Part shown: positions 1 through 64,000 of the stretch, one piece after another
How positions within the stretch are numbered: position 1 is the first letter of the stretch
Layout: every line of letters starts with the position of its first letter
Assembly: GCF_028776105.2 (NCBI RefSeq)
Contig: NZ_CP145606.1
Span: 496,001-560,000, forward strand
Length of the DNA stretch: 64,000 bases
Direction: 5' to 3'
Source: Neisseria leonii
Lineage (GTDB): Bacteria; Pseudomonadota; Gammaproteobacteria; Burkholderiales; Neisseriaceae
Program-made: the position numbers and the translations under genes
Notes under the pieces: generated by a model
Told to the model about the DNA's origin: nothing
The model's input: only the letters and a program-made list of their open reading frames with translations
Databases searched by the model: none

Positions 1-772
1 CATGCTTGCGCAAAAACGCATAACCCCATACCAACAGACCGATACCGGCCAGCAGCAGCACAATGCTGGCAATCGACCAGGCGATGTTTTCGCCGGTCGG
101 CACATTATTGATTAAAGGCTCGTGCGGCCAGTTGTTGGTATAAGTGGCTTCGCTGCCCGGGCGGTTGGTCGAGGCGACCCAGGAAGTCCAGAAAAAGAAA
201 TCGGTCAGGCGTTGGCGGTGTTCCGCGCCGGGCAGTGTGCCGTTTTTCATGGCAAAGGCTTCGCGGGTGGGAATCATGGCCGGATCATCACCGTAGAGTG
301 CGGTGTAATAGGGGGCAACGGCTTTGATGGCGCGGATGCGCGTGTCTGACAGGACAACCGTACCGTTTTCGTTCATTTGGCTGCCTTTGCGGTATTCGTC
401 GGCCATCTCGGCTTTCAGCGCGGCCTGCGAGGCGGTATCCAAGTCGGCAAATGCCTTGCCGTGCCGTGTTTGGGCGGCGGTTTCCAGCCAGGCGGTCAGC
501 TCGCGGTGCAGCCAGTCGGCCGTCCAGTCGGGTGCCTGAAAAGCACCGTGGCCGAACATGGAACCTAATTCCATGCCGCCGGTGGCTTGCCAGGCTTCCT
601 GTCCGGCCAGAATCTGATCGCGCGTCATCAGGGTTTCGCCGGCGGTACTGACATATTGTTGGGGAACGGGCGGTGCTTGGCGGTAAACTTCTACGCCCAA
701 GTAGCCCAGCAGGGAAAAGGTTACGGCTAATACGGCGATCAGCGATAACCACAGCTTTTTATACTGGCCCAT
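1..772 (-). CDS. norB: Nitric oxide reductase, quinol-dependent (NorB), N-terminal part
   Basis: Partial gene running off the left edge; about 257 codons are visible from the ATG at 772, preceded by AAGGAG. NorB is a single-chain, quinol-oxidising enzyme of the inner membrane that reduces NO to N2O. The visible protein begins MGQYKKLWLSL, has a membrane helix at about residues 7-27, a long periplasmic stretch with the GQEAWQATGGMELGS and NNWPHEPLINN segments typical of qNor, and a second helix starting near residue 225. The haem and FeB ligand region lies outside the window. It is divergent from aniA, as in meningococcus and gonococcus, so nitrite reduction and NO detoxification are controlled from one intergenic region. 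Confidence 0.93.
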   Translation of the reverse strand, partial: MGQYKKLWLSLIAVLAVTFSLLGYLGVEVYRQAPPVPQQYVSTAGETLMTRDQILAGQEAWQATGGMELGSMFGHGAFQAPDWTADWLHRELTAWLETAAQTRHGKAFADLDTASQAALKAEMADEYRKGSQMNENGTVVLSDTRIRAIKAVAPYYTALYGDDPAMIPTREAFAMKNGTLPGAEHRQRLTDFFFWTSWVASTNRPGSEATYTNNWPHEPLINNVPTGENIAWSIASIVLLLAGIGLLVWGYAFLRKH

Positions 773-810
773 GGTTTGCTCCTTATGGTTGGCAGTGGTG
801 TGTAAAATAA

Positions 811-827
811 ATTCATAAAATATGAAT
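811..827. promoter_or_regulatory. Palindrome upstream of norB, possible NsrR operator
   Basis: ATTCAT-AAAAT-ATGAAT is a perfect 6-5-6 inverted repeat centred about 47 bases before the norB start. NsrR, the NO-sensing repressor of norB and aniA in Neisseria, binds AT-rich dyads of this general shape. Assigning it to NsrR is inference; position and symmetry are seen directly. Confidence 0.45.
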
Positions 828-1047
828 GTTAAAAAATGGTAGCACAGCTTGAATGCGAAATAAACAGCCTGTTTTTGAGCTTGAACTCAATTTCAGTGGA
901 GGTGCCGCTATATTGATTCATTGCTTTTTATTTTGATTTTAATGGATAATTTTATTTTTCCGAACGGGAGTTGGCCATCTGAAAATATGACGGGGATGTT
1001 GTTTGTGTTTTTTACTGTCTTTTAAAGTTTCATTTTATGTAAATAAT

Positions 1048-1061
1048 TTGATGTGCATCAA
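1048..1061 (+). promoter_or_regulatory. FNR binding site of the aniA promoter
   Basis: TTGAT-GTGC-ATCAA matches the FNR consensus TTGAT-N4-ATCAA exactly. Its centre (1054.5) lies 41.5 bases before a start point predicted at about 1096 from the -10-like CATAAT at 1084-1089. That is the spacing of a class II FNR-activated promoter, as known for neisserial aniA. Confidence 0.85.
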
Positions 1062-1132
1062 ACAGGCGGCAGCACGCTGCACGCATAATGGTTTCCAGAC
1101 AAAAAAACAAACCCGCCAAAAAGGAAACCACT

Positions 1133-2614
1133 ATGAAACTGCAAGTTTTATCCGCCCTGATTGCTTCTGCCTTTGTGCTGGCCGCCTGCGGTGAAAAGGC
1201 ACAGACGGTTCCGCCCGCGCCGGTTGCCGTAGCGGCTTCTTCCGCACCGGCGGCATCTGCGCCCCAGGGTGAATTGCCGGTGATGGATGCCGTGCTGACT
1301 CAGGCACCGGATGTGCCGCCCGCCATCGACCGCGACTATCCGGCCAAAGTGGTGGTAAAAATCGAAGTGGTGGAAAAAGTGATGGAGATGGCCGACGGGG
1401 TCGAATACAAATATTGGACGTTCGGCGGCGATGTACCGGGGCAGTTTATCCGTGTGCGCGAGGGCGACACGGTGGAAGTGCAGTTTTCCAATCACCCCTC
1501 TTCGACGGTGCCGCACAATATCGACTTCCATTCGGCCACAGGCCCCGGCGGTGGTGCGGAGTCGAGCTTTACCGCACCCGGCCATACTTCGACATTCAGC
1601 TTCAAAGTGCTGAATCCGGGGCTGTATGTGTATCACTGTGCCACCGCGCCGGTGGGAATGCATATTGCCAACGGTATGTACGGCCTGATTCTGGTCGAAC
1701 CTAAGGAAGGGCTGCCCAAAGCCGATAAAGAGTTTTACGTGATGCAGGGCGATTTCTATACCAAAGGGGCATACGGCGAGCGCGGTTTGCAGCCTTTCGA
1801 TATGAATAAAGCGATTAAGGAGCAGCCCGATTATGTCGTATTCAACGGCCGTGTCGGTTCGATGCTGGGCGATAAGGCCTTAAAGGCCGAAGTGGGCGAA
1901 ACCGTGCGTATGTATGTGGGTAACGGCGGTCCGAACTTGGTTTCTTCGTTCCACGTCATCGGCGAGATTTTCGATAAGGTATATATTGAAGGCGGTTCGG
2001 CGGTCAATGAGAATATCCAGACCACGCTGGTGCCTGCGGGCGGTTCGGCGATTGTTGAATTTAAAGTCGATGTGCCGGGCAACTTTACCTTGGTCGATCA
2101 CTCCATTTTCCGCGCGTTCAACAAAGGCGCGCTGGGCCAGCTCAAAGTAAGCGGTCCCGAAAATAAAGAGATTTTCTCGGGCAAATTGAGCGATTCCGTT
2201 TACCAGCCGGAGGGCGGTACCGTGCAGACGGTTCCGCTGACGCAAGAAGAGCAGGCCAAAGCCGATGCCGGTGCGGCCAAAGCGGCCGGCAAGGACGATC
2301 AGATCAAGTTGGGTAAGGCTGTTTACGATTCCAACTGCATGGCCTGCCACGGTGCGCAGGGACAGGGTGTAGAGGGTGCATTCCCGCCGTTGGCCAAATC
2401 CGATTATCTGCTGCAGGATCCGAAGCGCGGGATTGATGCGGTTTTGAAAGGCGTGAACGGTAAGATTACCGTGAACGGTAAGGAATACAACAGCGTGATG
2501 CCCGCACTGGCTTTGGACGACGAACAGACGGCCAATGTGCTGACGTATATCCTGAACAGTTTCGGCAACGACGGCGGTCAAATCAGTCCGGCAGATGTGG
2601 CCAAACGGCGTTAA
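1133..2614 (+). CDS. aniA: Copper nitrite reductase AniA with C-terminal cytochrome c domain
   Basis: Reduces nitrite to NO at the outer membrane; 493 residues from the ATG at 1133 (AAGGAAAC ribosome site). An upstream in-frame ATG at 1088 overlaps the predicted -10 element and is rejected. The signal peptide ends LAAC (Cys19), so this is a lipoprotein, followed by an Ala/Pro-rich linker. Two cupredoxin domains follow: His128 and His133 in PHNIDFHS, then His168-Cys169 and His177 in [11 protein letters not shown] give copper ligands. After about residue 390 comes an extra class I cytochrome c domain with haem motif CMACH (402-406) and probable axial Met456. The well-known gonococcal AniA lacks this domain. 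The haem domain probably passes electrons straight to the copper site. Expression is expected in low oxygen through FNR. Confidence 0.95.
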
Positions 2615-2670
2615 ATTGCCACGGTGGCCGGAAGTCTTCTTCCGGCTTTATTTGAACACTGCCGAAACCG

Positions 2671-2713
2671 CGTTTTCAGACGGCCCCAGTCCGCAACAGG
2701 CCGTCTGAAAACG
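2671..2713. terminator. DUS-pair hairpin after aniA
   Basis: CGTTTTCAGACGGCC and GGCCGTCTGAAAACG face each other around a 13-base loop, 57 bases after the aniA stop. The second arm is an AG-form uptake sequence. Confidence 0.75.
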
Positions 2714-2738
2714 GTTTGGCAATCCGGGGAGCGCGTTG

Positions 2739-3506
2739 ATGAAAATGGCTTTAATCTGCCGCATCGTCTTTGTCCTGTTGTCAGTGCCGGCGGCTGCTTA
2801 TTCCGGGGCGGCAGAGATGGTCAAACTGCCGGGCGGCAGTTACCGTCCGCTGTACCTGAAAGAGAATACGCCGCAAATCAGCGTCAGGCCGTACCGCTTG
2901 GACAAATATCCTGTAAGCAACCGCGAATTTGCCGCCTTTACCGCCCAAAATCCGCAATGGCGGCGCGGCCATACCGGCAGCAAGCAGAGTGACAGGCACT
3001 ATCTGGCGCACTGGGTGGCCAAGGGGCAGGGGTTTGCCCCGAAAACGGCCGATTTGGATAAGCCGGTAACTTATGTTTCATGGTTTGCCGCCCACGCCTA
3101 TTGCCGCGCACAGGGAAAACGCCTGCCGACCATAGATGAATGGGAATTTGCCGGACAGGCTTCGCAAACCAGTCCCAACGGTGCCAAAGAAGCAGCCTAC
3201 CGCGAGACCATTCTGAACTGGTATGCCGAAGGCAGCAGCAAAGGCTTGGGCAAAATAGGCCGGAAAGCTCCCAATTATTGGGGGATTCACGATATGCACG
3301 GCCTGATTTGGGAGTGGACGGAAGATTTCAACAGCAGTCTGCTCAACTCCGGCCAAGTCGATAACAGTATGTTCTGTTCGGGTGCGTCGGCGGGGGCGGC
3401 AGACCCGAGCGATTATGCCGCCTTTATGCGCTACGGTTTCCGCACCAGTGTCCAGGCCAAGTTTTCCGTGCATAATCTGGGTTTCCGCTGCGCGGCCGAT
3501 TCCTGA
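2739..3506 (+). CDS. nirV: NirV-like formylglycine-generating-enzyme family protein
   Basis: A 255-residue exported protein of the SUMF1/FGE-sulfatase fold. The N-terminal 20 or so residues form a signal peptide (ICRIVFVLLSVPAAAYSG). The domain shows the usual landmarks: MVKLPGGSY near the start, YRLDKYPVSNREFAAF, VSWFAAHAYCRAQGKRLPTIDEWEFAG, GLIWEWTEDF and the closing LGFRCA. NirV genes often lie next to copper nitrite reductase genes in other denitrifiers and their exact role is unsettled; placement directly after aniA is the basis of the name. The start at 2739 is ATG with GGGGAG upstream; a TTG one codon earlier is less likely. Confidence 0.82.
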   Translation: MKMALICRIVFVLLSVPAAAYSGAAEMVKLPGGSYRPLYLKENTPQISVRPYRLDKYPVSNREFAAFTAQNPQWRRGHTGSKQSDRHYLAHWVAKGQGFAPKTADLDKPVTYVSWFAAHAYCRAQGKRLPTIDEWEFAGQASQTSPNGAKEAAYRETILNWYAEGSSKGLGKIGRKAPNYWGIHDMHGLIWEWTEDFNSSLLNSGQVDNSMFCSGASAGAADPSDYAAFMRYGFRTSVQAKFSVHNLGFRCAADS

Positions 3507-3517
3507 ACACAGGATAG

Positions 3518-3552
3518 AAACCGCCGCCGTATCGGGTATACGGCGGCGGTTT
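3518..3552. terminator. Bidirectional GC-rich hairpin between convergent genes
   Basis: AAACCGCCGCCGTAT is mirrored by ATACGGCGGCGGTTT. The stem carries an A-run on one side and a T-run on the other, so it can serve both nirV and the convergent CNP1-like gene. Confidence 0.75.
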
Positions 3553-3578
3553 GCGGTTTCTTGGGGGGAAGCCGGCGT

Positions 3579-4184
3579 TTATCCGCCGACGGCATCGCTG
3601 CCGATACGGCCGGAAGCCGGCACTTTGCCGCCGCGCTCCAGCAGACGCGCACGCAGGGCTTCGCCGTTTTTCGGTACGCCGTCGATACACCACACTTTAT
3701 ACAGTGCACCGCGTACCGGTTCCGGGCTGCTCAGAATGGATCCGATGTTCTGCCATTGCGGATTGCGCGGCTGAATCCAGCGCCGGTTCTGCATATCGGC
3801 AAAAGCATAGATTTTATACGACGATTTTTTTTCCTGACGGAAAGAGGTCGGCGCACAGTAAACCGCTTCGGCGCTGATATTGTCGTAACCGCTTTGCGAA
3901 CGTATGTTCAGCACATAGCGGATACTGCCGTCTGCCGCCAGCCGCACGCTGTCCAGAGCGACGGACGGTTCGCTCGGGAAGCCGGGCGTGACATAAATCC
4001 GCTGCCAGCGGGTTTGGCTGTCAGGCAGTGCGGGCAGGATTTCATCGGATTCGCTGAACCGGTTGCGTGCCGCCTCTTCGGGCGATTCGACATAATTGGT
4101 ATTGTAGAGAGTGTCTTTTTGATTGATACCGGCGGCTTGGGCGGCCAATGCCGCAACGGTTACCGGCAGAATAAGCAGGCGCAT
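3579..4184 (-). CDS. CNP1-like family protein, probable exported protein
   Basis: A 201-residue protein with a short N-terminal signal peptide (MRLLILPVTVAALAAQAAG). It matches by eye the CNP1-like family first described from Neisseria: a conserved core with SVRLAADGSIRYVLNIRS, AEAVYCAPTSFR and SSYKIYAFAD. No enzymatic function is established for the family. The start at 4184 has AAGGA nine bases upstream. It ends convergently with the nirV-like gene and is followed by a shared hairpin. The C-terminal tail (SGRIGSDAVGG) is low in complexity and may be disordered. A periplasmic location is likely. Confidence 0.75.
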   Translation of the reverse strand: MRLLILPVTVAALAAQAAGINQKDTLYNTNYVESPEEAARNRFSESDEILPALPDSQTRWQRIYVTPGFPSEPSVALDSVRLAADGSIRYVLNIRSQSGYDNISAEAVYCAPTSFRQEKKSSYKIYAFADMQNRRWIQPRNPQWQNIGSILSSPEPVRGALYKVWCIDGVPKNGEALRARLLERGGKVPASGRIGSDAVGG

Positions 4185-4318
4185 GGGCGATCCTTGCGGT
4201 CATGAAAAACGGTATCTATTCTAACCTGCCGCTGCGGCCATTGCCAGCCGCCGCACGTTCCACAGACGGCATCTGCCGCGCTATAATCCGCTTTTTACGT
4301 TTGCTGACCGAAAACAAG

Positions 4319-4549
4319 ATGAATGAACAATTATTGGATTTGAGCGGCCTGAAATGTCCGCTGCCGATTCTGCGCACCAAAAAAACTTTGGCACAGATGA
4401 AAGGGGGCGTGTTGAAAGTGTTGGCAACCGACCCCGGCGCACCCGGCGATTTTGCCGCTTTCTGCCGCCAAACCGGCCACGTGCTGCGCGAATCGTCCGT
4501 CGAGAACGGCGTATTTGTTTTGGTGGTACAGCATAAAGACGGCGTTTGA
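4319..4549 (+). CDS. TusA-family sulfurtransferase
   Basis: A 76-residue protein of the TusA/SirA/YedF family, carriers of persulfide sulfur for thiolation reactions. The signature [13 protein letters not shown] near the N-terminus holds the acceptor Cys13, and the rest ([21 protein letters not shown]) follows the family. I chose the ATG at 4319 because the longer frame upstream (from 4202) lacks family similarity. The gene ends 29 bases before pyrC, so the two may be cotranscribed. Whether it acts in tRNA 2-thiolation like E. coli TusA cannot be told from sequence alone. Confidence 0.88.
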
Positions 4550-4578
4550 ACGCCGCCCGGTTATTTAAAGGAACGCAT

Positions 4579-5616
4579 ATGCAGACTCTGACCCTGACCC
4601 GCCCCGACGATTTCCACCTCCACGTGCGCGACGGTGCGGCACTCAAAGCCGTAGTGCCGTATACCGCCCGCCAAATGGGGCGTGCGCTGATTATGCCCAA
4701 TCTGAAACCGCCCGTTACTACGGTAGCGCAGGCCTTGGCCTATAAACAGGAAATTTCAGCTGCCGTTCCGGCCGGTTTGGATTTCGAACCGCTGATGTGC
4801 CTGTATCTGACCGACCATGCCACGCCCGACTTGGTGCGCGAAGCCAAAGCGGCGGGCATTGTGGCCTTCAAGCTGTATCCGGCCGGTGCGACCACCAATT
4901 CCGATTCGGGCGTTACCGATTTATTTAAATTGCTGCCGGTTTTGCAGGCGATGGCCGAAGAGGGAGTGCGGTTTCTGGTACACGGCGAAGTGACCGACCC
5001 CGACATCGATATTTTCGACCGCGAAGCAGTGTTTATCGAGCGGGTGATGAAGCCGGTGTTGGCGCAGGTGCCCGATTTGAAAGTGGTGTTCGAGCACATC
5101 ACCACGGCCGAAGCGGCGCGGCTGGTGATGGAGGCGGGCGACAATGTGGCGGCTACCGTAACCCCGCAGCATCTGCTGCTCAACCGCAACGATCTGCTGG
5201 TGGGCGGTGTGCGTCCGCACCATTACTGCCTGCCGGTGCTCAAACGCGAAAGCCACCGCCGGGCTTTGGTGGCGGCCGTAACCGGCAGTCAGTCGCATAA
5301 ATTCTTTTTGGGTACCGATTCCGCACCGCATGTGCAGACGGCCAAAGAAAATGCCTGCGGTTGTGCGGGTATGTTCAGCGCGATGCATGCCATCGGTCTG
5401 TATGCGGAAGTATTTGAAGCGGCCGGCGCGTTGGACAAACTCGAAGCGTTTGCGGCGCAAAACGGCGCGCGTTTTTACGGTTTGCCGCAAAACAGCGGCC
5501 GCATCACGCTGGTCAAGCAGGCCGAGCAGGTGCCGCAGAGTGTGCCGTTCGGCGACGGACAGCTGGTGCCGATGCGTGCGGGCGGCGAAGTGGCCTGGCG
5601 CGTGGCGGCGGAGTAA
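4579..5616 (+). CDS. pyrC: Dihydroorotase
   Basis: Converts N-carbamoyl-aspartate to dihydroorotate in pyrimidine synthesis. The 345 residues match the class II (E. coli PyrC) length. The zinc-binding HLHVRDG (His13, His15) is at the N-terminus; the lysine in AFKLYPAG is the likely carboxylated metal bridge; [14 protein letters not shown] and LGTDSAPH supply the remaining ligands and the catalytic Asp. AAAGGAA precedes the ATG at 4579. The next gene starts 8 bases after the stop, suggesting one transcript. Confidence 0.96.
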
Positions 5617-5624
5617 GGGCGGCT

Positions 5625-6239
5625 GTGGCGGCTTTCGCGGATACGGTTTGTTCGCGCCGCAATCTGTTGGGGGCGGCGGCGTTTTTCTGTCTGCCGTCTG
5701 CGGTACACGGCGCGGTGCAGCACGAAGAAACTTTGGCTGATGATGTCGCTTCCGTGATGCGCGGTTCGCTGGAAAACGCTTCGCCCGCGCGGCTGGTATT
5801 TGCCGACCCCGGCGAAGGGCGGCGGTGGCTGGCGGAAATGTCGCGCCGTTTGCAGCGTTTTGTGGCCGATGCGTATGAGCGCGAGCGTATGCTGGTGCAT
5901 ATCCAATATGAAAGTGCGCGGGCGGGTTTGGACAGTCAGCTGATTTTGGCTTTAATCGAAGTAGAAAGTGCGTTCCGCCAGTATGCGGTCAGTGCGGCCG
6001 GTGCGCGCGGGCTGATGCAGGTGATGCCGTTTTGGCAGCGGTATATCGGGCGGCCGGAGCATAATCTGTTTGATGTGCGCACCAATCTGCGTTACGGCTG
6101 TACGGTGCTGCGCCATTACCGTAATGTCGAGCGAGGCGATTTTGTCCGCGCTTTGGCACGCTATAACGGCAGTTTGGGCAGCCGCCGTTATCCCGATGCG
6201 GTTTATGCGGCATGGCAGCGGCGCTGGCGTTGGCCGTAA
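5625..6239 (+). CDS. Lytic transglycosylase, SLT domain, Tat-like signal
   Basis: A 204-residue soluble lytic transglycosylase-type enzyme that cleaves peptidoglycan glycan strands in the periplasm. The catalytic Glu is in ALIEVESAFRQYAVS, followed by the family motif GARGLMQVMP and the later ALARYNGS. The N-terminus reads CSRRNLLGAAAFFCLPSA, a twin-arginine pattern (SRRNLL) before a hydrophobic stretch, which suggests Tat export. It starts with GTG at 5625, eight bases after pyrC, with AAGGG from the pyrC end serving as ribosome site. It is much shorter than E. coli Slt70 and resembles the stand-alone SLT domains seen beside pyrC in other Neisseria. Confidence 0.85.
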   Translation: MAAFADTVCSRRNLLGAAAFFCLPSAVHGAVQHEETLADDVASVMRGSLENASPARLVFADPGEGRRWLAEMSRRLQRFVADAYERERMLVHIQYESARAGLDSQLILALIEVESAFRQYAVSAAGARGLMQVMPFWQRYIGRPEHNLFDVRTNLRYGCTVLRHYRNVERGDFVRALARYNGSLGSRRYPDAVYAAWQRRWRWP

Positions 6240-6258
6240 AGGGTAAATCGCGGACAGA

Positions 6259-6298
6259 GACCGTCTGAAAACAGTTTGTTGTTTTTCAGACGGCCTTT
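6259..6298. terminator. DUS-pair hairpin
   Basis: GACCGTCTGAAAAC pairs with GTTTTTCAGACGGCC and is followed by TTTTG. The left arm has one mismatch to the AG uptake sequence. It lies after the SLT gene and before the convergent coaBC stop. Confidence 0.75.
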
Positions 6299-6394
6299 TG
6301 TTTGCGGAAAATGAAAACGGTTTCTGCTGTGTCGTTTTTGTCCGTCAGCCGCAGACATTTGATGCAGCTGCTTCACACGGCGTTTTTTGCTGTT

Positions 6395-7594
6395 TCAGGC
6401 AGCCTCTGCTGCGGCCGTCAGTTCGGCTATCCGTGCGACGATGGCTTCGGCTGCGGCTGCTTTGCTGCCGGCGGGCAGGGCGGTTTCACGTTCGGCATCG
6501 ATTAAAGTGATTTGGTTGTCGGGTTTGCCCATCGCCACCGAAACATCGTTGGCCACCAGCAGCGGAATGCCTTTTTTCAGGCGTTTGGCGCGGCCGTGTT
6601 CAACAATGTTTTCACTTTCGGCAGCGAAGCCCACGCAAAACGGCGCATCGGGCAGGGCGGCCACGGTGGCGAGAATGTCGGGATTTTGCGCCAGTTCGAT
6701 AATGGGCGGTGCGCCGCTGCCGTCTTTTTTGATTTTGTGGCGGCTGCGGTTTTTGACGTGATAATCGGCGACGGCGGCCACGGAGATGAAAATATCCTGC
6801 CCGTTCAGACGGCGCAGGACGGCGTCCAGCATCTCGCGCGCGCCCTGTGTCTGCTCGCTGTATGCCAGACCGGCAGGCAGGGCGGTCTGCATCTGGCCGT
6901 GAATCAGGCTGACTTCGGCACCGGCGGCACGGCAGGCACGTGCCAAGGCCGCCCCCATTTGTCCGCTGGACAGGTTGGTGATACCGCGCACGGGGTCGAT
7001 GGCTTCAAATGTGGCACCGGCGGTAATCAGCACTTTTTTTCCGGCCAGCGGTTTGGCGTGCCATAAATCGGGCAGTAAATCGGCCAATTCGGCCGCTTCC
7101 GGCATACGGCCGGTACCGCTTTCGCCGCAGGCCTGTTCGCCCTCGGCGGGCTGGAAAACGGTAATGCCGTCGTCCTGCAAACGGGCGATATGGCGCAGAT
7201 TCGCCGGATTGTGCCACATTTCGACGTTCATGGACGGGGCAACGGCCAGCGGGCATTTTCGCGCGGCAGCCAGTGTGGTGAGCAGGTTGTCGGCAATGCC
7301 GCAGGCGATTTTGGCCAGCGTGTTCGCGCTGGCGGGCGCAATCAGAAACACATCGGCCTGGCGGGTCAGGTTGATGTGCGCCATGCCGTTGCCGCCGAAA
7401 CTGCCGTCGTGGGTATCGGTGTAAACGGGATTGCCGCTGAGTGCCTGAAAGGTCAGAGAGCCGACAAATTCGGCAGCAGCGCGGCTCATGACGATATGTA
7501 CGTCGTGCCCCTGTTTTTTCAGCAGGCGCACCAGTTCGCACGATTTGTAGGCGGCAATGCCGCCGCTGATGCCCAATAGAATATTTTTTTTCAT
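6395..7594 (-). CDS. coaBC: CoaBC: phosphopantothenoylcysteine decarboxylase / phosphopantothenate-cysteine ligase
   Basis: Bifunctional coenzyme A synthesis enzyme of 399 residues. The N-terminal flavoprotein half (CoaC) shows GISGGIAAYKSCELVR, the HINLTRQADVFLIAPASANTLAK region and PSMNVEMWHNP. The C-terminal CTP-dependent ligase half (CoaB) shows ITAGATFEAIDPVRGITNLSSG and SVAAVADYHVKN. The ATG at 7594 begins MKKNILLG; the frame is open further upstream but that stretch is encoded by an uptake sequence and is not conserved. It follows mltD on the same strand after a 194-base gap with hairpins. Confidence 0.95.
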   Translation of the reverse strand: MKKNILLGISGGIAAYKSCELVRLLKKQGHDVHIVMSRAAAEFVGSLTFQALSGNPVYTDTHDGSFGGNGMAHINLTRQADVFLIAPASANTLAKIACGIADNLLTTLAAARKCPLAVAPSMNVEMWHNPANLRHIARLQDDGITVFQPAEGEQACGESGTGRMPEAAELADLLPDLWHAKPLAGKKVLITAGATFEAIDPVRGITNLSSGQMGAALARACRAAGAEVSLIHGQMQTALPAGLAYSEQTQGAREMLDAVLRRLNGQDIFISVAAVADYHVKNRSRHKIKKDGSGAPPIIELAQNPDILATVAALPDAPFCVGFAAESENIVEHGRAKRLKKGIPLLVANDVSVAMGKPDNQITLIDAERETALPAGSKAAAAEAIVARIAELTAAAEAA

Positions 7595-7610
7595 GGCGTT
7601 TTCTGCGACA

Positions 7611-7688
7611 GGCCGTCTGAAAGCTGCGTTTTGGCCGTTTATCGGTTTATTTTTTGATAAACGGAACGGAGCCGACGTTTCAGACGGC
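7611..7688. repeat. Widely spaced inverted DUS pair with inner hairpin
   Basis: AGGCCGTCTGAAA near 7611 and TTTCAGACGGCAT near 7678 are inverted but about 55 bases apart. Between them CCGTTTATC (7635-7643) pairs with GATAAACGG (7656-7664). This lies between mltD and coaBC. Confidence 0.6.
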
Positions 7689-7743
7689 ATTTAAAGTTTG
7701 ACTGTTTCGGCTGATAGATTCGGTCGATGGAAACCGGGCAGAT

Positions 7744-7776
7744 TATACCGCCGATACGGCAGAGACGGGCGGTATA
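7744..7776 (-). terminator. Hairpin after mltD
   Basis: TATACCGCC and GGCGGTATA form a 9 bp stem 12 bases past the mltD stop. There is no clear T-run, so its strength as a terminator is uncertain. Confidence 0.45.
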
Positions 7777-7788
7777 GCGGCCGGATTT

Positions 7789-9741
7789 TCAGCTGCCGAT
7801 TAACTGGATGCGTTTGCCGGGAATCAGCACACTGCCGTCGTTAGCCCGGCGTACGTCTTCGGCATTCATATTGAAACGGCGGGCAATGTCGTTGATGGTG
7901 TCGCCCTGCCGTATCGTGTACGACACTTGGCGGACGGTTGCCGCAGGCGCGGCGGAACGGGCGGCGGCAATGTTGAGCATCTGCCCCAAGCGGATATTGT
8001 TGCCGCGGATATTGTTGGCGGTAATCAGATCGGCTACGCTCACATTATAGCGCCGGGCGATATTGAACAAAGTATCGCCGCTCTCGACACGGTGGGTACC
8101 GGCAGGTGTTTTCGGGGCGGCTGATGTGCTGCGGACTGTGCTGCTGTGTTCCGTTTGGCGCGGCACGGCGGCTGGTACTTCTGTTTCCAAGCGTCGGCTG
8201 GCAGCCTGAGCCAGTGCGAACAGTTCGTCTCCGTCCGGTGTGGCGGCCTCCGGGAGGGCAGCTGTATAGGACGTTCCGGTTTGCGGGGCGGTTTGTACGA
8301 TAAAATTCTGCTGGATGCCGTCGGCGTTCTGCACCGCCGGATTCAGGCTGTCTGCCGCAGTATTGAGGCTGCCGGTTGCCGGGTCGGTATCGGCTATGGC
8401 AGCGGTTTGTGCGACAACAGTAACAGTCTGCCGTTCGGGTACAGGGGCGGAACGTACGGTCTGCACGGCGGGATAGGCTTCACGCTGTGCGGCGGGCGGA
8501 TTGAGCGGCTGGACGGTAAAATCCGGCACGCTGCGCGCTGCGGCGGTCTGGAAAGCGGGTTCGGCAGACAGGGCTTTATCCGGTGCGGCAAAATCGATGC
8601 CGATATTGCTGCTGCGGTTCAGGCTGTTTTTGGCAACCAGTATGCTGCGCCCGGCACCGACGGTGTTGCCGCGCAGGTTGTTGAGGCTGCGCAGTTCGCC
8701 GACGCTCATGCCGGTTTCTGCGGCAATGGCGCTCAGGCCGGTATGGGTGTAGGTAGTGTAAACGTCCCAAGACAGCAGGGTGTTTTTGTCGGCTTTGCTG
8801 TAGTTGCGCTCGAATGTGCCGACGGAGGCGGCCGGTATCAGCATTTTGCGTCGACCGTTTTGCGGCAGGAAAACCGGTGCGTTAAAGGCCGGATTGAGCG
8901 TTAAAAATTCGGTTTCGCTGATGCCGGCCAGACGGGCGGCAGCGCTGATGTCGATGGGCTGATTGATTTGAACCGCTTTAAAGTAGGGGCGGGTGTCGAT
9001 TTCAGTCAGGTTGATGCCGAAGTAGTCGGGATTATTGACAATATTGCGCACGGCCAAAAGCTTGGGGACATAGTTGCGCGTTTCGTTGGGCATACGCAGG
9101 TTTTCGTAAACCGGATCCAGGCCTTGGGCGCGGGCGCGGGCGACGGCGCGGCCGACATTGCCTTCGCCCCAGTTGTAGGCGGCCAAAGCCAGAGACCAGT
9201 CGCCGAACATGCCGTGCAGGTATTGCAGGTAGTTCAGAGCGGCGTGGGTGGCGGCGTAAACATCGTGGCGGCCGTCATACAGCGGGGTTTGCTCCAACCC
9301 GTACTGGCGGCCGGTGGCCGGCATAAACTGCCACAGCCCCGATGCGCCGACGGGCGAGCGCGCTTTGGTAACGAACGCGCTTTCGATAAAGGGCAGCAGC
9401 GCGATTTCGGCGGGCATGCCGCGTTTGGCGACTTCTGCGCTGATAAAGGAGAGATACGGTTTGCTGCGGTCGATGGTGCGGTTGAAGTAGGCGCTGTTGG
9501 CGGCCAGCCTGCGTTCGTGGCTGCGCACAAGTTCGGGATTGACTTCGCTGATGGCGAATTGGTTGCGCAACTGGTTCCAGAGGCTGCCGAAAGCGGCTTT
9601 GGGTGTGCCGTGATCCATCGGCGCGGCGTTGAGGCGCATCATGGCATGGCCGATTTGGGCGGGGCTGTAAGTCTGGCCTGCGGCCGCTGCGGACAGGAAA
9701 AGGCCGGCAACGGCGGCAGAAAGGGCTGTTCGGGAACGCAT
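7789..9741 (-). CDS. mltD: Membrane-bound lytic transglycosylase D-like, SLT plus LysM
   Basis: Periplasmic peptidoglycan lytic transglycosylase of 650 residues from the ATG at 9741 (AAGG upstream). A signal peptide (ALSAAVAGLFLSAAAAGQ) leads to an SLT domain with the MltD-type catalytic motif LLPFIESAFVTKARSPVGASGLWQFMPATG and later LALAAYNWGEGNVGRA. After a long Ala/Pro/Thr-rich, probably disordered linker come LysM peptidoglycan-binding modules: one weak near the middle (THTGLSAIAAETGMSVGELRS) and two clear ones at the C-terminus (HRVESGDTLFNIARRYNVS and SYTIRQGDTINDIARRFNM). No lipobox is seen, so it may be soluble rather than a lipoprotein like E. coli MltD. Confidence 0.92.
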   Translation of the reverse strand: MRSRTALSAAVAGLFLSAAAAGQTYSPAQIGHAMMRLNAAPMDHGTPKAAFGSLWNQLRNQFAISEVNPELVRSHERRLAANSAYFNRTIDRSKPYLSFISAEVAKRGMPAEIALLPFIESAFVTKARSPVGASGLWQFMPATGRQYGLEQTPLYDGRHDVYAATHAALNYLQYLHGMFGDWSLALAAYNWGEGNVGRAVARARAQGLDPVYENLRMPNETRNYVPKLLAVRNIVNNPDYFGINLTEIDTRPYFKAVQINQPIDISAAARLAGISETEFLTLNPAFNAPVFLPQNGRRKMLIPAASVGTFERNYSKADKNTLLSWDVYTTYTHTGLSAIAAETGMSVGELRSLNNLRGNTVGAGRSILVAKNSLNRSSNIGIDFAAPDKALSAEPAFQTAAARSVPDFTVQPLNPPAAQREAYPAVQTVRSAPVPERQTVTVVAQTAAIADTDPATGSLNTAADSLNPAVQNADGIQQNFIVQTAPQTGTSYTAALPEAATPDGDELFALAQAASRRLETEVPAAVPRQTEHSSTVRSTSAAPKTPAGTHRVESGDTLFNIARRYNVSVADLITANNIRGNNIRLGQMLNIAAARSAAPAATVRQVSYTIRQGDTINDIARRFNMNAEDVRRANDGSVLIPGKRIQLIGS

Positions 9742-9912
9742 GTTGAACCTTGCTGATGACACACGACAATCGACCGATGGTAACTTGCCTGTCAAACATC
9801 CGTCAAGGATGTCGGATGAAAATACTAAATATTTACATATTCTTAGGCGATTTTCTGATGCGGAATGAGAATTTTTACCGCTTGGCGGATGAGGCGGAAA
9901 CGGGGCGGCGCA

Positions 9913-9942
9913 TTGGATTTAAAGCGGTTTTTCGGATAAAAT
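9913..9942 (+). promoter_or_regulatory. Probable sigma70 promoter of lepA
   Basis: TTGGAT (9913-9918), 18 bases, TAAAAT (9937-9942). It would give a leader of about 150 bases ending at the lepA ATG. Confidence 0.45.
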
Positions 9943-9999
9943 GCGCGCCGTTATCCGTTTCGGACACCGGCGCGGCATTCCGTCGGAAAAGCTGCGCCG

Positions 10000-10079
10000 G
10001 AGGCCGTCTGAAAAACGGCGGCACCGTTCGGCAACCCGTCGGCAGCCGGCGGCCGGTGCCTGCGGTTTTCAGACGGCCT
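10000..10079. repeat. Long-loop inverted DUS pair in the lepA leader
   Basis: GAGGCCGTCTGAAAAACGG and CGGTTTTCAGACGGCCTT are complementary with about 45 bases between. In the transcript this would fold as a long hairpin ending about 24 bases before the lepA start. It could attenuate or simply be an uptake-sequence pair. Confidence 0.55.
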
Positions 10080-10102
10080 TTCGATTGAATTGTTTGAAAA
10101 TT

Positions 10103-11899
10103 ATGAAAAATATCAGAAATTTCTCCATTATCGCCCATATCGACCACGGCAAGTCAACGCTGGCCGACCGCTTCATCCAATATTGCGGCGGTTTGGAAAA
10201 CCGCGAAATGAGCGCGCAGGTGCTCGATTCGATGGACATCGAAAAAGAGCGCGGTATCACGATTAAGGCGCAGACCGCCGCACTGCAATACCGTGCGCGG
10301 GACGGGGAGGTTTATCATCTGAATCTGATCGATACGCCCGGGCACGTCGATTTTTCGTATGAAGTTTCCCGCTCGCTTTCGGCCTGCGAAGGCGCGCTGC
10401 TGGTGGTGGACGCATCGCAGGGCGTGGAAGCGCAAACCGTGGCCAACTGCTATACCGCGATTGATTTGGGCGTGGAAGTAGTGCCGGTGCTGAATAAAAT
10501 CGATTTGCCTGCGGCCGATCCCGACCGTGTGGCGCAGGAAATCGAGGACATTATCGGCATCGATGCGGTGGGTGCGGTAACCTGTTCGGCCAAAAGCGGC
10601 TTGGGCGTGGAAGATGTTTTGGAAGAAATCGTTGCCAAAGTGCCCGCGCCCGAAGGAGATGCCGCCGCGCCGTTGCAGGCGGTGATTATCGATTCGTGGT
10701 TTGACAATTATGTCGGCGTGGTGATGCTGATTCGGGTGAAAAACGGCACCATCAGACTGAAAGACAAGGTGCGTTTTATGAGCACCAAGGCCGAATCGCA
10801 GGTAGAACAGCTGGGCGTATTTACGCCCAAATCAGTCAATAAAGAGATGCTGAGCGCGGGGCAGGTGGGCTTTCTGATTACCGGCGTGAAAGAACTGGGG
10901 CAGGCCAAAGTGGGCGACACAGTTACTTTGGTGCAGAATCCTGCCGCCGAGCCGCTGCCCGGCTTCAAAGAAGTGCAGAGTCAGGTATTTGCCGGCCTGT
11001 ATCCGGTGGAAAGCCACGATTACGAAGCCCTGCGCGATGCGCTGGAAAAACTGCAATTAAATGATGCATCGCTGAAATTCGAGCCGGAGGTGTCGCAGGC
11101 TTTGGGTTTCGGTTTCCGCTGCGGTTTTTTGGGTCTGCTGCATTTGGAGATTGTGCAGGAGCGGCTGGAACGCGAATTCGATATGGATTTGATTACCACC
11201 GCGCCGACGGTGGTATATGAAGTGATTCTGAAAAGCGGCGAGAAAATTCTGGTGGAGAATCCGTCGAAACTGCCCGATACCGGCAGCATCGAAACCATTC
11301 TCGAGCCGATTATCACGGCAACGATTCTGGTGCCGCAGGATTATGTCGGCAATGTGATGACGCTGTGCAATCAAAAGCGTGGTGTACAGGCCAATATGCA
11401 GTATCTCGGCCGTCAAGTCATGCTGACCTATGATCTGCCGATGAACGAAGTGGTGATGGATTTCTTCGACAAACTCAAATCCACTTCGCGCGGTTATGCT
11501 TCGCTGGATTATGAGTTTAAAGAGTTTCAGCCGTCTGATCTGATTAAGCTCGATATTATGGTGAACGGCGAAAAAGTCGATGCGTTAAGCCTGATTGTAC
11601 ACCGCCAGAGTTCGGTACACCGGGGGCGCGAACTGGCGGCGAAAATGCGCGAGCTGATTCCGCGCCAGATGTTCGATATTGCGGTTCAGGCTTCCATCGG
11701 CAGCCAGATTATTGCGCGCGAAAACGTGAAAGCCCTGCGCAAAAACGTTTTGGCGAAATGCTACGGCGGCGATATTACGCGTAAGAAAAAGCTGTTGGAG
11801 AAACAGAAAGCGGGTAAACGCCGTATGAAACAGGTAGGCAATGTGGAAATTCCGCAAAGTGCGTTTTTGGCCATTTTGCAGGTGGGAGACAAATCATGA
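10103..11899 (+). CDS. lepA: Elongation factor 4
   Basis: Ribosome-binding translational GTPase, 598 residues, the usual length for LepA. The GTPase motifs are AHIDHGKST (P-loop), DTPGHVDF (G3) and NKIDLPAA (G4); the C-terminus has the LepA-specific [25 protein letters not shown]. The start at 10103 begins [17 protein letters not shown]; the open frame upstream is DUS-rich leader. The gene overlaps lepB by four bases (ATGA), the classic lepA-lepB operon with the signal peptidase. Confidence 0.97.
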
Positions 11900-12873
11900 C
11901 AGTTTGGTTTGCAGCGGCACTCGCGGCCGTAGCGGCAGGTGCGGTAATGTGGTTCAGAAGCAGCAAAACGCGCACGGAAAACGGCGAATGGAACAACGGC
12001 CTGCAATGGGCGTATCTGCTGATGCTGGTGGGTGTGTTCGGCCTGCTGGCTTCGGCGATGAGCTTTACCGCCGTGTTGCTGGTTTTTGTGTTGTTTACGG
12101 GTGCGGTATGGCTGTGGCGCCGTCTGAAAGTGGGCAAAAACCGTATCGACGACAATCATTTCCGCGACTATATGGCGGGCTTTTTCCCGATTATCGCGCT
12201 GATTTTCGTCTTGCGCAGTTTTATTGCCGAGCCGTTTCAGATTCCTTCCAGCTCGATGAGGCCGGGGCTGGTGGCAGGCGATTTTATTCTGGTCAATAAA
12301 TTTGCCTACGGTATCCGCACTCCGGTTGTCAATAATGTGCTGGTCGATACCGGCAAAGTGGCGCGCGGCGATGTGATGGTGTTCAATTATCCCGAATCGC
12401 CCCAAGTCAATTACATCAAGCGCGTGATCGGCCTGCCCGGCGATTTGGTGGAATACCGCAATAAAACATTGAGCATCAACGGCCGGACCGTGCCGGACAG
12501 TGCAGAAGGCGCGCAGAGTTACCGCGAAAATACCGCCCAATACGGCACGGTGGACATTCGGGCCGAAGTATTCGGCGAAACCTTGGGCGGCCGCCGTTTC
12601 CAAGTGCTGAAAATGCCCGAACAGCCCGCGTTTCTGCCGCAGGGGGTGCGCAGCGGTTTCCCGTTCCGCGAAAACTGCGAATATGCGGAAGACGGTACTT
12701 GGTTTTCCTGCCGTGTTCCCGAAGGGCATTATTTTATGTTGGGCGACAACCGCGACAACAGTGAAGACTCGCGTTATTGGGGTTTTGTCAGCGACAAACT
12801 GGTGGTCGGCAAGGCGTTTTTGATTTGGATGAATTTCGGCGACTTCTCGCGGATCGGCAAACGGATTGAATAA
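11896..12873 (+). CDS. lepB: Signal peptidase I
   Basis: Removes signal peptides from exported proteins at the inner membrane; 325 residues. Three hydrophobic segments occupy roughly the first 110 residues (one before and one after a short basic loop, then the helix leading into the catalytic domain). The nucleophile Ser is in IPSSSMRPG and the general-base Lys in [25 protein letters not shown] is the conserved box E. Starts at the ATGA overlap with lepA, so translation is coupled. Confidence 0.97.
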
Positions 12874-12940
12874 AGCGCCGATGTGAAAGGCTCAAAGATA
12901 GAGTGGCACTTTTCAGTTTCTTGGCGTTTGGACGATATTA

Positions 12941-12980
12941 AGGCCGTCTGAAAACAGCATCAGCTTGTTTCAGACGGCCT
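12941..12980. terminator. DUS-pair hairpin after lepB
   Basis: GGCCGTCTGAAAACA is matched by TGTTTCAGACGGCC around a short loop, between the convergent lepB and purN genes. Confidence 0.75.
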
Positions 12981-13014
12981 TGTTGGATATGGTTTTCGAT
13001 GCAGGCGGCCGCCG

Positions 13015-13641
13015 TCAGGCCAGCAACTGCGCGCCGGCATCGGGCGGTAAGCTGCCGGTAACGCGGTTTTGGCGGATTTTCAGACGGCCTGCGGCAAAAT
13101 CGGCCACGGCCTGCGGGTAGAGTTTGTGTTCCACTGCCAGCACACGTGCGGCCAGATCGTCGGCCGTGTCGCCGTCCAAAACCGGTACTGCGCCTTGTGC
13201 GATGATCGGCCCGCAGTCCAGTTCGGCAGTAACAAAGTGAATGGTACAGCCGGCCACGCGGCAGCCTTCGGCCAATGCACGCTCGTGCGTGTGCAGGCCG
13301 GGAAACGCAGGCAGCAGCGAGGGGTGGATATTCATCAGACGGCCTTCGTAATGCGTGCAGAATGCGGGGGTGAGAATGCGCATAAAACCGGCCAGTACCA
13401 CCAAATCGGGCCGGTAACCGTCAATCAGCGACATCATGGCACGGTCAAAGGCTTCGCGGCTGTCGAAATCTTTGTGGTTGAGCGCGGCGGTCTCTATACC
13501 GCGCGCTTGCGCCCAAGCCAAACCGGCGGCATCGGGGCGGTTGCTCAAAACGGCGGCAATCCGCACATCGGGCAGGCGGGCTGCGACAATGGCCTGCATA
13601 TTGCTGCCTCGGCCGGAAATCAGGATAACGACGTTTTTCAT
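13015..13641 (-). CDS. purN: Phosphoribosylglycinamide formyltransferase
   Basis: Transfers a formyl group from 10-formyl-THF to GAR in purine synthesis; 208 residues, normal length. Substrate loop ISGRGSNMQA at the N-terminus, formyl-transfer motif NIHPSLLPAFPG with the catalytic His, and the conserved Asp in VTAELDCGPII. The final part (RLKIRQNRV) is encoded by a DUS that the gene has incorporated. The gene stands alone, facing lepB. Confidence 0.96.
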   Translation of the reverse strand: MKNVVILISGRGSNMQAIVAARLPDVRIAAVLSNRPDAAGLAWAQARGIETAALNHKDFDSREAFDRAMMSLIDGYRPDLVVLAGFMRILTPAFCTHYEGRLMNIHPSLLPAFPGLHTHERALAEGCRVAGCTIHFVTAELDCGPIIAQGAVPVLDGDTADDLAARVLAVEHKLYPQAVADFAAGRLKIRQNRVTGSLPPDAGAQLLA

Positions 13642-13723
13642 AGTGTGTTTCCGTGTGTCAGTCAGAGTAGGGCAAACGGCGGTGTTCAGACGGCCTCGGG
13701 CAGCCGGAGCCGCCGTCAGCTGT

Positions 13724-14203
13724 TTAGTGTGTCGGCATTTTGAGCCGGCCGCCGCAACAGTGTTTGAATTTTCTGCCCGAACCGCAGATACAGGGCGATT
13801 TCATCGTGGGTAGGGCAACGGTGGGGTCGATAAAATACCAGCGCCCGCCGATGTATACAAAAGCGGAATCTTCGCGGTGGCAGTGTGTTTCGCCGTCGGC
13901 GCGGAAACGGGCTTCGAACACGACCCGGGCATGGTTTTTGCCGGTGTCGGGAATGTGGTGCAGAACCGTCAGCCCCAGCCATTCGCTGTCTCGGCTGTAA
14001 CGGATAATGGCGGGCATATCCAGCAGCGGCTGCTGGGCGGGGACGGTGGTGTCGCGGATATAGCCGGTTTCGCCCAAGGCGTACGCGCTGTAACGCGAAC
14101 GCATCAGGGTTTCGGCATCGGCGGCCGGGCGGCGGTTTTGGTGCAGCGGCGCGCAGCAGTCGGCATAAGGCGTATCCGTACCGCAGGGGCAGGGCATGGT
14201 CAT
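13724..14203 (-). CDS. ychJ: YchJ-like SEC-C motif protein
   Basis: A 159-residue UPF0225-type protein with two cysteine-rich zinc motifs: [13 protein letters not shown] at the N-terminus and [13 protein letters not shown] (SEC-C) at the C-terminus, around a central domain with [11 protein letters not shown] and the NTF2-like ending [12 protein letters not shown]. The molecular role of this family is unknown. I start it at 14203, where ATGA overlaps the pncB stop; a second ATG at 14197 is possible. The much longer frame continuing to 15235 runs antisense within pncB coding sequence and is not a gene. Confidence 0.85.
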
Positions 14204-15423
14204 GCCGTGCCGCCCTGAGGTTCGGGGATTTGGAATACTTGGCGCAGATAGGCCAGGAACGTATCGTTGTCGGTCATGGTTTTGCCGGGGCTGTCGGAAA
14301 TTTTGGCTACCGATTGGCCGTTGCATTCCACCAGCTTCAAGACGATGTTCAGCGTGGTATGTCCCAAGTCGTTGGTCAGGTTGGTGCCGATGCCGAAGCT
14401 GGTTTTGAAACGGTCTTTGAAGTATTGGTGCAGGCTCCAAGCTTTTTCCAGATCGAGGCCGTCTGAAAAGGTGAGCATTTTGGTGCGGCTGTCGATTTTG
14501 AGTTTCCGGTAATGCGCATAGGCTTTGTCGCCCCACAGATAGGGATCGCCGCTGTCGTGGCGCAGGCCGTCGAACAGTTTGGCGAAATAGAGGTCGAAAT
14601 CGCGCAGGAAAGCATCCATGCCGACGACATCGGTCAGTGCGATGCCCAAATCGCCCCGGTATTCTTTGACCCATGCTTCGAGCGCGGCTTTCTGGAAATC
14701 GCGCAGGCGCACGTTCAGTGCCTGAAAAGCCTGTAAAAATTCGTGTGCCATCGTGCCGATGGGGGTCAGGTTGAGTTTTTTCGCCAGATAGACGTTGCTG
14801 GTGCCGCGGAACAGCTCCGGCGCGGCGGCGGCCAAGGTTTGCACGACATATTCCTGCCAGGCCAGATTGTAGCGGCGGCGGGTGCCGAAATCGGAAACGA
14901 GAAACGGCGGGTCGGCGGGATTCTGCCGTGCGGCGTATTGTTGCAGCAGGGCGGCTTTGGCGGCCAGACGGCGGCGGCCTTCGGCCAGTACTTCGGGCGT
15001 TTCGAGGCGGCGGAAGTACAGCTCGTTCACAATGGCCAGAATGTAAATCTCGAAAAACATGGCCTGTATCATCGGGCCTTCGATGCGGATATGCAGGCGG
15101 CCTTGTCCGTCGCCGGAGACGCGGACAAAGCGGCGTTTGAGCTGGAACAGTTCGAGATAATCGACAAAATCGCTTTTGATAAAGCGCAGGCTGCGCAGAT
15201 AGGCCAGTTCGTCCTGCGTCAGACGCAGTTCGCACAGATGATCCAGTTCGCGCTCGAGTTCCCCGCGTATTTCGGCCAGCGGATAGACCGTTTGGTCGTT
15301 GTTGCGGCAGCGGAATTCGTACACCCCGTGCGCCTGCGGGAATTGGTGCAGTACCACTTGCAGCATGGTGAATTTATAGAGATCGGTGTCCAGCAGCGAG
15401 CGGATAATCGGCGGATGCGCCAT
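14200..15423 (-). CDS. pncB: Nicotinate phosphoribosyltransferase
   Basis: Makes nicotinate mononucleotide in NAD salvage; 407 residues. Family landmarks include the N-terminal [13 protein letters not shown], the [10 protein letters not shown] segment with the phosphorylated/catalytic region, [16 protein letters not shown] with the conserved His, and GLRHDSGDP. An uptake sequence inside the gene encodes [11 protein letters not shown] near residue 320. Coupled to ychJ by a four-base overlap. Confidence 0.96.
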
Positions 15424-15451
15424 GACGGTCTTTCGTAAGCGTTATTTATGG

Positions 15452-15496
15452 AAAAGGCCGTCTGAAAACGGCATGGTTTCTGTTTTCAGACGGCCT
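15452..15496. terminator. DUS-pair hairpin between ridA and pncB
   Basis: AAGGCCGTCTGAAAAC and GTTTTCAGACGGCCT are inverted with a short loop, just after the ridA stop on the minus strand. Confidence 0.7.
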
Positions 15497-15501
15497 GTGC
15501 A

Positions 15502-15891
15502 TCAATCGGCCAATACCAGAACGGCTTCGGCTTCCACCTGTACCCCCTTGGGCAGGGCGGCCACGCCGACGGCGGCACGGGCGGGGTAGGGTTGGGCAAA
15601 ATATTCCGCCATCACTTCGTTGAATACGGCAAAGTTGGCCAAGTCGGTCAGGTAGGCATTCACTTTGACGATGTCTTCCAGCGAACCGCCTGCCGCTTCG
15701 GCCACCGCGCGCAGGTTTTTGAAGACCTGATGGGTTTCGGCGCGGAAATCGCCGTCGCCGACCACCGTCATATCGGCAGGGTTCAGCGGAATCTGGCCGC
15801 TCAGATAAACCGTGTTGCCCGCGCGCACAGCCTGGCTGTATGCGCCGATGGCGGCGGGGGCGTGATCGGTATGGATAATCTGTTTGCTCAT
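15502..15891 (-). CDS. ridA: RidA family enamine/imine deaminase
   Basis: Hydrolyses reactive 2-aminoacrylate and other enamines; 129 residues, standard for Rid[20 protein letters not shown] and the C-terminal [23 protein letters not shown] (with the conserved Arg) are clear. GGAGGTAACG precedes the ATG at 15891. Single-gene unit ending in a DUS hairpin, divergent from the CitE-like gene. Confidence 0.95.
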
Positions 15892-16010
15892 AAATCGTTA
15901 CCTCCGGGCTGTTTAGGCAAAAAACGGCTTTATGGTAGCAGACTTTCCGCACACGGGCTATATTGATGCCTGCGGTAAAGATACCGCCGGACAGTAATCA
16001 GGAGAAAATG

Positions 16011-16847
16011 ATGGGGAAAATACAGCCGGTCAGTTATTTGTTTGTGCCGGGTATGCGCACCGACCGGATTTCGAAAGCCTTGGCCGCCGGTGCCGACGCA
16101 GTGGTGGTGGACTGGGAGGACGCAGTGGCCGAAGCGGACAAGGCAGCAGCGCGCACCTTGCTGGCCGATTATTTTGCCGTCGGCGGCGCACCGGTGTGGC
16201 TGCGCATCAATGCGGCTGGCAGTGTGCATTATGCGGCAGATGTGGCGGCCCTGCGCACCCTGCCCGACATCATCGGTGTGCTGCTGCCGAAAACGGAGAG
16301 TGCGGCACAGGTGGAGGATTTGGCCCGGGCGTGCGGCCGGCCGGTGCTGGCGGTATTGGAAACGGCGGCCGGTTTGTGCGCGCTGGGCGGCATTGCCGGC
16401 GCGCGGGGCTTATATGCTTTGAGTTATGGCTGCCTGGATTTGTGCTGTCAATTGGGTATCCGCACCGGCAGTGCGGCGGCAGCCGATTTTTTCCGCCGTA
16501 TCGGTTTTGATCTGCTGCTGCACAGTCAGGCAAACGGACTGGCCGCACCCGTTGCGACGATTTTCCCCGATTTCTGCGACGAAGCCGGTTTGGCGGACTA
16601 CGCCGCTTATGCGGCCGATGCCGGTTTCGGCGGTATGCTCTGTATCCACCCGAATCAGCTGCCGACGGTACACCGCGCCTGGCAGCCCGATGCGGCGGCT
16701 TTGGCCGAAGCGGCACAAATTGTGGCGCAGGCCGATGCGGTCGGAGAAGCGGTGTTTGCCGTAAACGGCAAAATGGCGGACAAACCGCTGATCGAGCAGT
16801 CGCGCCGTCTGTTGGAGAGAGCCAAACGGTGCGGCGGTGCAGCGTAG
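16011..16847 (+). CDS. HpcH/HpaI aldolase / CitE-like CoA ester lyase
   Basis: A 278-residue TIM-barrel enzyme of the citrate lyase beta-subunit (CitE) family, which cleave or form carbon-carbon bonds in CoA esters using Mg2+. Seen: SYLFVPGMRTDRISKAL, VVVDWEDAV with acidic metal ligands, LRINAAGS, VLLPKTESA with a conserved Glu, AVLETAAGL and IHPNQL. No citrate lyase alpha or gamma gene is nearby, so it is not part of a citrate lyase complex here and the substrate is unknown. Two ATGs are adjacent (16008 and 16011); GGAG at 16001 fits the second better. Confidence 0.82.
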   Translation: MGKIQPVSYLFVPGMRTDRISKALAAGADAVVVDWEDAVAEADKAAARTLLADYFAVGGAPVWLRINAAGSVHYAADVAALRTLPDIIGVLLPKTESAAQVEDLARACGRPVLAVLETAAGLCALGGIAGARGLYALSYGCLDLCCQLGIRTGSAAAADFFRRIGFDLLLHSQANGLAAPVATIFPDFCDEAGLADYAAYAADAGFGGMLCIHPNQLPTVHRAWQPDAAALAEAAQIVAQADAVGEAVFAVNGKMADKPLIEQSRRLLERAKRCGGAA

Positions 16848-16878
16848 CGGGCGGGTGGCGGAAAGCAGGAAAATGAGT

Positions 16879-16899
16879 GTCGGATATACGGTATCCGAC
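16879..16899. repeat. Palindromic mini-repeat, copy 1
   Basis: GTCGGATA-TACGG-TATCCGAC followed by CTAC. Related copies are at 36530, 49237, 49280 and 49322. Confidence 0.7.
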
Positions 16900-16949
16900 C
16901 TACTGTTTGGTAGGGGAAAAATGGGGGCAAGAACCGCTGTGGCAGCGGT

Positions 16950-17585
16950 TTATTCGATGCCGGCCCATTTGTGTGTCTGCACACTCAATTGCCAATGGAC
17001 GGGGCGGTTGGCGCGGCTGTTCAAGATGCCGATTTGGCGGATGGTATCGTAAATATTCATTTCGCCGTTTTGATCGCAGGGCGAGAGATAGTAATGGGCG
17101 GCACGGATCTGCTGTTCGATTTGCCGTGCGAATGCCAATACGTCGCCGTCGGCCACAATGCGCACTTCCGAGGCCGTCTGAATACACTGTTTGCCGTATT
17201 TTTCCGCATAGCGGGCTTTGGGGCTGGCGGAAACAAAGTCGATTTGCGGCGGTGCGGGGTTGAGGCCGTTGGTTTCCATGCACAGGAAATAGCCCGCATG
17301 TTTCAGTGCATCGAGCAGAACGGGCAAATGCGGCTGTATGGTGGGTTCGCCTCCGGTAATGATGATGTTGCGGGCGGTATAGGCGTTCAGACGGCCTAAA
17401 ATATCGTGCAGCGCCATCATGCCGAAAGTGCGGTAGTCGGTATCGCACCACGGGCAGGCCAGATTGCATTTTCCCAAACGGATAAAGACGGCCGGCATAC
17501 CGGTGTTGTAGCCCTCGCCTTGCAGGCTTTCAAAAATTTCGACAATGCGGTAAGCGGGGTTTTCGGGAAGCATATCGGTCGGCAT
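16950..17585 (-). CDS. queE: 7-carboxy-7-deazaguanine synthase
   Basis: Radical SAM enzyme that makes 7-carboxy-7-deazaguanine in queuosine synthesis. The cluster motif CX3CX2C is CNLACPWC, preceded by FESLQGEG and followed by IIITGGEPTIQ. About 211 residues from the ATG at 17585; a TTG four codons upstream is the alternative. It is the last que gene of the leftward group queC-queD-DUF1304-queE, separated from the DUF1304 gene by about 70 bases. Two uptake sequences inside the gene encode IQTASEVRI and GRLNAYT. Confidence 0.94.
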   Translation of the reverse strand: MPTDMLPENPAYRIVEIFESLQGEGYNTGMPAVFIRLGKCNLACPWCDTDYRTFGMMALHDILGRLNAYTARNIIITGGEPTIQPHLPVLLDALKHAGYFLCMETNGLNPAPPQIDFVSASPKARYAEKYGKQCIQTASEVRIVADGDVLAFARQIEQQIRAAHYYLSPCDQNGEMNIYDTIRQIGILNSRANRPVHWQLSVQTHKWAGIE

Positions 17586-17658
17586 TTCTTGAATCAAGGG
17601 GGCAGGCTGTCTGAAAACGGGTTTTCGGACGGCTGAAAACGGGCTGCCGCAAAGCGGG

Positions 17659-18027
17659 TCAGGCGCATAAAACGGCCGCTAAGGCCAGTGCGGCGGGCAG
17701 ACCCTGTTTGATCAGAATATTCCTGCTTGACGTCAGTGCGCCCCAGAGTGCGGCTGTCAGCACGAAAGCGAGAAACAGCACGGTGGCGGAAGTACGGGCG
17801 TTGTCGGGAGCGAAAAACTGTGCCCAAATGATGCCGGCGGCGAGAAAGCCGTTATACAGCCCCTGATTGCTGAACATGACCTGTACGCGTTTTTGGCGCA
17901 TAAATTCTTCGGGCAGACCGAAAATACGCGAGGCCTGCGGGCCGGGGATTTTGCACATTTCGAGATACATAATGTAAAAATGTTCGGCGGCTACGATTAG
18001 GGTCAGTACGGTTGCCAAGGTTTGCAT
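17659..18027 (-). CDS. DUF1304 family membrane protein
   Basis: A 122-residue integral membrane protein with about four hydrophobic helices (residues 1-20, 50-70, 77-97, 103-121). It matches the DUF1304 pattern: EHFYIMYLEM near the start, the FMRQKRVQVMFSNQGLYNGFLAAG block and a hydrophobic C-terminus. No function is established. It starts three bases after the queD stop, so it is cotranscribed with queuosine genes. Confidence 0.8.
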   Translation of the reverse strand: MQTLATVLTLIVAAEHFYIMYLEMCKIPGPQASRIFGLPEEFMRQKRVQVMFSNQGLYNGFLAAGIIWAQFFAPDNARTSATVLFLAFVLTAALWGALTSSRNILIKQGLPAALALAAVLCA

Positions 18028-18030
18028 GAT

Positions 18031-18453
18031 TCAGTCTCCTTCATATTCGGCGCAGGATGCCGGGGTTTCCCACAGTTTGACGCGGCAAACCGCCAAGCCT
18101 GTGTTTTTCAGACGGCCGTAAATGTCCGCAGCCAGATTTTCGGCGGTGGTGCGGCGGTTCAGACGCAGGGTTTTCATGTCCCAGCTTTCCAGCAGTGCGG
18201 CGATGCGGCTTTCGCGTCCGTTGCTGCCATCATAGAGAAAAGCGTGGTCGAACGGCTCGATAACGGCCTGCCGAACCATGTTTTTCAAGTCGGAAAAATC
18301 CATGACCATACCGTCTTTCGCACCGCCGTGAATCAGGCCGCCTGAAACAGTGATTTCCAGAGAGTAAGTGTGGCCGTGCAGGTTTTGGCATTTTCCGTCG
18401 TGGCCGTCGAGCATATGGGCGGCATCGAACGTGAAGATTTTCGTGATTTTCAT
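18031..18453 (-). CDS. queD: 6-carboxytetrahydropterin synthase
   Basis: Makes 6-carboxy-tetrahydropterin for the 7-deazaguanine pathway; 140 residues. Zinc-binding His residues are in FDAAHML and [16 protein letters not shown] and FDHAFLYD follow the family, as does the late Glu in LWETPAS. Begins at the ATGA overlap with the queC stop. Confidence 0.95.
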
Positions 18454-19106
18454 GCCGCTTTGCCTGCCAGATATTCGGCCAATCCGTTTTCGCGCAAAAT
18501 ACAGCTCGGGCAGCTGCCACAACCGCCCGACACGCCGTGATAGCAGGTGTGGGTATGTTCGCGGATATAGTCGAGTGCCCCCATTTCATCGGCCAGGCCC
18601 CAAGTTTGCGCTTTGGTCAGATACATCAGCGGGGTGTGGATTTGAAAGCCGTAATCCATCGCCAGATTGAGGGTAACGTTCATCGATTTGACGAAAACGT
18701 CGCGGCAGTCGGGATAGCCGGAAAAGTCGGTTTCGCACACGCCGGTGATGATGTGGCGGATGCCTTGGCTTTTGGCGTAAATCGCCGCATAAAGCAGAAA
18801 CAGCGCGTTGCGCCCGTCGACAAAGGTATTGGGCATACCGTTTGAGGCCGTCTGAATTTCGGCGGTATTGTCCGTCAGCGCATTATGGGTAATCTGCCCC
18901 ATCAGCGACAAATCCAAAACCATATGGTGCACACCCCAATCAGCGGCGATACGTCGGGCGCATTCCAGCTCGATGGCATGACGCTGGCCGTATTGGAAAC
19001 TGAGGGCGGAAACGTTTTCTGCACCGTAGCGGCGGACTGCCTGAATCAGGCAGGTTGCGGAGTCCTGACCGCCTGAAAAGACGACCACGGCTTTTTGAGG
19101 GTTCAT
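18450..19106 (-). CDS. queC: 7-cyano-7-deazaguanine (preQ0) synthase
   Basis: ATP-dependent enzyme forming preQ0 from 7-carboxy-7-deazaguanine; 218 residues from the ATG at 19106. The PP-loop [14 protein letters not shown] is at the N-terminus; the C-terminal [18 protein letters not shown] holds four cysteines that bind zinc. First gene of the leftward que operon. Its ribosome site (AGGA, eight bases before ATG) is the 3' strand of the preQ1-I pseudoknot described separately. Confidence 0.96.
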
Positions 19107-19114
19107 ATCGGGGT

Positions 19115-19151
19115 TCCTAGTTTTGTTGTCGCGGGAGGATTGCGAACCGCG
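19115..19151 (-). promoter_or_regulatory. preQ1-I riboswitch before queC
   Basis: Read on the minus strand from 19151: CGCGG, loop TTCGCAATCCTC, CCGCG, then ACAACAAAACTAGGA. Stem P1 is 5 bp (CGCGG/CCGCG). The loop TCCT can pair with the 3' AGGA to form the H-type pseudoknot P2. The A-rich tail ACAACAAAAC between them and the loop start UUCGCA match the compact class I type 2/3 aptamers such as that of Thermoanaerobacter. The C directly before the second P1 strand is in the ligand-recognition position. AGGA is also the Shine-Dalgarno sequence of queC, so ligand binding should block translation. Confidence 0.85.
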
Positions 19152-19311
19152 TTTGGCGAAAGGCGGCATCATAACCGAAAACCGGCGTTTGATAAAACGT
19201 TTTGCACGCCCGGCAGCTTGTTTCGGGCGGCGGTTTGGGGTATGTTGCCTTTTTTGCCGATCGGCCGCCCGGGTCGGGCGGGTGTGGAATCACCAAAATC
19301 AGGATAAGGCC

Positions 19312-19863
19312 ATGAAACGCAAACCGCTGATCCGTCCAACCGAACCGCATGATTATGAAGGGCTGTACAAGCTGTATGCCTGCCCCGAAGTCTGCCGCCA
19401 AACGCTGCAACTGCCAGATTTGAGCGCGGCAGACTGGCAGCGGCGGCTGGCCGCCATTCCCGATTATGTGCATTCGTTTGTGGCGGCCGATCTGGCTGAC
19501 GGGCAGATTCTGGGCAATATCGCACTGACGGTCGAAACCCGGCCGCGCCGCCGTCATGCGGGCAGTTTGGTCATGGCCGTCCGTCCCGACTGCCACAGAC
19601 AGGGCATCGGTTCGGTACTGATGCAGACTGTTACCGATCTGGCGGACAACTGGCTGAATCTGGCCCGGCTCGAATTGCAGGTATTTACCGACAACGCCCC
19701 TGCGGTTGCCCTGTACCGCAAATCCGGCTTTGAGACGGAAGGTGTTTTGCAGGATTATGCCTACCGCAACGGCCGGCTGTGTGCGTTGTACAGCATGGCA
19801 CGGTTGCGCCGGAGCATTGCGGCCGACAGCAGCGGTTCAACTGCGGCCGGCCATATCGAATAA
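19312..19863 (+). CDS. GNAT family N-acetyltransferase
   Basis: A 183-residue acetyltransferase. The acetyl-CoA loop is seen as VRPDCHRQGIGSVLMQ, followed by LELQVFTDNAPAVALYRKSGFETEGVLQDYAYRNG, which resembles RimJ/RimL and SpeG-like members. The substrate cannot be named. The ATG at 19312 has AGGATAAGG upstream; the longer open frame runs over the queC leader and is rejected. It lies 24 bases before grxB on the same strand. Confidence 0.85.
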   Translation: MKRKPLIRPTEPHDYEGLYKLYACPEVCRQTLQLPDLSAADWQRRLAAIPDYVHSFVAADLADGQILGNIALTVETRPRRRHAGSLVMAVRPDCHRQGIGSVLMQTVTDLADNWLNLARLELQVFTDNAPAVALYRKSGFETEGVLQDYAYRNGRLCALYSMARLRRSIAADSSGSTAAGHIE

Positions 19864-19887
19864 CGGATAAAACAGGAATTACCGACC

Positions 19888-20535
19888 ATGAAACTTTATA
19901 CTTACGACCATTGCCCGTTCTGCGTGCGGGCGCGCATGATTTTCGGCCTGCACCGGCTGGAGTTTGAAGAAGTGGTGCTGGCCAATGACGATGAAGCCAC
20001 ACCGGTGGCCATGATCGGTGCCAAGCAGGTGCCGGTTTTGGAAAAAACAGACGGCAGCTATCTGGCTGAAAGTCTGGACATTGTCCGTTATATCGACCAT
20101 TTGGGCGGCCGGCCGCTGCTGGATGAAGCGGTACGCCCCGAAGTGTCGGACTGGATAGCGCGCACGGCCGATACGGTACGCCGACTGGTACATCCGCGCG
20201 TCGTATTAATCGGCCTGCCCGAATTTGCCACGCAAAGTTCAGCCGATTATTTCACACGCAAGAAAGAAGCCGCTATCGGCTGTTTTGCCGACAATCTGGC
20301 GCAAAGCGAAACCTTATTGGTACAACTGCACGGGGATTTGGCCGATTTGGCAGAGCTGGCCGTATCCGAACAGGCATTCGGCGGACGGTTGGGGTTGGAA
20401 GATATTCTGATTTTCCCGCTGCTGCGCAATCTGACCATGGTGCGCGGCCTGCAACTGCCGCCCAAGCTGGCGGCCTATACGGCAAAAATGTCCGCTGAAA
20501 CGGCCGTACCGTTATATACGGATCAAGCGGTTTAA
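19888..20535 (+). CDS. grxB: Glutaredoxin 2
   Basis: A 215-residue glutathione-dependent disulfide oxidoreductase of the GST-like GrxB type. The active site CPFC is in YTYDHCPFCVRARM, followed by the cis-Pro loop KQVPVLEK and ESLDIVRYID; the rest is the alpha-helical GST-type domain. The length agrees with E. coli Grx2 (215 residues). Probably cotranscribed with the GNAT gene before it. Confidence 0.93.
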   Translation: MKLYTYDHCPFCVRARMIFGLHRLEFEEVVLANDDEATPVAMIGAKQVPVLEKTDGSYLAESLDIVRYIDHLGGRPLLDEAVRPEVSDWIARTADTVRRLVHPRVVLIGLPEFATQSSADYFTRKKEAAIGCFADNLAQSETLLVQLHGDLADLAELAVSEQAFGGRLGLEDILIFPLLRNLTMVRGLQLPPKLAAYTAKMSAETAVPLYTDQAV

Positions 20536-20706
20536 CCGGATTGCTGCGGTGTCTGCCGCACAAAAGCAGATATAGTCGGGTTCCTTGGATTTTGACGGGG
20601 ATGCCGGATAAATAAAGGAATTCGAACCGGGCTTACGCCGGTCATCATGACGGTGGCTCAAAGATACCGTAAAGTTTGGTTAATATTTTTCGAGCCTGTA
20701 ATATAT

Positions 20707-20748
20707 AAAGCCGTCTGAAAACCGGAAATGGATTTTCAGACGGCCTTT
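20707..20748. terminator. DUS-pair hairpin after grxB
   Basis: AAAGCCGTCTGAAAA and TTTTCAGACGGCCTTT are inverted. The 170 bases between the grxB stop and this hairpin hold no recognisable gene. Confidence 0.7.
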
Positions 20749-20788
20749 GGAGTTTGAAATACGCGCTGTTTCTGCGGGAAGTGCACAA

Positions 20789-20820
20789 TAAAAAAGACCC
20801 GGTCAAAACCGGATCTTTAA
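20789..20820 (-). terminator. Rho-independent terminator of the tRNA-Pro gene
   Basis: On the minus strand AAAGATCCGG, TTTTGA, CCGGGTCTTT then a T-run: an intrinsic terminator just past the tRNA 3' end. Confidence 0.8.
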
Positions 20821-20825
20821 AATTT

Positions 20826-20902
20826 TGGTCGGAGTGAAAGGATTCGAACCTTCGACCCCTTGCACCCCATGCAAGTGCGCTACCAGACTGCGCCACACTC
20901 CG
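20826..20902 (-). tRNA. tRNA-Pro (anticodon GGG)
   Basis: A 77-base cloverleaf on the minus strand beginning CGGAGTG and ending CACTCCG-A-CCA, with CCA encoded. D arm GCGC...GCGC; anticodon stem CTTGC/GCAAG around loop ATGGGGT, anticodon GGG; T arm with GGTTCGAATCC. It is the only tRNA I find in the window. Confidence 0.95.
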
Positions 20903-20952
20903 ACTCGATAAGCTGTGCATTATAGCGGTGTCCGAGGTGTTTGACAACTTTT

Positions 20953-21447
20953 TTATTGCGCCGGCGTGGTTTTCTGTGGCCGGAATTCGGGTTTGAGACG
21001 GATATACAGTGTTCGGCGGGCGACGGCGACGGTTTCGCCCGCTTTGTCTTTGATGACGACTTCATACTCGGGCAGGTATTTGCCGCCGTCGGCGGTGTGG
21101 CGGTAGATGTCGGCCATCATGTCGTCGGTCAGCACGCATTCGATGGAAACTTCGCCGCGGCCGGGGCGGATAAAGTCGATATGGGCGGATTTGTCCCAGA
21201 CATAATATTGATCGCCGATCATGTGGTTGAGCATGATGGCGTAGGCGGCATCGGTCAGGGCAAACAGGTTGCCGCCGAATTGTGCGCCGTGCAGATTGCG
21301 CGTACCCGGCCAGTTTTTCAGGCGGGTTTTCATACGGCGGAAGTCGTCGGACAATTCGGTAACTTGAATGCCGCTCAGCAGCAGCGGCGGCCAGAGGTTC
21401 AGCATCAGGCGGGCGAGGCGGGGGTGGCGGAAACGGCGGCGCAGCAT
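20953..21447 (-). CDS. DUF4442 / hot-dog fold thioesterase-like protein
   Basis: A 164-residue protein related to DUF4442 and YiiD-type hot-dog thioesterases: GTRNLHGAQFGGNLFALTDAAYAIML is the usual central-helix motif and VWDKSAHIDFIRPGRGEVS the following strand. No specific acyl substrate is known. The ATG at 21447 lies seven bases after the ygfZ stop, so the two form an operon; GGAG is ten bases before the start. Confidence 0.8.
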   Translation of the reverse strand: MLRRRFRHPRLARLMLNLWPPLLLSGIQVTELSDDFRRMKTRLKNWPGTRNLHGAQFGGNLFALTDAAYAIMLNHMIGDQYYVWDKSAHIDFIRPGRGEVSIECVLTDDMMADIYRHTADGGKYLPEYEVVIKDKAGETVAVARRTLYIRLKPEFRPQKTTPAQ

Positions 21448-21454
21448 GATGGAT

Positions 21455-22315
21455 TTACTCCTGAATGGCGGTTGCAAAGAACAGATGTTCAACGGTCAGC
21501 GGGCAGTCGGCCGCGTTCAGCGGGCGGGCTGCGGCGGCGTGTTTGATGACGGCCAAATGGACGGCACGTCCTTGTTGCGGCGCGCTGTTGATGATGAGGC
21601 CGGCTTCTTCGTTCTCTGTGTACACGGGGCTGCCCGCTTCAAGCGGGCGGCTCGAAGCCAGTACGGCTAAGCCGCGCTTGACTTGGCCGCGGTATTGGGC
21701 GCGGGCGATGATTTCCTGGCCGGGATAGCAGCCTTTTTTGAAATGGATGCCGCCGATGATGTGCTGGTTGAGCATTTGGGCGACCGAGCTGTCGGCGGTG
21801 GCGGCGGCAATCCACGGGTAGCCGCTGAGGATTTCATGTGCCTGCCATGCCTGTTCGGCCGTTTCGCTGTAAACCGGCAAAGATTCGCGCGGGCCGGCCA
21901 GCCATGTGCCGCCGTGGGGCAGGGCGATGCGGATCAGGCCGTCTGAAAACGCGGCGGGAAAGTTTAATGAAGGTTCGGCAGCGGGTTTCGGCATCAGGCT
22001 GTCCGGCCATTCGGCGGCCACGCCCCAATCGGGCAGCGGCTCGAATACGGCTTTGGCGCGCAGGACAAACAGGCGCAGCCGCTTCATCAGATTTTCCGCC
22101 ACATCGGCGGCGGTTATCAGCAGGAAATCGGCTTCGCGGCGCAGCACAATCATATTGGCCGACACGCGGCCTTTGGGCGTGTTGTAGGTGGCGTAACAGG
22201 CTTGTCCGACGGCCAGACCTTCAATATGGTTGGACAGCTGGCCGTGGAGAAAAGCGGCAGCATCATCGCCGCTGACGCGGATCAGGCTGAAAAAGGGCAG
22301 GAGTGTGCGGTTCAT
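21455..22315 (-). CDS. ygfZ: Folate-binding protein YgfZ/IBA57 family
   Basis: A 286-residue tetrahydrofolate-dependent factor for iron-sulfur cluster assembly and repair. The signature KGCYPGQEII (with the reactive Cys) is present, preceded by QHIIGGIHF, and the N-terminus has the GcvT-like fold (FFSLIRVSGDDAAAFLHGQLSNHI). An internal uptake sequence encodes FSDGLIRIALP. Confidence 0.95.
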   Translation of the reverse strand: MNRTLLPFFSLIRVSGDDAAAFLHGQLSNHIEGLAVGQACYATYNTPKGRVSANMIVLRREADFLLITAADVAENLMKRLRLFVLRAKAVFEPLPDWGVAAEWPDSLMPKPAAEPSLNFPAAFSDGLIRIALPHGGTWLAGPRESLPVYSETAEQAWQAHEILSGYPWIAAATADSSVAQMLNQHIIGGIHFKKGCYPGQEIIARAQYRGQVKRGLAVLASSRPLEAGSPVYTENEEAGLIINSAPQQGRAVHLAVIKHAAAARPLNAADCPLTVEHLFFATAIQE

Positions 22316-22365
22316 GATGTGTGTTTTTCCGTAAAGGGGATCGGAGTGTGTTTATCGGGACGGCA

Positions 22366-23319
22366 TCAGCTGTTTTTCGGTTTGCTCGCCAGAATATTGA
22401 TGACTTTGCGCGCCGGTGCGGCGGTTGGGACGGGCGTTCCGCCATCTTCTTCATCAAGGCCGTCTGAAAAACGGGCGGGCACGGTTTCTTTATCAAACGC
22501 CAAATCGCCGCCGTGTTTCAGTTTCTGGCCGCGTTGCAGGGCGGGAAAGTCGAAAAGCTCGGTATCGGCCAGATGCGAGGGGACGACGTTTTGCAGGGCG
22601 GAAAACATGCTTTCGATGCGGCCGGGAAAGCGTTTGTCCCAGTCTTGCAGCATTTCTTTGATGACTTGGCGTTGCAGATTGGGCTGCGAGCCGCACAGAT
22701 TGCACGGGATAATCGGAAACTGTTTCCATTCGGCATAGCGCACCAAATCTTTTTCTTTCACATAAGCCAGCGGGCGGATGACGATATGCTCGCCGTTGTC
22801 GCTCACCAGCTTGGGCGGCATGGCTTTGAGTTTGCCGCCGTAAAACATATTGAGAAACAGGGTTTCCAGAATATCGTCGCGGTGGTGGCCCAGCGCGATT
22901 TTGGTGCAGCCCAATTCTTTGGCGGTACGGTACAGCACCCCCCGGCGCAGACGGCTGCACAGCGAGCAGGTGGTTTTGCCTTCTTCGATCACGCGCTTGA
23001 CGACGGAATACGTGTCTTCTTCCACGATTTTGTACGGCACGCCGATACTGTCGAGATAATCGGGCAGGATATGTGCGGGGAAGCCGGGCTGTTTTTGGTC
23101 GAGATTGACCGCGACCAGCTCGAAATCGACCGGTGCGGAGGCTTGGAGCTGGCGCAGAATGTCCAAGAGCGCGTAACTGTCTTTGCCGCCGGAGAGGCAT
23201 ACCATGATTTTGTCGCCGTTTTCAATCATATGGAAATCGTTCACGGCATCGCCAACGGCATGGCGCAGACGCTTGTTGAGCTTGTTGTTTTCGAGTTCGG
23301 TTTTGGTTTTTTTGGACAT
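22366..23319 (-). CDS. ttcA: tRNA 2-thiocytidine biosynthesis protein TtcA
   Basis: Thiolates C32 of certain tRNAs using ATP and a [4Fe-4S] cluster; 317 residues. PP-loop [15 protein letters not shown], the two CXXC motifs [12 protein letters not shown] and [11 protein letters not shown], and [13 protein letters not shown] are all present. The C-terminus ([15 protein letters not shown]) is extended and partly encoded by an uptake sequence, so probably disordered. Stands 50 bases upstream of ygfZ on the same strand. Confidence 0.96.
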
Positions 23320-23390
23320 GGTGCAAATCTGAAAAAAATTGCGTCCATTATAAACAAATGAGCGGCGGCTTTCATCTTTCCGCGCACTCG

Positions 23391-23424
23391 GGCCGTCTGA
23401 AACCGTCCGCCGTTTCAGACGGCC
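23391..23424. terminator. Inverted DUS pair between ttcA and lolC
   Basis: GGCCGTCTGAAACCG and CGTTTCAGACGGCC around a short loop. It lies between divergent genes, so a terminator role here is not obvious. Confidence 0.5.
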
Positions 23425-23492
23425 TTAAAACGCTTTAACGGAAAATCGGGTAGAATGCGCGTTTTGTTTTGGTTGGGGAAGGCCGTCTGAAT

Positions 23493-24740
23493 ATGGCTTC
23501 TTTGGAAACTTGGATCGGCCTGCGCTATCTGCGGGCGAAAAAGCGCAACGGCTTTATGTCGTTTATCACGCTGGTATCGGTGGCGGGCATTGCGCTGGGT
23601 GTCACGGCACTGATTGTGGTGCTTTCGGTGATGAACGGTTTTCAGAAGGAAATCCGCGGCCAGCTTCTGAATGTCGCGCCGCATGCCGAAATCGGCTATT
23701 ACGATGCTGAGGCGGGCGACTGGCGGGATTTGCGCAGGCTGGCGGCGGACAATCCTGCCGTGCTGGCCGCCGCGCCGTATGTGGCCGATCAGGCACTGCT
23801 GGCCAACGCGGGCGAGGTGCGCGGCGTGCAGGTGCGCGGCATTGAGCCTGCCGAAGAGAAAAATGTCGTGGATTATTGGCAGAAAATGACGGCAGGCAGT
23901 CTGGACGATCTGCGCCCGGGCAGCTTCGATATTATTCTCGGACAGAACCTGGCCGAAGCATTGGATGCGCAGGTGGGCGGACAGGTTACCGTGATTACGC
24001 CGGAGGGTAATATCACGCCGGCCGGTATGGTGCCGCGCCTGAAACAGTTTAATGTGGTGGGCATTGTGAAAACCGGCGTTTACGAAATGGACAATACGCT
24101 GGCCGTTATCCACATGAAAGACGCGCAGGTGCTGTATCGGTTGGGAGACGGGGTGAGCGGTGTGCGCCTGAAACTGGCCGACCCGCAGAATGCGCCCGCG
24201 CTTACGCCCAAGCTGCTGCCGGAAGCCCTGAAAGATCAGGCATGGGCGCGCGACTGGACGTTCAGCAATAAAACCTATTTCGATGCGGTGGAACTGGAAA
24301 AGCGCATGATGTTTATTATTCTGACGCTGATTATTGCCGTGGCGGCGTTTAATCTGGTGTCCTCGCTGGTGATGGCCGTTACCGAAAAGCAGGCCGATAT
24401 TGCCATTTTGCGTACGCTGGGACTGCCGCCCAACGGCGTGATGAAGATTTTTATGGTGCAGGGCGCATTTGCCGGTTTGGCCGGCACGGCAATCGGCGTG
24501 GTATCCGGCGTGCTGCTGGGCTGGCAGGTTGGGCGGATTCTGGCTTTTTTTGAAAATCTGTTCGGCGTGAATCTGATTAATTCCCAAGTCTATTTTATCG
24601 ACTACCTGCCCAGCCGGGTGGTGTGGCAGGAAGTGCTGCTGATTGCCGCCGTTTCGCTGCTGCTGGCGTTTCTCGCCACGCTGTATCCGAGCTGGCGCGC
24701 ATCGCGCACGCAACCGGCGGAGGCTTTGCGTTATGAATAA
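23493..24740 (+). CDS. lolC: Lipoprotein-releasing ABC transporter permease
   Basis: Inner-membrane permease (LolC/LolE type) that extracts lipoproteins for delivery to LolA; 415 residues. An N-terminal helix ([23 protein letters not shown]), a large periplasmic domain, and three C-terminal helices starting near [35 protein letters not shown] is the coupling-helix region. Neisseria usually has one such permease (LolF-like) rather than separate C and E; only one is found here. The ATG at 23493 begins [21 protein letters not shown] sits between its ribosome site and start. Confidence 0.94.
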
Positions 24741-25407
24741 TCCGGTATTGCAGGCAGAGGCCGTCTGTAAAAGTTATCAGGACGGCGAGCTGAACGTATG
24801 TGTGTTGGATAATTTGAATCTGAATGTCGCTGCGGGCGAGAGCGTGGGCATTATCGGCTCTTCCGGCAGCGGCAAATCCACCCTGCTGCATATTCTGGGC
24901 GGTTTGGACCTGCCCACGGCGGGCAGCGTGCGTATTCTGGGGCAGGATTTGGCGCAGTTGGGCGCAAAAGCTTTGGGGCAGTGGCGCAACCGCCATCTGG
25001 GCTTTGTTTATCAGTTTCATCATCTGCTGCCCGAATTTTCCGCGTTGGAAAACGTGATGATGCCGCTGCTGATTGCCCGACAGCCCAAGGAAAAAGCCGA
25101 AGAACAGGCGCTGGCGATGCTGGACAGGGTGGGGCTGAAAGCGCGGGTGCGGCACAGGCCGTCTGAATTGTCCGGCGGCGAACGCCAGCGGGCGGCCATT
25201 GCGCGCGCACTGGTTACCCGCCCGTCCTGCCTGCTGGCCGACGAGCCGACGGGCAACCTCGACCGCAAAAACGCACACCATATCCTCGATATGATGCTGG
25301 ATTTGAAAAACGAATTGGGTACGGCGCTGGTGGTGGTCACACACGATGACGATCTGGCACGGCGTTTCGACCGTATCCTGAGTATGCAGGACGGGCGTTT
25401 GGCTTAA
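24733..25407 (+). CDS. lolD: Lipoprotein-releasing ABC transporter ATPase LolD
   Basis: ATPase partner of the Lol permease; 224 residues. Walker [11 protein letters not shown]-loop [11 protein letters not shown] (LolD-specific), signature LSGGERQR, Walker [12 protein letters not shown], and His switch VVTHD. The start overlaps the end of lolC by eight bases. An uptake sequence encodes HRPSELSGG, running right up to the ABC signature. Confidence 0.97.
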
Positions 25408-25515
25408 TGTCGTACCGGTTCCGGCCGCCTGAAATCCGCTTTTCGGGCGGCCTGTCAGGGGCGGCGGAATGCTTTGCCGTACTGCCGTTGCCGAAATATG
25501 ATGAAGGAATATTTT

Positions 25516-26418
25516 ATGCCTTTGAAACCATACCGCGAACCCCGTTGCGGCGAACGGGCAAAAATCGCGCTGCATTATCTTTTGCCGCAGTTGGCACTGA
25601 CCCGTGCCGCCGGCTGGCTGGCCGAGCGCCGCTGGGGCGGAGCCACCCGGCTGATGATTCAACTCTTTGCCGGGCAATACGGCGTCAATTGGCAGGAAGC
25701 GGCCAAAGGGCCGTCTGAATTTGCTTCGTTCAATGAATTTTTTATCCGCAAACTGAAAGACGGCGCACGCCCGATTGATGCCGATTCCGATGCGTTATGC
25801 CTGCCTGCCGACGGCAGGGTGAGCGAGGCCGGTGCGGCGGACGGACGGCGGCTGATTCAGGCCAAAGGGCATTTTTTCACACTGGACGCATTGCTGGCAG
25901 GCGATAAGGCTTTGGCAGACGCGTTTTCAGACGGCCTGTTTCTGACCACTTACCTGTCGCCGCGCGATTACCACCGCGTGCATATGCCGTGCGACGGCGT
26001 TTTGCGCAAAATGATTTATGTGCCGGGCGCGCTGTTTTCTGTGAATCCGTTTTTGGCCGAACACATTCCGAATCTGTTTGCGCGCAACGAGCGGGTGATT
26101 TGCATATTCGATACCGATTTCGGCCCGGTGGCGCAGATTTTGGTGGGCGCGACGGTAACGGCCAGCATCAGCACGGTGTGGGCGGGCGTGGTCAATCCGC
26201 CGCGCAGCCGTACCGTGCGTGTGTGGGACTACCCGGCAGAGGGCGACAGTGCGGTGCGTTTGGCCAAAGGTGCGGAGATGGGCGCGTTCCGCTTGGGTTC
26301 GACCGTGATTAACCTGTTTGCACCGGATAAGGTTGCCTTGCTGCCGCATCTGACGGCGGGCGCGGTAACACGGATGGGCGGAAAAATGGCGGTGAAAACC
26401 GCATCTGAATCAGCATAA
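25516..26418 (+). CDS. psd: Phosphatidylserine decarboxylase proenzyme
   Basis: Makes phosphatidylethanolamine at the inner membrane; 300 residues. The self-cleavage motif LGST is in GAFRLGSTVINLF, where Ser becomes the pyruvoyl group; FNEFFIRKLKDGARP, LPADGRVS, YLSPRDYHRVHMPCDG with the catalytic His, and SVNP are family landmarks. The ATG at 25516 has AAGGA seven bases upstream. Two uptake sequences lie inside, encoding GPSEFAS and FSDGLFL. Confidence 0.96.
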   Translation: MPLKPYREPRCGERAKIALHYLLPQLALTRAAGWLAERRWGGATRLMIQLFAGQYGVNWQEAAKGPSEFASFNEFFIRKLKDGARPIDADSDALCLPADGRVSEAGAADGRRLIQAKGHFFTLDALLAGDKALADAFSDGLFLTTYLSPRDYHRVHMPCDGVLRKMIYVPGALFSVNPFLAEHIPNLFARNERVICIFDTDFGPVAQILVGATVTASISTVWAGVVNPPRSRTVRVWDYPAEGDSAVRLAKGAEMGAFRLGSTVINLFAPDKVALLPHLTAGAVTRMGGKMAVKTASESA

Positions 26419-26423
26419 CGTGG

Positions 26424-26477
26424 AAAAACGGTACGTTGAAAATAGGGAAGTTATCCCGTTTTCAGCGTACCGTTTTT
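26424..26477. terminator. Long hairpin after psd
   Basis: AAAAACGGTACG and CGTACCGTTTTT bracket further pairing (TGAAAA/TTTTCA, GGGA/TCCC). A- and T-rich ends suggest a bidirectional terminator. Unlike most in this window it is not built from uptake sequences. Confidence 0.8.
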
Positions 26478-26632
26478 GCCGGAAAGATGCGGCCGTATTC
26501 TTTAATTCTATTTTTCTCAGAACCGCCCCATTGGCCGGGCGAAACAGATGAGCGGGCTGCGGGGCGGTTGTGCCACTGGGCGGATTTACCGTATGCGGGG
26601 AAATGTGCGGGCACACGGTTTGCGGCGGTTTG

Positions 26633-27379
26633 TCAGTCCTGTTGCGATACACGCTGGCGGCGGGTTTCGGCCAGCACCATGCCGGCGGAAACGGAAACAT
26701 TCATGCTTTCTACGGTGCCGAACATCGGAACGGACACCAGTTCGTCGCAATGTTCGCGGGTCAGGCGGCGCATCCCTTCGCCCTCGTTGCCCATCACCCA
26801 GGCCACGCTTTGCGGAATAGTGTAATGGAACAGGTCGCTTTTGCCGCCCGTGTCGGTGCCGACAATCCAAATGCCGTATTCTTTCAGTTCGCGCAGGGTG
26901 CGGGCCAGATTGGTTACGGTGATGTAGGGGACGGTTTCGGCGGCACCGCAGGCCACTTTGCTGACGGTGGCGTTCAGGCCCGCGCTTTTGTCTTTCGGCG
27001 CAATCACGGCGTGTACACCCATCGCGTCGGCCGTGCGCAGGCAGGCACCGAGATTGTGCGGGTCGGTGATACTGTCCAAGATCAAAAGGAAAGGCGGCTC
27101 TTGCAGGTTTTCCAGCACATCCTCCAAATGGATATGGTTTTTGCTGGCATCGATAAATCCGGCCACGCCCTGATGGCGCGCGCCTTTGGCGATGTTATTC
27201 AGGCGTTGTGTATCGGCAAAATGGATACGTATGTTTTCGGCGGCGGCTTTTTCCAGTACATCGCGGATACGCGCGTCCTGACGGCCTTCCTGAATATAGA
27301 GTTCGGTGATGGATTTCGGGTTTTGCCACAGGCGGGCATTGACGGCGTGAAAGCCGTAAATCAGGCGTTGGTTGGACAT
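26633..27379 (-). CDS. rlmB: 23S rRNA (guanosine-2'-O-)-methyltransferase RlmB
   Basis: SpoU-family methyltransferase acting on G2251 of 23S rRNA; 248 residues. The N-terminal RNA-binding domain ([13 protein letters not shown]) is followed by the knotted SPOUT domain with motif 1 [20 protein letters not shown], motif 2 [13 protein letters not shown] and motif 3 [20 protein letters not shown]. Length and motifs are those of RlmB. Single gene, divergent from cmk. Confidence 0.95.
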
Positions 27380-27403
27380 GGCGGTTTCCGCAAAAATCAG
27401 AAC

Positions 27404-27446
27404 AGGCCGTCTGAAAAGCGGGCGGTATGCCGTTTTCAGACGGCCT
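27404..27446. repeat. Inverted DUS pair upstream of rlmB
   Basis: AGGCCGTCTGAAAAGCGG and CCGTTTTCAGACGGCCT lie between the divergent rlmB and cmk, so this pair is upstream of both genes rather than a terminator. Confidence 0.6.
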
Positions 27447-27537
27447 GTATTTTAGCAAAAAGGAAACTTGCCGCGCGAATAATTATGCACCGGTTTCGTT
27501 GGAAGCAGAGGATATTTTGCCGCACCATTGCGGTAAA

Positions 27538-27568
27538 TTGTCTTCCCGGATAGCCGAAGTGTTAGAAT
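27538..27568 (+). promoter_or_regulatory. Possible cmk promoter
   Basis: TTGTCT (27538) and TAGAAT (27563) are 19 bases apart, or 18 if TTAGAA is taken; about 37 bases before the cmk start region. Confidence 0.35.
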
Positions 27569-27611
27569 CGCACTTTTTCAGTCTGTGAAAAAGGGGGAGT
27601 GGAATCATATC

Positions 27612-28265
27612 ATGCAGACAAAAGTAATCGCCATTGACGGGCCGGGCGCATCGGGCAAAGGGACGGTGGCTTCGCGCGTGGCGGACGCATTGGGCTGGGA
27701 CTATCTCGATTCGGGCGCGCTTTACCGCCTGACTGCTCTGTATGCGCGCAGGCAGGGCGCGGAATGGGAAGACGAAGCGGCGGTGGCGCGCTTGGCCGCC
27801 GATTTGCCCGTCGCGTTTTCAGACGGCCGCGTTTGGCTGGCAGGAGAGGATGTTTCCGGTGAAATCCGTACCGAAGCAGTGGGTATGGGGGCTTCCGCCG
27901 TGGCGCGTTTTCCGGCGGTGCGCGCCGCCCTGTTGCAGCGTCAGCGGGATTTCCTGACCGACAAAGGGCTGGTGGCAGACGGGCGCGATATGGGATCGGT
28001 GGTGTTTCCCGATGCCGTCTTAAAAGTTTTTTTAACGGCTGATGCACGGGTGCGTGCCGAACGGCGGGCAAAACAGCTGGGACTGCCGCCGCACGGTGTG
28101 GCGTTTGACCGGATTCTGGCCGACATCGAAGCGCGCGACGAGGCCGACCGCCGCCGCTCCGCCGCACCGCTCAAACAGGCAGAGGACGCGCTGCTGCTGG
28201 ACACTTCCGATATGGGCGTGGACGAGGCGGTAAAAAAAGTGCTTGATTGGTATGAAAAAAAATAA
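27612..28265 (+). CDS. cmk: Cytidylate kinase
   Basis: Phosphorylates CMP and dCMP; 217 residues. P-loop AIDGPGASGKGTVAS, YLDSGALYRL, VADGRDMGSVVFPDA and RDEADRRRSAAPL with the CMP-contacting residues. The ATG at 27612 begins MQTKVIAIDG. An internal uptake sequence encodes FSDGRVW. The cmk-rpsA-ihfB order is conserved widely in proteobacteria. Confidence 0.96.
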   Translation: MQTKVIAIDGPGASGKGTVASRVADALGWDYLDSGALYRLTALYARRQGAEWEDEAAVARLAADLPVAFSDGRVWLAGEDVSGEIRTEAVGMGASAVARFPAVRAALLQRQRDFLTDKGLVADGRDMGSVVFPDAVLKVFLTADARVRAERRAKQLGLPPHGVAFDRILADIEARDEADRRRSAAPLKQAEDALLLDTSDMGVDEAVKKVLDWYEKK

Positions 28266-28273
28266 AGCTGCGG

Positions 28274-28279
28274 TATAAT
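28274..28279 (+). promoter_or_regulatory. -10 box candidate for rpsA
   Basis: A perfect TATAAT nine bases after the cmk stop, about 125 bases before rpsA; no good -35 is seen. The leader contains one DUS and a small CCTGTTT/AAACAGG hairpin (about 28337-28359). Confidence 0.4.
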
Positions 28280-28405
28280 GCGGTGTTTTTCGTTTTCATC
28301 GGCAGCATTGAGGCCGTCTGAAAACAGTGATTCTGCCTGTTTGGCTAAGGAAAACAGGTATTTGCCAACCTTAACCCCGCATACCTTAGCGATGCACAGA
28401 AAGAC

Positions 28406-30094
28406 ATGACAAACATGGAAAATTTTGCCCAGTTGTTGGAAGAGTACTCAGCCGTACAGGAAATGAACCAAGGCGAGGTGATTACCGCCGAAGTGGTCGC
28501 CATTGAAGACAAATTCGTTATTGTCAACGCCGGTTTGAAATCCGAGTCTCTGATCGACATCAGCGAGTTTAAAAATGCCCAAGGCGAAGTGGAAGTCAAA
28601 GTAGGCGACTTCGTAACCGTTACCATCGAATCGGTGGAAAACGGCTTCGGCGAAACCAAACTGTCGCGCGAAAAAGCCAAACGCGCCGCCGACTGGATTA
28701 CTCTGGAAGAGGCCATGGAAAACGGCGATATTCTGTCCGGCGTGATCAACGGCAAAGTCAAAGGCGGTCTGACCGTGATGATCAACAGCATCCGCGCTTT
28801 CCTGCCCGGTTCTCTGGTTGATGTCCGTCCGATTAAAGATACTTCGCACTTTGAAGGCAAAGAAGTCGAGTTCAAAGTCATCAAACTGGACAAAAAGCGC
28901 AACAATGTCGTGGTATCGCGCCGCGCGGTTCTGGAAGCGACTTTGGGCGAAGAGCGCAAAGCCCTGCTGGAAAACCTGCAAGAAGGTACAGTGGTCAAAG
29001 GTATCGTCAAAAACATCACCGATTACGGTGCGTTTGTCGATTTGGGCGGCATCGACGGCCTGCTGCACATTACCGACTTGGCATGGCGCCGCGTGAAACA
29101 CCCGAGCGAAGTTTTGGAAGTCGGCCAAGAAGTCGAAGCCAAAGTACTGAAATTCGATCAGGAAAAACAACGCGTTTCTCTGGGTATGAAACAGCTGGGC
29201 GAAGATCCGTGGAACGGTTTGGCCCGCCGCTATCCGCAAGGCACCCGCCTGTTCGGCAGAGTGTCCAACCTGACCGATTACGGCGCGTTTGTTGAAATCG
29301 AACAGGGCATCGAAGGTTTGGTACACGTTTCCGAAATGGATTGGACCAACAAAAACGTCCACCCGAGCAAAGTTGTCCAACTGGGCGACGAAGCCGAGGT
29401 TATGATTCTGGAAATCGACGAAGACCGCCGCCGTATTTCTCTGGGCATGAAACAGTGCCAGGCCAATCCGTGGGAAGATTTTGCCGCCAACTACAACAAA
29501 GGCGACAAAATCCGAGGTGCGGTTAAATCGATTACCGATTTCGGCGTGTTTGTCGGCCTGCCCGGCAATATCGACGGTCTGGTCCACCTGTCCGACCTGT
29601 CTTGGACCGAGTCCGGCGAAGAAGCCGTACGCAAGTACAAAAAAGGCGAAGAAGTCGAAGCCGTTGTTTTGGCCATCGACGTGGAAAAAGAGCGCATCTC
29701 TTTGGGCATCAAACAGTTGGAAGGCGACCCATTCGGCAACTTTATCAGCGTAAACGACAAAGGTTCGCTGGTTAAGGGTACGGTGAAATCTGTTGAGGCC
29801 AAAGGTGCTGTGGTTGCACTGGCCGATGAAGTAGAAGGCTATCTACCCGCTTCCGAATTCGCCGCCGACCGCGTGGAAGACTTGACCACCAAGCTGAACG
29901 AAGGCGATGCCGTTGAAGCCGTTATCGTTACTGTGGACCGCAAAAACCGCAGCATCAAACTGTCTGTTAAGGCCAAAGATGCCAAGGAAAGCCGCGATGT
30001 TCTGAACTCGGTAAATGCCGCTTCGACTGCCAGCGCAGGTACAACCAGCTTGGGCGATCTGCTGAAAGCCAAACTGTCCGGCGATCAAGAATAA
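28406..30094 (+). CDS. rpsA: 30S ribosomal protein S1
   Basis: mRNA-binding ribosomal protein, 562 residues, with six S1 repeats. The repeats are recognised by their [24 protein letters not shown] cores (near residues 206, 293 and 378) and the recurrent [14 protein letters not shown] endings. Codon usage is plain and A-ended in lysine-rich parts, as for a highly expressed gene. I take the ATG at 28406 (AGAAAG upstream); an in-frame ATG three codons later is possible. Confidence 0.97.
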
Positions 30095-30109
30095 GCATCA
30101 GAGCCAGCC

Positions 30110-30412
30110 ATGACCAAATCCGAGTTAATGGTTCGCTTGGCCGAAGTATTTGCCGAAAAAAGCGATGCGCCCCTGCTGGCCAAAGATGTCGAGTACAGCG
30201 TCAAGGTTTTGGTGGATACCATGACCCGCGCACTGGCTCGCGGCCAGCGGATCGAAATCCGCGGTTTCGGCAGTTTCGACTTGAACCACCGTCCGGCGCG
30301 TGTCGGACGCAATCCGAAAACCGGCGAAAAGGTGGACGTACCGGAAAAATACGTACCCCATTTCAAACCGGGTAAAGAATTGCGCGAACGCGTGGATAAG
30401 GTAAATGCCTGA
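30110..30412 (+). CDS. ihfB: Integration host factor subunit beta
   Basis: DNA-bending histone-like protein, 100 residues. [11 protein letters not shown], the beta-arm region [27 protein letters not shown] with the conserved Pro that intercalates into DNA, and [14 protein letters not shown] identify IHF-beta. It follows rpsA by 15 bases. Confidence 0.96.
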
Positions 30413-30439
30413 ATGATGTTTTAATAGAGTAAGAAATGA

Positions 30440-30464
30440 AAGCACCGCTTCTGCGGTGCTTTTC
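30440..30464 (+). terminator. Rho-independent terminator of ihfB
   Basis: AAGCACCGC, TTCT, GCGGTGCTT and TTT: a strong 9 bp stem with T-run, 27 bases after the stop. Confidence 0.9.
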
Positions 30465-30468
30465 GTTT

Positions 30469-30540
30469 GTTGACCGACCGTCGGCCGTTGCCGCCGCACG
30501 CCTGTTGTTCGCTCTGCTTTGGAGTCTGCGCGCCCAACTA
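30469..30540 (+). pseudogene. In-frame remnant of an ECF-type permease, inverted copy of 32512-32568
   Basis: Read rightward, this stretch encodes DRPSAVAAARLLFALLWSLRAQL, which parallels GRPQAVAAACLLFALLWSLRAQL in the permease gene encoded leftward at 31992-32687. Over 57 bases (30483-30539 against 32512-32568, opposite strand) I count five mismatches. Beyond this the similarity stops. No start or ribosome site fits. It is most simply a fragment of a lost paralogue or a rearrangement scar. Confidence 0.6.
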
Positions 30541-30568
30541 TATGCCCATATCAGAATCGGCGGAGCCG

Positions 30569-31255
30569 TTAAGCTGCCGTCGGAAGCCCGGCGGCAAAAA
30601 CAGCCAAGCGCCATACTGCCCATGCGGCAATCAGCAGTCCGGCAGTGAACCGGATACGGCGGTGTTGAAATATGCCGGTCAATTGCGACGAAAACCAGCC
30701 GACGGCTAAGAGATTAGGCAAAGTACCCAAGGCAAATGCCAGCATGGTCAGCCCGCCTTGCAGGGCATTGCCGCTGCCTAATGCGTACAGTGATGCGGTG
30801 TAAACCAAACCGCAGGGCAGCCAGCCCCACAATAGGCCGACACCGAAACAGGCCGGTGCACTGCGTATCGGCAGCAGGCGGTTCATCACAGGATTCAGCT
30901 GCCGCCAGATCGGCCTGCCCAGCGATTCGATTTTGCGAACTAGGCCGGATAATCCGGCCAGATAGAGTCCCAAAAACAGCATCAGTAGATTGGCAGACGC
31001 AAACAGGATGTTTTGCAGCCACCTGCTGTCGTCCAGTGCGATGCCGAACTGGCCGAGTGCCCCCAGCAGCAGGCCGATTAATGTGTAGCCGGTGATGCGG
31101 CCCAGGTTGAGCAGTACGACCAGCCAGAAACGCGGCAGGTTCGGCGGCAGTTGCAGCGAAAAGGCAGAGGAGAGCGGGCCGCACATGCCCAGACAATGTG
31201 TCCCGCCGAAAAAGCCGATGAAAAACAGGGAAAGGAAGCCGATGTCGCTAATCAT
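30569..31255 (-). CDS. TauE/SafE (UreH-like) family membrane protein
   Basis: A 228-residue polytopic protein with about six hydrophobic helices. The N-terminal FIGFFGGTHCLGMCGPL and the later LLWGWLPCGLVYTASLYAL motifs are those of the COG2836 UreH-like group, thought to move metals or sulfur compounds and often found by cytochrome oxidase assembly genes. Cys residues in both motifs could bind a metal. No oxidase assembly gene is adjacent here. The ATG at 31255 follows directly on a DUS. Confidence 0.8.
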   Translation of the reverse strand: MISDIGFLSLFFIGFFGGTHCLGMCGPLSSAFSLQLPPNLPRFWLVVLLNLGRITGYTLIGLLLGALGQFGIALDDSRWLQNILFASANLLMLFLGLYLAGLSGLVRKIESLGRPIWRQLNPVMNRLLPIRSAPACFGVGLLWGWLPCGLVYTASLYALGSGNALQGGLTMLAFALGTLPNLLAVGWFSSQLTGIFQHRRIRFTAGLLIAAWAVWRLAVFAAGLPTAA

Positions 31256-31401
31256 GTGAGGCCGTCTGAAAAAGGAGTATGTAAAAGCAGGTAAGGGCAG
31301 GGCGGCGGGACTTGCTAAGTGTATGCCCAAGCATAATTATAGCAGCCGGCAGTATACCGCTGCCGATTCTGTCATCAATGATTATTGTTAGGAGTGTATC
31401 A

Positions 31402-31878
31402 ATGGGTTTGTTCAGCTTTATCAAAAGTGCCGGTGAGAAACTGTTCGGCAAAGACGAAAAAGAAGTAGAGGAACAGGCATCGGTTGATGTCGAAGCATTA
31501 AACAGCAAGGCGGCAGCGGCGATTCAGGCTTATATCGAAAAGCAGAATCTGAATTTGGCCAACCTGCGTGTGCAGTTTGACGGTGCCAGCGGCAAAGTTA
31601 CCCTCAGCGGCGAAGCGCCTTCGCAAGAAGCGGCGGAAAAAGCCCTGTTGGCTGCCGGTAATGTAACCGGTGTGGCCGATGTGGAAAACAATCTGACTTT
31701 CCCTGCCGAAACGGCCGCCCGTTATCATGATGTGGTGCGCGGCGATACTTTGTCGGCGATTGCGAAGCAGTATTACGGTGATGCCAATCAATATATGAAG
31801 ATTTTCGAGGCCAACAAACCGATGCTGAGCCACCCCGATAAAATTTATGTCGGCCAGAAGCTGCGTATTCCGGCCTGA
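31402..31878 (+). CDS. kbp: Kbp/YgaU-like BON and LysM domain protein
   Basis: A 158-residue cytoplasmic protein with a BON domain (about residues 30-95, LRVQFDGASGKVTLSGEAPS...GVADVENNLTF) followed by a LysM domain (YHDVVRGDTLSAIAKQYYGDANQYMKIFEANKPML...GQKLRIPA). The same order is found in E. coli Kbp, which binds K+. No signal peptide is present. TTAGGAG precedes the ATG at 31402. Stands alone with a DUS hairpin after it. Confidence 0.9.
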   Translation: MGLFSFIKSAGEKLFGKDEKEVEEQASVDVEALNSKAAAAIQAYIEKQNLNLANLRVQFDGASGKVTLSGEAPSQEAAEKALLAAGNVTGVADVENNLTFPAETAARYHDVVRGDTLSAIAKQYYGDANQYMKIFEANKPMLSHPDKIYVGQKLRIPA

Positions 31879-31894
31879 ATCTGTATTTGACTTT

Positions 31895-31942
31895 CAAAAG
31901 GCCGTCTGAAACACCTTGTCAGGTATTTCAGACGGCCTTTTT
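31895..31942. terminator. DUS-pair hairpin after kbp
   Basis: CAAAAGGCCGTCTGAAA and TTTCAGACGGCCTTTTT with A/T-rich ends, between the convergent kbp-like and permease genes. Confidence 0.8.
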
Positions 31943-31991
31943 GCAGGTATCTGGCGGTGTATCTGCGGTATTTTCCGGCTGCCGGATTGGT

Positions 31992-32687
31992 TTACGGCTC
32001 CGGCGGCCAGATGCGGTTGTCCGGTTTCAAATAACGCGCATCGTTGAAAGTGGCCAAAAGTTGCGGTGCGAGTGCGACAAAAATAGCCGTAAACAGCCCG
32101 CTGAGAAAGGCCTCGGCCCAGCTGAGCAGGAAGAATACCGGAAATGCTTTGCCCCACAATGCCGGTGCGGGAAAGGCATCGGCCGCCGCCAGCAGCAGAC
32201 AGACGGACAGGCCGGTTAAAAGCATACCGGCCGCAGCGGCCAGAAAACCGTTGAGAAAAATATAGACAAACAGATTGGCAGGCAGCTTCGCAGCAGCGCG
32301 CCGCACAATCAGATTGGCGGCGACGGCGGGCAGAAAGAGAGCGCATGCATTCAGCGCCGTCAGCGGCAGAGCCGCGCTGCCGTAATAAAGTGCAAGGTAG
32401 GCCGGCAGCAGCAGTACTGCCAGCCAGACGGCGGCCGGTGCACCCAGCATCAGAACAGCCAGGTTTATACCAATTAAATGGTAGTTCATACCGGCCAGAC
32501 TGCTGCCGCCGAGTTGGGCGCGCAGACTCCACAGCAGGGCGAACAACAGGCAGGCTGCGGCAACGGCCTGCGGCCGGCCGGTCAGACTGCGGGCGGCAGG
32601 GCGGGCGGTCAGTACCAGCAGCAATAACAGCGGCAGCCATGCGGCGGCAGACCAAAAAGCAGGAAACCATACAGGCAGAAAATTCAT
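31992..32687 (-). CDS. Energy-coupling factor-type ABC transporter permease (COG3235-like)
   Basis: A 231-residue polytopic membrane protein with six or seven helices. GMNYHLIGINLAVLMLGAPAAVWLA and KLPANLFVYIFLNGFLAAAAGM are the recurring motifs of CbiM-related permeases of this group. The C-terminus (LATFNDARYLKPDNRIWPPEP) is a conserved cytoplasmic tail. No ATPase or substrate-binding partner is nearby, so the substrate is open; cobalt or nickel is typical of the wider family. The start at 32687 is supported by similarity rather than by a clear ribosome site. Confidence 0.75.
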   Translation of the reverse strand: MNFLPVWFPAFWSAAAWLPLLLLLVLTARPAARSLTGRPQAVAAACLLFALLWSLRAQLGGSSLAGMNYHLIGINLAVLMLGAPAAVWLAVLLLPAYLALYYGSAALPLTALNACALFLPAVAANLIVRRAAAKLPANLFVYIFLNGFLAAAAGMLLTGLSVCLLLAAADAFPAPALWGKAFPVFFLLSWAEAFLSGLFTAIFVALAPQLLATFNDARYLKPDNRIWPPEP

Positions 32688-32847
32688 CGGCAGGCAGATA
32701 CGCGGCAGGAAAACAGCAGCATTATAGCCCGATGCCGCATTTTTTCGTATGGTGAGGCCGTCTGAAAAAGCGGCGCAAAAACTGTTCAGAGTGGCGGGAA
32801 ACACGTTAAAATAACGCTTTTGCCGTTTATTGAAGGTCGGTTCGGAA

Positions 32848-35800
32848 ATGTTGTGGATAGTGTTGATTGTCTTGCTGGCGGCCATGGCTGCCCTCTTGTG
32901 GTGGAATCACAAGCAGGAACAGGAATGGCGTCAGGATATGGCGTATTTCAACCGCCACGAAACCGCACAAGTCAGCCCGCCTGAGGCCGATGTCAAGCCT
33001 GCCAAAATGCCGCGCGGTGCCGATTCCAACCTGCAAGACAGCCGCAGTCGGCAGAAAACCGCCCACGAGAGCCGTTTGGTGTACGAGCGCACCATGGAAA
33101 AGCTGCTCGAAATTTCCCCCAAGCGCCGCCGTTTGGCCGCTTTGAACAAACAAAAAACGTTGCCGCCGGAAGAAGATACGGGCATGCCGCTGTTTGCGGC
33201 ACCCCATGCCGACGGGGCGGCAGACGGATTTCGGGAAATCGGTATTTCGGCAGACGACAGTCATACGGCAGGGCAGGTGGCTGCCGGAGACGGTATTCAG
33301 ACGGCCTCAAACGGCCAAGTAGAAATCATTACGCTGGAAGAAGCCATGCGCAGCCTGAGGGAGCCGTCCAAGCCGTCAATCCCGGCCCCAGACGCGTACC
33401 GGTCTCCGTCCGCCGACCTGCCCGTGATTTCTCTGGAAGAGGCCACGCGCACGCTTCATGAGGAGTTGCAGGAAAAAATACAGATCCATCCGGTTGTCGA
33501 GAACGCTATGGTGGCGGAAGACGCGCTGCCGCAACCGCCGTCTGCCGATCTGCCCGTGATTGGGTTCAATGACCCCGCCGTGATGCGTACCCGCGAGCGC
33601 ACCTTGGCCGAAGTGGAAAAACTGGCTTACGAACAGCGCCGGCCGGAGCCGAAAGCAGCGGTACGGGAGGTTGCACAACCGCCCCGCCAAACCATAGGCG
33701 AAGACGATATCCGCAGCAATCTCTTGCGTCAGCGTATGGCGCGCCGCCGCCAGATTTCGGTACAGGAACCTGTGAATGCGCAGAAAGTTGCGGTGATTGC
33801 CGAAGACGAAGTGCTGGCCAATCTGGCGAAAACCGATTCGCCGCTCAACCGCCGCCTGCGCCGCATCAGTACGGCAGTTCAGGCCAGCGTTCTGCCTGCG
33901 GCCGCGCGGGTGGACGAAGCGCACGCCAGCGAAGTAGTGCGTCCGAAAACGGCAGCGGACAAGAACCGTCCCGACAGCGCATTGAGCAACCGCTATGCGC
34001 CGTATTCTGCGGCAGCCAAAAAAGCATCTGTCCCGAGCGCATCGGCGACGGTGGTCGAACCGCCCGCAGTGCCGCCGACACCGCCGCTGAGCGTGAGTAT
34101 CGCCTCGCCCGCTGCTTTCGATTCTCCTGCGGTGGCCGTAGTGGAAACGCCCAAACCGGTGATGCCCGACGTACATATCAGCGATGCACCGCGCTGGTCG
34201 ATTACCGACCGTTTGGTCAGCGAATCGGTATGGGAAGCCGACAGCAGGCCGTCTGAAAACGGTATCTCGGCCGGATTGAGGGAAGCGGAAGAACAGGCCG
34301 AATGGCATGGCGGCGATGCCGAAGCGGACGATGTGCCGGTCGGAATTTCCGAAGCCGCAGACAATGCTTATCCGCTGCCCGGTCTGAATCTGCTGCTGCC
34401 CGCCAGTTATGATCCGAATGCGGCGCAAAGCGATGAAGCACTGCTGGAAAACAGCATTACGATTGAAGAAAAACTGGCCGAGTATAAAGTGAAAGTCAAA
34501 GTGATGGACGCTTATGCCGGCCCCGTGATTACCCGTTACGAAATCGAGCCCGATGTCGGCGTGCGCGGCAGCGCGGTGATGAACTTGGAAAGGGACTTGG
34601 CGCGTTCGCTGGGTGTATCGTCCATTCGGGTGGTCGAAACCATTCCGGGTAAAACCTGCATGGGCTTGGAGTTGCCCAATCCCAGACGGCAGATGATCCG
34701 GTTGAGCGAAATTTTTTCCGCACCCGTATTCCAAGAGAGCAAATCCAAACTGACACTGGCTTTGGGGCAGGACATCACCGGCCAGCCGGTGGTAACGGAT
34801 TTGGCCAAAGCACCGCATCTTCTGGTGGCGGGTACGACCGGTTCGGGCAAATCGGTGGGCGTGAATGCGATGATTTTGTCCATGCTGTTCAAAGCATCGC
34901 CCGAAGATGTGCGCATGATTATGATTGACCCGAAAATGCTGGAATTGAGCATTTACGAAGGCATTCCGCATCTGCTTGCGCCCGTGGTAACCGATATGCG
35001 GCTGGCGGCCAACGCACTCAACTGGTGTGTCAATGAAATGGAAAAACGCTACCGCCTGATGAGCCATGTGGGCGTGCGCAATCTGGCCGGCTTCAACCAG
35101 AAAATCAGAGAATCGGCCGCGCGCGGCGAAAAAATCGCCAATCCGTTCAGCCTCACGCCCGACAATCCCGAATATCTGGAAAAACTGCCGTTTATCGTGG
35201 TGGTGGTCGATGAATTTGCCGACCTGATGATGACGGCGGGCAAGAAAATCGAAGAGTTGATTGCCCGTCTGGCACAGAAAGCGCGCGCCGCCGGTATCCA
35301 CCTGATTCTGGCCACCCAGCGACCGAGCGTCGATGTGATTACCGGCCTGATTAAAGCCAATATCCCCACCCGCATTGCCTTTCAGGTATCGAGCAAAATC
35401 GACAGCCGGACGATTCTCGACCAGATGGGGGCGGAAAACCTGCTCGGTCAGGGCGATATGCTGTTCCTGCCGCCGGGAACAGGCTACCCGCAGCGCGTGC
35501 ACGGTGCGTTTGCCTCCGATGACGAAGTGCACGGCGTGGTGGAGTATCTCAAACAGTTCGGCGAGCCTGACTATATCGACGATATTCTCACCAGCGGCGT
35601 AGGCAGTGACGATATATTCAGCAATGCCAACGACGGCCGCAGCAACGAAGGCGATCAGGATCCGCTCTACGATGAAGCGGTGGCGTTTGTGATTAAATCG
35701 CAGAAAGCGACGATTTCTTCCGTGCAGCGCCAATTGCGTATCGGCTATAACCGTGCGGCCAATCTGATTGAGCAGATGGAAAACGACGGTATCGTTACAG

Positions 35801-35865
35801 CGTCCGACAGCGCGGGAAAACGTACCGTACTGGCACGCGACAGCAGCCATCTTGATCCGGCGTGA
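32848..35865 (+). CDS. ftsK: DNA translocase FtsK (FtsK2-type, one membrane segment)
   Basis: ATP-driven DNA pump acting at the division septum to resolve chromosome dimers; 1005 residues from the ATG at 32848. The N-terminus has a single hydrophobic helix ([19 protein letters not shown]) in place of the four of classical FtsK, then about 500 residues of charged, Pro/Ala-rich linker. The motor domain holds Walker [12 protein letters not shown] near residue 661, Walker [15 protein letters not shown] and [25 protein letters not shown]. The C-terminal gamma winged helix (about residues 941-1000) shows [23 protein letters not shown], which reads orienting DNA sequences. Uptake sequences inside encode IQTASNG and SRPSENG in the linker. 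Confidence 0.95.
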
Positions 35866-35998
35866 TAATTTTTTAATAAAAGTTTTTATTATCAAAAATG
35901 AGCGGCCGTTTCAGGTTTAGGATAAAATGCCGCCTGAATATTGATGGCATATTCAAAAGTAAATAATTCAAAATAAATTAATTATTTTAGGAGGAATC
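35866..35998 (+). promoter_or_regulatory. AT-rich promoter region of the DUF2846 lipoprotein gene
   Basis: Marked drop in GC. Contains TAATAAAA/TTTTATTA inverted repeats just after ftsK (possible terminator) and a -10-like TAAAAT near 35928; AGGAGG lies before the start. Confidence 0.4.
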
Positions 35999-36439
35999 AT
36001 GAAGAGACTCTTGCTGGTTTTGATACCGGTTTTGTTGGCTGCCTGTGCAGGCGGACCACTGGCCACAGTGGAGGCAGATGCTGCCGCGAAAAAATTTGTT
36101 GCACCGTCTGATAATACCGCTAATTTATATATCTACCGCAACGAATCGTTCGGTGGCGCGATTAATATGAATATCTTCATTGATAATCAGCGTGTTGCAA
36201 CCACAGGGCCGAAAACATATATCATGAAAAACTTGCCGGCCGGTGCGCATAAAGTCGAGGGGGTGGCCGCAGAAGGAACCAGTATTTTAAATATCGACTT
36301 ATTGCCCAATACGATTAAATTTGTGTGGCAGGAAGTGAAAATGGGCATTTTCGGTGCCCGAAATAAACTTCAAGAAGTATCGGCAGAAGAAGGCATGAAA
36401 GGTGTGCAGGAAAGCAAATTGCTGCTGCACGACAAATAA
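35999..36439 (+). CDS. DUF2846 domain lipoprotein
   Basis: A 146-residue lipoprotein: signal peptide MKRLLLVLIPVLLAAC with the lipidated Cys16, then a beta-rich DUF2846 domain (NLYIYRNESFGGAINMNIFIDNQRVA...LPAGAHKVEGV...FVWQEVKMGIFGARNKLQEVSAEEG). The family is common in Neisseria; function is unknown. AGGAGG lies seven bases before ATG, the strongest ribosome site of the region. Base composition is visibly more AT-rich than the neighbours, so it may have a different history. Confidence 0.85.
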   Translation: MKRLLLVLIPVLLAACAGGPLATVEADAAAKKFVAPSDNTANLYIYRNESFGGAINMNIFIDNQRVATTGPKTYIMKNLPAGAHKVEGVAAEGTSILNIDLLPNTIKFVWQEVKMGIFGARNKLQEVSAEEGMKGVQESKLLLHDK

Positions 36440-36463
36440 TGAACTTGATGTAGAGCATAATGG

Positions 36464-36508
36464 AGGCCGCCTGAAAATGCTGTGTGCGTATTTTCAGACG
36501 GCCTTTTG
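36464..36508. terminator. DUS-pair hairpin after the DUF2846 gene
   Basis: AGGCCGCCTGAAAAT (one mismatch to the AG uptake sequence) opposite ATTTTCAGACGGCCTTTT. Confidence 0.75.
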
Positions 36509-36529
36509 CTGTGTCCGATAATGCCGTAG

Positions 36530-36549
36530 GTCGGATTCCCGAATCCGAC
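36530..36549. repeat. Palindromic mini-repeat, copy 2
   Basis: GTCGGATTCCCGAATCCGAC preceded by GTAG. Same family as the copies at 16879, 49237, 49280 and 49322. Confidence 0.7.
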
Positions 36550-36639
36550 ATTAAATAAAAACTCGGTATCTCTAAAAGATATTTTGATAACAGAAACCCG
36601 TTTCAGTTTCAGACGGCTTTTCCCGCCCTGTCGTGCAGT

Positions 36640-36816
36640 CTAAGCAGCCAAAAAATAATACCATGCCAGCGCAAGCGCAGAGGCACTCAGACAGATCAGG
36701 GCACTTGTCTGTACGGTTTCATGCAGCGCACGTTTATGCCGCCGCCCGAGCAGGCATTGGAAAATCAGTACGGCCAGCGATGCCAGCAGGAAAAGTTTCA
36801 ACAAACGGCCGATCAT
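36640..36816 (-). CDS. Small membrane protein, 58 residues
   Basis: Open frame too short for usual cut-offs: begins MIGRLLKLFLLASLAVLIF and ends LALAWYYFLAA. Two hydrophobic helices (about residues 5-22 and 38-57) flank a basic loop GRRHKRALHE, so both ends probably sit on the same side of the membrane. It is divergent from metX, whose -10 box is 48 bases away. I see no strong ribosome site. No function can be assigned; its membrane-like composition and clean ends argue that it is real. Confidence 0.5.
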   Translation of the reverse strand: MIGRLLKLFLLASLAVLIFQCLLGRRHKRALHETVQTSALICLSASALALAWYYFLAA

Positions 36817-36863
36817 AGATGAAAACCGCCGCTGCGGGCGGTGCTAAATCTGATGGGAAACGC

Positions 36864-36869
36864 TATAAT
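36864..36869 (+). promoter_or_regulatory. -10 box of metX
   Basis: A perfect TATAAT, giving a leader of roughly 25 bases to the ATG at 36900. It also rules out the upstream in-frame ATG at 36819 as start. No consensus -35 is seen. Confidence 0.5.
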
Positions 36870-36899
36870 AAGTGCTTTGACAGCTTGGCGTACAGATTT

Positions 36900-38036
36900 A
36901 TGTTTCCGGCCGACAGCGTGGGCTTGGTCAGCCCGCAGAAAATCGCTTTCGATACCCCGCTTACCCTGCAAAGCGGCCGTGTCCTGCCGCGTTTTGATTT
37001 GATGGTGGAGACTTACGGCCGTCTGAATGCGGCCAAAGACAATGCGGTATTGGTCTGTCATGCTTTGTCGGGGCATCATCATGTGGCCGGTTATCACAGT
37101 GAGAACGACAAGCAGCCGGGCTGGTGGGACAATATGGTCGGACCGGGCAAGCCGGTGGATACCGACCGTTTTTTTGTGGTCGGTGTCAATAATCTGGGCG
37201 GCTGCCACGGCAGTACCGGTCCTTTGAGTACCAATCCCGAAACGGGCGGCGAATACGGCGCGGATTTTCCGGTGGTTACCGTCAAAGACTGGGTACGCAG
37301 CCAAGCCATGCTGGCCGATTATTTCGGCATCGGGAAATGGGCGGCGGTCATCGGCGGCAGTATGGGCGGTATGCAGGCCTTGCAATGGGCGGTGGATTAT
37401 CCCAAGCGGATTGCTCATGCGCTGGTGATTGCCGCCGCGCCGCGCCTGACGGCGCAGAATATCGCTTTTAACGATGTGGCGCGCCAAGCCATCATTACCG
37501 ACCCCGATTTTCACGGCGGCCACTACCGCCGCCACGGCACATTGCCGCGCCGGGGTCTGCGCATCGCGCGCATGATGGGGCATATCACTTATCTGGCCGA
37601 AGCGGGTTTGGGGCAAAAGTTCGGCCGCAGTATGTGCCACGATACTTATCAGTACAACTACGATTTGGAATTTCAAATCGAATCGTATCTGCGCCACCAG
37701 GGCGACAAATTTGCCGAACAGTTTGATGCCAACACTTATCTGCGCATGACCAAAGCCTTGGATTATTTCTCGCCGGCCGAAGATTTCGGCGATGATTTGG
37801 TGGCCGCGCTCAAACAGGCCGAAGCCAAATTTTTTGTGGCCGGATTCAGCACCGACTGGCGGTTTGCGCCGCAGCGTTCGCGCGCATTGGTCAAGCATTT
37901 GGTGAAAGCGGGCAAGTCGGTGCAGTATATCGAAATCGAATCCGTCCACGGCCACGATGCCTTTCTGATGACCGACGAACCCTATATCCGCGCGGTGCGC
38001 GCCTTTATGAAAAATGTAGCCGGAAGCCCGATATGA
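36900..38036 (+). CDS. metX: Homoserine O-acyltransferase MetX
   Basis: Acylates homoserine for methionine synthesis; 378 residues, alpha/beta-hydrolase fold. The nucleophile elbow is [23 protein letters not shown] forms the oxyanion region; [12 protein letters not shown] is typical; the catalytic Asp and His are in STDWRFAP and VHGHDAFL. Proteins of this type with a MetW neighbour may use acetyl- or succinyl-CoA, which sequence by eye does not settle. The stop overlaps metW by four bases. Confidence 0.95.
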
Positions 38037-38620
38037 CACAGTTGCGCGATGATTTGCAGTTGATTTACGACTGGATTCCCGCAGAAAGCCGCGTGTTGGA
38101 TTTGGGCTGCGGCGACGGCGCGCTGCTGGCCGCGCTGGTGGCACAGAAAGGCTGTACGGGCTACGGGGTGGAAATCGACACCGAAGGTGTACTGGCCTCG
38201 ATTGCCCGCGGGGTAAACGTTATTCAAGCCGATTTGGAGCAAGGTTTGCGCGATTTCGACAGCAACAGCTTCGATGTGATTGTGCTGAGCCAAACCATTC
38301 AGGCCATGCAGAACACGGAAACCATTCTGCGGGATTTGAAACGCGTCGCCACGCAGGCGATTGTTTCCTTTCCCAATTTCGGCTATTGGCGCAACCGTCT
38401 GCAAATCGCATTGGGCGGCCATATGCCGGTGAGCGAGCGTATGCCGTACCAATGGTATAACACGCCGAACATCCATTGGTGTACCTTGAAAGATTTCGAC
38501 CGGCTGTGTGCGAAAAACCGCATCGGCGTGCTGGAGCGCGCCGTGATGACGGGAGGCAGACGCATCAGCCTGATGCCGAATCTGCTGGGCAGTCTCGCGT
38601 TTTACCGTATCGGCGGCTAA
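38033..38620 (+). CDS. metW: Methionine biosynthesis protein MetW
   Basis: A 195-residue SAM-dependent methyltransferase-fold protein that works with MetX. Motif [25 protein letters not shown] and [25 protein letters not shown] match MetW. Overlaps metX by ATGA, so their translation is coupled. The stop TAA runs directly into a DUS (TAAGGCCGTCTGAA). Confidence 0.93.
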
Positions 38621-38938
38621 GGCCGTCTGAAACAGTGCCGCGCAGCCTGTTTCGCAGCTGTTTTCAGACGGCATGATACGGCTGCTGCTGATGCGGCAGC
38701 AGGTACGTTGTGCTAGAATGGCGGTCATGTCCGTACCGTATTTCAAGGCTTGGCGGCACGGCGGGGAAATTTTGATGTCTCGGATGCCGGTCGGGTCTGT
38801 GTACGGAATCAGGCCGTCCCGGTGTCTGCCGCCGGAGGAGTCAGGCCTTAGAAAGCCGTCTGAAAACACCGGTTCTGCACAGGAAAATGCCGTTTCCGTT
38901 TTTCAGACGGCCTGTTACCAACGATTAGGAAAATCAGC
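38621..38938. other. Intergenic region metW / maeB with two inverted DUS pairs
   Basis: A gap of 318 bases. Pair 1 (38621-38672) is the metW terminator. Pair 2 (about 38852-38912, GCCGTCTGAAAAC...TTTTTCAGACGGCCT) has a long loop and lies 27 bases before maeB. Between them a TAGAAT at 38714-38719 is the only promoter-like element I see; no gene or RNA is recognised. Confidence 0.5.
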
Positions 38939-41218
38939 ATGGATGATTTAATCAAAGAAGCAGCACTCAAATTTCACGAATACCCCAATCCGGGCAAAAT
39001 CCAAGTGGCGCCGACCAAGCCTCTGGCGACCCAATACGATCTGTCGCTGGCCTATTCGCCGGGTGTGGCCGCACCGTGTATGGAAATCTATGCTGACCCG
39101 CTCAATGCCTACAAATACACCGCGCGCGGCAACCTGGTGGCCGTGATTTCCAACGGTACTGCCGTTTTGGGCTTGGGCAACATCGGTCCTTTGGCCTCCA
39201 AACCCGTGATGGAAGGCAAGGGTGTTCTGTTTAAGAAGTTCGCCGGTATCGACGTATTCGATATCGAAGTGAACGAAACCGATCCCGACAAGCTGGTCGA
39301 AATCATCTCTGCGCTGGAACCGACATTCGGCGGCATCAATCTGGAAGACATCAAAGCCCCCGAGTGTTTCTATATCGAGAAAAAACTGCGCGAACGCTGC
39401 AATATCCCCGTTTTCCACGACGATCAGCACGGTACGGCCATTATTACGGCCGCTGCCGTACTCAACGCCCTGCGCGTAACCGGCAAAAAAATCGAAGAAG
39501 TGAAATTGGTCTGCTCCGGCGCGGGCGCGGCGGCGATTGCCTGTCTGGATCTGCTGGTTGCTTTGGGTATGCAGCGCGAAAATATTACCGTGTGCGATTC
39601 CAAAGGTGTGATTTTCCGCACCCGCGAAGACCGCGAACGTATGGATGAGAGCAAAGTGCGTTATGCCGTAGAAGACAACGGTCAGCGCACGCTGGGCGAT
39701 GCCGTGCCGGGCAAAGACATTTTCCTCGGCCTTTCCGGTGCCAACCTGCTCAAAGCCGAGATGCTCAAACAGATGGCCGACTCGCCGATTGTGCTGGCTC
39801 TGGCCAATCCCCAGCCGGAAATCTGGCCGCCCGAGGCCAAAGCTGTGCGCCCCGATGTGATTATCGGTACCGGTCGTTCGGATTTCCCGAACCAGGTTAA
39901 TAATGTCCTGTGCTTCCCGTTTATTTTCCGCGGTGCGCTCGATGTGGGCGCAACCACGATTAACGAAGAAATGAAGCTGGCCTGCGTACGCGCGATTGCC
40001 GATTTGGCGATGGCAGAATCCAGTGCCGAAGTGGCCGGTGCCTACGGTGATGCCGATTTGACTTTCGGTCCCGAGTATCTGATTCCGAAACCGTTCGACC
40101 CGCGCCTGATTGCCAAAATCGCACCGGCCGTGGCGCAGGCGGCCATGGATTCGGGCGTGGCCGCCCGTCCGATTGCCGATATGGAAGCTTATGTCGAACA
40201 ATTGAACGAATTTGTTTACAAAACCAGCCTGATTATGCGTCCGGTCTTTGCGCAGGCGAAAAAAGACATCAAACGCATCGTGCTGACCGAAGGCGAAGAC
40301 GAGCGTGTGCTGCACGCGGCACAGCAGGTGGTGTCGCAGAAACTGGCGTTTCCGATTTTGGTCGGCGATGCGCGCCTGATTGAAGAGCGTCTGCACAGCC
40401 AAGGCCTGACTATCCGTTCCGGTACCGATTTCGAGCTGATCGACATCAACGATAACCCATATTTCGACGAAAGTGCCAAAGCCTATTACGAACTGCTCAA
40501 ACGCAAAGGCGTAACCGAAGAAATGGCCCGCCGCCGCGTGCGCGCAAACAGCACGCTGGTCGGTGCGCTGATGGTGCGGTTGGGGTATGCCGACGGTCTG
40601 GTATGCGGCACGATGGGGCGTTTCCGAGACCATTTCTCGATTATGGAGGAAGTCATCGGTTACGATAATCCCGAAAAGCATGCTTTTGCCATGAACGCGC
40701 TGATTTCCAACAAAGGCAATTTCTTTATCGCCGATACTTATGTCAATCACGACCCGACGGCCGAGCAGCTGGCCAAGGGGACACTGATGTGTGCGGCCGA
40801 AATGAAGCGTTTCGGCATCAAGCCGAAAGTCGCGCTGATTTCCAACTCCAACTACGGTTCGCACAGCGACAAAGACAGCGACAAAATGCAGGCAACGCTG
40901 GAATTGGTGCGCCAATGGGATCCGGATTTGGAAATCGACGGCGAAATGCAGGCCGATGTGGCTTTGGACGAAGAAATGCGCAAGAGCATTTTCCCCGAAA
41001 CCACATTGTCCGGCGCGGCCAATCTGCTGGTGATGCCGAATGTGGAAGCGGCCAATATCAGCTACAACCTGCTGCGCGTGAATGCGACCAACGGCATTAC
41101 GGTCGGTCCGATTCTGATGGGCCTGAACCGGCCGGTGCATATCGTTACCCCGATTTCCACCGTGCGCCGTATTGTCAATATGATTGCGCTGGCCGCCGTT
41201 GATGCGCAACGCCAATAA
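38939..41218 (+). CDS. maeB: NADP-dependent malic enzyme, MaeB type
   Basis: Decarboxylates malate to pyruvate; 759 residues, the two-domain MaeB form. N-terminal malic enzyme: [35 protein letters not shown] and the nucleotide-binding [16 protein letters not shown]. From about residue 430 a phosphotransacetylase-like domain follows ([46 protein letters not shown]), thought to be regulatory, sensing acetyl-CoA, rather than catalytic. A DUS hairpin follows. Confidence 0.96.
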
Positions 41219-41252
41219 AGGCAGGGCTTAAATTTACGTAAATTCTGTCAGA

Positions 41253-41288
41253 AAAGGCCGTCTGAAATTCAATTCAGACGGCCTTTCC
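41253..41288. terminator. DUS-pair hairpin after maeB
   Basis: AAGGCCGTCTGAATT-type arms: AAAGGCCGTCTGAAATT opposite AATTCAGACGGCCTTTCC, with a very short loop. Confidence 0.8.
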
Positions 41289-41322
41289 TTTACAATAACC
41301 CCCTTGTTTGGCGAGGAAAAGC

Positions 41323-41739
41323 ATGAAACCGGATTGCCCGATCTGTTGCGCGGAAAATGAAGAAATCCTGCTGCAAACCCCGCAGTTGCGCGTGATTGCG
41401 CTGCACAACGAGCCGAACGCACCGGCCTTCTGCCGCGTCATCTGGCAGGAGCATACTGCCGAAATGACCGATTTGGCACCGGCGCAGCGTGCTTTGCTGA
41501 TGGAAACCGTTTATCGTGTGGAAGCGGCGATGCGCACAGTGTTGCGGCCGGTCAAAATCAATTTGGCCAGTCTCGGCAATGTGGTGCCGCATCTGCATTG
41601 GCATATTATTGCACGCTTTGAAAACGATGCCTGCTTCCCCGCGCCGGTATGGACGGCGGCGCAGCGTGAGGCTGCCGTTACCCTGCCGCCCGACTGGCAG
41701 CTCCGTGTGGCCGAACTGCTGGCAGCCGGTTCTGCCTGA
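41323..41739 (+). CDS. HIT family protein
   Basis: A 138-residue histidine-triad nucleotide-binding protein. The triad is HLHWHII near residue 95, with the upstream NLASLGNVVPH and N-terminal CPICCAENEEILLQ typical of Fhit-like or Ap4A-hydrolase-related bacterial members. The substrate is unknown; such proteins hydrolyse dinucleotide polyphosphates or adenylyl conjugates. GAGGAAAAGC precedes the ATG at 41323. Confidence 0.88.
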   Translation: MKPDCPICCAENEEILLQTPQLRVIALHNEPNAPAFCRVIWQEHTAEMTDLAPAQRALLMETVYRVEAAMRTVLRPVKINLASLGNVVPHLHWHIIARFENDACFPAPVWTAAQREAAVTLPPDWQLRVAELLAAGSA

Positions 41740-41783
41740 TATTTGACCGGTATGCCGAACCTCCATTCTCCGAAAAGGACTGT

Positions 41784-42962
41784 ATGAATATTGTATTATC
41801 CCGCCGCGGCCTGCTGCGCGGCGGCGCGGCACTGGCAGGCAGCGGCCTGCTGGCCGCCTGTGCCGCACCCGCACCGAAACCCGCCGCCCGCCCGGCCGCG
41901 TCCGCCAGCCCGGTTTCATCCGGCCGTGTACCCTCTGTATCAGGAAATACCGTGTTACGCATTATCGCTTCTTCGGGTTTCGGTTCCGACGGCAACCGTA
42001 TCCAAACCGCGCTCAACCGATTGAGCCATGCCGGTTTCAGTGTGACCAACCATCAGGCGGCCTACCGCCGTTTCCAGCGTTTTGCCGGTACGGATCAGGA
42101 GCGTATTGCCGATTTTCAGGATATGGCGGCGGGCAGGGTTGCGACGCCGAAAGTGATTATGGGCTTCCGTGGCGGTTACGGTGCGCACCGTCTGCTGCCG
42201 CACATCGATTTCGCTTCGCTGGGCGCACGTATGCGCGAGCAGGGCACGCTGTTTTTCGGTTTCAGCGATGTGTGCGCACTGCAGTTGGCCTTATTGGCCA
42301 AAGGCAAAATGATGAGCTTTGCCGGCCCGATGGCATACAGCGAGTTCGGCCGTCCCGTTTTGTCGGATTTCACCATGGACTCCTTTATTCGGGGCACTAC
42401 CGATCCGAACCATACCATTCACGTTTTCGATGAAATGCAGACACGGCCGGTTCAGGCGGAGGGCGTGTTTTGGGGCGGCAATCTGAGCGTGTTGGCGGCA
42501 TTGGCCGGATCGCCGTATCTGCCCGACATCAGCGGCGGGATTCTGTTTCTGGAAGATGTCGGAGAGCAGCCCTACCGTATCGAGCGTATGCTGCAAACCC
42601 TGCTGCTGGCCGGAGTGCTGCAAAAACAGCAGGCGGTTATTCTGGGCGATTTCCGCATGGGTTCGATCCGTGATGTCTATGACAGCAGCTATACGCTTTC
42701 AACTGTGGCGGCGCAAATCAGCCGCACGGCGAAAGTGCCGGTATTGAGCGGTTTTCCGTTCGGCCATATTGCCGACAAAGCCACATTCCCCTTGGGCGCA
42801 CACGCCAAGCTGCGCAGCAGCGGCAACGGCTATTCGGTACAGTTTGGCGGTTATCCCACGCTGAACCTGTCTGTTTTGGCTTTGGATACGCTGCGTCCGT
42901 CTGCTGTAGGCGTGGAGACCAGCGGTTTTGTGGCGGAGGACAGCGCGGCGGAATCCGATTAA
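41784..42962 (+). CDS. ldcA: LD-carboxypeptidase (S66), predicted Tat lipoprotein
   Basis: Cuts the terminal D-Ala from peptidoglycan tetrapeptides; 392 residues. The N-terminus SRRGLLRGGAALAGSGLLAAC carries both a twin-arginine motif and a lipobox (Cys26), so it is predicted to be a Tat-exported lipoprotein, unlike cytoplasmic E. coli LdcA. A Pro/Ala/Ser linker leads to the S66 domain: FRGGYGAHRLLPHID, nucleophile Ser161 in FGFSDV, LEDVGEQPYRIERML with the catalytic Glu, and FPFGHIADK with the His. The gonococcal homologue is also periplasmic. Starts 44 bases after the HIT gene. Confidence 0.92.
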   Translation: MNIVLSRRGLLRGGAALAGSGLLAACAAPAPKPAARPAASASPVSSGRVPSVSGNTVLRIIASSGFGSDGNRIQTALNRLSHAGFSVTNHQAAYRRFQRFAGTDQERIADFQDMAAGRVATPKVIMGFRGGYGAHRLLPHIDFASLGARMREQGTLFFGFSDVCALQLALLAKGKMMSFAGPMAYSEFGRPVLSDFTMDSFIRGTTDPNHTIHVFDEMQTRPVQAEGVFWGGNLSVLAALAGSPYLPDISGGILFLEDVGEQPYRIERMLQTLLLAGVLQKQQAVILGDFRMGSIRDVYDSSYTLSTVAAQISRTAKVPVLSGFPFGHIADKATFPLGAHAKLRSSGNGYSVQFGGYPTLNLSVLALDTLRPSAVGVETSGFVAEDSAAESD

Positions 42963-43015
42963 TCAGATCATCAGGGCTTCAAGATTTCTTGAATTTTTGT
43001 TGATATTCTTCTATC

Positions 43016-43058
43016 AGGCCGTCTGAATCCGATCACCATTTTGATTCAGACGGCCTTT
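43016..43058. terminator. DUS-pair hairpin between ldcA and nadK
   Basis: AGGCCGTCTGAATC and GATTCAGACGGCCTTT, between convergent genes. Confidence 0.8.
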
Positions 43059-43104
43059 GGGTTGTTGGAGACAGCGGCAAGGCGCTGCGGACAGGAAAAC
43101 GCGG

Positions 43105-44013
43105 TCAGAATTTATCCGACAGATTGACCAGCTGTTCGCCCCAGTGCAGTTTTTGGCGCAGGATTTTGTAGTATTGGTAGTCGCTGGGATGCAGTACGCG
43201 CAGGCTGTGGCGGTAGCGGTGGATACGGATACTGTCGCCGGTGTGGACATCGGTATGCGACTGGCCGTCGAAGTGGACGCGGCCGTCGCCCGCTTTGGTA
43301 ATGAGAATATTGATTTCGCAGGTGTCGGGGACGGCAATCGGGCGGTTGGTCATCGATTGCGGGCAAATCGGCACCAGCGTAAATGCACGCAGGCTGGCTT
43401 GCAGAATCGGTCCGCCGGCGGCCAGCGAATAGGCAGTCGAGCCGGTGGGCGTGGCGACAATCAGGCCGTCGGAGCGTTGGCTGCACACAAATTCCTGATC
43501 GATAAAAACTTCAAATTCAATCATTTGCCCCGCACCGCCGCGCGAGATAACGACATCGTTCAGTGCGAGAGCCGTATTGACGGAGGCGTTGTCGCGCAGT
43601 AGGGCGGCTTCGAGCAGGATACGTTCTTCCGCGCGGTACTTGCCGGTCAGCATACCGCCGATTTCGCCGGTCATGTTTTCGCGCGGCACTTGGGTAAGAA
43701 AGCCCAAATGCCCCTGATTGACACCGATCAGCGGGACGCGGAACGGGGCAACTTCGCGGGCAACAGACAAAAATGTACCGTCGCCGCCCAAGGCAACCAC
43801 CAAATCGCAACGCCGCGCAATCGAGGCTTTGGTTTCCCAGTGGCAGCGCCCGGCATCTTCGGCATCGAGCAGATCGGGGGCGATACTTTCGCCGTCCAGA
43901 TAAACATGGATTTTCCGTGCCAGTAAAAAGCACACCAATTCTTGCAGGCAGTGTTCGATGTGCGGGGTTTGCGGCCGGATAACGATGCCGATGTGTTTGA
44001 ACTGGCTGATCAT
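43105..44013 (-). CDS. nadK: NAD kinase
   Basis: Phosphorylates NAD to NADP; 302 residues. The GGDGT motif is VALGGDGTFLS; LNDVVISRGG and TPTGSTAYSLAAGG form the NAD site; the C-terminus HPSDYQYYKILRQKLHWGE is as in other proteobacteria. Single gene, convergent with ldcA. Confidence 0.96.
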   Translation of the reverse strand: MISQFKHIGIVIRPQTPHIEHCLQELVCFLLARKIHVYLDGESIAPDLLDAEDAGRCHWETKASIARRCDLVVALGGDGTFLSVAREVAPFRVPLIGVNQGHLGFLTQVPRENMTGEIGGMLTGKYRAEERILLEAALLRDNASVNTALALNDVVISRGGAGQMIEFEVFIDQEFVCSQRSDGLIVATPTGSTAYSLAAGGPILQASLRAFTLVPICPQSMTNRPIAVPDTCEINILITKAGDGRVHFDGQSHTDVHTGDSIRIHRYRHSLRVLHPSDYQYYKILRQKLHWGEQLVNLSDKF

Positions 44014-44052
44014 GGGCGGGCAGGGCGGTTGGAAATGGGGCGATTATCCATG

Positions 44053-44097
44053 AAAAAAGGCCGTCTGAAAACGGGAAATTGCGTTTTCAGACGGCCT
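44053..44097. terminator. DUS-pair hairpin after efp
   Basis: AAAAAAGGCCGTCTGAAAAC and GTTTTCAGACGGCCT, 12 bases past the efp stop on the minus strand. Confidence 0.75.
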
Positions 44098-44108
44098 GTG
44101 CAGGGGCG

Positions 44109-44669
44109 TTAAGCGCGTTTGCGGAATTCGCCGGTACGGGTGTCGATTTCGACTTTGTCGCCGTTTTCGATATAGGACATCACCTGGATTTCGGTACCGC
44201 CGACCAGACGGGCGGTTTTCATCACTTTGCCCGAAGTATCGCCTTTAACGGCAGGCTCGGTGTATTCGACTTCGCGCACGATGATGGTGGGCAGCTCCAC
44301 GGAAATCGGGTTGCCTTCGTAGAACGTTACTTCGCACACGTCTTCCATGCCGTCCACGATGAATTTCAACGCGTCGCCGATGTTTTCGGCTTCGATTTCG
44401 TACTGGTTGAACTCTTCGTCCATAAAGACGTACATCGGATCGGCGAAATAGCTGTAAGTACAGTTTTTGCGTGCCAGAACGACGACATCGAATTTGTCGT
44501 CGGCTTTGTAGATGGTTTCGCTGGCTGCGCCGGTCAGCAGGTTTTTCAGTTTCATGCTGACTTTGGCAGAGGAGCGGCCGCCTTTGATGTACTCGGTTTT
44601 TTGAACCACCATCGGATCGTTGCCGACCATAAATACGTTGCCTGCGCGCAGTTCTTGTGCAGTTTTCAT
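44109..44669 (-). CDS. efp: Elongation factor P
   Basis: Rescues ribosomes stalled at polyproline; 186 residues, three beta-barrel domains. The tip of domain I reads [12 protein letters not shown] with Arg32 where E. coli has the modified Lys. Arg32 is the residue rhamnosylated by EarP, whose gene lies immediately upstream on the same strand, 51 bases away. Confidence 0.97.
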
Positions 44670-44720
44670 GTTGTTGTTTCCGTTTTGGTTGGAAGTTGGG
44701 AAGAAAATAAACGCGCTATT

Positions 44721-45881
44721 TTAGCCTTGTCCGCAGAATTTGGCTAGTTTTTCCACGGCGGAAGGTTGTGCGTGCAGAGCGGCCGACCAGCGGTGCGTGC
44801 TGTCCTGCCAGCAGGCATATTGAGACATCAGGGTGTGCCAGGCGGTGGTACGGGCGGTGTCGTCCAATTTTTCTGAACCGTTGATCTCGCCCGATAAAGC
44901 CTGATGGGCACGGAAAACGGTAGCGTCGTAATACGGTGCGGCCAGTTGCCAGAAAGCGTCCAGCTTGGGCAAATGCGCCGCTTCGTCTTGCGGGTAGATA
45001 TGCCAGAGAAAGGGTTTGCCCGCCAATTGGGCGCGCACAAAGCTGTCTTCGCCGCGCACCACGGCCATATCGGCATGATGCAGCAGGTTGTCGAATTCAC
45101 TTTGCGGGACAAACGGCAGTCGGATCAGGCGGATATTGCCCAGCATGAAGCTGCTGCCGACAGTGTGCAGCGCATCGGCAGGCAGCATACCGGCCTGACG
45201 GAAACTGTCGGCAATCTGATGTCCGGCCAGCAGCAGGGTCAGCGGCCGGCCGAGTGTCTGCCAGGCGGCCAGCCATTGCGGCCAGACGGTACTGCGGTAA
45301 CCGAACAGCAGCCATTCGGGCGAACTGTTTTGCGGGGGGATGGGCAGGGCGGCGCGCCAGCGGCGCAGGGTTGCCGAGTCCGGTGCAGTATAGTTTTTTT
45401 CGCGCAGCAAACCGCCGCTTTTTTCACTGAAACCCATCAGCCAAAAATGTTTCCTGCTGCCGTCCGCAAGCAGGGAGGCTTTGCCGTGCATGGCTTCGGC
45501 CCACGCTTCGGCACTGAGATATTCCCAGTTCAGCCACCATGTGTCCGGTCGGCGGGCATGGTGTTCGACCGCTTCGGGCAGACGGCAGCCGAAGGTTTCG
45601 ATGATGTAATCGGGTGTGCCGGCACAGTGCAGGCCGTCTGCATGGCGGCCTTCCTGCCAGCGGTTCAAGTGTATGCCCTTGTAGGTGCAGGGCAGTGCGG
45701 GCAGGTCGGGACAGAGCGCGCGCAGGGCATTTTCATCGTCCAGCCACAGATAAACATCCGCCTGCCATTCGGCGGACAGTATTGTGGCCAGCCGCCAACT
45801 CACACCGATGTCGCCGAAATTGTCGATAACGGTGCAGAACAGCCAGCAGGCGGGGGGGCGGTGGCGGGCAGGTAGGGGCAT
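44721..45881 (-). CDS. earP: EF-P arginine rhamnosyltransferase EarP
   Basis: Transfers rhamnose from dTDP-L-rhamnose to Arg32 of EF-P; 386 residues, normal length. The N-terminal TVIDNFGDIGVSWRLA and the C-terminal LPFVPQSEFDNLLHHADMAVVRGEDSFVRAQLAGKPFLWHIYPQDEAAH are the characteristic EarP segments. The earP-efp pairing is conserved in Neisseria and Pseudomonas. Confidence 0.95.
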   Translation of the reverse strand: MPLPARHRPPACWLFCTVIDNFGDIGVSWRLATILSAEWQADVYLWLDDENALRALCPDLPALPCTYKGIHLNRWQEGRHADGLHCAGTPDYIIETFGCRLPEAVEHHARRPDTWWLNWEYLSAEAWAEAMHGKASLLADGSRKHFWLMGFSEKSGGLLREKNYTAPDSATLRRWRAALPIPPQNSSPEWLLFGYRSTVWPQWLAAWQTLGRPLTLLLAGHQIADSFRQAGMLPADALHTVGSSFMLGNIRLIRLPFVPQSEFDNLLHHADMAVVRGEDSFVRAQLAGKPFLWHIYPQDEAAHLPKLDAFWQLAAPYYDATVFRAHQALSGEINGSEKLDDTARTTAWHTLMSQYACWQDSTHRWSAALHAQPSAVEKLAKFCGQG

Positions 45882-45959
45882 AACGGGAAAAAAGCAAAAG
45901 GCGCAAGGGTTTACTGTATCGTTCGTTTTGTCAAGGAAAATGATGCGGCAAAATGTTTT

Positions 45960-45968
45960 TTATCCACA
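45960..45968 (+). promoter_or_regulatory. DnaA box 1
   Basis: TTATCCACA, an exact match to the consensus. Confidence 0.6.
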
Positions 45969-46148
45969 CGGCGGGAAAGCTCGGAGCTTGATGCCAAAAA
46001 GCAGCCGTTCTCAATACAGGTAAAGGGGTTTATGTTATATGTTTATGAAAATAAATGAATTTTTCAAACAGTCTAATTTTTGGGCAGTTTAGGCGCAGTG
46101 CCTGATTTATCGGGAAAAAGCACGGGCGTCCACGCACTACCCCCAGAC

Positions 46149-46157
46149 TTATCCACA
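46149..46157 (+). promoter_or_regulatory. DnaA box 2
   Basis: TTATCCACA, exact match and same orientation as box 1, 189 bases downstream and about 150 bases before the gyrA start. Confidence 0.6.
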
Positions 46158-46304
46158 GAAAATGTGTACACGCTTCCCGGCCGTCTGAAAAAGCATAGCA
46201 ACGCTGCTTCAGTTGTACCGCCCCTGCCGTGTTCCGGCCGATGCCGTGCGGGGCAATTGTGTGGTAAAATACGTGCTTAAATTTTCTGACCACGGCAGTT
46301 TGAC

Positions 46305-49124
46305 ATGACCGACGCAACCGTCCGCAACGACCATCATTTTGCAAAAGAAACCCTTCCCGTCAGCCTAGAAGAGGAAATGCGCCGCAGCTATCTGGATTAC
46401 GCCATGAGCGTGATTGTCGGGCGCGCGCTGCCCGATGTGCGCGACGGTCTGAAACCGGTTCACCGCCGCGTGCTGTTTGCCATGCACGAGCAGAAAAACA
46501 GCTGGAACAGCCCGCATAAAAAATCGGCGCGTATCGTGGGCGATGTCATCGGTAAATACCACCCGCACGGCGACACCGCCGTTTACGACACCATCGTGCG
46601 CATGGCGCAGGATTTTTCGCTGCGCTATATGCTGATCAACGGGCAGGGCAATTTCGGTTCGATTGACGGCGATGCGGCGGCGGCCATGCGTTATACCGAA
46701 ATCCGCATGGCGAAAATCGCCCACGAAATGCTGGCCGATATTGAAGAAGAAACGGTCAATTTCAGCCCCAACTACGACGGCAACGAACAGGAACCGCAGG
46801 TGCTGCCCACCCGTTTTCCCGCTCTGCTGGTCAACGGCTCGTCCGGCATTGCCGTCGGTATGGCGACCAATATCCCGCCGCATAATCTTTCCGACAGCAT
46901 CGATGCCTGTCTGCGCCTGCTGGCCGAACCGCAAACCGACATCGACGAATTGATCGATTTGGTCAAAGCCCCCGACTTTCCGACCGGCGGTATCATTTAC
47001 GGTCTTTCCGGCGTGCGCGAAGGCTATAAAACCGGCCGCGGCCGCGTACTGATGCGTGCCAAAGCGCATTTCGAAGTGTTGGACAAAGACCGCAAAACCC
47101 TGCACATTGCGGACAGCGACCGTCCCGCCAATCCGAAAAGCGACGAACGCGAAGCCATCATCATCACGGAAATCCCGTATCAGGTAAACAAAGCGCGTCT
47201 GGTGGAGCGCATCGGCGAACTGATTAAAGAAAAAGTCATTGAGGGTATTCACGATATTTACGATGTGTCCAATGACGAGGGTATCCGCATCGTTATTGAA
47301 CTCAAACGCCACGAAAATGCCGAAGTGGTGCTCAACCAGCTCTACAAACTCACCCAGCTGCAAGACAGTTTCGGCATCAATATGGTGGCTCTGGTGGACG
47401 GTCAGCCGCGCCTGCTGAATCTGAAACAGATTTTGAGCGAATTCCTGCGCCACCGCCGCGAAGTCGTTACCCGCCGCACCCTGTTCCGCCTGAAAAAATC
47501 GCGCCACGAAGGCCATATTGCCGAAGGTAAAGCGGTTGCGCTGTCGAATATCGACGAAATGATCGAGCTGATCAAACAGTCGGCCGATGCGCCCGAAGCC
47601 AAAGAAAAACTGCTGGCGCGCCCGTGGCGTTCGGTATTGGTGGAAGAAATGTTAAGCCGCAGCGATTTGGACTGGCAGCTGGCCCGCCCGGAAGATTTGG
47701 AAGACGGCGGCCTGAAAGAGAACGGCTATCATCTGAGCGGCTTGCAGGCCGATGCCATTTTGCGCATGAGCCTGCGCAACCTGACCGGTCTGGATCAGGA
47801 CGAAATCATCAAAGACTACAAAAACATCATGGCGCGCATCGTTGACCTGCTGGATATTTTGGCCAAACCCGAGCGCATCACCGCCATCATTCAGGAAGAA
47901 TTGACCGAAATCAAAACCCAGTTCGGCGACGGCCGCCGCAGTACGATTAACCCGTTCGGCGGCGATATTGCCGACGAAGACCTGATACCGCCGCGCGAAA
48001 TGGTGGTCACGCTGACCCACGGCGGCTACATCAAAACCCAGCCCACCAGCGATTATCAGGCGCAGCGGCGCGGCGGGCGCGGCAAACAGGCGGCAGCCAC
48101 CAAAGACGAAGACTTTATCGAAACCCTCTTTGTCGCCAATACCCACGATTATCTGATGTGTTTCACCAATTTCGGCAAATGCCATTGGATTAAAGTGTAC
48201 AAACTGCCCGAAGGCGGGCGCAACAGCCGAGGCCGCCCGATTAACAATGTAATTCAGTTGGACGAAGGCGAAAAAGTCAGCGCGGTGTTGGCCGTACGCG
48301 ACTTCCCTGAAGACGAATACGTTTTCTTCGCCACTGCGCAGGGCCTGGTAAAAAAAGTCCAGCTTTCGGCGTTTAAAAACGTGCGTGCGCAGGGCATCAA
48401 AGCCATTGCGCTGAAAGAAGACGACAGTCTGGTGGGCGCGGCGCGAACCAGCGGCACCAGCGACATTATGCTGTTCTCGAATTTGGGCAAAGCCATCCGT
48501 TTCAACGAATATTACGAACGCAGCGGCGAAGCCGACGATGCGGAAGCGGAGGATTCAGACGGCCTCGATGCTGTCGGAGAAACCGATTCCGGTGATGATA
48601 CCGATAACGGCGATATGCCGGTATTGAAAGGCAACGGCGTACGCCCGAGCGGGCGCGGCAGCGGCGGCCTGCGCGGTATGCGCCTGCCTGAAGGCGGCCG
48701 CATCGTCAGCCTGATTACCTTCGCCCCCGAATGTGACCAAGACGAAAACCTGCACGTTCTGACCGCAACCGCCAACGGTTACGGCAAGCGCACGCCGATT
48801 GCCGATTACAGCCGCAAAGGCAAAGGCGGTCAGGGCAACATCGCCATCAACACCGGCGAGCGCAACGGCGATTTGGTGGCGGCTACACTGGTCGGCGGTC
48901 AGGACGATTTGATGCTGATTACCAGCGGCGGCGTGCTGATCCGTACCAAAGTCGAGCAGATCCGCGAAACCGGCCGTGCCGCTGCGGGCGTACGCCTGAT
49001 CAATCTGGACGAAGGCGAAACACTGGTCAGCCTGGAACGGGTTGCCGAGCCGGAAGAAGACGAAACCGATCATGCGGCTGCCGATTCCGCCACAGAAGAA
49101 GCGGCTGCGGGCGGGGACGAATAA
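46305..49124 (+). CDS. gyrA: DNA gyrase subunit A
   Basis: Catalytic subunit of gyrase, 939 residues. The active Tyr lies in AAAMRYTEIRM; the quinolone region is HPHGDTAVYDTIVRMAQ, with Thr91 and Asp95 in gonococcal numbering (gonococcus has Ser91). The C-terminal beta-pinwheel has the GyrA box QRRGGRGKQ. An acidic, low-complexity insert (about residues 738-780: GEADDAEAEDSDGLDAVGE and onward) interrupts the C-terminal domain and is partly encoded by a DUS. The tail is acidic (HAAADSATEEAAAGGDE). Confidence 0.97.
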   Translation: MTDATVRNDHHFAKETLPVSLEEEMRRSYLDYAMSVIVGRALPDVRDGLKPVHRRVLFAMHEQKNSWNSPHKKSARIVGDVIGKYHPHGDTAVYDTIVRMAQDFSLRYMLINGQGNFGSIDGDAAAAMRYTEIRMAKIAHEMLADIEEETVNFSPNYDGNEQEPQVLPTRFPALLVNGSSGIAVGMATNIPPHNLSDSIDACLRLLAEPQTDIDELIDLVKAPDFPTGGIIYGLSGVREGYKTGRGRVLMRAKAHFEVLDKDRKTLHIADSDRPANPKSDEREAIIITEIPYQVNKARLVERIGELIKEKVIEGIHDIYDVSNDEGIRIVIELKRHENAEVVLNQLYKLTQLQDSFGINMVALVDGQPRLLNLKQILSEFLRHRREVVTRRTLFRLKKSRHEGHIAEGKAVALSNIDEMIELIKQSADAPEAKEKLLARPWRSVLVEEMLSRSDLDWQLARPEDLEDGGLKENGYHLSGLQADAILRMSLRNLTGLDQDEIIKDYKNIMARIVDLLDILAKPERITAIIQEELTEIKTQFGDGRRSTINPFGGDIADEDLIPPREMVVTLTHGGYIKTQPTSDYQAQRRGGRGKQAAATKDEDFIETLFVANTHDYLMCFTNFGKCHWIKVYKLPEGGRNSRGRPINNVIQLDEGEKVSAVLAVRDFPEDEYVFFATAQGLVKKVQLSAFKNVRAQGIKAIALKEDDSLVGAARTSGTSDIMLFSNLGKAIRFNEYYERSGEADDAEAEDSDGLDAVGETDSGDDTDNGDMPVLKGNGVRPSGRGSGGLRGMRLPEGGRIVSLITFAPECDQDENLHVLTATANGYGKRTPIADYSRKGKGGQGNIAINTGERNGDLVAATLVGGQDDLMLITSGGVLIRTKVEQIRETGRAAAGVRLINLDEGETLVSLERVAEPEEDETDHAAADSATEEAAAGGDE

Positions 49125-49144
49125 ACCAAAACAGCCGTACTCAT

Positions 49145-49192
49145 AGGCCGTCTGAAAACGCATGATGGAAAACGCGTTTTCAGACGGCCTTT
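49145..49192. terminator. DUS-pair hairpin after gyrA
   Basis: AGGCCGTCTGAAAACGC and GCGTTTTCAGACGGCCTTT, 20 bases after the stop. Confidence 0.8.
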
Positions 49193-49236
49193 GTGGATTT
49201 TTGATGTATCCACATTTTTGGGCAGATTGGGGTAGA

Positions 49237-49254
49237 TCGGATTCTGGAATCCGA
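49237..49254. repeat. Palindromic mini-repeat, copy 3 (variant)
   Basis: TCGGATTC-TG-GAATCCGA preceded by GTAGA. One base differs from the GTAGG of other copies. Confidence 0.65.
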
Positions 49255-49279
49255 TTTGAATTTGAGCATGTGGTTATTT

Positions 49280-49299
49280 GTCGGATACAAGTATCCGAC
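49280..49299. repeat. Palindromic mini-repeat, copy 4
   Basis: GTCGGATACAAGTATCCGAC followed by CTAC; faces copy 5. Confidence 0.7.
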
Positions 49300-49321
49300 C
49301 TACGGCTATGTCCCAAAGTAG

Positions 49322-49341
49322 GTCGGATTTTTAAATCCGAC
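49322..49341. repeat. Palindromic mini-repeat, copy 5
   Basis: GTCGGATTTTTAAATCCGAC preceded by GTAG; inverted relative to copy 4, 22 bases apart. Confidence 0.7.
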
Positions 49342-49545
49342 ATTATTCGGATACCACGGCCAAGGCTTGCACTCCCAATCTGAAGGTACGCCCGCAAGAA
49401 ATATAACGGATTTTCAGACGGCCTTTGAGGCGTTTATCCGGCCTTTTCGCTTCGGTTATAAGCAAAGAAGAAAGCATTCTTTTTCTTCGGCGGCAGGCTG
49501 TGCCACGATAGCGGTCAATCAGTTGGTTTGAGGCGGAGGACGGCA

Positions 49546-50295
49546 GTGAAACCCGAATTGTGGCAGATACCCGAAGTGGCGGCAGCAGCGGCTGCGCGCT
49601 TGGGACAGAAAACGGCAGAGCTGGATCGGCGGCTGTGTGAAATTGCCGAACGTTTTCCCGATGCGGTGCTGGCGTCCAGTCTGGCAGTGGAAGATATGCT
49701 GATTACCGACCGTATTGCCGCCCTGTCGCTGCCTCTGGGGGTATTTACGTTGGATACGGGCAGGCTCAATCCTGAAACGGCCGCCTTGATCGGCGATACC
49801 CGCCGCCGTTATCCGCATATCGGATTGACGGTTTGGCGGCCGCAGGATGAAGCGGCGCAGGCGTTTGACCGCGAACACGGTGCGAGCGGTATTTATGAAA
49901 GCGTGGCGGTGCGCAAAGCGTGCTGCACCGTCCGTAAAGTCGAGCCGCTGAACCGCGCATTGTCGTCCGCCCGTGCATGGCTGACCGGCCAGCGGCGCGG
50001 CCAGTCGCCAACCCGCAGCGGGCTGGATTGGGAGGAGTGCGACCGGGAACGCGGTATCGTCAAATTCAATCCGATTTTCGATTGGGAAGAAGACGATGTC
50101 TGGGCGTATGCGGCCGCCCACAACCTGCCGCTCAACGCTCTCTACCGCCAAGGTTATCCCAGCATCGGCTGCGAACCCTGCACCCGTCCGGTCAAAAAAG
50201 GCGAGGATATCCGTGCCGGACGCTGGTGGTGGGAGAGCCGCGACAGTAAAGAGTGCGGCCTGCACAGCCAAAATACCGCAAATCCGTCATCATAA
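49546..50295 (+). CDS. cysH: Adenylylsulfate (APS) reductase-type CysH
   Basis: Reduces APS (or PAPS) to sulfite in sulfate assimilation; 249 residues. PP-loop-like region SSLAVEDMLITD, then RKACCTVRKVEPL and GCEPCTRP, giving the paired CC...CxxC that binds a [4Fe-4S] cluster and marks the APS-type enzymes; the C-terminal KECGLH supplies the catalytic Cys. GTG start at 49546 with GGAGG six bases before; the TTG at 49528 is an alternative. Ends 12 bases before cysD. Confidence 0.93.
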   Translation: MKPELWQIPEVAAAAAARLGQKTAELDRRLCEIAERFPDAVLASSLAVEDMLITDRIAALSLPLGVFTLDTGRLNPETAALIGDTRRRYPHIGLTVWRPQDEAAQAFDREHGASGIYESVAVRKACCTVRKVEPLNRALSSARAWLTGQRRGQSPTRSGLDWEECDRERGIVKFNPIFDWEEDDVWAYAAAHNLPLNALYRQGYPSIGCEPCTRPVKKGEDIRAGRWWWESRDSKECGLHSQNTANPSS

Positions 50296-50307
50296 AGGAA
50301 AACCGAT

Positions 50308-51225
50308 ATGGCACATATCGAAAACAAGCATCTCGACTGGCTGGAAGCCGAATCCATTTATATTATCCGCGAAGTGGTTGCCGAAGCGAAAAATCCCGCG
50401 CTGCTGTTTTCCGGCGGCAAAGATTCTGTGGTGCTGCTCGCGCTTGCGGTCAAGGCGTTCCAAATCGAAGGGCGGCCGCTGCATCTGCCGTTTAAGCTGG
50501 TTCATGTGGACACCGGCCACAATTATCCCGAAGTGATTGCGTTTCGCGATGAAACCGTGGCGCGTACGGGCGTGGAACTGGTGGTGGGTCATGTGGAAGA
50601 TTCGATTGCGCGCGGATCGGTGGTACTGCGCCGCAAAACCGATTCGCGCAATGCTGCCCAAGCGGTCACGCTGGTGGAAACCATCGAGGCGCACGGTTTT
50701 GATGCGCTGATGGGTGGCGCACGGCGCGACGAGGAAAAAGCGCGCGCCAAAGAGCGGATTTTTTCTTTCCGCGACGAATTCGGCCAATGGGATCCGAAAA
50801 ACCAGCGTCCCGAGTTGTGGAATATTTACAATGCGCGCCTGTTTGCGGGCGAAAATATGCGGGTATTCCCGATTTCCAATTGGACGGAACTGGACATCTG
50901 GCAATATATCGCGCGCGAAAACCTCGCCCTGCCGCCGATTTATTATGCGCATGAGCGCGAAGTGGTCGAGCGCGGCGGTCTGCTGGTTCCCGTTACCCTG
51001 CTCACGCCCAAGCGCGACGGCGAAGAGTCGGCGGTGCGCAGCGTGCGCTTCCGCACCGTCGGCGATATTTCCTGTACCTGCCCCGTGGCCAGTACGGCCG
51101 CCACAGCCGAAGACATTATTGCCGAAACCGCGGCCGCCACGGTTTCCGAGCGCAGCGCCACCCGCATGGACGACCGCGCCTCCGAATCGGCGATGGAAGA
51201 GCGCAAGCGCGCAGGGTATTTTTAA
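50308..51225 (+). CDS. cysD: Sulfate adenylyltransferase subunit 2
   Basis: ATP sulfurylase catalytic subunit, 305 residues; activates sulfate to APS. PP-loop LLFSGGKDSVVLL, HVDTGHNYPE, ALMGGARRDEEKARAKERIFSFRD and the C-terminal RSATRMDDRASESAMEERKRAGYF are standard. CysD normally needs the GTPase CysN, whose gene usually follows; here a DUS hairpin follows instead. In operon with cysH. Confidence 0.97.
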   Translation: MAHIENKHLDWLEAESIYIIREVVAEAKNPALLFSGGKDSVVLLALAVKAFQIEGRPLHLPFKLVHVDTGHNYPEVIAFRDETVARTGVELVVGHVEDSIARGSVVLRRKTDSRNAAQAVTLVETIEAHGFDALMGGARRDEEKARAKERIFSFRDEFGQWDPKNQRPELWNIYNARLFAGENMRVFPISNWTELDIWQYIARENLALPPIYYAHEREVVERGGLLVPVTLLTPKRDGEESAVRSVRFRTVGDISCTCPVASTAATAEDIIAETAAATVSERSATRMDDRASESAMEERKRAGYF

Positions 51226-51241
51226 CCGCCCGCAACCGTCA

Positions 51242-51271
51242 AGGCCGTCTGAATGCGTTTTCAGACGGCCT
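51242..51271. terminator. DUS-pair hairpin after cysD
   Basis: AGGCCGTCTGAATGCG and TTTTCAGACGGCCT with almost no loop, 16 bases after the stop. Confidence 0.8.
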
Positions 51272-51412
51272 GAACCGTCACAGTAAAGACATCAAGCCGG
51301 CCGGCAGCACGGCACTGCAGAGCATATGGGGGAAAAGTTTTTAACAGCCAAACTACTTTTCGGTTTGCCCGGTTCGGCAAATCAGACGGTTTGCGCTTTC
51401 GGGAAACGGTGT

Positions 51413-51456
51413 GGCCGTCTGAACGGGCGGTTTGCCCGAATGCCGTTCAGACGGCC
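51413..51456. terminator. DUS-pair hairpin after prmB
   Basis: GGCCGTCTGAACGG and CCGTTCAGACGGCC, just past the prmB stop on the minus strand. The 140 bases between this and the cysD terminator hold nothing I recognise. Confidence 0.75.
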
Positions 51457-51469
51457 TGAAACGGCCGGA

Positions 51470-52372
51470 TTATGCCGCCTTCCCGAGCAGCTGTTCTCGG
51501 GTCAGCAGGAAAACGAAACCGTCGCCGCCGCTGGTTTCCAACCAGGTAAACGGCAAGTCGGGGTATTCGGCTTCAAGCATGTCGCGGTTATGGCCGATTT
51601 CCACCAGCAGCACGCCGTGCGGGTTGAGGTATTCGGCCGCACGCGCCAAGATGCAGCGTGTGGCATCGAGGCCGTCTGTACCGCTGCCTAGGGCAAGCTC
51701 GGGTTCGTGCAGGTATTCATCGGGCAGGGCGGCCACGGATTCGGCATCGACGTAGGGCGGATTGGAAACAATCAAGTCGTAGGTATCTTCCAATCCTTCA
51801 AACAAATCGGTGTGAATCAGATTGATGCGGTCGGCCAGATCGTACCGTTCCACATTGACGGCGGCCACTTCCAGCGCATCCAGACTCAAATCGACGGCAT
51901 CGATGCGGGCGGCGGGATAATGATAGGCCATCTGCACCGCCAGACAGCCGCTGCCGGTGCACAAATCCAAAGCGCGGTGAACCAGTTCGTCGTGCTCTAT
52001 CCACGGGCGCACCGCATCGCCCAGCAATTCGTAGATAAACGAGCGCGGCACAATCACGCGCTCATCGACATAAAAATCAAAATCGCCCTGCCAAGCCTGA
52101 CGGGTGAGATAAGCGGCGGGCAGGCGTTCTTCCACGCGGCGGCGGATCAGTGCCAGTGCGGCGGCTTTTTCAGACGGCAAAAGACGCGCATCGAGATAGG
52201 GTTCCAGCGTGTGCGGCGGCAGATGCAGGGCATGCAGCAGCAGATAGGCGGCTTCGTCGTGCGCATTGTCGCTGCCGTGGCCGAAGAACAGGCCGGCTTC
52301 GTGGAAACGGCTGACGGCAAAACGCAAAAGGTCGCGCAGGGTGTGGAGGTGGGTTTCGGCTTCGTGAAACAT
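51470..52372 (-). CDS. prmB: Ribosomal protein uL3 glutamine methyltransferase
   Basis: Methylates a glutamine of ribosomal protein L3; 300 residues. The N-terminal helical domain is of the HemK/PrmB type; LPAAYLTRQAWQGDFDFYVDERVIVPRSFI is PrmB-specific; SAM motif LDLCTGSGCLAVQMA and catalytic NPPYVD. The alternative PrmC (release factor methyltransferase) has VLIPRPDTE in place of VIVPRSFI, so PrmB is preferred. Confidence 0.94.
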   Translation of the reverse strand: MFHEAETHLHTLRDLLRFAVSRFHEAGLFFGHGSDNAHDEAAYLLLHALHLPPHTLEPYLDARLLPSEKAAALALIRRRVEERLPAAYLTRQAWQGDFDFYVDERVIVPRSFIYELLGDAVRPWIEHDELVHRALDLCTGSGCLAVQMAYHYPAARIDAVDLSLDALEVAAVNVERYDLADRINLIHTDLFEGLEDTYDLIVSNPPYVDAESVAALPDEYLHEPELALGSGTDGLDATRCILARAAEYLNPHGVLLVEIGHNRDMLEAEYPDLPFTWLETSGGDGFVFLLTREQLLGKAA

Positions 52373-52465
52373 TTCGGGCTTTCTCTATTTGAGTGATGGG
52401 GCGGGGTTGGGTTTCCCGTTTCGGTGCAAAGGTGTTTCTGCGGTCAGAAAACGGTTTGCCGGTTT

Positions 52466-54379
52466 TCAGACGGCCTTGCCGTTTTGCTTGTCTTCCAATA
52501 ATGCCCAGCGTTCCAGTTTTTCCAGCAGCAGCATTTCAACGGCTTCGGCGCGTGTCTGTAATGAGGCGGCCTGTCCGTAGTCTTTGAAAATTTCCGGATC
52601 GGACAGTTTTTCGTTCAGTTCGCCCTGTTCGTTTTCCAAAGCGGCGATTTCGTCGGGCAGGGCATCGAGTTCGCGCTGTTCTTTATAGGAGAGCTTGACT
52701 GTGCGGTTGGCTTTGCGTTCGGTTTTGACGTTTTCAGACGGCCTGTCGGTTTTGCTGTTGGCGGCCGTCTGAAAACTTTGCTCGCGCTTTTTGGCATCGA
52801 GATAGTCTTCATATCCGCCGATGTATTCTTTCAGACGGCCCTCTCCTTCAAACACGATGCTCTGCGTCATCACATTATCCAGAAACATCCGGTCGTGGCT
52901 GACAAGAAACACCGTCCCCTGATAATCGCGCAGCAGCTCTTCCAAGAGCTCCTGTGTATCGATGTCCAAATCGTTGGTGGGTTCGTCGAGTACCAGAATA
53001 TTGGCCGGTTTGGTAAACAGCTTGGCCAGCAAAAGGCGGTTGCGTTCGCCGCCGGAAAGGGAGGATACGGGCGACCGGGCGCGGGCGGGGTGGAACAGAA
53101 AATCTTCCAGATAACCCATCACATGGCGTTTTTTGCCGCCGATTTCGACATAGTCGTTGCCCTGCCCCAAAGTGTAGAACACGGTGTCGTTTTCGTTGAG
53201 TGCACTTCTGAACTGGTCGAAATAGGCCACTTCCTGTTTGCTGCCGATGCGGATTCGGCCGAAAGTCGGCTGCAATTCGCCTAAAATCAGTTTTAAAAAT
53301 GTGGTTTTGCCGATGCCGTTGGGGCCGATTAAGCCGATTTTGTCGCCGCGCTGAATGATGGCGGAAAACGGCTGCATAATGATTTTGTCGCCGTATCGGA
53401 AGGCCGCGTGTTCCAGTTCGGCGATGATTTTGCCGCTTTTCTCGCCCGAATCGAGTTTGAAATTAACCTGCCCCTGCCGCTCGCGCCGTGCCGCGCGCTG
53501 GCGGCGCAATTCTTCCAGACGGCGCACGCGGCCTTCGTTGCGCGTGCGGCGGGCTTCGATGCCTTTGCGTATCCAGGCTTCTTCTTGGGCGTGGAATTTG
53601 TCGAACAGTCGGTTGTGCTCGGCTTCTACCGCCAACTCTTCGGCTTTTTTTGCGCTGTATTGGGAAAAACTGCCGGGATAGGAACGCAGCACCCCGCGGT
53701 CGAGCTCGACAATGCGGTCGGCCACATTGTCGAGAAAGCGGCGGTCGTGCGTGATGACGATGATGCTGCCGTTGAACTGGCGCAGCAGGTTTTCCAGCCA
53801 CAGAATCGCATCGATGTCCAAATGGTTGGTCGGCTCGTCCAAGAGCAGAATATCGGGTTTCTGCACCCATGCCTGGGCCAGTGCCACCCGTTTTTTCTGG
53901 CCGCCGGACAGGCTGCCTACCGCTGCGTCGGCCGGCAGCCCCAATTCGCTGATGGTCTGGCTGATGGCGGCATCGAACTGCCAGCCGTTTTGCGTTTCGA
54001 TTTCGCTTTGCAGCTCGTTCAGGGTTTTGAGCAGGGCTTCGTCTTGGCCGTGTTCGAGCAGGCGGGCGGTGTCGTGATAACGGCGCAGCAGGCCGCGCAG
54101 GCTGCCCAAGCCTTCGGCCACCGCATCGAATACCCGCTGTTCGGGATCGAAAGACGGCTCTTGCGGCACATACACACTTTTCAGGCCGTTTTGCAGAATC
54201 AGCTGGCCGTCGTCGGCTTTCTGCACACCTGCCAAAATTTTCAGCAGGGAAGATTTGCCCGCGCCGTTGCGGCCGATCAGGCCGACTTTTTCGCCGCTGT
54301 CCAGCTTGAACGAGGCTTGGTCGAGCAGGGCGACATGGCCGACGGCGAAAGAAAGGTTTTCTGCTTGCAGGATATTCAT
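52466..54379 (-). CDS. uup: ABC-F ATPase Uup
   Basis: Cytoplasmic ABC-F protein acting on ribosomes or branched DNA; 637 residues. Two ATPase domains: Walker A GRNGAGKSS and GPNGIGKTT, signatures LSGGQKKR and LSGGERNR, Walker B LLLDEPTNHLD and LVLDEPTNDLD. Between them is the ABC-F linker; the C-terminal extension is predicted coiled coil (QRELDALPDEIAALENEQGELNEKL). That extension is preceded by a stretch encoded by uptake sequences (SFQTAANSKTDRPSENVKT). The ATG at 54379 begins MNILQAENLSFAVG. Confidence 0.95.
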   Translation of the reverse strand: MNILQAENLSFAVGHVALLDQASFKLDSGEKVGLIGRNGAGKSSLLKILAGVQKADDGQLILQNGLKSVYVPQEPSFDPEQRVFDAVAEGLGSLRGLLRRYHDTARLLEHGQDEALLKTLNELQSEIETQNGWQFDAAISQTISELGLPADAAVGSLSGGQKKRVALAQAWVQKPDILLLDEPTNHLDIDAILWLENLLRQFNGSIIVITHDRRFLDNVADRIVELDRGVLRSYPGSFSQYSAKKAEELAVEAEHNRLFDKFHAQEEAWIRKGIEARRTRNEGRVRRLEELRRQRAARRERQGQVNFKLDSGEKSGKIIAELEHAAFRYGDKIIMQPFSAIIQRGDKIGLIGPNGIGKTTFLKLILGELQPTFGRIRIGSKQEVAYFDQFRSALNENDTVFYTLGQGNDYVEIGGKKRHVMGYLEDFLFHPARARSPVSSLSGGERNRLLLAKLFTKPANILVLDEPTNDLDIDTQELLEELLRDYQGTVFLVSHDRMFLDNVMTQSIVFEGEGRLKEYIGGYEDYLDAKKREQSFQTAANSKTDRPSENVKTERKANRTVKLSYKEQRELDALPDEIAALENEQGELNEKLSDPEIFKDYGQAASLQTRAEAVEMLLLEKLERWALLEDKQNGKAV

Positions 54380-54417
54380 GATGGCGGGCGGCTTAAAAGG
54401 GCGTATTCTAATGGAAG

Positions 54418-54449
54418 AGGCCGTCTGAACAAAGCGTTTCAGACGGCCT
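54418..54449. terminator. DUS-pair hairpin after the MerR gene
   Basis: AGGCCGTCTGAACAAAG and GTTTCAGACGGCCTT, just past the MerR-family stop on the minus strand. Confidence 0.75.
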
Positions 54450-54459
54450 TGCCGCAGAT

Positions 54460-54849
54460 TCAGGCCTGTTCCAGGCCGCGCACGATACCGCATTCGCCGC
54501 TGCCGCCGCCCGCGCAGGCATCGTGCCAGTTTTGCAGGGTGGCAAGCATGGTTTGCAGGGAGGCGATTTTGCCGGTGATTTCGGCAATGTGTTGTGCGGT
54601 GAGGGCTTTGACTTCGCAGTCTGTACGGTGCGGGTCGGCCGACAGGCGCAGCAGTTCGGCGGTCTGCGCCAGTGAAAAACCCACTTCGCGCGCGTGGGCG
54701 ATAAAGCGCAGACGGTCCAAATCGGCGGCGGTGTAACGGCGGTAGCCCGATTCGCTGCGCGGGGCGGGCGGCAGCAGGCCGCTTTTTTCGTAATCGCGTA
54801 TCTGTTTGGCGGATAAACCGGCCGCTTTGGCCGCCTGGCTGATGTTCAT
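54460..54849 (-). CDS. MerR family metal-responsive regulator
   Basis: A 129-residue activator/repressor. N-terminal winged helix: MNISQAAKAAGLSAKQIRDYEKSGLL, ESGYRRYTAADLDRLRFIAHAREVGFSL. A dimerisation helix follows, then a metal loop with Cys112 and Cys120 (ACAGGGSGEC, seven residues between as in CueR). In addition Cys78 (HRTDCEV) sits where zinc, cadmium and lead sensors (ZntR, CadR, PbrR) have a ligand and CueR has Ser. Divergent from a zinc-type CDF exporter, so Zn2+ or Cd2+ sensing is the better guess, with copper as alternative. Confidence 0.85.
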   Translation of the reverse strand: MNISQAAKAAGLSAKQIRDYEKSGLLPPAPRSESGYRRYTAADLDRLRFIAHAREVGFSLAQTAELLRLSADPHRTDCEVKALTAQHIAEITGKIASLQTMLATLQNWHDACAGGGSGECGIVRGLEQA

Positions 54850-54855
54850 ATCGTC

Positions 54856-54886
54856 TTGACCTTAACTCAGGGTAAAAGTTTATAAT
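54856..54886 (+). promoter_or_regulatory. MerR-type promoter of the CDF exporter
   Basis: TTGACC (54856-54861) and TATAAT (54881-54886) are separated by 19 bases, the over-long spacer that MerR regulators correct. The spacer holds an imperfect dyad, ACCTTAACTC-A-GGGTAAAAGT, overlapping both boxes. It points toward the exporter, with a leader of about 175 bases. Confidence 0.85.
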
Positions 54887-54960
54887 GCCACCGCTTCGGC
54901 CGTCAAAGCAAGATCCTGCGTGCTTTTCCGCCGTTTCCGGCTTGTCAAAAAACCGTTTTG

Positions 54961-54994
54961 GCTTCGCAGAAACTGCGTTTTAGCTTCGCAGAAA
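54961..54994 (+). repeat. Short tandem repeat in the exporter leader
   Basis: GCTTCGCAGAAA occurs at 54961-54972 and again at 54983-54994, 10 bases apart. Confidence 0.6.
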
Positions 54995-55068
54995 TGGTGC
55001 TACGCACTATTTTCAGACGGCCTGATGGTTTGAATATCCCCAACCCTTAATTGAGAAGAGAACCCGCT

Positions 55069-56094
55069 ATGTCCCACAACCATGATCATGCGCATGATCA
55101 CCATCACGCCCACACGACCAATAAAAAAGTCCTGCGTATCTCCCTGATTCTGATCGGCTCGTTTATGCTGGTGGAGGCCGTTGTCGGCTGGTGGAGCAAC
55201 AGTCTCGCGCTGCTTTCCGATGCGGGGCATATGTTTTCCGATGCGGCGGCGATTGCCCTGTCGCTGGCGGCGTTCCGTTTCGGCGAGCGTCCGGCCGACC
55301 ATAAATTGAGCTTCGGCTACCGCCGCTTTGAAATTGTGGCCGCCGCCATCAACGGCATCACGCTGCTGCTGATTGCATTGTGGATTGTGGTCGAAGCCGT
55401 CCGCCGCCTGTTTTCGCCGCCCGAAATCGCCGGCTGGCCGATGCTGTTTGTCGCCTCGCTGGGGCTGGCCGTCAATGTGTTTGTAGCCTGGTATATGCTG
55501 CGCAACTCCGATACCGAAGGCAATCTGAATATGCGTTCGGCTTATCTGCACGTGCTGGGCGACCTGCTCGGTTCGGTGGGGGCGATTTTGGCGGGTGTAC
55601 TGGTGCTGGCCTTCGGCTGGACGTGGGCGGATCCGATTGTCAGCGTACTGATCGCGCTGCTGATTGCCAAGAGTGGCTGGGGCGTAACCAAAAACAGCCT
55701 GCATATTCTGATGGAAGGTACGCCTCAGGGGATGGATATGGCGGCGGTGGCGGAGGCTATCCGCGCGGTGCCGGGTGTACAGGGCGTGCATGACATTCAT
55801 GCCTGGACGATTACCAGCCGCCAGCACGCGCTTTCCTGTCATGTGGTGGTGGACGGCAGCCTGAATATGGACGAAGCGCATCAGATTGCGCGCAACGTTG
55901 AAGCAGCGGTCAAACGCCACGGTATCGACCATGTAACGGTGCAGACCGAGCCGCCGCAGCACGGCCACGACGAACACGGCTGCCACGCGCCGCTGAATGT
56001 GGCCGAAGAGGCGCATGACCACGACCACAGCGGCCACGATCATGGCGAAGGCCATCAGCATTCGTCATCTTGCAGCGGCCGGCACAAACATTAA
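55069..56094 (+). CDS. Cation diffusion facilitator, zinc type
   Basis: A 341-residue proton-coupled metal exporter of the inner membrane with six helices. Metal-site residues are His54/Asp58 (HMFSD) in helix 2 and His161/Asp165 (HVLGD) in helix 5, the HxxxD pair that marks Zn2+-selective ZitB/CzcD members. The N-terminus (SHNHDHAHDHHHAH) and C-terminus (EEAHDHDHSGHDHGEGHQH) are His/Asp-rich metal-binding tails; the cytoplasmic CTD follows helix 6. Controlled by the divergent MerR gene through its promoter. Confidence 0.92.
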   Translation: MSHNHDHAHDHHHAHTTNKKVLRISLILIGSFMLVEAVVGWWSNSLALLSDAGHMFSDAAAIALSLAAFRFGERPADHKLSFGYRRFEIVAAAINGITLLLIALWIVVEAVRRLFSPPEIAGWPMLFVASLGLAVNVFVAWYMLRNSDTEGNLNMRSAYLHVLGDLLGSVGAILAGVLVLAFGWTWADPIVSVLIALLIAKSGWGVTKNSLHILMEGTPQGMDMAAVAEAIRAVPGVQGVHDIHAWTITSRQHALSCHVVVDGSLNMDEAHQIARNVEAAVKRHGIDHVTVQTEPPQHGHDEHGCHAPLNVAEEAHDHDHSGHDHGEGHQHSSSCSGRHKH

Positions 56095-56106
56095 GACTGG
56101 TAGCAG

Positions 56107-56151
56107 AGGCCGTCTGAAAACCCTGTCAAACGGGTTTTCAGACGGCCTTTT
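56107..56151. terminator. DUS-pair hairpin after the CDF gene
   Basis: AGGCCGTCTGAAAACCC and GGGTTTTCAGACGGCCTTTT, 12 bases after the stop. Confidence 0.85.
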
Positions 56152-56326
56152 GTCTTGAATACGGCCGCATCGGCCCGATGTGGGGCGGTAGGGAACCGAA
56201 CGGCAGGTCCGCAGCGGCGGATTCTGACGGACCAACCGCCCCGGCATCGGGCAAATCGGGCAAAATGTTGCGGAACAGGTTTGCAGACATATACGCGCCG
56301 CGCCCAAGCACGGCAGAAAGGCAGCA

Positions 56327-56932
56327 ATGAAAACGGTATGGATATTTTTGTCGGCACTGGTTTTGCTGGCGGCAGGTGCAGCAGGCGGAATCTGGTGGCA
56401 GCGGGGCGGGCAGACAGGAGCGGACGAAATACTGACGCGTCAGGCTGTGGTGCAGCGGGTGCAGGAATTGAACCGTTTGGAAAGCACCGCTTTTTATGTC
56501 GATACGATTATCCGCACCCGCAAAGAAGGCAGCTGGTACCGTTTGTGGCAGGACGCGCAAAGCGGGCTGTTTGTCGTGAAAGGGCGGGTGCTGGCAGGTG
56601 TGGATTTGGCCAAGCTCAATGAGCGCCATGTACAGCAGGCGGGCGGGCGCATGATTCTGACCATGCCGCCGGCGGAAATTCTCAGTGTGGATTTGAGCGA
56701 TCTCGAAGTGTACGATCTGAAAACCGGTTCGCTGGGAATTCACCCGATCGATAAATCTGTTTTTACCGAAGTGCAGCAGAAAGCGCGCGCGCAAGTATTG
56801 GCCTCGGCCTGCGAAGGCGGGATTTTACAGCAGGCGCAGGCATCGGCAGAACGGCAGTTGCAGCAGCTGTTTACTTTGGCACAGGCACCGGTTTCGGTTT
56901 ATCCGCCGGCCTTGCCCGAATGCAAAATTTAG
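56327..56932 (+). CDS. DUF4230 domain protein
   Basis: A 201-residue protein anchored by an N-terminal helix (VWIFLSALVLLAAGAAGGIWW). The rest, probably periplasmic, matches DUF4230: LNRLESTAFYVDTIIRTRKEG, GRVLAGVDLAKL, MILTMPPAEILSVDLSDLEVYD, then a long helix rich in Gln and Ala. Function unknown. The 175 bases before it hold no gene. Confidence 0.8.
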   Translation: MKTVWIFLSALVLLAAGAAGGIWWQRGGQTGADEILTRQAVVQRVQELNRLESTAFYVDTIIRTRKEGSWYRLWQDAQSGLFVVKGRVLAGVDLAKLNERHVQQAGGRMILTMPPAEILSVDLSDLEVYDLKTGSLGIHPIDKSVFTEVQQKARAQVLASACEGGILQQAQASAERQLQQLFTLAQAPVSVYPPALPECKI

Positions 56933-56955
56933 CTTTTTGTCAAACAGATATATTT

Positions 56956-56993
56956 AGGCCGTCTGAACAGAACGTGTTTTCAGACGGCCTTTT
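56956..56993. terminator. DUS-pair hairpin after the DUF4230 gene
   Basis: AGGCCGTCTGAAC and GTTTTCAGACGGCCTTTT, shared with the convergent MarC-family gene. Confidence 0.8.
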
Positions 56994-57002
56994 CGATATG
57001 GG

Positions 57003-57650
57003 TCAGCGCAAAACGGGGAATGCGCCCTGCAAACCGGCAATCAGCATTTGCGCCCCGATCACGGCCAGAATCAAACCCATCATCCGGGTAACGACATTCA
57101 TCACGTTTTTGCCCAGCAGGCGGGTAACGGCACTGCCGTAGAGAAACAGGACGTAGGTCATCAGGCACAGCACGGCAAAGGCTGCAACCGTAATCAGTTT
57201 GGAGCCGTAGGTTTCGCCGACCGACAGGTTCATCGCGGTGGCAATCGTGCCGGGGCCGGCCAGAAGCGGCATACCCAGCGGGGAAACGGCCACGCTCATG
57301 CGCTCTTCCAGCACTTGTTCGGGCGGCTCGTGTTCGTCGGGCTTGGGTTGGCGGTGCATGGGAGAACGATTGCCCTGTACCATGTGCAGGCCGATCATCA
57401 GTACCAGAATGCCGCCGGTTACGCGCAACGCGTAGAGCGTGATGCCGAACATTTCAAAAATCCACTGCCCCGACAGGGAAAACACCAGCACAATCAGAAA
57501 GGCAATCATCAGCCCTTTGCGCGCCACGGCTTTGGCGGTGGCCGGGCTGTCGTCCTCGGTCAGGCTCAGATAGACGGGCAGGCTGGAAATCGGGTTCATA
57601 ATGGCGAAAAAAGCCATAAAGGCCAAGCCGAACTGGTGCAGGTAGTTCAT
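57003..57650 (-). CDS. MarC family membrane protein
   Basis: A 215-residue protein with about six helices in the MarC/YhgN pattern: FFAIMNPISSLPVYLSLTED, GGILVLMIGLHMVQGN, SPLGMPLLAGPGTIATAMNLS and a closing TRMMGLILAVIGAQMLIAGL. Despite the name, MarC is not shown to give multidrug resistance, and its substrate is unknown. The ATG at 57650 begins MNYLHQFGLAF. Confidence 0.9.
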   Translation of the reverse strand: MNYLHQFGLAFMAFFAIMNPISSLPVYLSLTEDDSPATAKAVARKGLMIAFLIVLVFSLSGQWIFEMFGITLYALRVTGGILVLMIGLHMVQGNRSPMHRQPKPDEHEPPEQVLEERMSVAVSPLGMPLLAGPGTIATAMNLSVGETYGSKLITVAAFAVLCLMTYVLFLYGSAVTRLLGKNVMNVVTRMMGLILAVIGAQMLIAGLQGAFPVLR

Positions 57651-57724
57651 GGTGTCGGACGGATGAAACGGAAAGGGCGACAGTATAAGCGAAAAATGGG
57701 GCAGATGTGCCGCCTGTACAAAAA

Positions 57725-57755
57725 AGGCCGTCTGAAACGGCATTCAGACGGCCTT
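57725..57755. terminator. DUS-pair hairpin after the lipoprotein gene
   Basis: AGGCCGTCTGAAACGG and CATTCAGACGGCCTT, past the stop of the gene ending at 57772 on the minus strand. Confidence 0.75.
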
Positions 57756-57771
57756 GTGCGGAAACATGCAA

Positions 57772-58293
57772 TCAGCGTTTGGCGGCGCGGTTCAGGCGCG
57801 CAGTAGCGGCAGTATCGACTGCACAGCCTTTGAGCAGAATGTCCTGAACGCCGGTGGGCACACCGTTTACAGTCAGCTCTTTGGCCTGGGTCAGCATATT
57901 GCCGTCCACGCGGGTTACATCGGCAGGCGTGGCTTTGTCGGTAATCCAGGTCAGGCCGTTGCCGTAGTAGCTGTTTTGCGATTCACCGTTCACATCGTTG
58001 AGCACGCGTGCCAGACCCGGTGTCAGTTCGCCGTTGACTTTGGCTTGGGCGACAATCAGGGTACCGTCTTTCACGCCGTACATCACGCTCATCGGCTGCA
58101 CGCCTTGGGGCGTGGTGCAGCGGTAGGCCACTTCGATGCGGCTGTCGATGCTGTCCACAGCAGCCAATTGCGGCGCGCTGTTGGTGGTAGCGGCTTGGGC
58201 GCGGACATCTGTCTCGGCGGCTTGGGGCGCATTATTGGCGGCACAACCGGCCAAAGCCAGCATGGCGGAAGCGGAAATCAACAATTTTTTCAT
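57772..58293 (-). CDS. Lipoprotein of unknown function
   Basis: A 173-residue lipoprotein: signal peptide MKKLLISASAMLALAGC (Cys17) and then an Ala/Thr-rich linker. The core (IEVAYRCTTPQGVQPMSVMYGVKDGTL...NSYYGNGLTWITDK...ILLKGC) has two Cys that could form a disulfide and recalls, weakly, the MliC/adhesin-complex-protein fold of lysozyme inhibitors. I do not claim that function. AGGAGC precedes the ATG at 58293. Confidence 0.75.
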   Translation of the reverse strand: MKKLLISASAMLALAGCAANNAPQAAETDVRAQAATTNSAPQLAAVDSIDSRIEVAYRCTTPQGVQPMSVMYGVKDGTLIVAQAKVNGELTPGLARVLNDVNGESQNSYYGNGLTWITDKATPADVTRVDGNMLTQAKELTVNGVPTGVQDILLKGCAVDTAATARLNRAAKR

Positions 58294-58424
58294 ATTTGCT
58301 CCTGTGTCGTTGAATATCGGCCGGACGGCCGGAAAGGCTTCACATTCTAGCAACAAGTGCTGCCCTGCATTGTTCGGAAGGGTTAAGGTTTGGTGCAGGG
58401 CGAAAAATCATGTTAATGCCGCGT

Positions 58425-58430
58425 TATAAT
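58425..58430 (+). promoter_or_regulatory. -10 box candidate of recD
   Basis: Perfect TATAAT, 28 bases before the recD start; no clear -35. Confidence 0.4.
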
Positions 58431-58457
58431 GGCGGCAGTTCGATACAGGAAAACAGC

Positions 58458-60221
58458 ATGAGCAGCGGAGAATGGGCGGTACAGGCGGCACAGGCCGCAA
58501 ATGATTTTCTCGCACGGCACGCGCCGCAGGCAGCGGAGATTTGCGCGCCGTTTGTCCGCCGTCTGTTTGTCGAATGGCAGAACGGGCACAGTTATCTCGA
58601 TTTGACGGAAGCGGAACGGTTGCAGCTGGCCGCTGCGGTGCCTATTGTCGGTATGCGCGGCGACACGCCGTTGCAGTTGTGGGGACGGCGGCTGTTTTTG
58701 GGACGGGTGTGGCAGCTGGAACGCGATTTGGCATCGGAGCTGCTGCGCCTTTCTGCTGTGGTGTTGCCGCAGCCCGACGAAGCGGCGGCTGCGGCGCGTT
58801 TGGCCGCATGGTTTCCCGATGCGGGCAGCCGTGCGCAAAAAGAAGCGGCGGCTCTGGCATTATTACAGCCGCTGATGCTGATTACCGGCGGGCCGGGAAC
58901 GGGGAAAACGACGACAGTGGCGAAACTGCTGGCCTTGTTGTGCGACGGCAGAGAAAAGCCGCCGCGCATTGCCTTGGCCGCGCCGACGGGCAAGGCCGCC
59001 GCGCATATGGCGCGCGCCCTGCATCAGGCGCTGGCGCGTTTTGAGCCGTCCGAAACGGTGCGCAGCCATCTGGCCGCTTTGTCGGGGCAGACGGTACACC
59101 GCCTACTCAAACTGCGTCCGCCGCAAATGCTGCCCGCATTTGACGGCAGCCGGCCGCTGCCGCTGGATATTCTGGTGGTGGACGAAGCCTCGATGCTGGA
59201 TATGTCGTTACTGCTGTCGCTGCTGCGTGCCGTGCCGACAGGCTGCCGCGTGGTATTGCTGGGCGATGAAAACCAGCTGCCTTCGGTGGGCGCGGGTGCG
59301 GTATTGTCCGCGCTTTCGCAACCCACAGTGTTGGACGGCGAAACCGCCGCTGTGTGGCAGCGTTTGCTGCAAACCGCCCAACCGCCCGCTGTTCAGACGG
59401 CCGCTGAACCGCCGCCGCTGGCTTCGCAGATTATGCGGCTGACGGTCAGCCACCGTTTCGGCGACGACAGCGGCCTGGGCTGTCTGGCGCGTGCCGTGGC
59501 GGCAGGGGAGGCGGATTGTGCGTGGGCGCAGTTTGCCCGTTTCCCTCAGGAGTTGGCGGCAGGAGAGGCCGTCTTGGAAAGCCAGGTTCCTGCTTTTTAT
59601 GCCGCGCAGACGGCCTATTGGCAGGCGGTGGACGGGGGTAGCGCAGAAGCCGCCTTCGCACATCAGGCCGATATGGTGATGCTGACGGCCAGACGGCAGG
59701 ATGCGGCGGCGTTTAACGCGGCCTACCGGCGTTACCTGCAACAGGTGCGCGGTGTGGCGGCCGATCAGGTTTGGTTTGCGGGTCAGATGATTATGGTGGA
59801 AGAAAATCATTATCCGCTCGGAGTGTTTAACGGCGACATCGGCTTGGTGCTGCCCGACGCGCAGGGACAATTGGCGGCTTATTTCCCGTCGGCGCAGGGG
59901 CTGCGCACGCTCGCGCTCAGCCGTCTGCCTGCCTGCGGCGATGCGTTTGCGCTGACGGTGCATAAAAGTCAGGGTTCGGAATACCGCGAAGTGTGGCTGT
60001 ATGCGCCCGATGCCGTTTCAGACGGCCTCACGCGCGCGCTGCTGTATACGGCGGTTACGCGTGCGCGCGAACGTTTCCGCTTTATCGGCGGCGAAAGCGT
60101 ATTGCGTCGTGCCTGCCTGAACAATGAAACACGGCGTACCGCCTTGCGCGCGCTGTTGGCCAAACTCAGCGCAGAACAAAATACCACAGCGCGGCCAACC
60201 CCGCCGCCGCCAGCAGATTGA
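58458..60221 (+). CDS. recD: Exonuclease V subunit RecD
   Basis: 5'-3' helicase subunit of RecBCD; 587 residues. N-terminal RecD domain, then helicase motif I TGGPGTGKTTT, motif II VVDEASMLD, motif III LLGDENQLPSVGAGAVL, motif V FALTVHKSQGSEY and motif VI YTAVTRARERF. AGGAAAACAGC precedes the ATG at 58458. recB and recC are not adjacent, as usual in Neisseria. An uptake sequence encodes AVSDGLTRALL near the end. Confidence 0.96.
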   Translation: MSSGEWAVQAAQAANDFLARHAPQAAEICAPFVRRLFVEWQNGHSYLDLTEAERLQLAAAVPIVGMRGDTPLQLWGRRLFLGRVWQLERDLASELLRLSAVVLPQPDEAAAAARLAAWFPDAGSRAQKEAAALALLQPLMLITGGPGTGKTTTVAKLLALLCDGREKPPRIALAAPTGKAAAHMARALHQALARFEPSETVRSHLAALSGQTVHRLLKLRPPQMLPAFDGSRPLPLDILVVDEASMLDMSLLLSLLRAVPTGCRVVLLGDENQLPSVGAGAVLSALSQPTVLDGETAAVWQRLLQTAQPPAVQTAAEPPPLASQIMRLTVSHRFGDDSGLGCLARAVAAGEADCAWAQFARFPQELAAGEAVLESQVPAFYAAQTAYWQAVDGGSAEAAFAHQADMVMLTARRQDAAAFNAAYRRYLQQVRGVAADQVWFAGQMIMVEENHYPLGVFNGDIGLVLPDAQGQLAAYFPSAQGLRTLALSRLPACGDAFALTVHKSQGSEYREVWLYAPDAVSDGLTRALLYTAVTRARERFRFIGGESVLRRACLNNETRRTALRALLAKLSAEQNTTARPTPPPPAD

Positions 60222-60360
60222 CTGCACCGATGGTGCGCCAGCGGCGGTCGGCGGCAGCCACGCGGTGCCGGTTGCGCCGGATAAAGAAAAACGGACTCAT
60301 CAGCATGGATACCGCGCACAGTAACACCAGCAGCGCATAGTAGATTTTTTCGTTTTCCAT
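60166..60360 (-). CDS. Small membrane protein, 64 residues, after rep
   Basis: Two hydrophobic helices (residues 6-27 and 43-62) flank RRNRHRVAAADRRWR. A strong ribosome site (GGAGGGCTGAC) inside the rep stop region precedes its ATG at 60360, one base past the rep stop, so it is translated as the last gene of the rep transcript. Its 3' end overlaps the convergent recD by 56 bases. No known domain. Confidence 0.75.
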   Translation of the reverse strand: MENEKIYYALLVLLCAVSMLMSPFFFIRRNRHRVAAADRRWRTIGAVNLLAAAGLAALWYFVLR

Positions 60361-60361
60361 G

Positions 60362-62368
60362 TCAGCCCTCCGCCTGTTTTTTCGCCGCCAGCAGCGCGCG
60401 CATTTCGGACAGGCGGCTTTTGCCTTCTTCTTTGCTCACCACGGGTTCGCCGCCTTTGCGGCCGAGAATTTTCAAATCTTCCTGCGGCATTTCGTCGATA
60501 AAGCGGCTGGGTTCGGGAAACTGCCAGCTGCCCGCCCGTTTGCGCTTGATGCAGTGGGTCAGCGTGAGTTGGCGTTTGGCGCGGGTAATACCGACATACA
60601 TCAGACGGCGTTCCTCTTCCAGATTGCCTGCTTCTACGCTGTCGGCATGCGGAAACAGACCTTCTTCGCAGCCGACCAGAAAGACAAACGGATATTCCAA
60701 ACCTTTGGAAGCGTGCAGGGTGGACATTTTGACCGCATCGGTTTCTTCATCGTCCCGCCCTTCCAGCAGCGTCATCAAGGCCAATGTCTGTGCGGTTTCC
60801 AATAATGTTTTACCGTCTTCGCGGCTTTTGCGGCCGATCCAGTCGCACAAATCCTGCACGTTGCGCCATTTGATTTCGCCCGCTTTGCCTTCTTCGCTGT
60901 TCAGCAGGTGCGCTTCGTAGCCGATTTCGGCCAATAAATCCTGCATGATGCCGTCTGCCGCATCATGCGGGGCACGTTGGCGGCAGTGCTGCATCAGGTG
61001 CATAAACTGTATCAGGCTGTCGCGGCTTTTGCCGCCGATGTCTTCCAATGCCTTCATCGAACGGGCGGCCCCGAACAGAGAGCAGCCGCAGCGTTTGGCA
61101 TAATCGTTGAGTTTGCCCAGCGTAGTATCACCGATGCCGCGCTTCGGTGTGGTAACAGCACGCAGAAAGGCGGGGTCGTCTTCGGGGTTGGCAATCAGGC
61201 GGATATAGGCCAGCACATCTTTGATTTCGGCTTTGTCGAAAAAACTCTGCCCGCCCGAAATGCGGTATGGTACACGCGCGGCACGCAGGGCTTCTTCAAA
61301 GGCGCGTGCCTGATGGTTGCCCCGATAAAGAATGGCGAAATCGGCATAGGCGGTTTTGTCGCCGCCCACCAGTTTCTGTTTCACAATCTGGCTGACGACC
61401 CATTCGGCTTCGTGCTGCTCGCTCTGGCAGGCCACAACTTTCACCGGCTCGCCTTGTCCCAGCTGCGACCACAGGGTTTTGGGAAACAGCTTGGGATTGT
61501 TCTGTATCACTTGGTTGGCGATTTTTAAAATCCGCGCGGTGGAGCGGTAGTTCTGTTCGAGCTTGATGATTTTGAGCTGGGGATAGTCGGTCTGCAAAAG
61601 CCGCAGGTTTTCCATATTCGCGCCGCGCCAGGCATAGATGGACTGGTCGTCGTCGCCCACGGCGGTAAACATACCTTCGGCACCGGTGAGCAGGCGCATC
61701 AGAGCGTATTGGCAGGTGTTGGTATCCTGACACTCATCTACCAGAAGATAGCGCAGGCGCAATTGCCATTTGTGGCGCAAGGTGCTGTGATCGCGCAAAA
61801 GCAGGGTGGGCAGACGGATTAAGTCGTCGAAATCCACCGCCTGATAATGCTGCAATGTGGTTTGGTAGGCGGCGTAGGCCAGGGCAGTCTGCCGCTCCCA
61901 GTCGTTTTGTGCTTCGGATAGGGCCTGCTCGGGCGTTTTGAGGTCGTTTTTCCACAGCGAGATTTGGTGCTGGGCGTGGAAAATCTGCTCGCGCCCGGCG
62001 GTTTGGACGATTTCGCCGATGATTTTGGCACTGTCGGCCGCATCGAGAATGGAAAAGTTTTTTTTCAGCCCGGCATATTCGGCATCTTCGCGCAGCATTT
62101 TCATGCCCAGCGAATGAAAGGTGCAGACGGTGAGGCCGCGTGTCTGCTTTTTGTTCAGCATCCGGCCGATGCGTTCCTGCATTTCTTTGGCCGCTTTGTT
62201 GGTGAACGTGATGGCGGCGACGGTGTGCGGCAGGTAGCCCGCCTGTGTAATCATATAGGCGATTTTTTCGGTGATGACGCGGGTTTTGCCGCTGCCCGCA
62301 CCGGCCAGAACGAAAAGCGGCCCGCCCAAATAGTGGACGGCCTGCTGCTGTTGGGGATTGAGTTTCAT
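60362..62368 (-). CDS. rep: ATP-dependent DNA helicase Rep
   Basis: 3'-5' superfamily 1A helicase that clears proteins ahead of the replication fork; 668 residues, close to E. coli Rep. Motifs: I AGAGSGKTRV, Ia TFTNKAAKEM, II LLVDECQDTN, III VGDDDQSIYAWRGA, IV LEQNYRS, V STLHASKGLEYPFVFLVG, VI YVGITRAKRQL. The N-terminus MKLNPQQQQAVHYL and the short C-terminus favour Rep over UvrD or PcrA. Confidence 0.93.
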   Translation of the reverse strand: MKLNPQQQQAVHYLGGPLFVLAGAGSGKTRVITEKIAYMITQAGYLPHTVAAITFTNKAAKEMQERIGRMLNKKQTRGLTVCTFHSLGMKMLREDAEYAGLKKNFSILDAADSAKIIGEIVQTAGREQIFHAQHQISLWKNDLKTPEQALSEAQNDWERQTALAYAAYQTTLQHYQAVDFDDLIRLPTLLLRDHSTLRHKWQLRLRYLLVDECQDTNTCQYALMRLLTGAEGMFTAVGDDDQSIYAWRGANMENLRLLQTDYPQLKIIKLEQNYRSTARILKIANQVIQNNPKLFPKTLWSQLGQGEPVKVVACQSEQHEAEWVVSQIVKQKLVGGDKTAYADFAILYRGNHQARAFEEALRAARVPYRISGGQSFFDKAEIKDVLAYIRLIANPEDDPAFLRAVTTPKRGIGDTTLGKLNDYAKRCGCSLFGAARSMKALEDIGGKSRDSLIQFMHLMQHCRQRAPHDAADGIMQDLLAEIGYEAHLLNSEEGKAGEIKWRNVQDLCDWIGRKSREDGKTLLETAQTLALMTLLEGRDDEETDAVKMSTLHASKGLEYPFVFLVGCEEGLFPHADSVEAGNLEEERRLMYVGITRAKRQLTLTHCIKRKRAGSWQFPEPSRFIDEMPQEDLKILGRKGGEPVVSKEEGKSRLSEMRALLAAKKQAEG

Positions 62369-62379
62369 AAGTCGGAAAA

Positions 62380-62425
62380 AGGCCGTCTGAAAACAGGATG
62401 GAATGATACGGTTTTCAGACGGCCT
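62380..62425. terminator. DUS-pair hairpin after grxD
   Basis: AGGCCGTCTGAAAAC and GGTTTTCAGACGGCCT between the grxD stop and the rep start on the minus strand. Confidence 0.7.
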
Positions 62426-62448
62426 GTGCAGGAACGGTGTGGCGGGAA

Positions 62449-62757
62449 TCAGGCGTTGAGCAGGGTTTGCAGCTCGCCCGCTTCGTACATTTCCATCATG
62501 ATGTCGGAACCGCCGACAAATTCGCCGTTGACATAAAGTTGCGGAATGGTCGGCCAGTCGGAATATTCTTTGATGCCTTGGCGCACTTCGTCGTGTTCCA
62601 AAACATTGACGGTCACAAAATCTTCGCAACCGGCCGCTTTTAAAAGCTGTACCGCGCGGGAAGAAAAGCCGCATTGCGGAAACTGTTTGTCGCCTTTCAT
62701 AAACAGCACGACGCGGTGGGCGGTAACGACTTCTTTAATCTGTTCTTGAATGCTCAT
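62449..62757 (-). CDS. grxD: Monothiol glutaredoxin 4
   Basis: Carrier of [2Fe-2S] clusters with BolA-type partners; 102 residues. The active site CGFS is in PQCGFSSRAVQLL, followed by YSDWPTIPQLYVNGEFVGGSDIMMEM. Standard length and sequence for Grx4. Confidence 0.97.
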   Translation of the reverse strand: MSIQEQIKEVVTAHRVVLFMKGDKQFPQCGFSSRAVQLLKAAGCEDFVTVNVLEHDEVRQGIKEYSDWPTIPQLYVNGEFVGGSDIMMEMYEAGELQTLLNA

Positions 62758-62832
62758 GGTGTTCTTTCTGGTTTGCGGTAAAGAAATAAGCGGGCGTTAT
62801 TATGGCACGCCCCACCGGCAGCGGCAATGTGT

Positions 62833-63717
62833 TTACGGTGCTGTCCGGCTGCTGAGCAGGATGCCGGCGAAAATGGCACCGATGCCGAGCAAATGGTAGG
62901 CATACAGGGTTTCACCCAGCAGGCCGACAGCCATCAGCGTGCCGAATACCGGCATCAGATGAATGCTCAAACCGGCGCGCACGGGGCCGAAGTGGGCGAT
63001 GGCCGCGTTGTAGCACAAATAGGCCACTACCGAGGGCAGCAGCCCGACATAGGCCAGCGCGAGCAGCGCATCGGGCGAGGGCTGAGGCAGGCCGTATCGG
63101 GCGGTTTCCCACAGCCAGAACGGCAGCAGTACGGCAAGGGCGATGACAATCTGCACGGCAGTCAGGCCGGTGCGGTTGACGGCGGGGTCGATGCGCTTCA
63201 TCCACAGGGTATAGAGTGCCCAGCAGACGACGGCGGCCAGCACCCACAAATCGCCGGGGTTGAATTGCAGGCGCACCAGATTCTGCCAGTCGGCACGCAG
63301 GATAATCAGTGCCACGCCGGTCAGCGAAACGGCCAAACCGGCAATTCGGCGGCCGTGCAGCGGCTGGCGGTAAAACAGCGCACCGAACAGCAGAATCAGT
63401 ACGGGAATGCAGGAGTTGAGCAGAATGGCATTGGTGCCGGTGGTGCTGTGCAGGCCGGTGTAAACCAACGTGTTGAACGCTGCGCAGCCCGTTACGGCGG
63501 TGGCGGCAATCAGCGGCCACTGACTGCGGTAGTGCGGCAGGTCGCGGCGGATATGGGGCAGGGCGAAAGGCAGCAGTACCAACAGGGCGATGACCCAGCG
63601 GCCGAATGAAAGCGACAGCGGCAGAATATCGTCGCGCACGGCGCGTCCGACCAGCATATTGCCCGCCCACAGCAGGGGCGGGGTTACCAGGAAAAAATAA
63701 GGTTTGAAAACAGTCAT
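62833..63717 (-). CDS. EamA/DMT superfamily transporter
   Basis: A 294-residue permease with ten predicted helices arranged as two EamA repeats (PPLLWAGNMLVGRAV...and LWVLAAVVCWALYTLWMKR...). NTLVYTGLHSTTGTNAILLNSCIPV and SVVAYLCYNAAIAHFGPVRAGLSIHLMPVFGTLMA are the conserved ends of each repeat. Members export metabolites or amino acids; this one cannot be assigned. Start at 63717 by similarity; there is no strong ribosome site. Confidence 0.88.
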   Translation of the reverse strand: MTVFKPYFFLVTPPLLWAGNMLVGRAVRDDILPLSLSFGRWVIALLVLLPFALPHIRRDLPHYRSQWPLIAATAVTGCAAFNTLVYTGLHSTTGTNAILLNSCIPVLILLFGALFYRQPLHGRRIAGLAVSLTGVALIILRADWQNLVRLQFNPGDLWVLAAVVCWALYTLWMKRIDPAVNRTGLTAVQIVIALAVLLPFWLWETARYGLPQPSPDALLALAYVGLLPSVVAYLCYNAAIAHFGPVRAGLSIHLMPVFGTLMAVGLLGETLYAYHLLGIGAIFAGILLSSRTAP

Positions 63718-63737
63718 GATGAGTGCAGTCGCGTTTG

Positions 63738-63818
63738 AGGCCGTCTGAAAACGGATGCGGGCGGTTTTAGGCAGTATCCGCTGCCCGTTTCCGCAGGCCG
63801 TATTTTCAGACGGCCTTT
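63738..63818. terminator. Long-loop DUS pair after fbp
   Basis: AGGCCGTCTGAAAAC and ATTTTCAGACGGCCTTT about 53 bases apart, past the fbp stop on the minus strand. The loop contains further GC-rich pairing (GCGGGCGG near 63757 with CCGCTGCCCG near 63778). Confidence 0.55.
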
Positions 63819-63823
63819 GCCGT

Positions 63824-64000
63824 TCAGCCGTGCAGACGGACGAGCTGATCCACTTCTTCGCGGCTGCCCAAAACCACGGGTACGCGCTGGTGCAGTTTTT
63901 CCGGTACGACATCGAGCATGGGCAGGCGCGTATCGCTGCACGCGCCGCCTGCCTGTTCGATTAACAGTGCCATCGGATTGGCTTCGTACATCAGGCGCAG
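63824..64000 (-). CDS. fbp: Fructose-1,6-bisphosphatase, C-terminal part
   Basis: Partial gene running off the right edge; 58 codons and the stop are visible. The residues [19 protein letters not shown] and [19 protein letters not shown] are the conserved C-terminal end of class I FBPase, including the substrate-binding region YEANPM and the conserved Glu in EQAGG. The catalytic metal site is outside the window. The enzyme serves gluconeogenesis. Confidence 0.93.

Follow-up and report, generated by a model that had tools for sequence, protein, structure and literature searches.

Riboswitches for preQ1 lie before queCDEF, queT and yhhQ (reviewed in PMC11625349), and those of class I are divided into three types. 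Type I aptamers have UU after the 5' strand of P1, UC before its 3' strand and CUA in the tail (PMC11625349, PMC8752633). In Carnobacterium, Haemophilus influenzae and Neisseria gonorrhoeae, such an aptamer takes up two preQ1 molecules stacked on each other (PMC8752633). For example, the gonococcal riboswitch, whose source gene is not named in the relevant passages of that paper, binds about two preQ1 with a KD near 50 nM, and the Carnobacterium riboswitch gives 15-fold repression of a reporter (PMC8752633). The P2 seen in type I crystals consists of C8-A12-U32, A33 opposite G9, and C10-G34, the last being a presumed pair (PMC8752633). Control by type I is described as indirect occlusion, and regulation survives when the Shine-Dalgarno sequence lies outside the aptamer (PMC11625349). 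Type II aptamers have AC before the 3' strand of P1 and bind one preQ1, and the Thermoanaerobacter aptamer fits this model (PMC11625349). Within Neisseria, predictions exist for two queuosine riboswitches in N. gonorrhoeae, one of them not significant (PMC4176332), and for a single one upstream of queF in N. meningitidis (PMC7237195); both species are among the carriers in a survey (PMC9495176).

The preQ1 element upstream of queC

The window analysed here is the whole 64,000-nucleotide stretch of Neisseria leonii DNA, and on its minus strand the full match to the Rfam model RF00522 (PreQ1) spans 19111..19156. Within this match, minus strand 19151-19115 reads CGCGG-UUCGCAAUCCUC-CCGCG-ACAACAAAA-CUAGGA. 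From the sequence and the Rfam alignment, the two strands of P1 are CGCGG (19147..19151) and CCGCG (19130..19134), which enclose the 12-base loop UUCGCAAUCCUC (19135..19146), beginning UUCGCA. P1 is followed by the A-rich L3, ACAACAAAA (19121..19129), which exceeds the Rfam consensus by one base, the alignment placing the insert after P1. AGGA (19115..19118) is the Shine-Dalgarno sequence of queC and forms the 3' edge of the aptamer, with an eight-base spacer (19114-19107) between it and the queC ATG (19106). The initial annotation, made from the letters, had described the five-pair P1, the UUCGCA loop start, the A-rich tail and AGGA eight bases before queC, and all are present as claimed.

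When the bases are numbered as in the crystal structure (PMC8752633), each type I mark has its equivalent. U6 and U7 (19146, 19145) directly follow the 5' strand of P1, C8-A12 occupy 19144-19140, and U16 (19136) and the specificity base C17 (19135) directly precede the 3' strand. The last A of the longer L3 corresponds to A30 (19121), and the tail CUA (19118..19120) supplies C31 (19120, the second ligand site), U32 and A33. The element thus has every base that is assigned to either ligand site (U6, U7, U16, C17, A30 and C31).

The element scores 41.8 bits over model positions 1-45, against a gathering score of 39, with E values of 4.3e-5 for the whole window searched with all 4227 Rfam families and 3.5e-7 for the PreQ1 family alone in the 2.2 Mb genome. 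The genome-wide search gave three matches with E of at most 3.1e-4, and the next had an E of 8.8; the match of the queC element exceeds chance. The earlier reading of a preQ1-I riboswitch before queC, for which the Rfam covariance model had been named as the check, is thus borne out by a match above the gathering score in the window and further matches in related genomes, with a QueC protein above its model cut-off downstream. The same annotation held that gene callers miss the element, which is true of protein gene callers but not of Rfam, where it is found at the gathering score. The queC element stands where a preQ1 riboswitch would be expected and is a type I aptamer of class I, an ordinary member of a known and well-studied family.

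Relatives and further copies

A match with E of at most 0.001 is found in 76 of the 83 genomes of the family, 71 genomes have one above the gathering score, and 7 have none (stricter filters). Of 39 genomes sampled from the genus, 38 have a match with an E of at most 0.01. All 124 matches from the family search were extracted, three from this genome and 121 from others, and every one lies directly before a queuosine gene (queF 69, queC 35, queD 11, yhhQ 9). Eight additional matches from the genus sample precede queC (7) or yhhQ (1). The 124 matches collapse to 63 distinct elements. UUCG after the 5' strand of P1 and AACUA after P1 occur in 63/63, but the elements were located by these strings (none failed) and the choice of matches by Rfam is biased towards them too; 61 have UC ahead of the 3' strand. 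Pairs 1 and 3 of P1 are formed in 51 and 62 elements, against maxima of 43 and 56 in 1000 shuffles, which ignore the relatedness of the elements. Pair 4 is formed in 62 against a shuffle maximum of 62, pairs 2 and 5 are invariant, and all five pairs are formed in 50 of the 63. P1 is kept by covariation at pairs 1 and 3.

An exact aptamer pattern matched no named locus, and a looser one gave 16, of which 15 align with the window (the longest four alignments listed for each locus are 69 to 81% identical) and one, from Saccharibacillus, does not. A named N. gonorrhoeae contig has a type I aptamer before queC. Saccharibacillus is a distant Gram-positive, and its aptamer (L139 4087-4120, plus strand) matches the Neisseria queC pattern exactly and precedes a gene with 26% identity to YhhQ. 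In another relative the queC aptamer (L141 312-363, plus strand) has, as read by eye, a P1 of apparently seven pairs (GGCGCAG/CTGCGCC) and a longer tail. In three relatives, L3 of the type I element begins with an insert (L117 1590-1658, minus strand; L146 315-373 and L147 289-348, both plus strand). The insert in L117 folds as a hairpin, GACGC/GCGTC, and those in L146 and L147 contain short inverted repeats seen by eye only. An extra hairpin in L3 is a feature of class II preQ1 RNAs. For class I, nothing of the kind was found in a literature listing or in passages of the review PMC11625349.

The two other copies in this genome are on the plus strand of contig C1 of G000, with the yhhQ copy 585 bases beyond the queF copy. 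The element before queF (1165189-1165234; L034 5190-5235) scores 38.7 bits with E 2.2e-6, and the element before yhhQ (1165774-1165819; L034 5775-5820) scores 30.2 bits with E 3.1e-4, both below the gathering score. The genes that follow them encode QueF (TIGR03139 above cut-off) and a queuosine precursor transporter of the YhhQ type (above the cut-offs of PRK11212 and TIGR00697), respectively. The queF copy has GC in place of UC before the 3' strand of P1. In the yhhQ copy, P1 is interrupted by an A.G mismatch, and the best simple fold of this aptamer, calculated pseudoknot-free, is not P1, which fits the mismatch. These differences raise the rather doubtful idea that the three aptamers are tuned apart, with the queC copy being the full two-ligand type I; if so, precursor synthesis, reduction and uptake would shut off at different preQ1 levels. 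The genome is one of the Neisseria group with a three-site preQ1 regulon covering the queC operon, queF and yhhQ, and two of the sites score below the Rfam gathering score, so that annotation at this cut-off would miss them. Among the open-licence papers listed by literature searches, 20 of 32 for one of them, none reports a preQ1 regulon of three copies in Neisseria.

Gene context, pseudoknot register and mode of control

The genes downstream of the element are all on the minus strand. The product of queC (18450..19106) scores above the TIGR00364 cut-off and matches the solved QueC 3bl5 with E 1.3e-79. The ATG of queD (18031..18453) overlaps the queC stop codon (ATGA), a DUF1304 protein gene (17659..18027) begins three bases after queD, and a queE-like radical SAM gene (16950..17597) follows, for which QueE models are best but none reaches its curated cut-off. 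The proposed operon queC-queD-DUF1304-queE stands in gene order and strand, with its last gene only QueE-like. A DUF1304 relative is near que genes in 5 of the 16 named loci, many of which are cut short. Of six papers that contain the word DUF1304, none names queuosine in its title or the start of its abstract.

The sequence itself, its place in the Rfam family, the type I marks and the neighbouring genes are shown here, and they are best explained by a type I preQ1 riboswitch of class I that controls the translation of queC and, through the tight packing of the genes, probably of queD, the DUF1304 gene and the queE-like gene; we give this reading a probability of about 0.9. We infer ligand binding, the two-to-one stoichiometry, and repression and its direction from assayed relatives. 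When preQ1 is scarce, P1 alone would form and the Shine-Dalgarno sequence would be usable. With ample preQ1, a stack of two molecules would fill the pocket, one read by C17 and the other by C31, and the tail CUAGG would fold onto loop bases C8-A12, so that ribosome access to queC would drop. Lowered translation of queC would then mean that less precursor is made. Against this reading count the longer L3, the P2 pairs with the Shine-Dalgarno sequence, which are not conserved, and a predicted fold of the leader, taken as a guess to begin at 19161, in which the GG of AGGA is paired even in the absence of ligand, with unpaired probabilities of 0.12 and 0.07; since the leader was modelled without pseudoknots or ligand, this lack of an open ribosome site says little.

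A putative promoter for the queC leader, TTATCA-16 bases-TATGAT (19168..19195, minus strand), matches the consensus at 9 of 12 positions, but it is weak alone because two promoter-like sites were found in the region against 1.7 expected by chance. By reading, TATAAT occurs within the 40 bases shown before the pattern match in 11 of the 16 named loci. RNA made from the site at 19195-19168 would start just before P1. Gonococcal RNA-seq placed all six riboswitches predicted there within 12 bases of the transcription start (PMC4176332). An in-frame ATG at 19172 lies in the minus-strand segment 19104-19172, and automatic callers would start QueC there and read the riboswitch as coding. The frame is indeed open from 19172, and the stretch could be coding sequence of a longer QueC of 240 amino acids with an incidental RNA match. 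This is barely credible, as the ATG at 19172 falls inside the putative -10 hexamer, the QueC profile begins within the first residues after the ATG at 19106, and the RNA is common to unrelated queuosine genes. Transcription attenuation in place of translational control, the mode of the Bacillus subtilis relative (PMC11625349), is very improbable for an aptamer that ends eight bases before the ATG. Those eight bases leave no room for a terminator, there is no terminator-like site between aptamer and gene, and such sites are at chance level in the region (4 found, 3.7 expected). The initial annotation had likened the layout to the Thermoanaerobacter aptamer, and that likeness fails just before the 3' strand of P1, because the Thermoanaerobacter aptamer is type II (AC) and the queC element type I (UC). 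An aptamer of that kind, binding one preQ1, would have a similar size and loop start, and both may act on translation, but type II requires the AC that is absent here, and the element has UC, UU after the 5' strand and the CUA tail; the odds against a type II assignment are accordingly long.

The register of the pseudoknot bears on how the same riboswitch would be switched off. The crystal P2 bases correspond in the queC element to loop CGCAA and tail UAG. The initial annotation took another pairing, UCCU (19139-19136) with AGGA (19118-19115), as the key one, and four Watson-Crick pairs are possible there. This could form the off-state, either alone or as an alternative register; in 55 of the 63 distinct elements this half of the loop can make at least three pairs with the tail, and in type III the masking of AAGG is described as Watson-Crick pairing (PMC11625349). 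The off-state so formed is nevertheless unlikely. The solved type I structure shows another register (PMC8752633), and random dealing of the loops does as well, with a mean of 54.7 elements for at least three pairs and a mean of 12.1 for the complete UCCU:AGGA pairing, which is found in 11 of 63; two pairs or fewer are possible in this register in 8 of 63. As a conserved pseudoknot UCCU:AGGA was rejected, since random dealing gives as many and lends it no support. The place given to this pairing by the initial annotation is thus not upheld, within the limit that a fixed Shine-Dalgarno sequence sets on the comparison. The pairing partners of P2 in the Shine-Dalgarno sequence vary too little across the 63 elements to covary, and the lack of covariation weighs less heavily against UCCU:AGGA because the Shine-Dalgarno sequence itself is fixed. 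Covariation proves neither this register nor the crystal C10-G34, which is itself kept in only 17 of the 63 elements (at position 10, 31 elements have C, 20 have A, 11 have U and one has G).

Comparison with the described types

The type I riboswitch favoured here can be set beside its described relatives. The type III riboswitch of Escherichia coli yhhQ is alike in the UU after the 5' strand of P1, the buried Shine-Dalgarno sequence and a gene of the same pathway, but differs in having AC at the specificity base, a shorter pyrimidine-rich loop and a single ligand (PMC10622847, PMC11625349); the queC element has UC and a 12-base loop. The type II riboswitches of Thermoanaerobacter tengcongensis and Bacillus subtilis share the compact class I aptamer, and that of Thermoanaerobacter acts on translation, but they differ in the AC before the 3' strand of P1 and the single preQ1 (PMC11625349). 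Compared with the type I riboswitches of Carnobacterium antarcticus, H. influenzae and N. gonorrhoeae, the queC element differs in its L3, one base above the Rfam consensus; it is like them in the UU, the UC, the A30 and C31 equivalents and the CUA tail, in the Shine-Dalgarno sequence that ends the tail, and in the queuosine gene downstream. As a copy, in one more species, of a riboswitch of a known kind, it is a clear addition to the two-ligand preQ1 subgroup.
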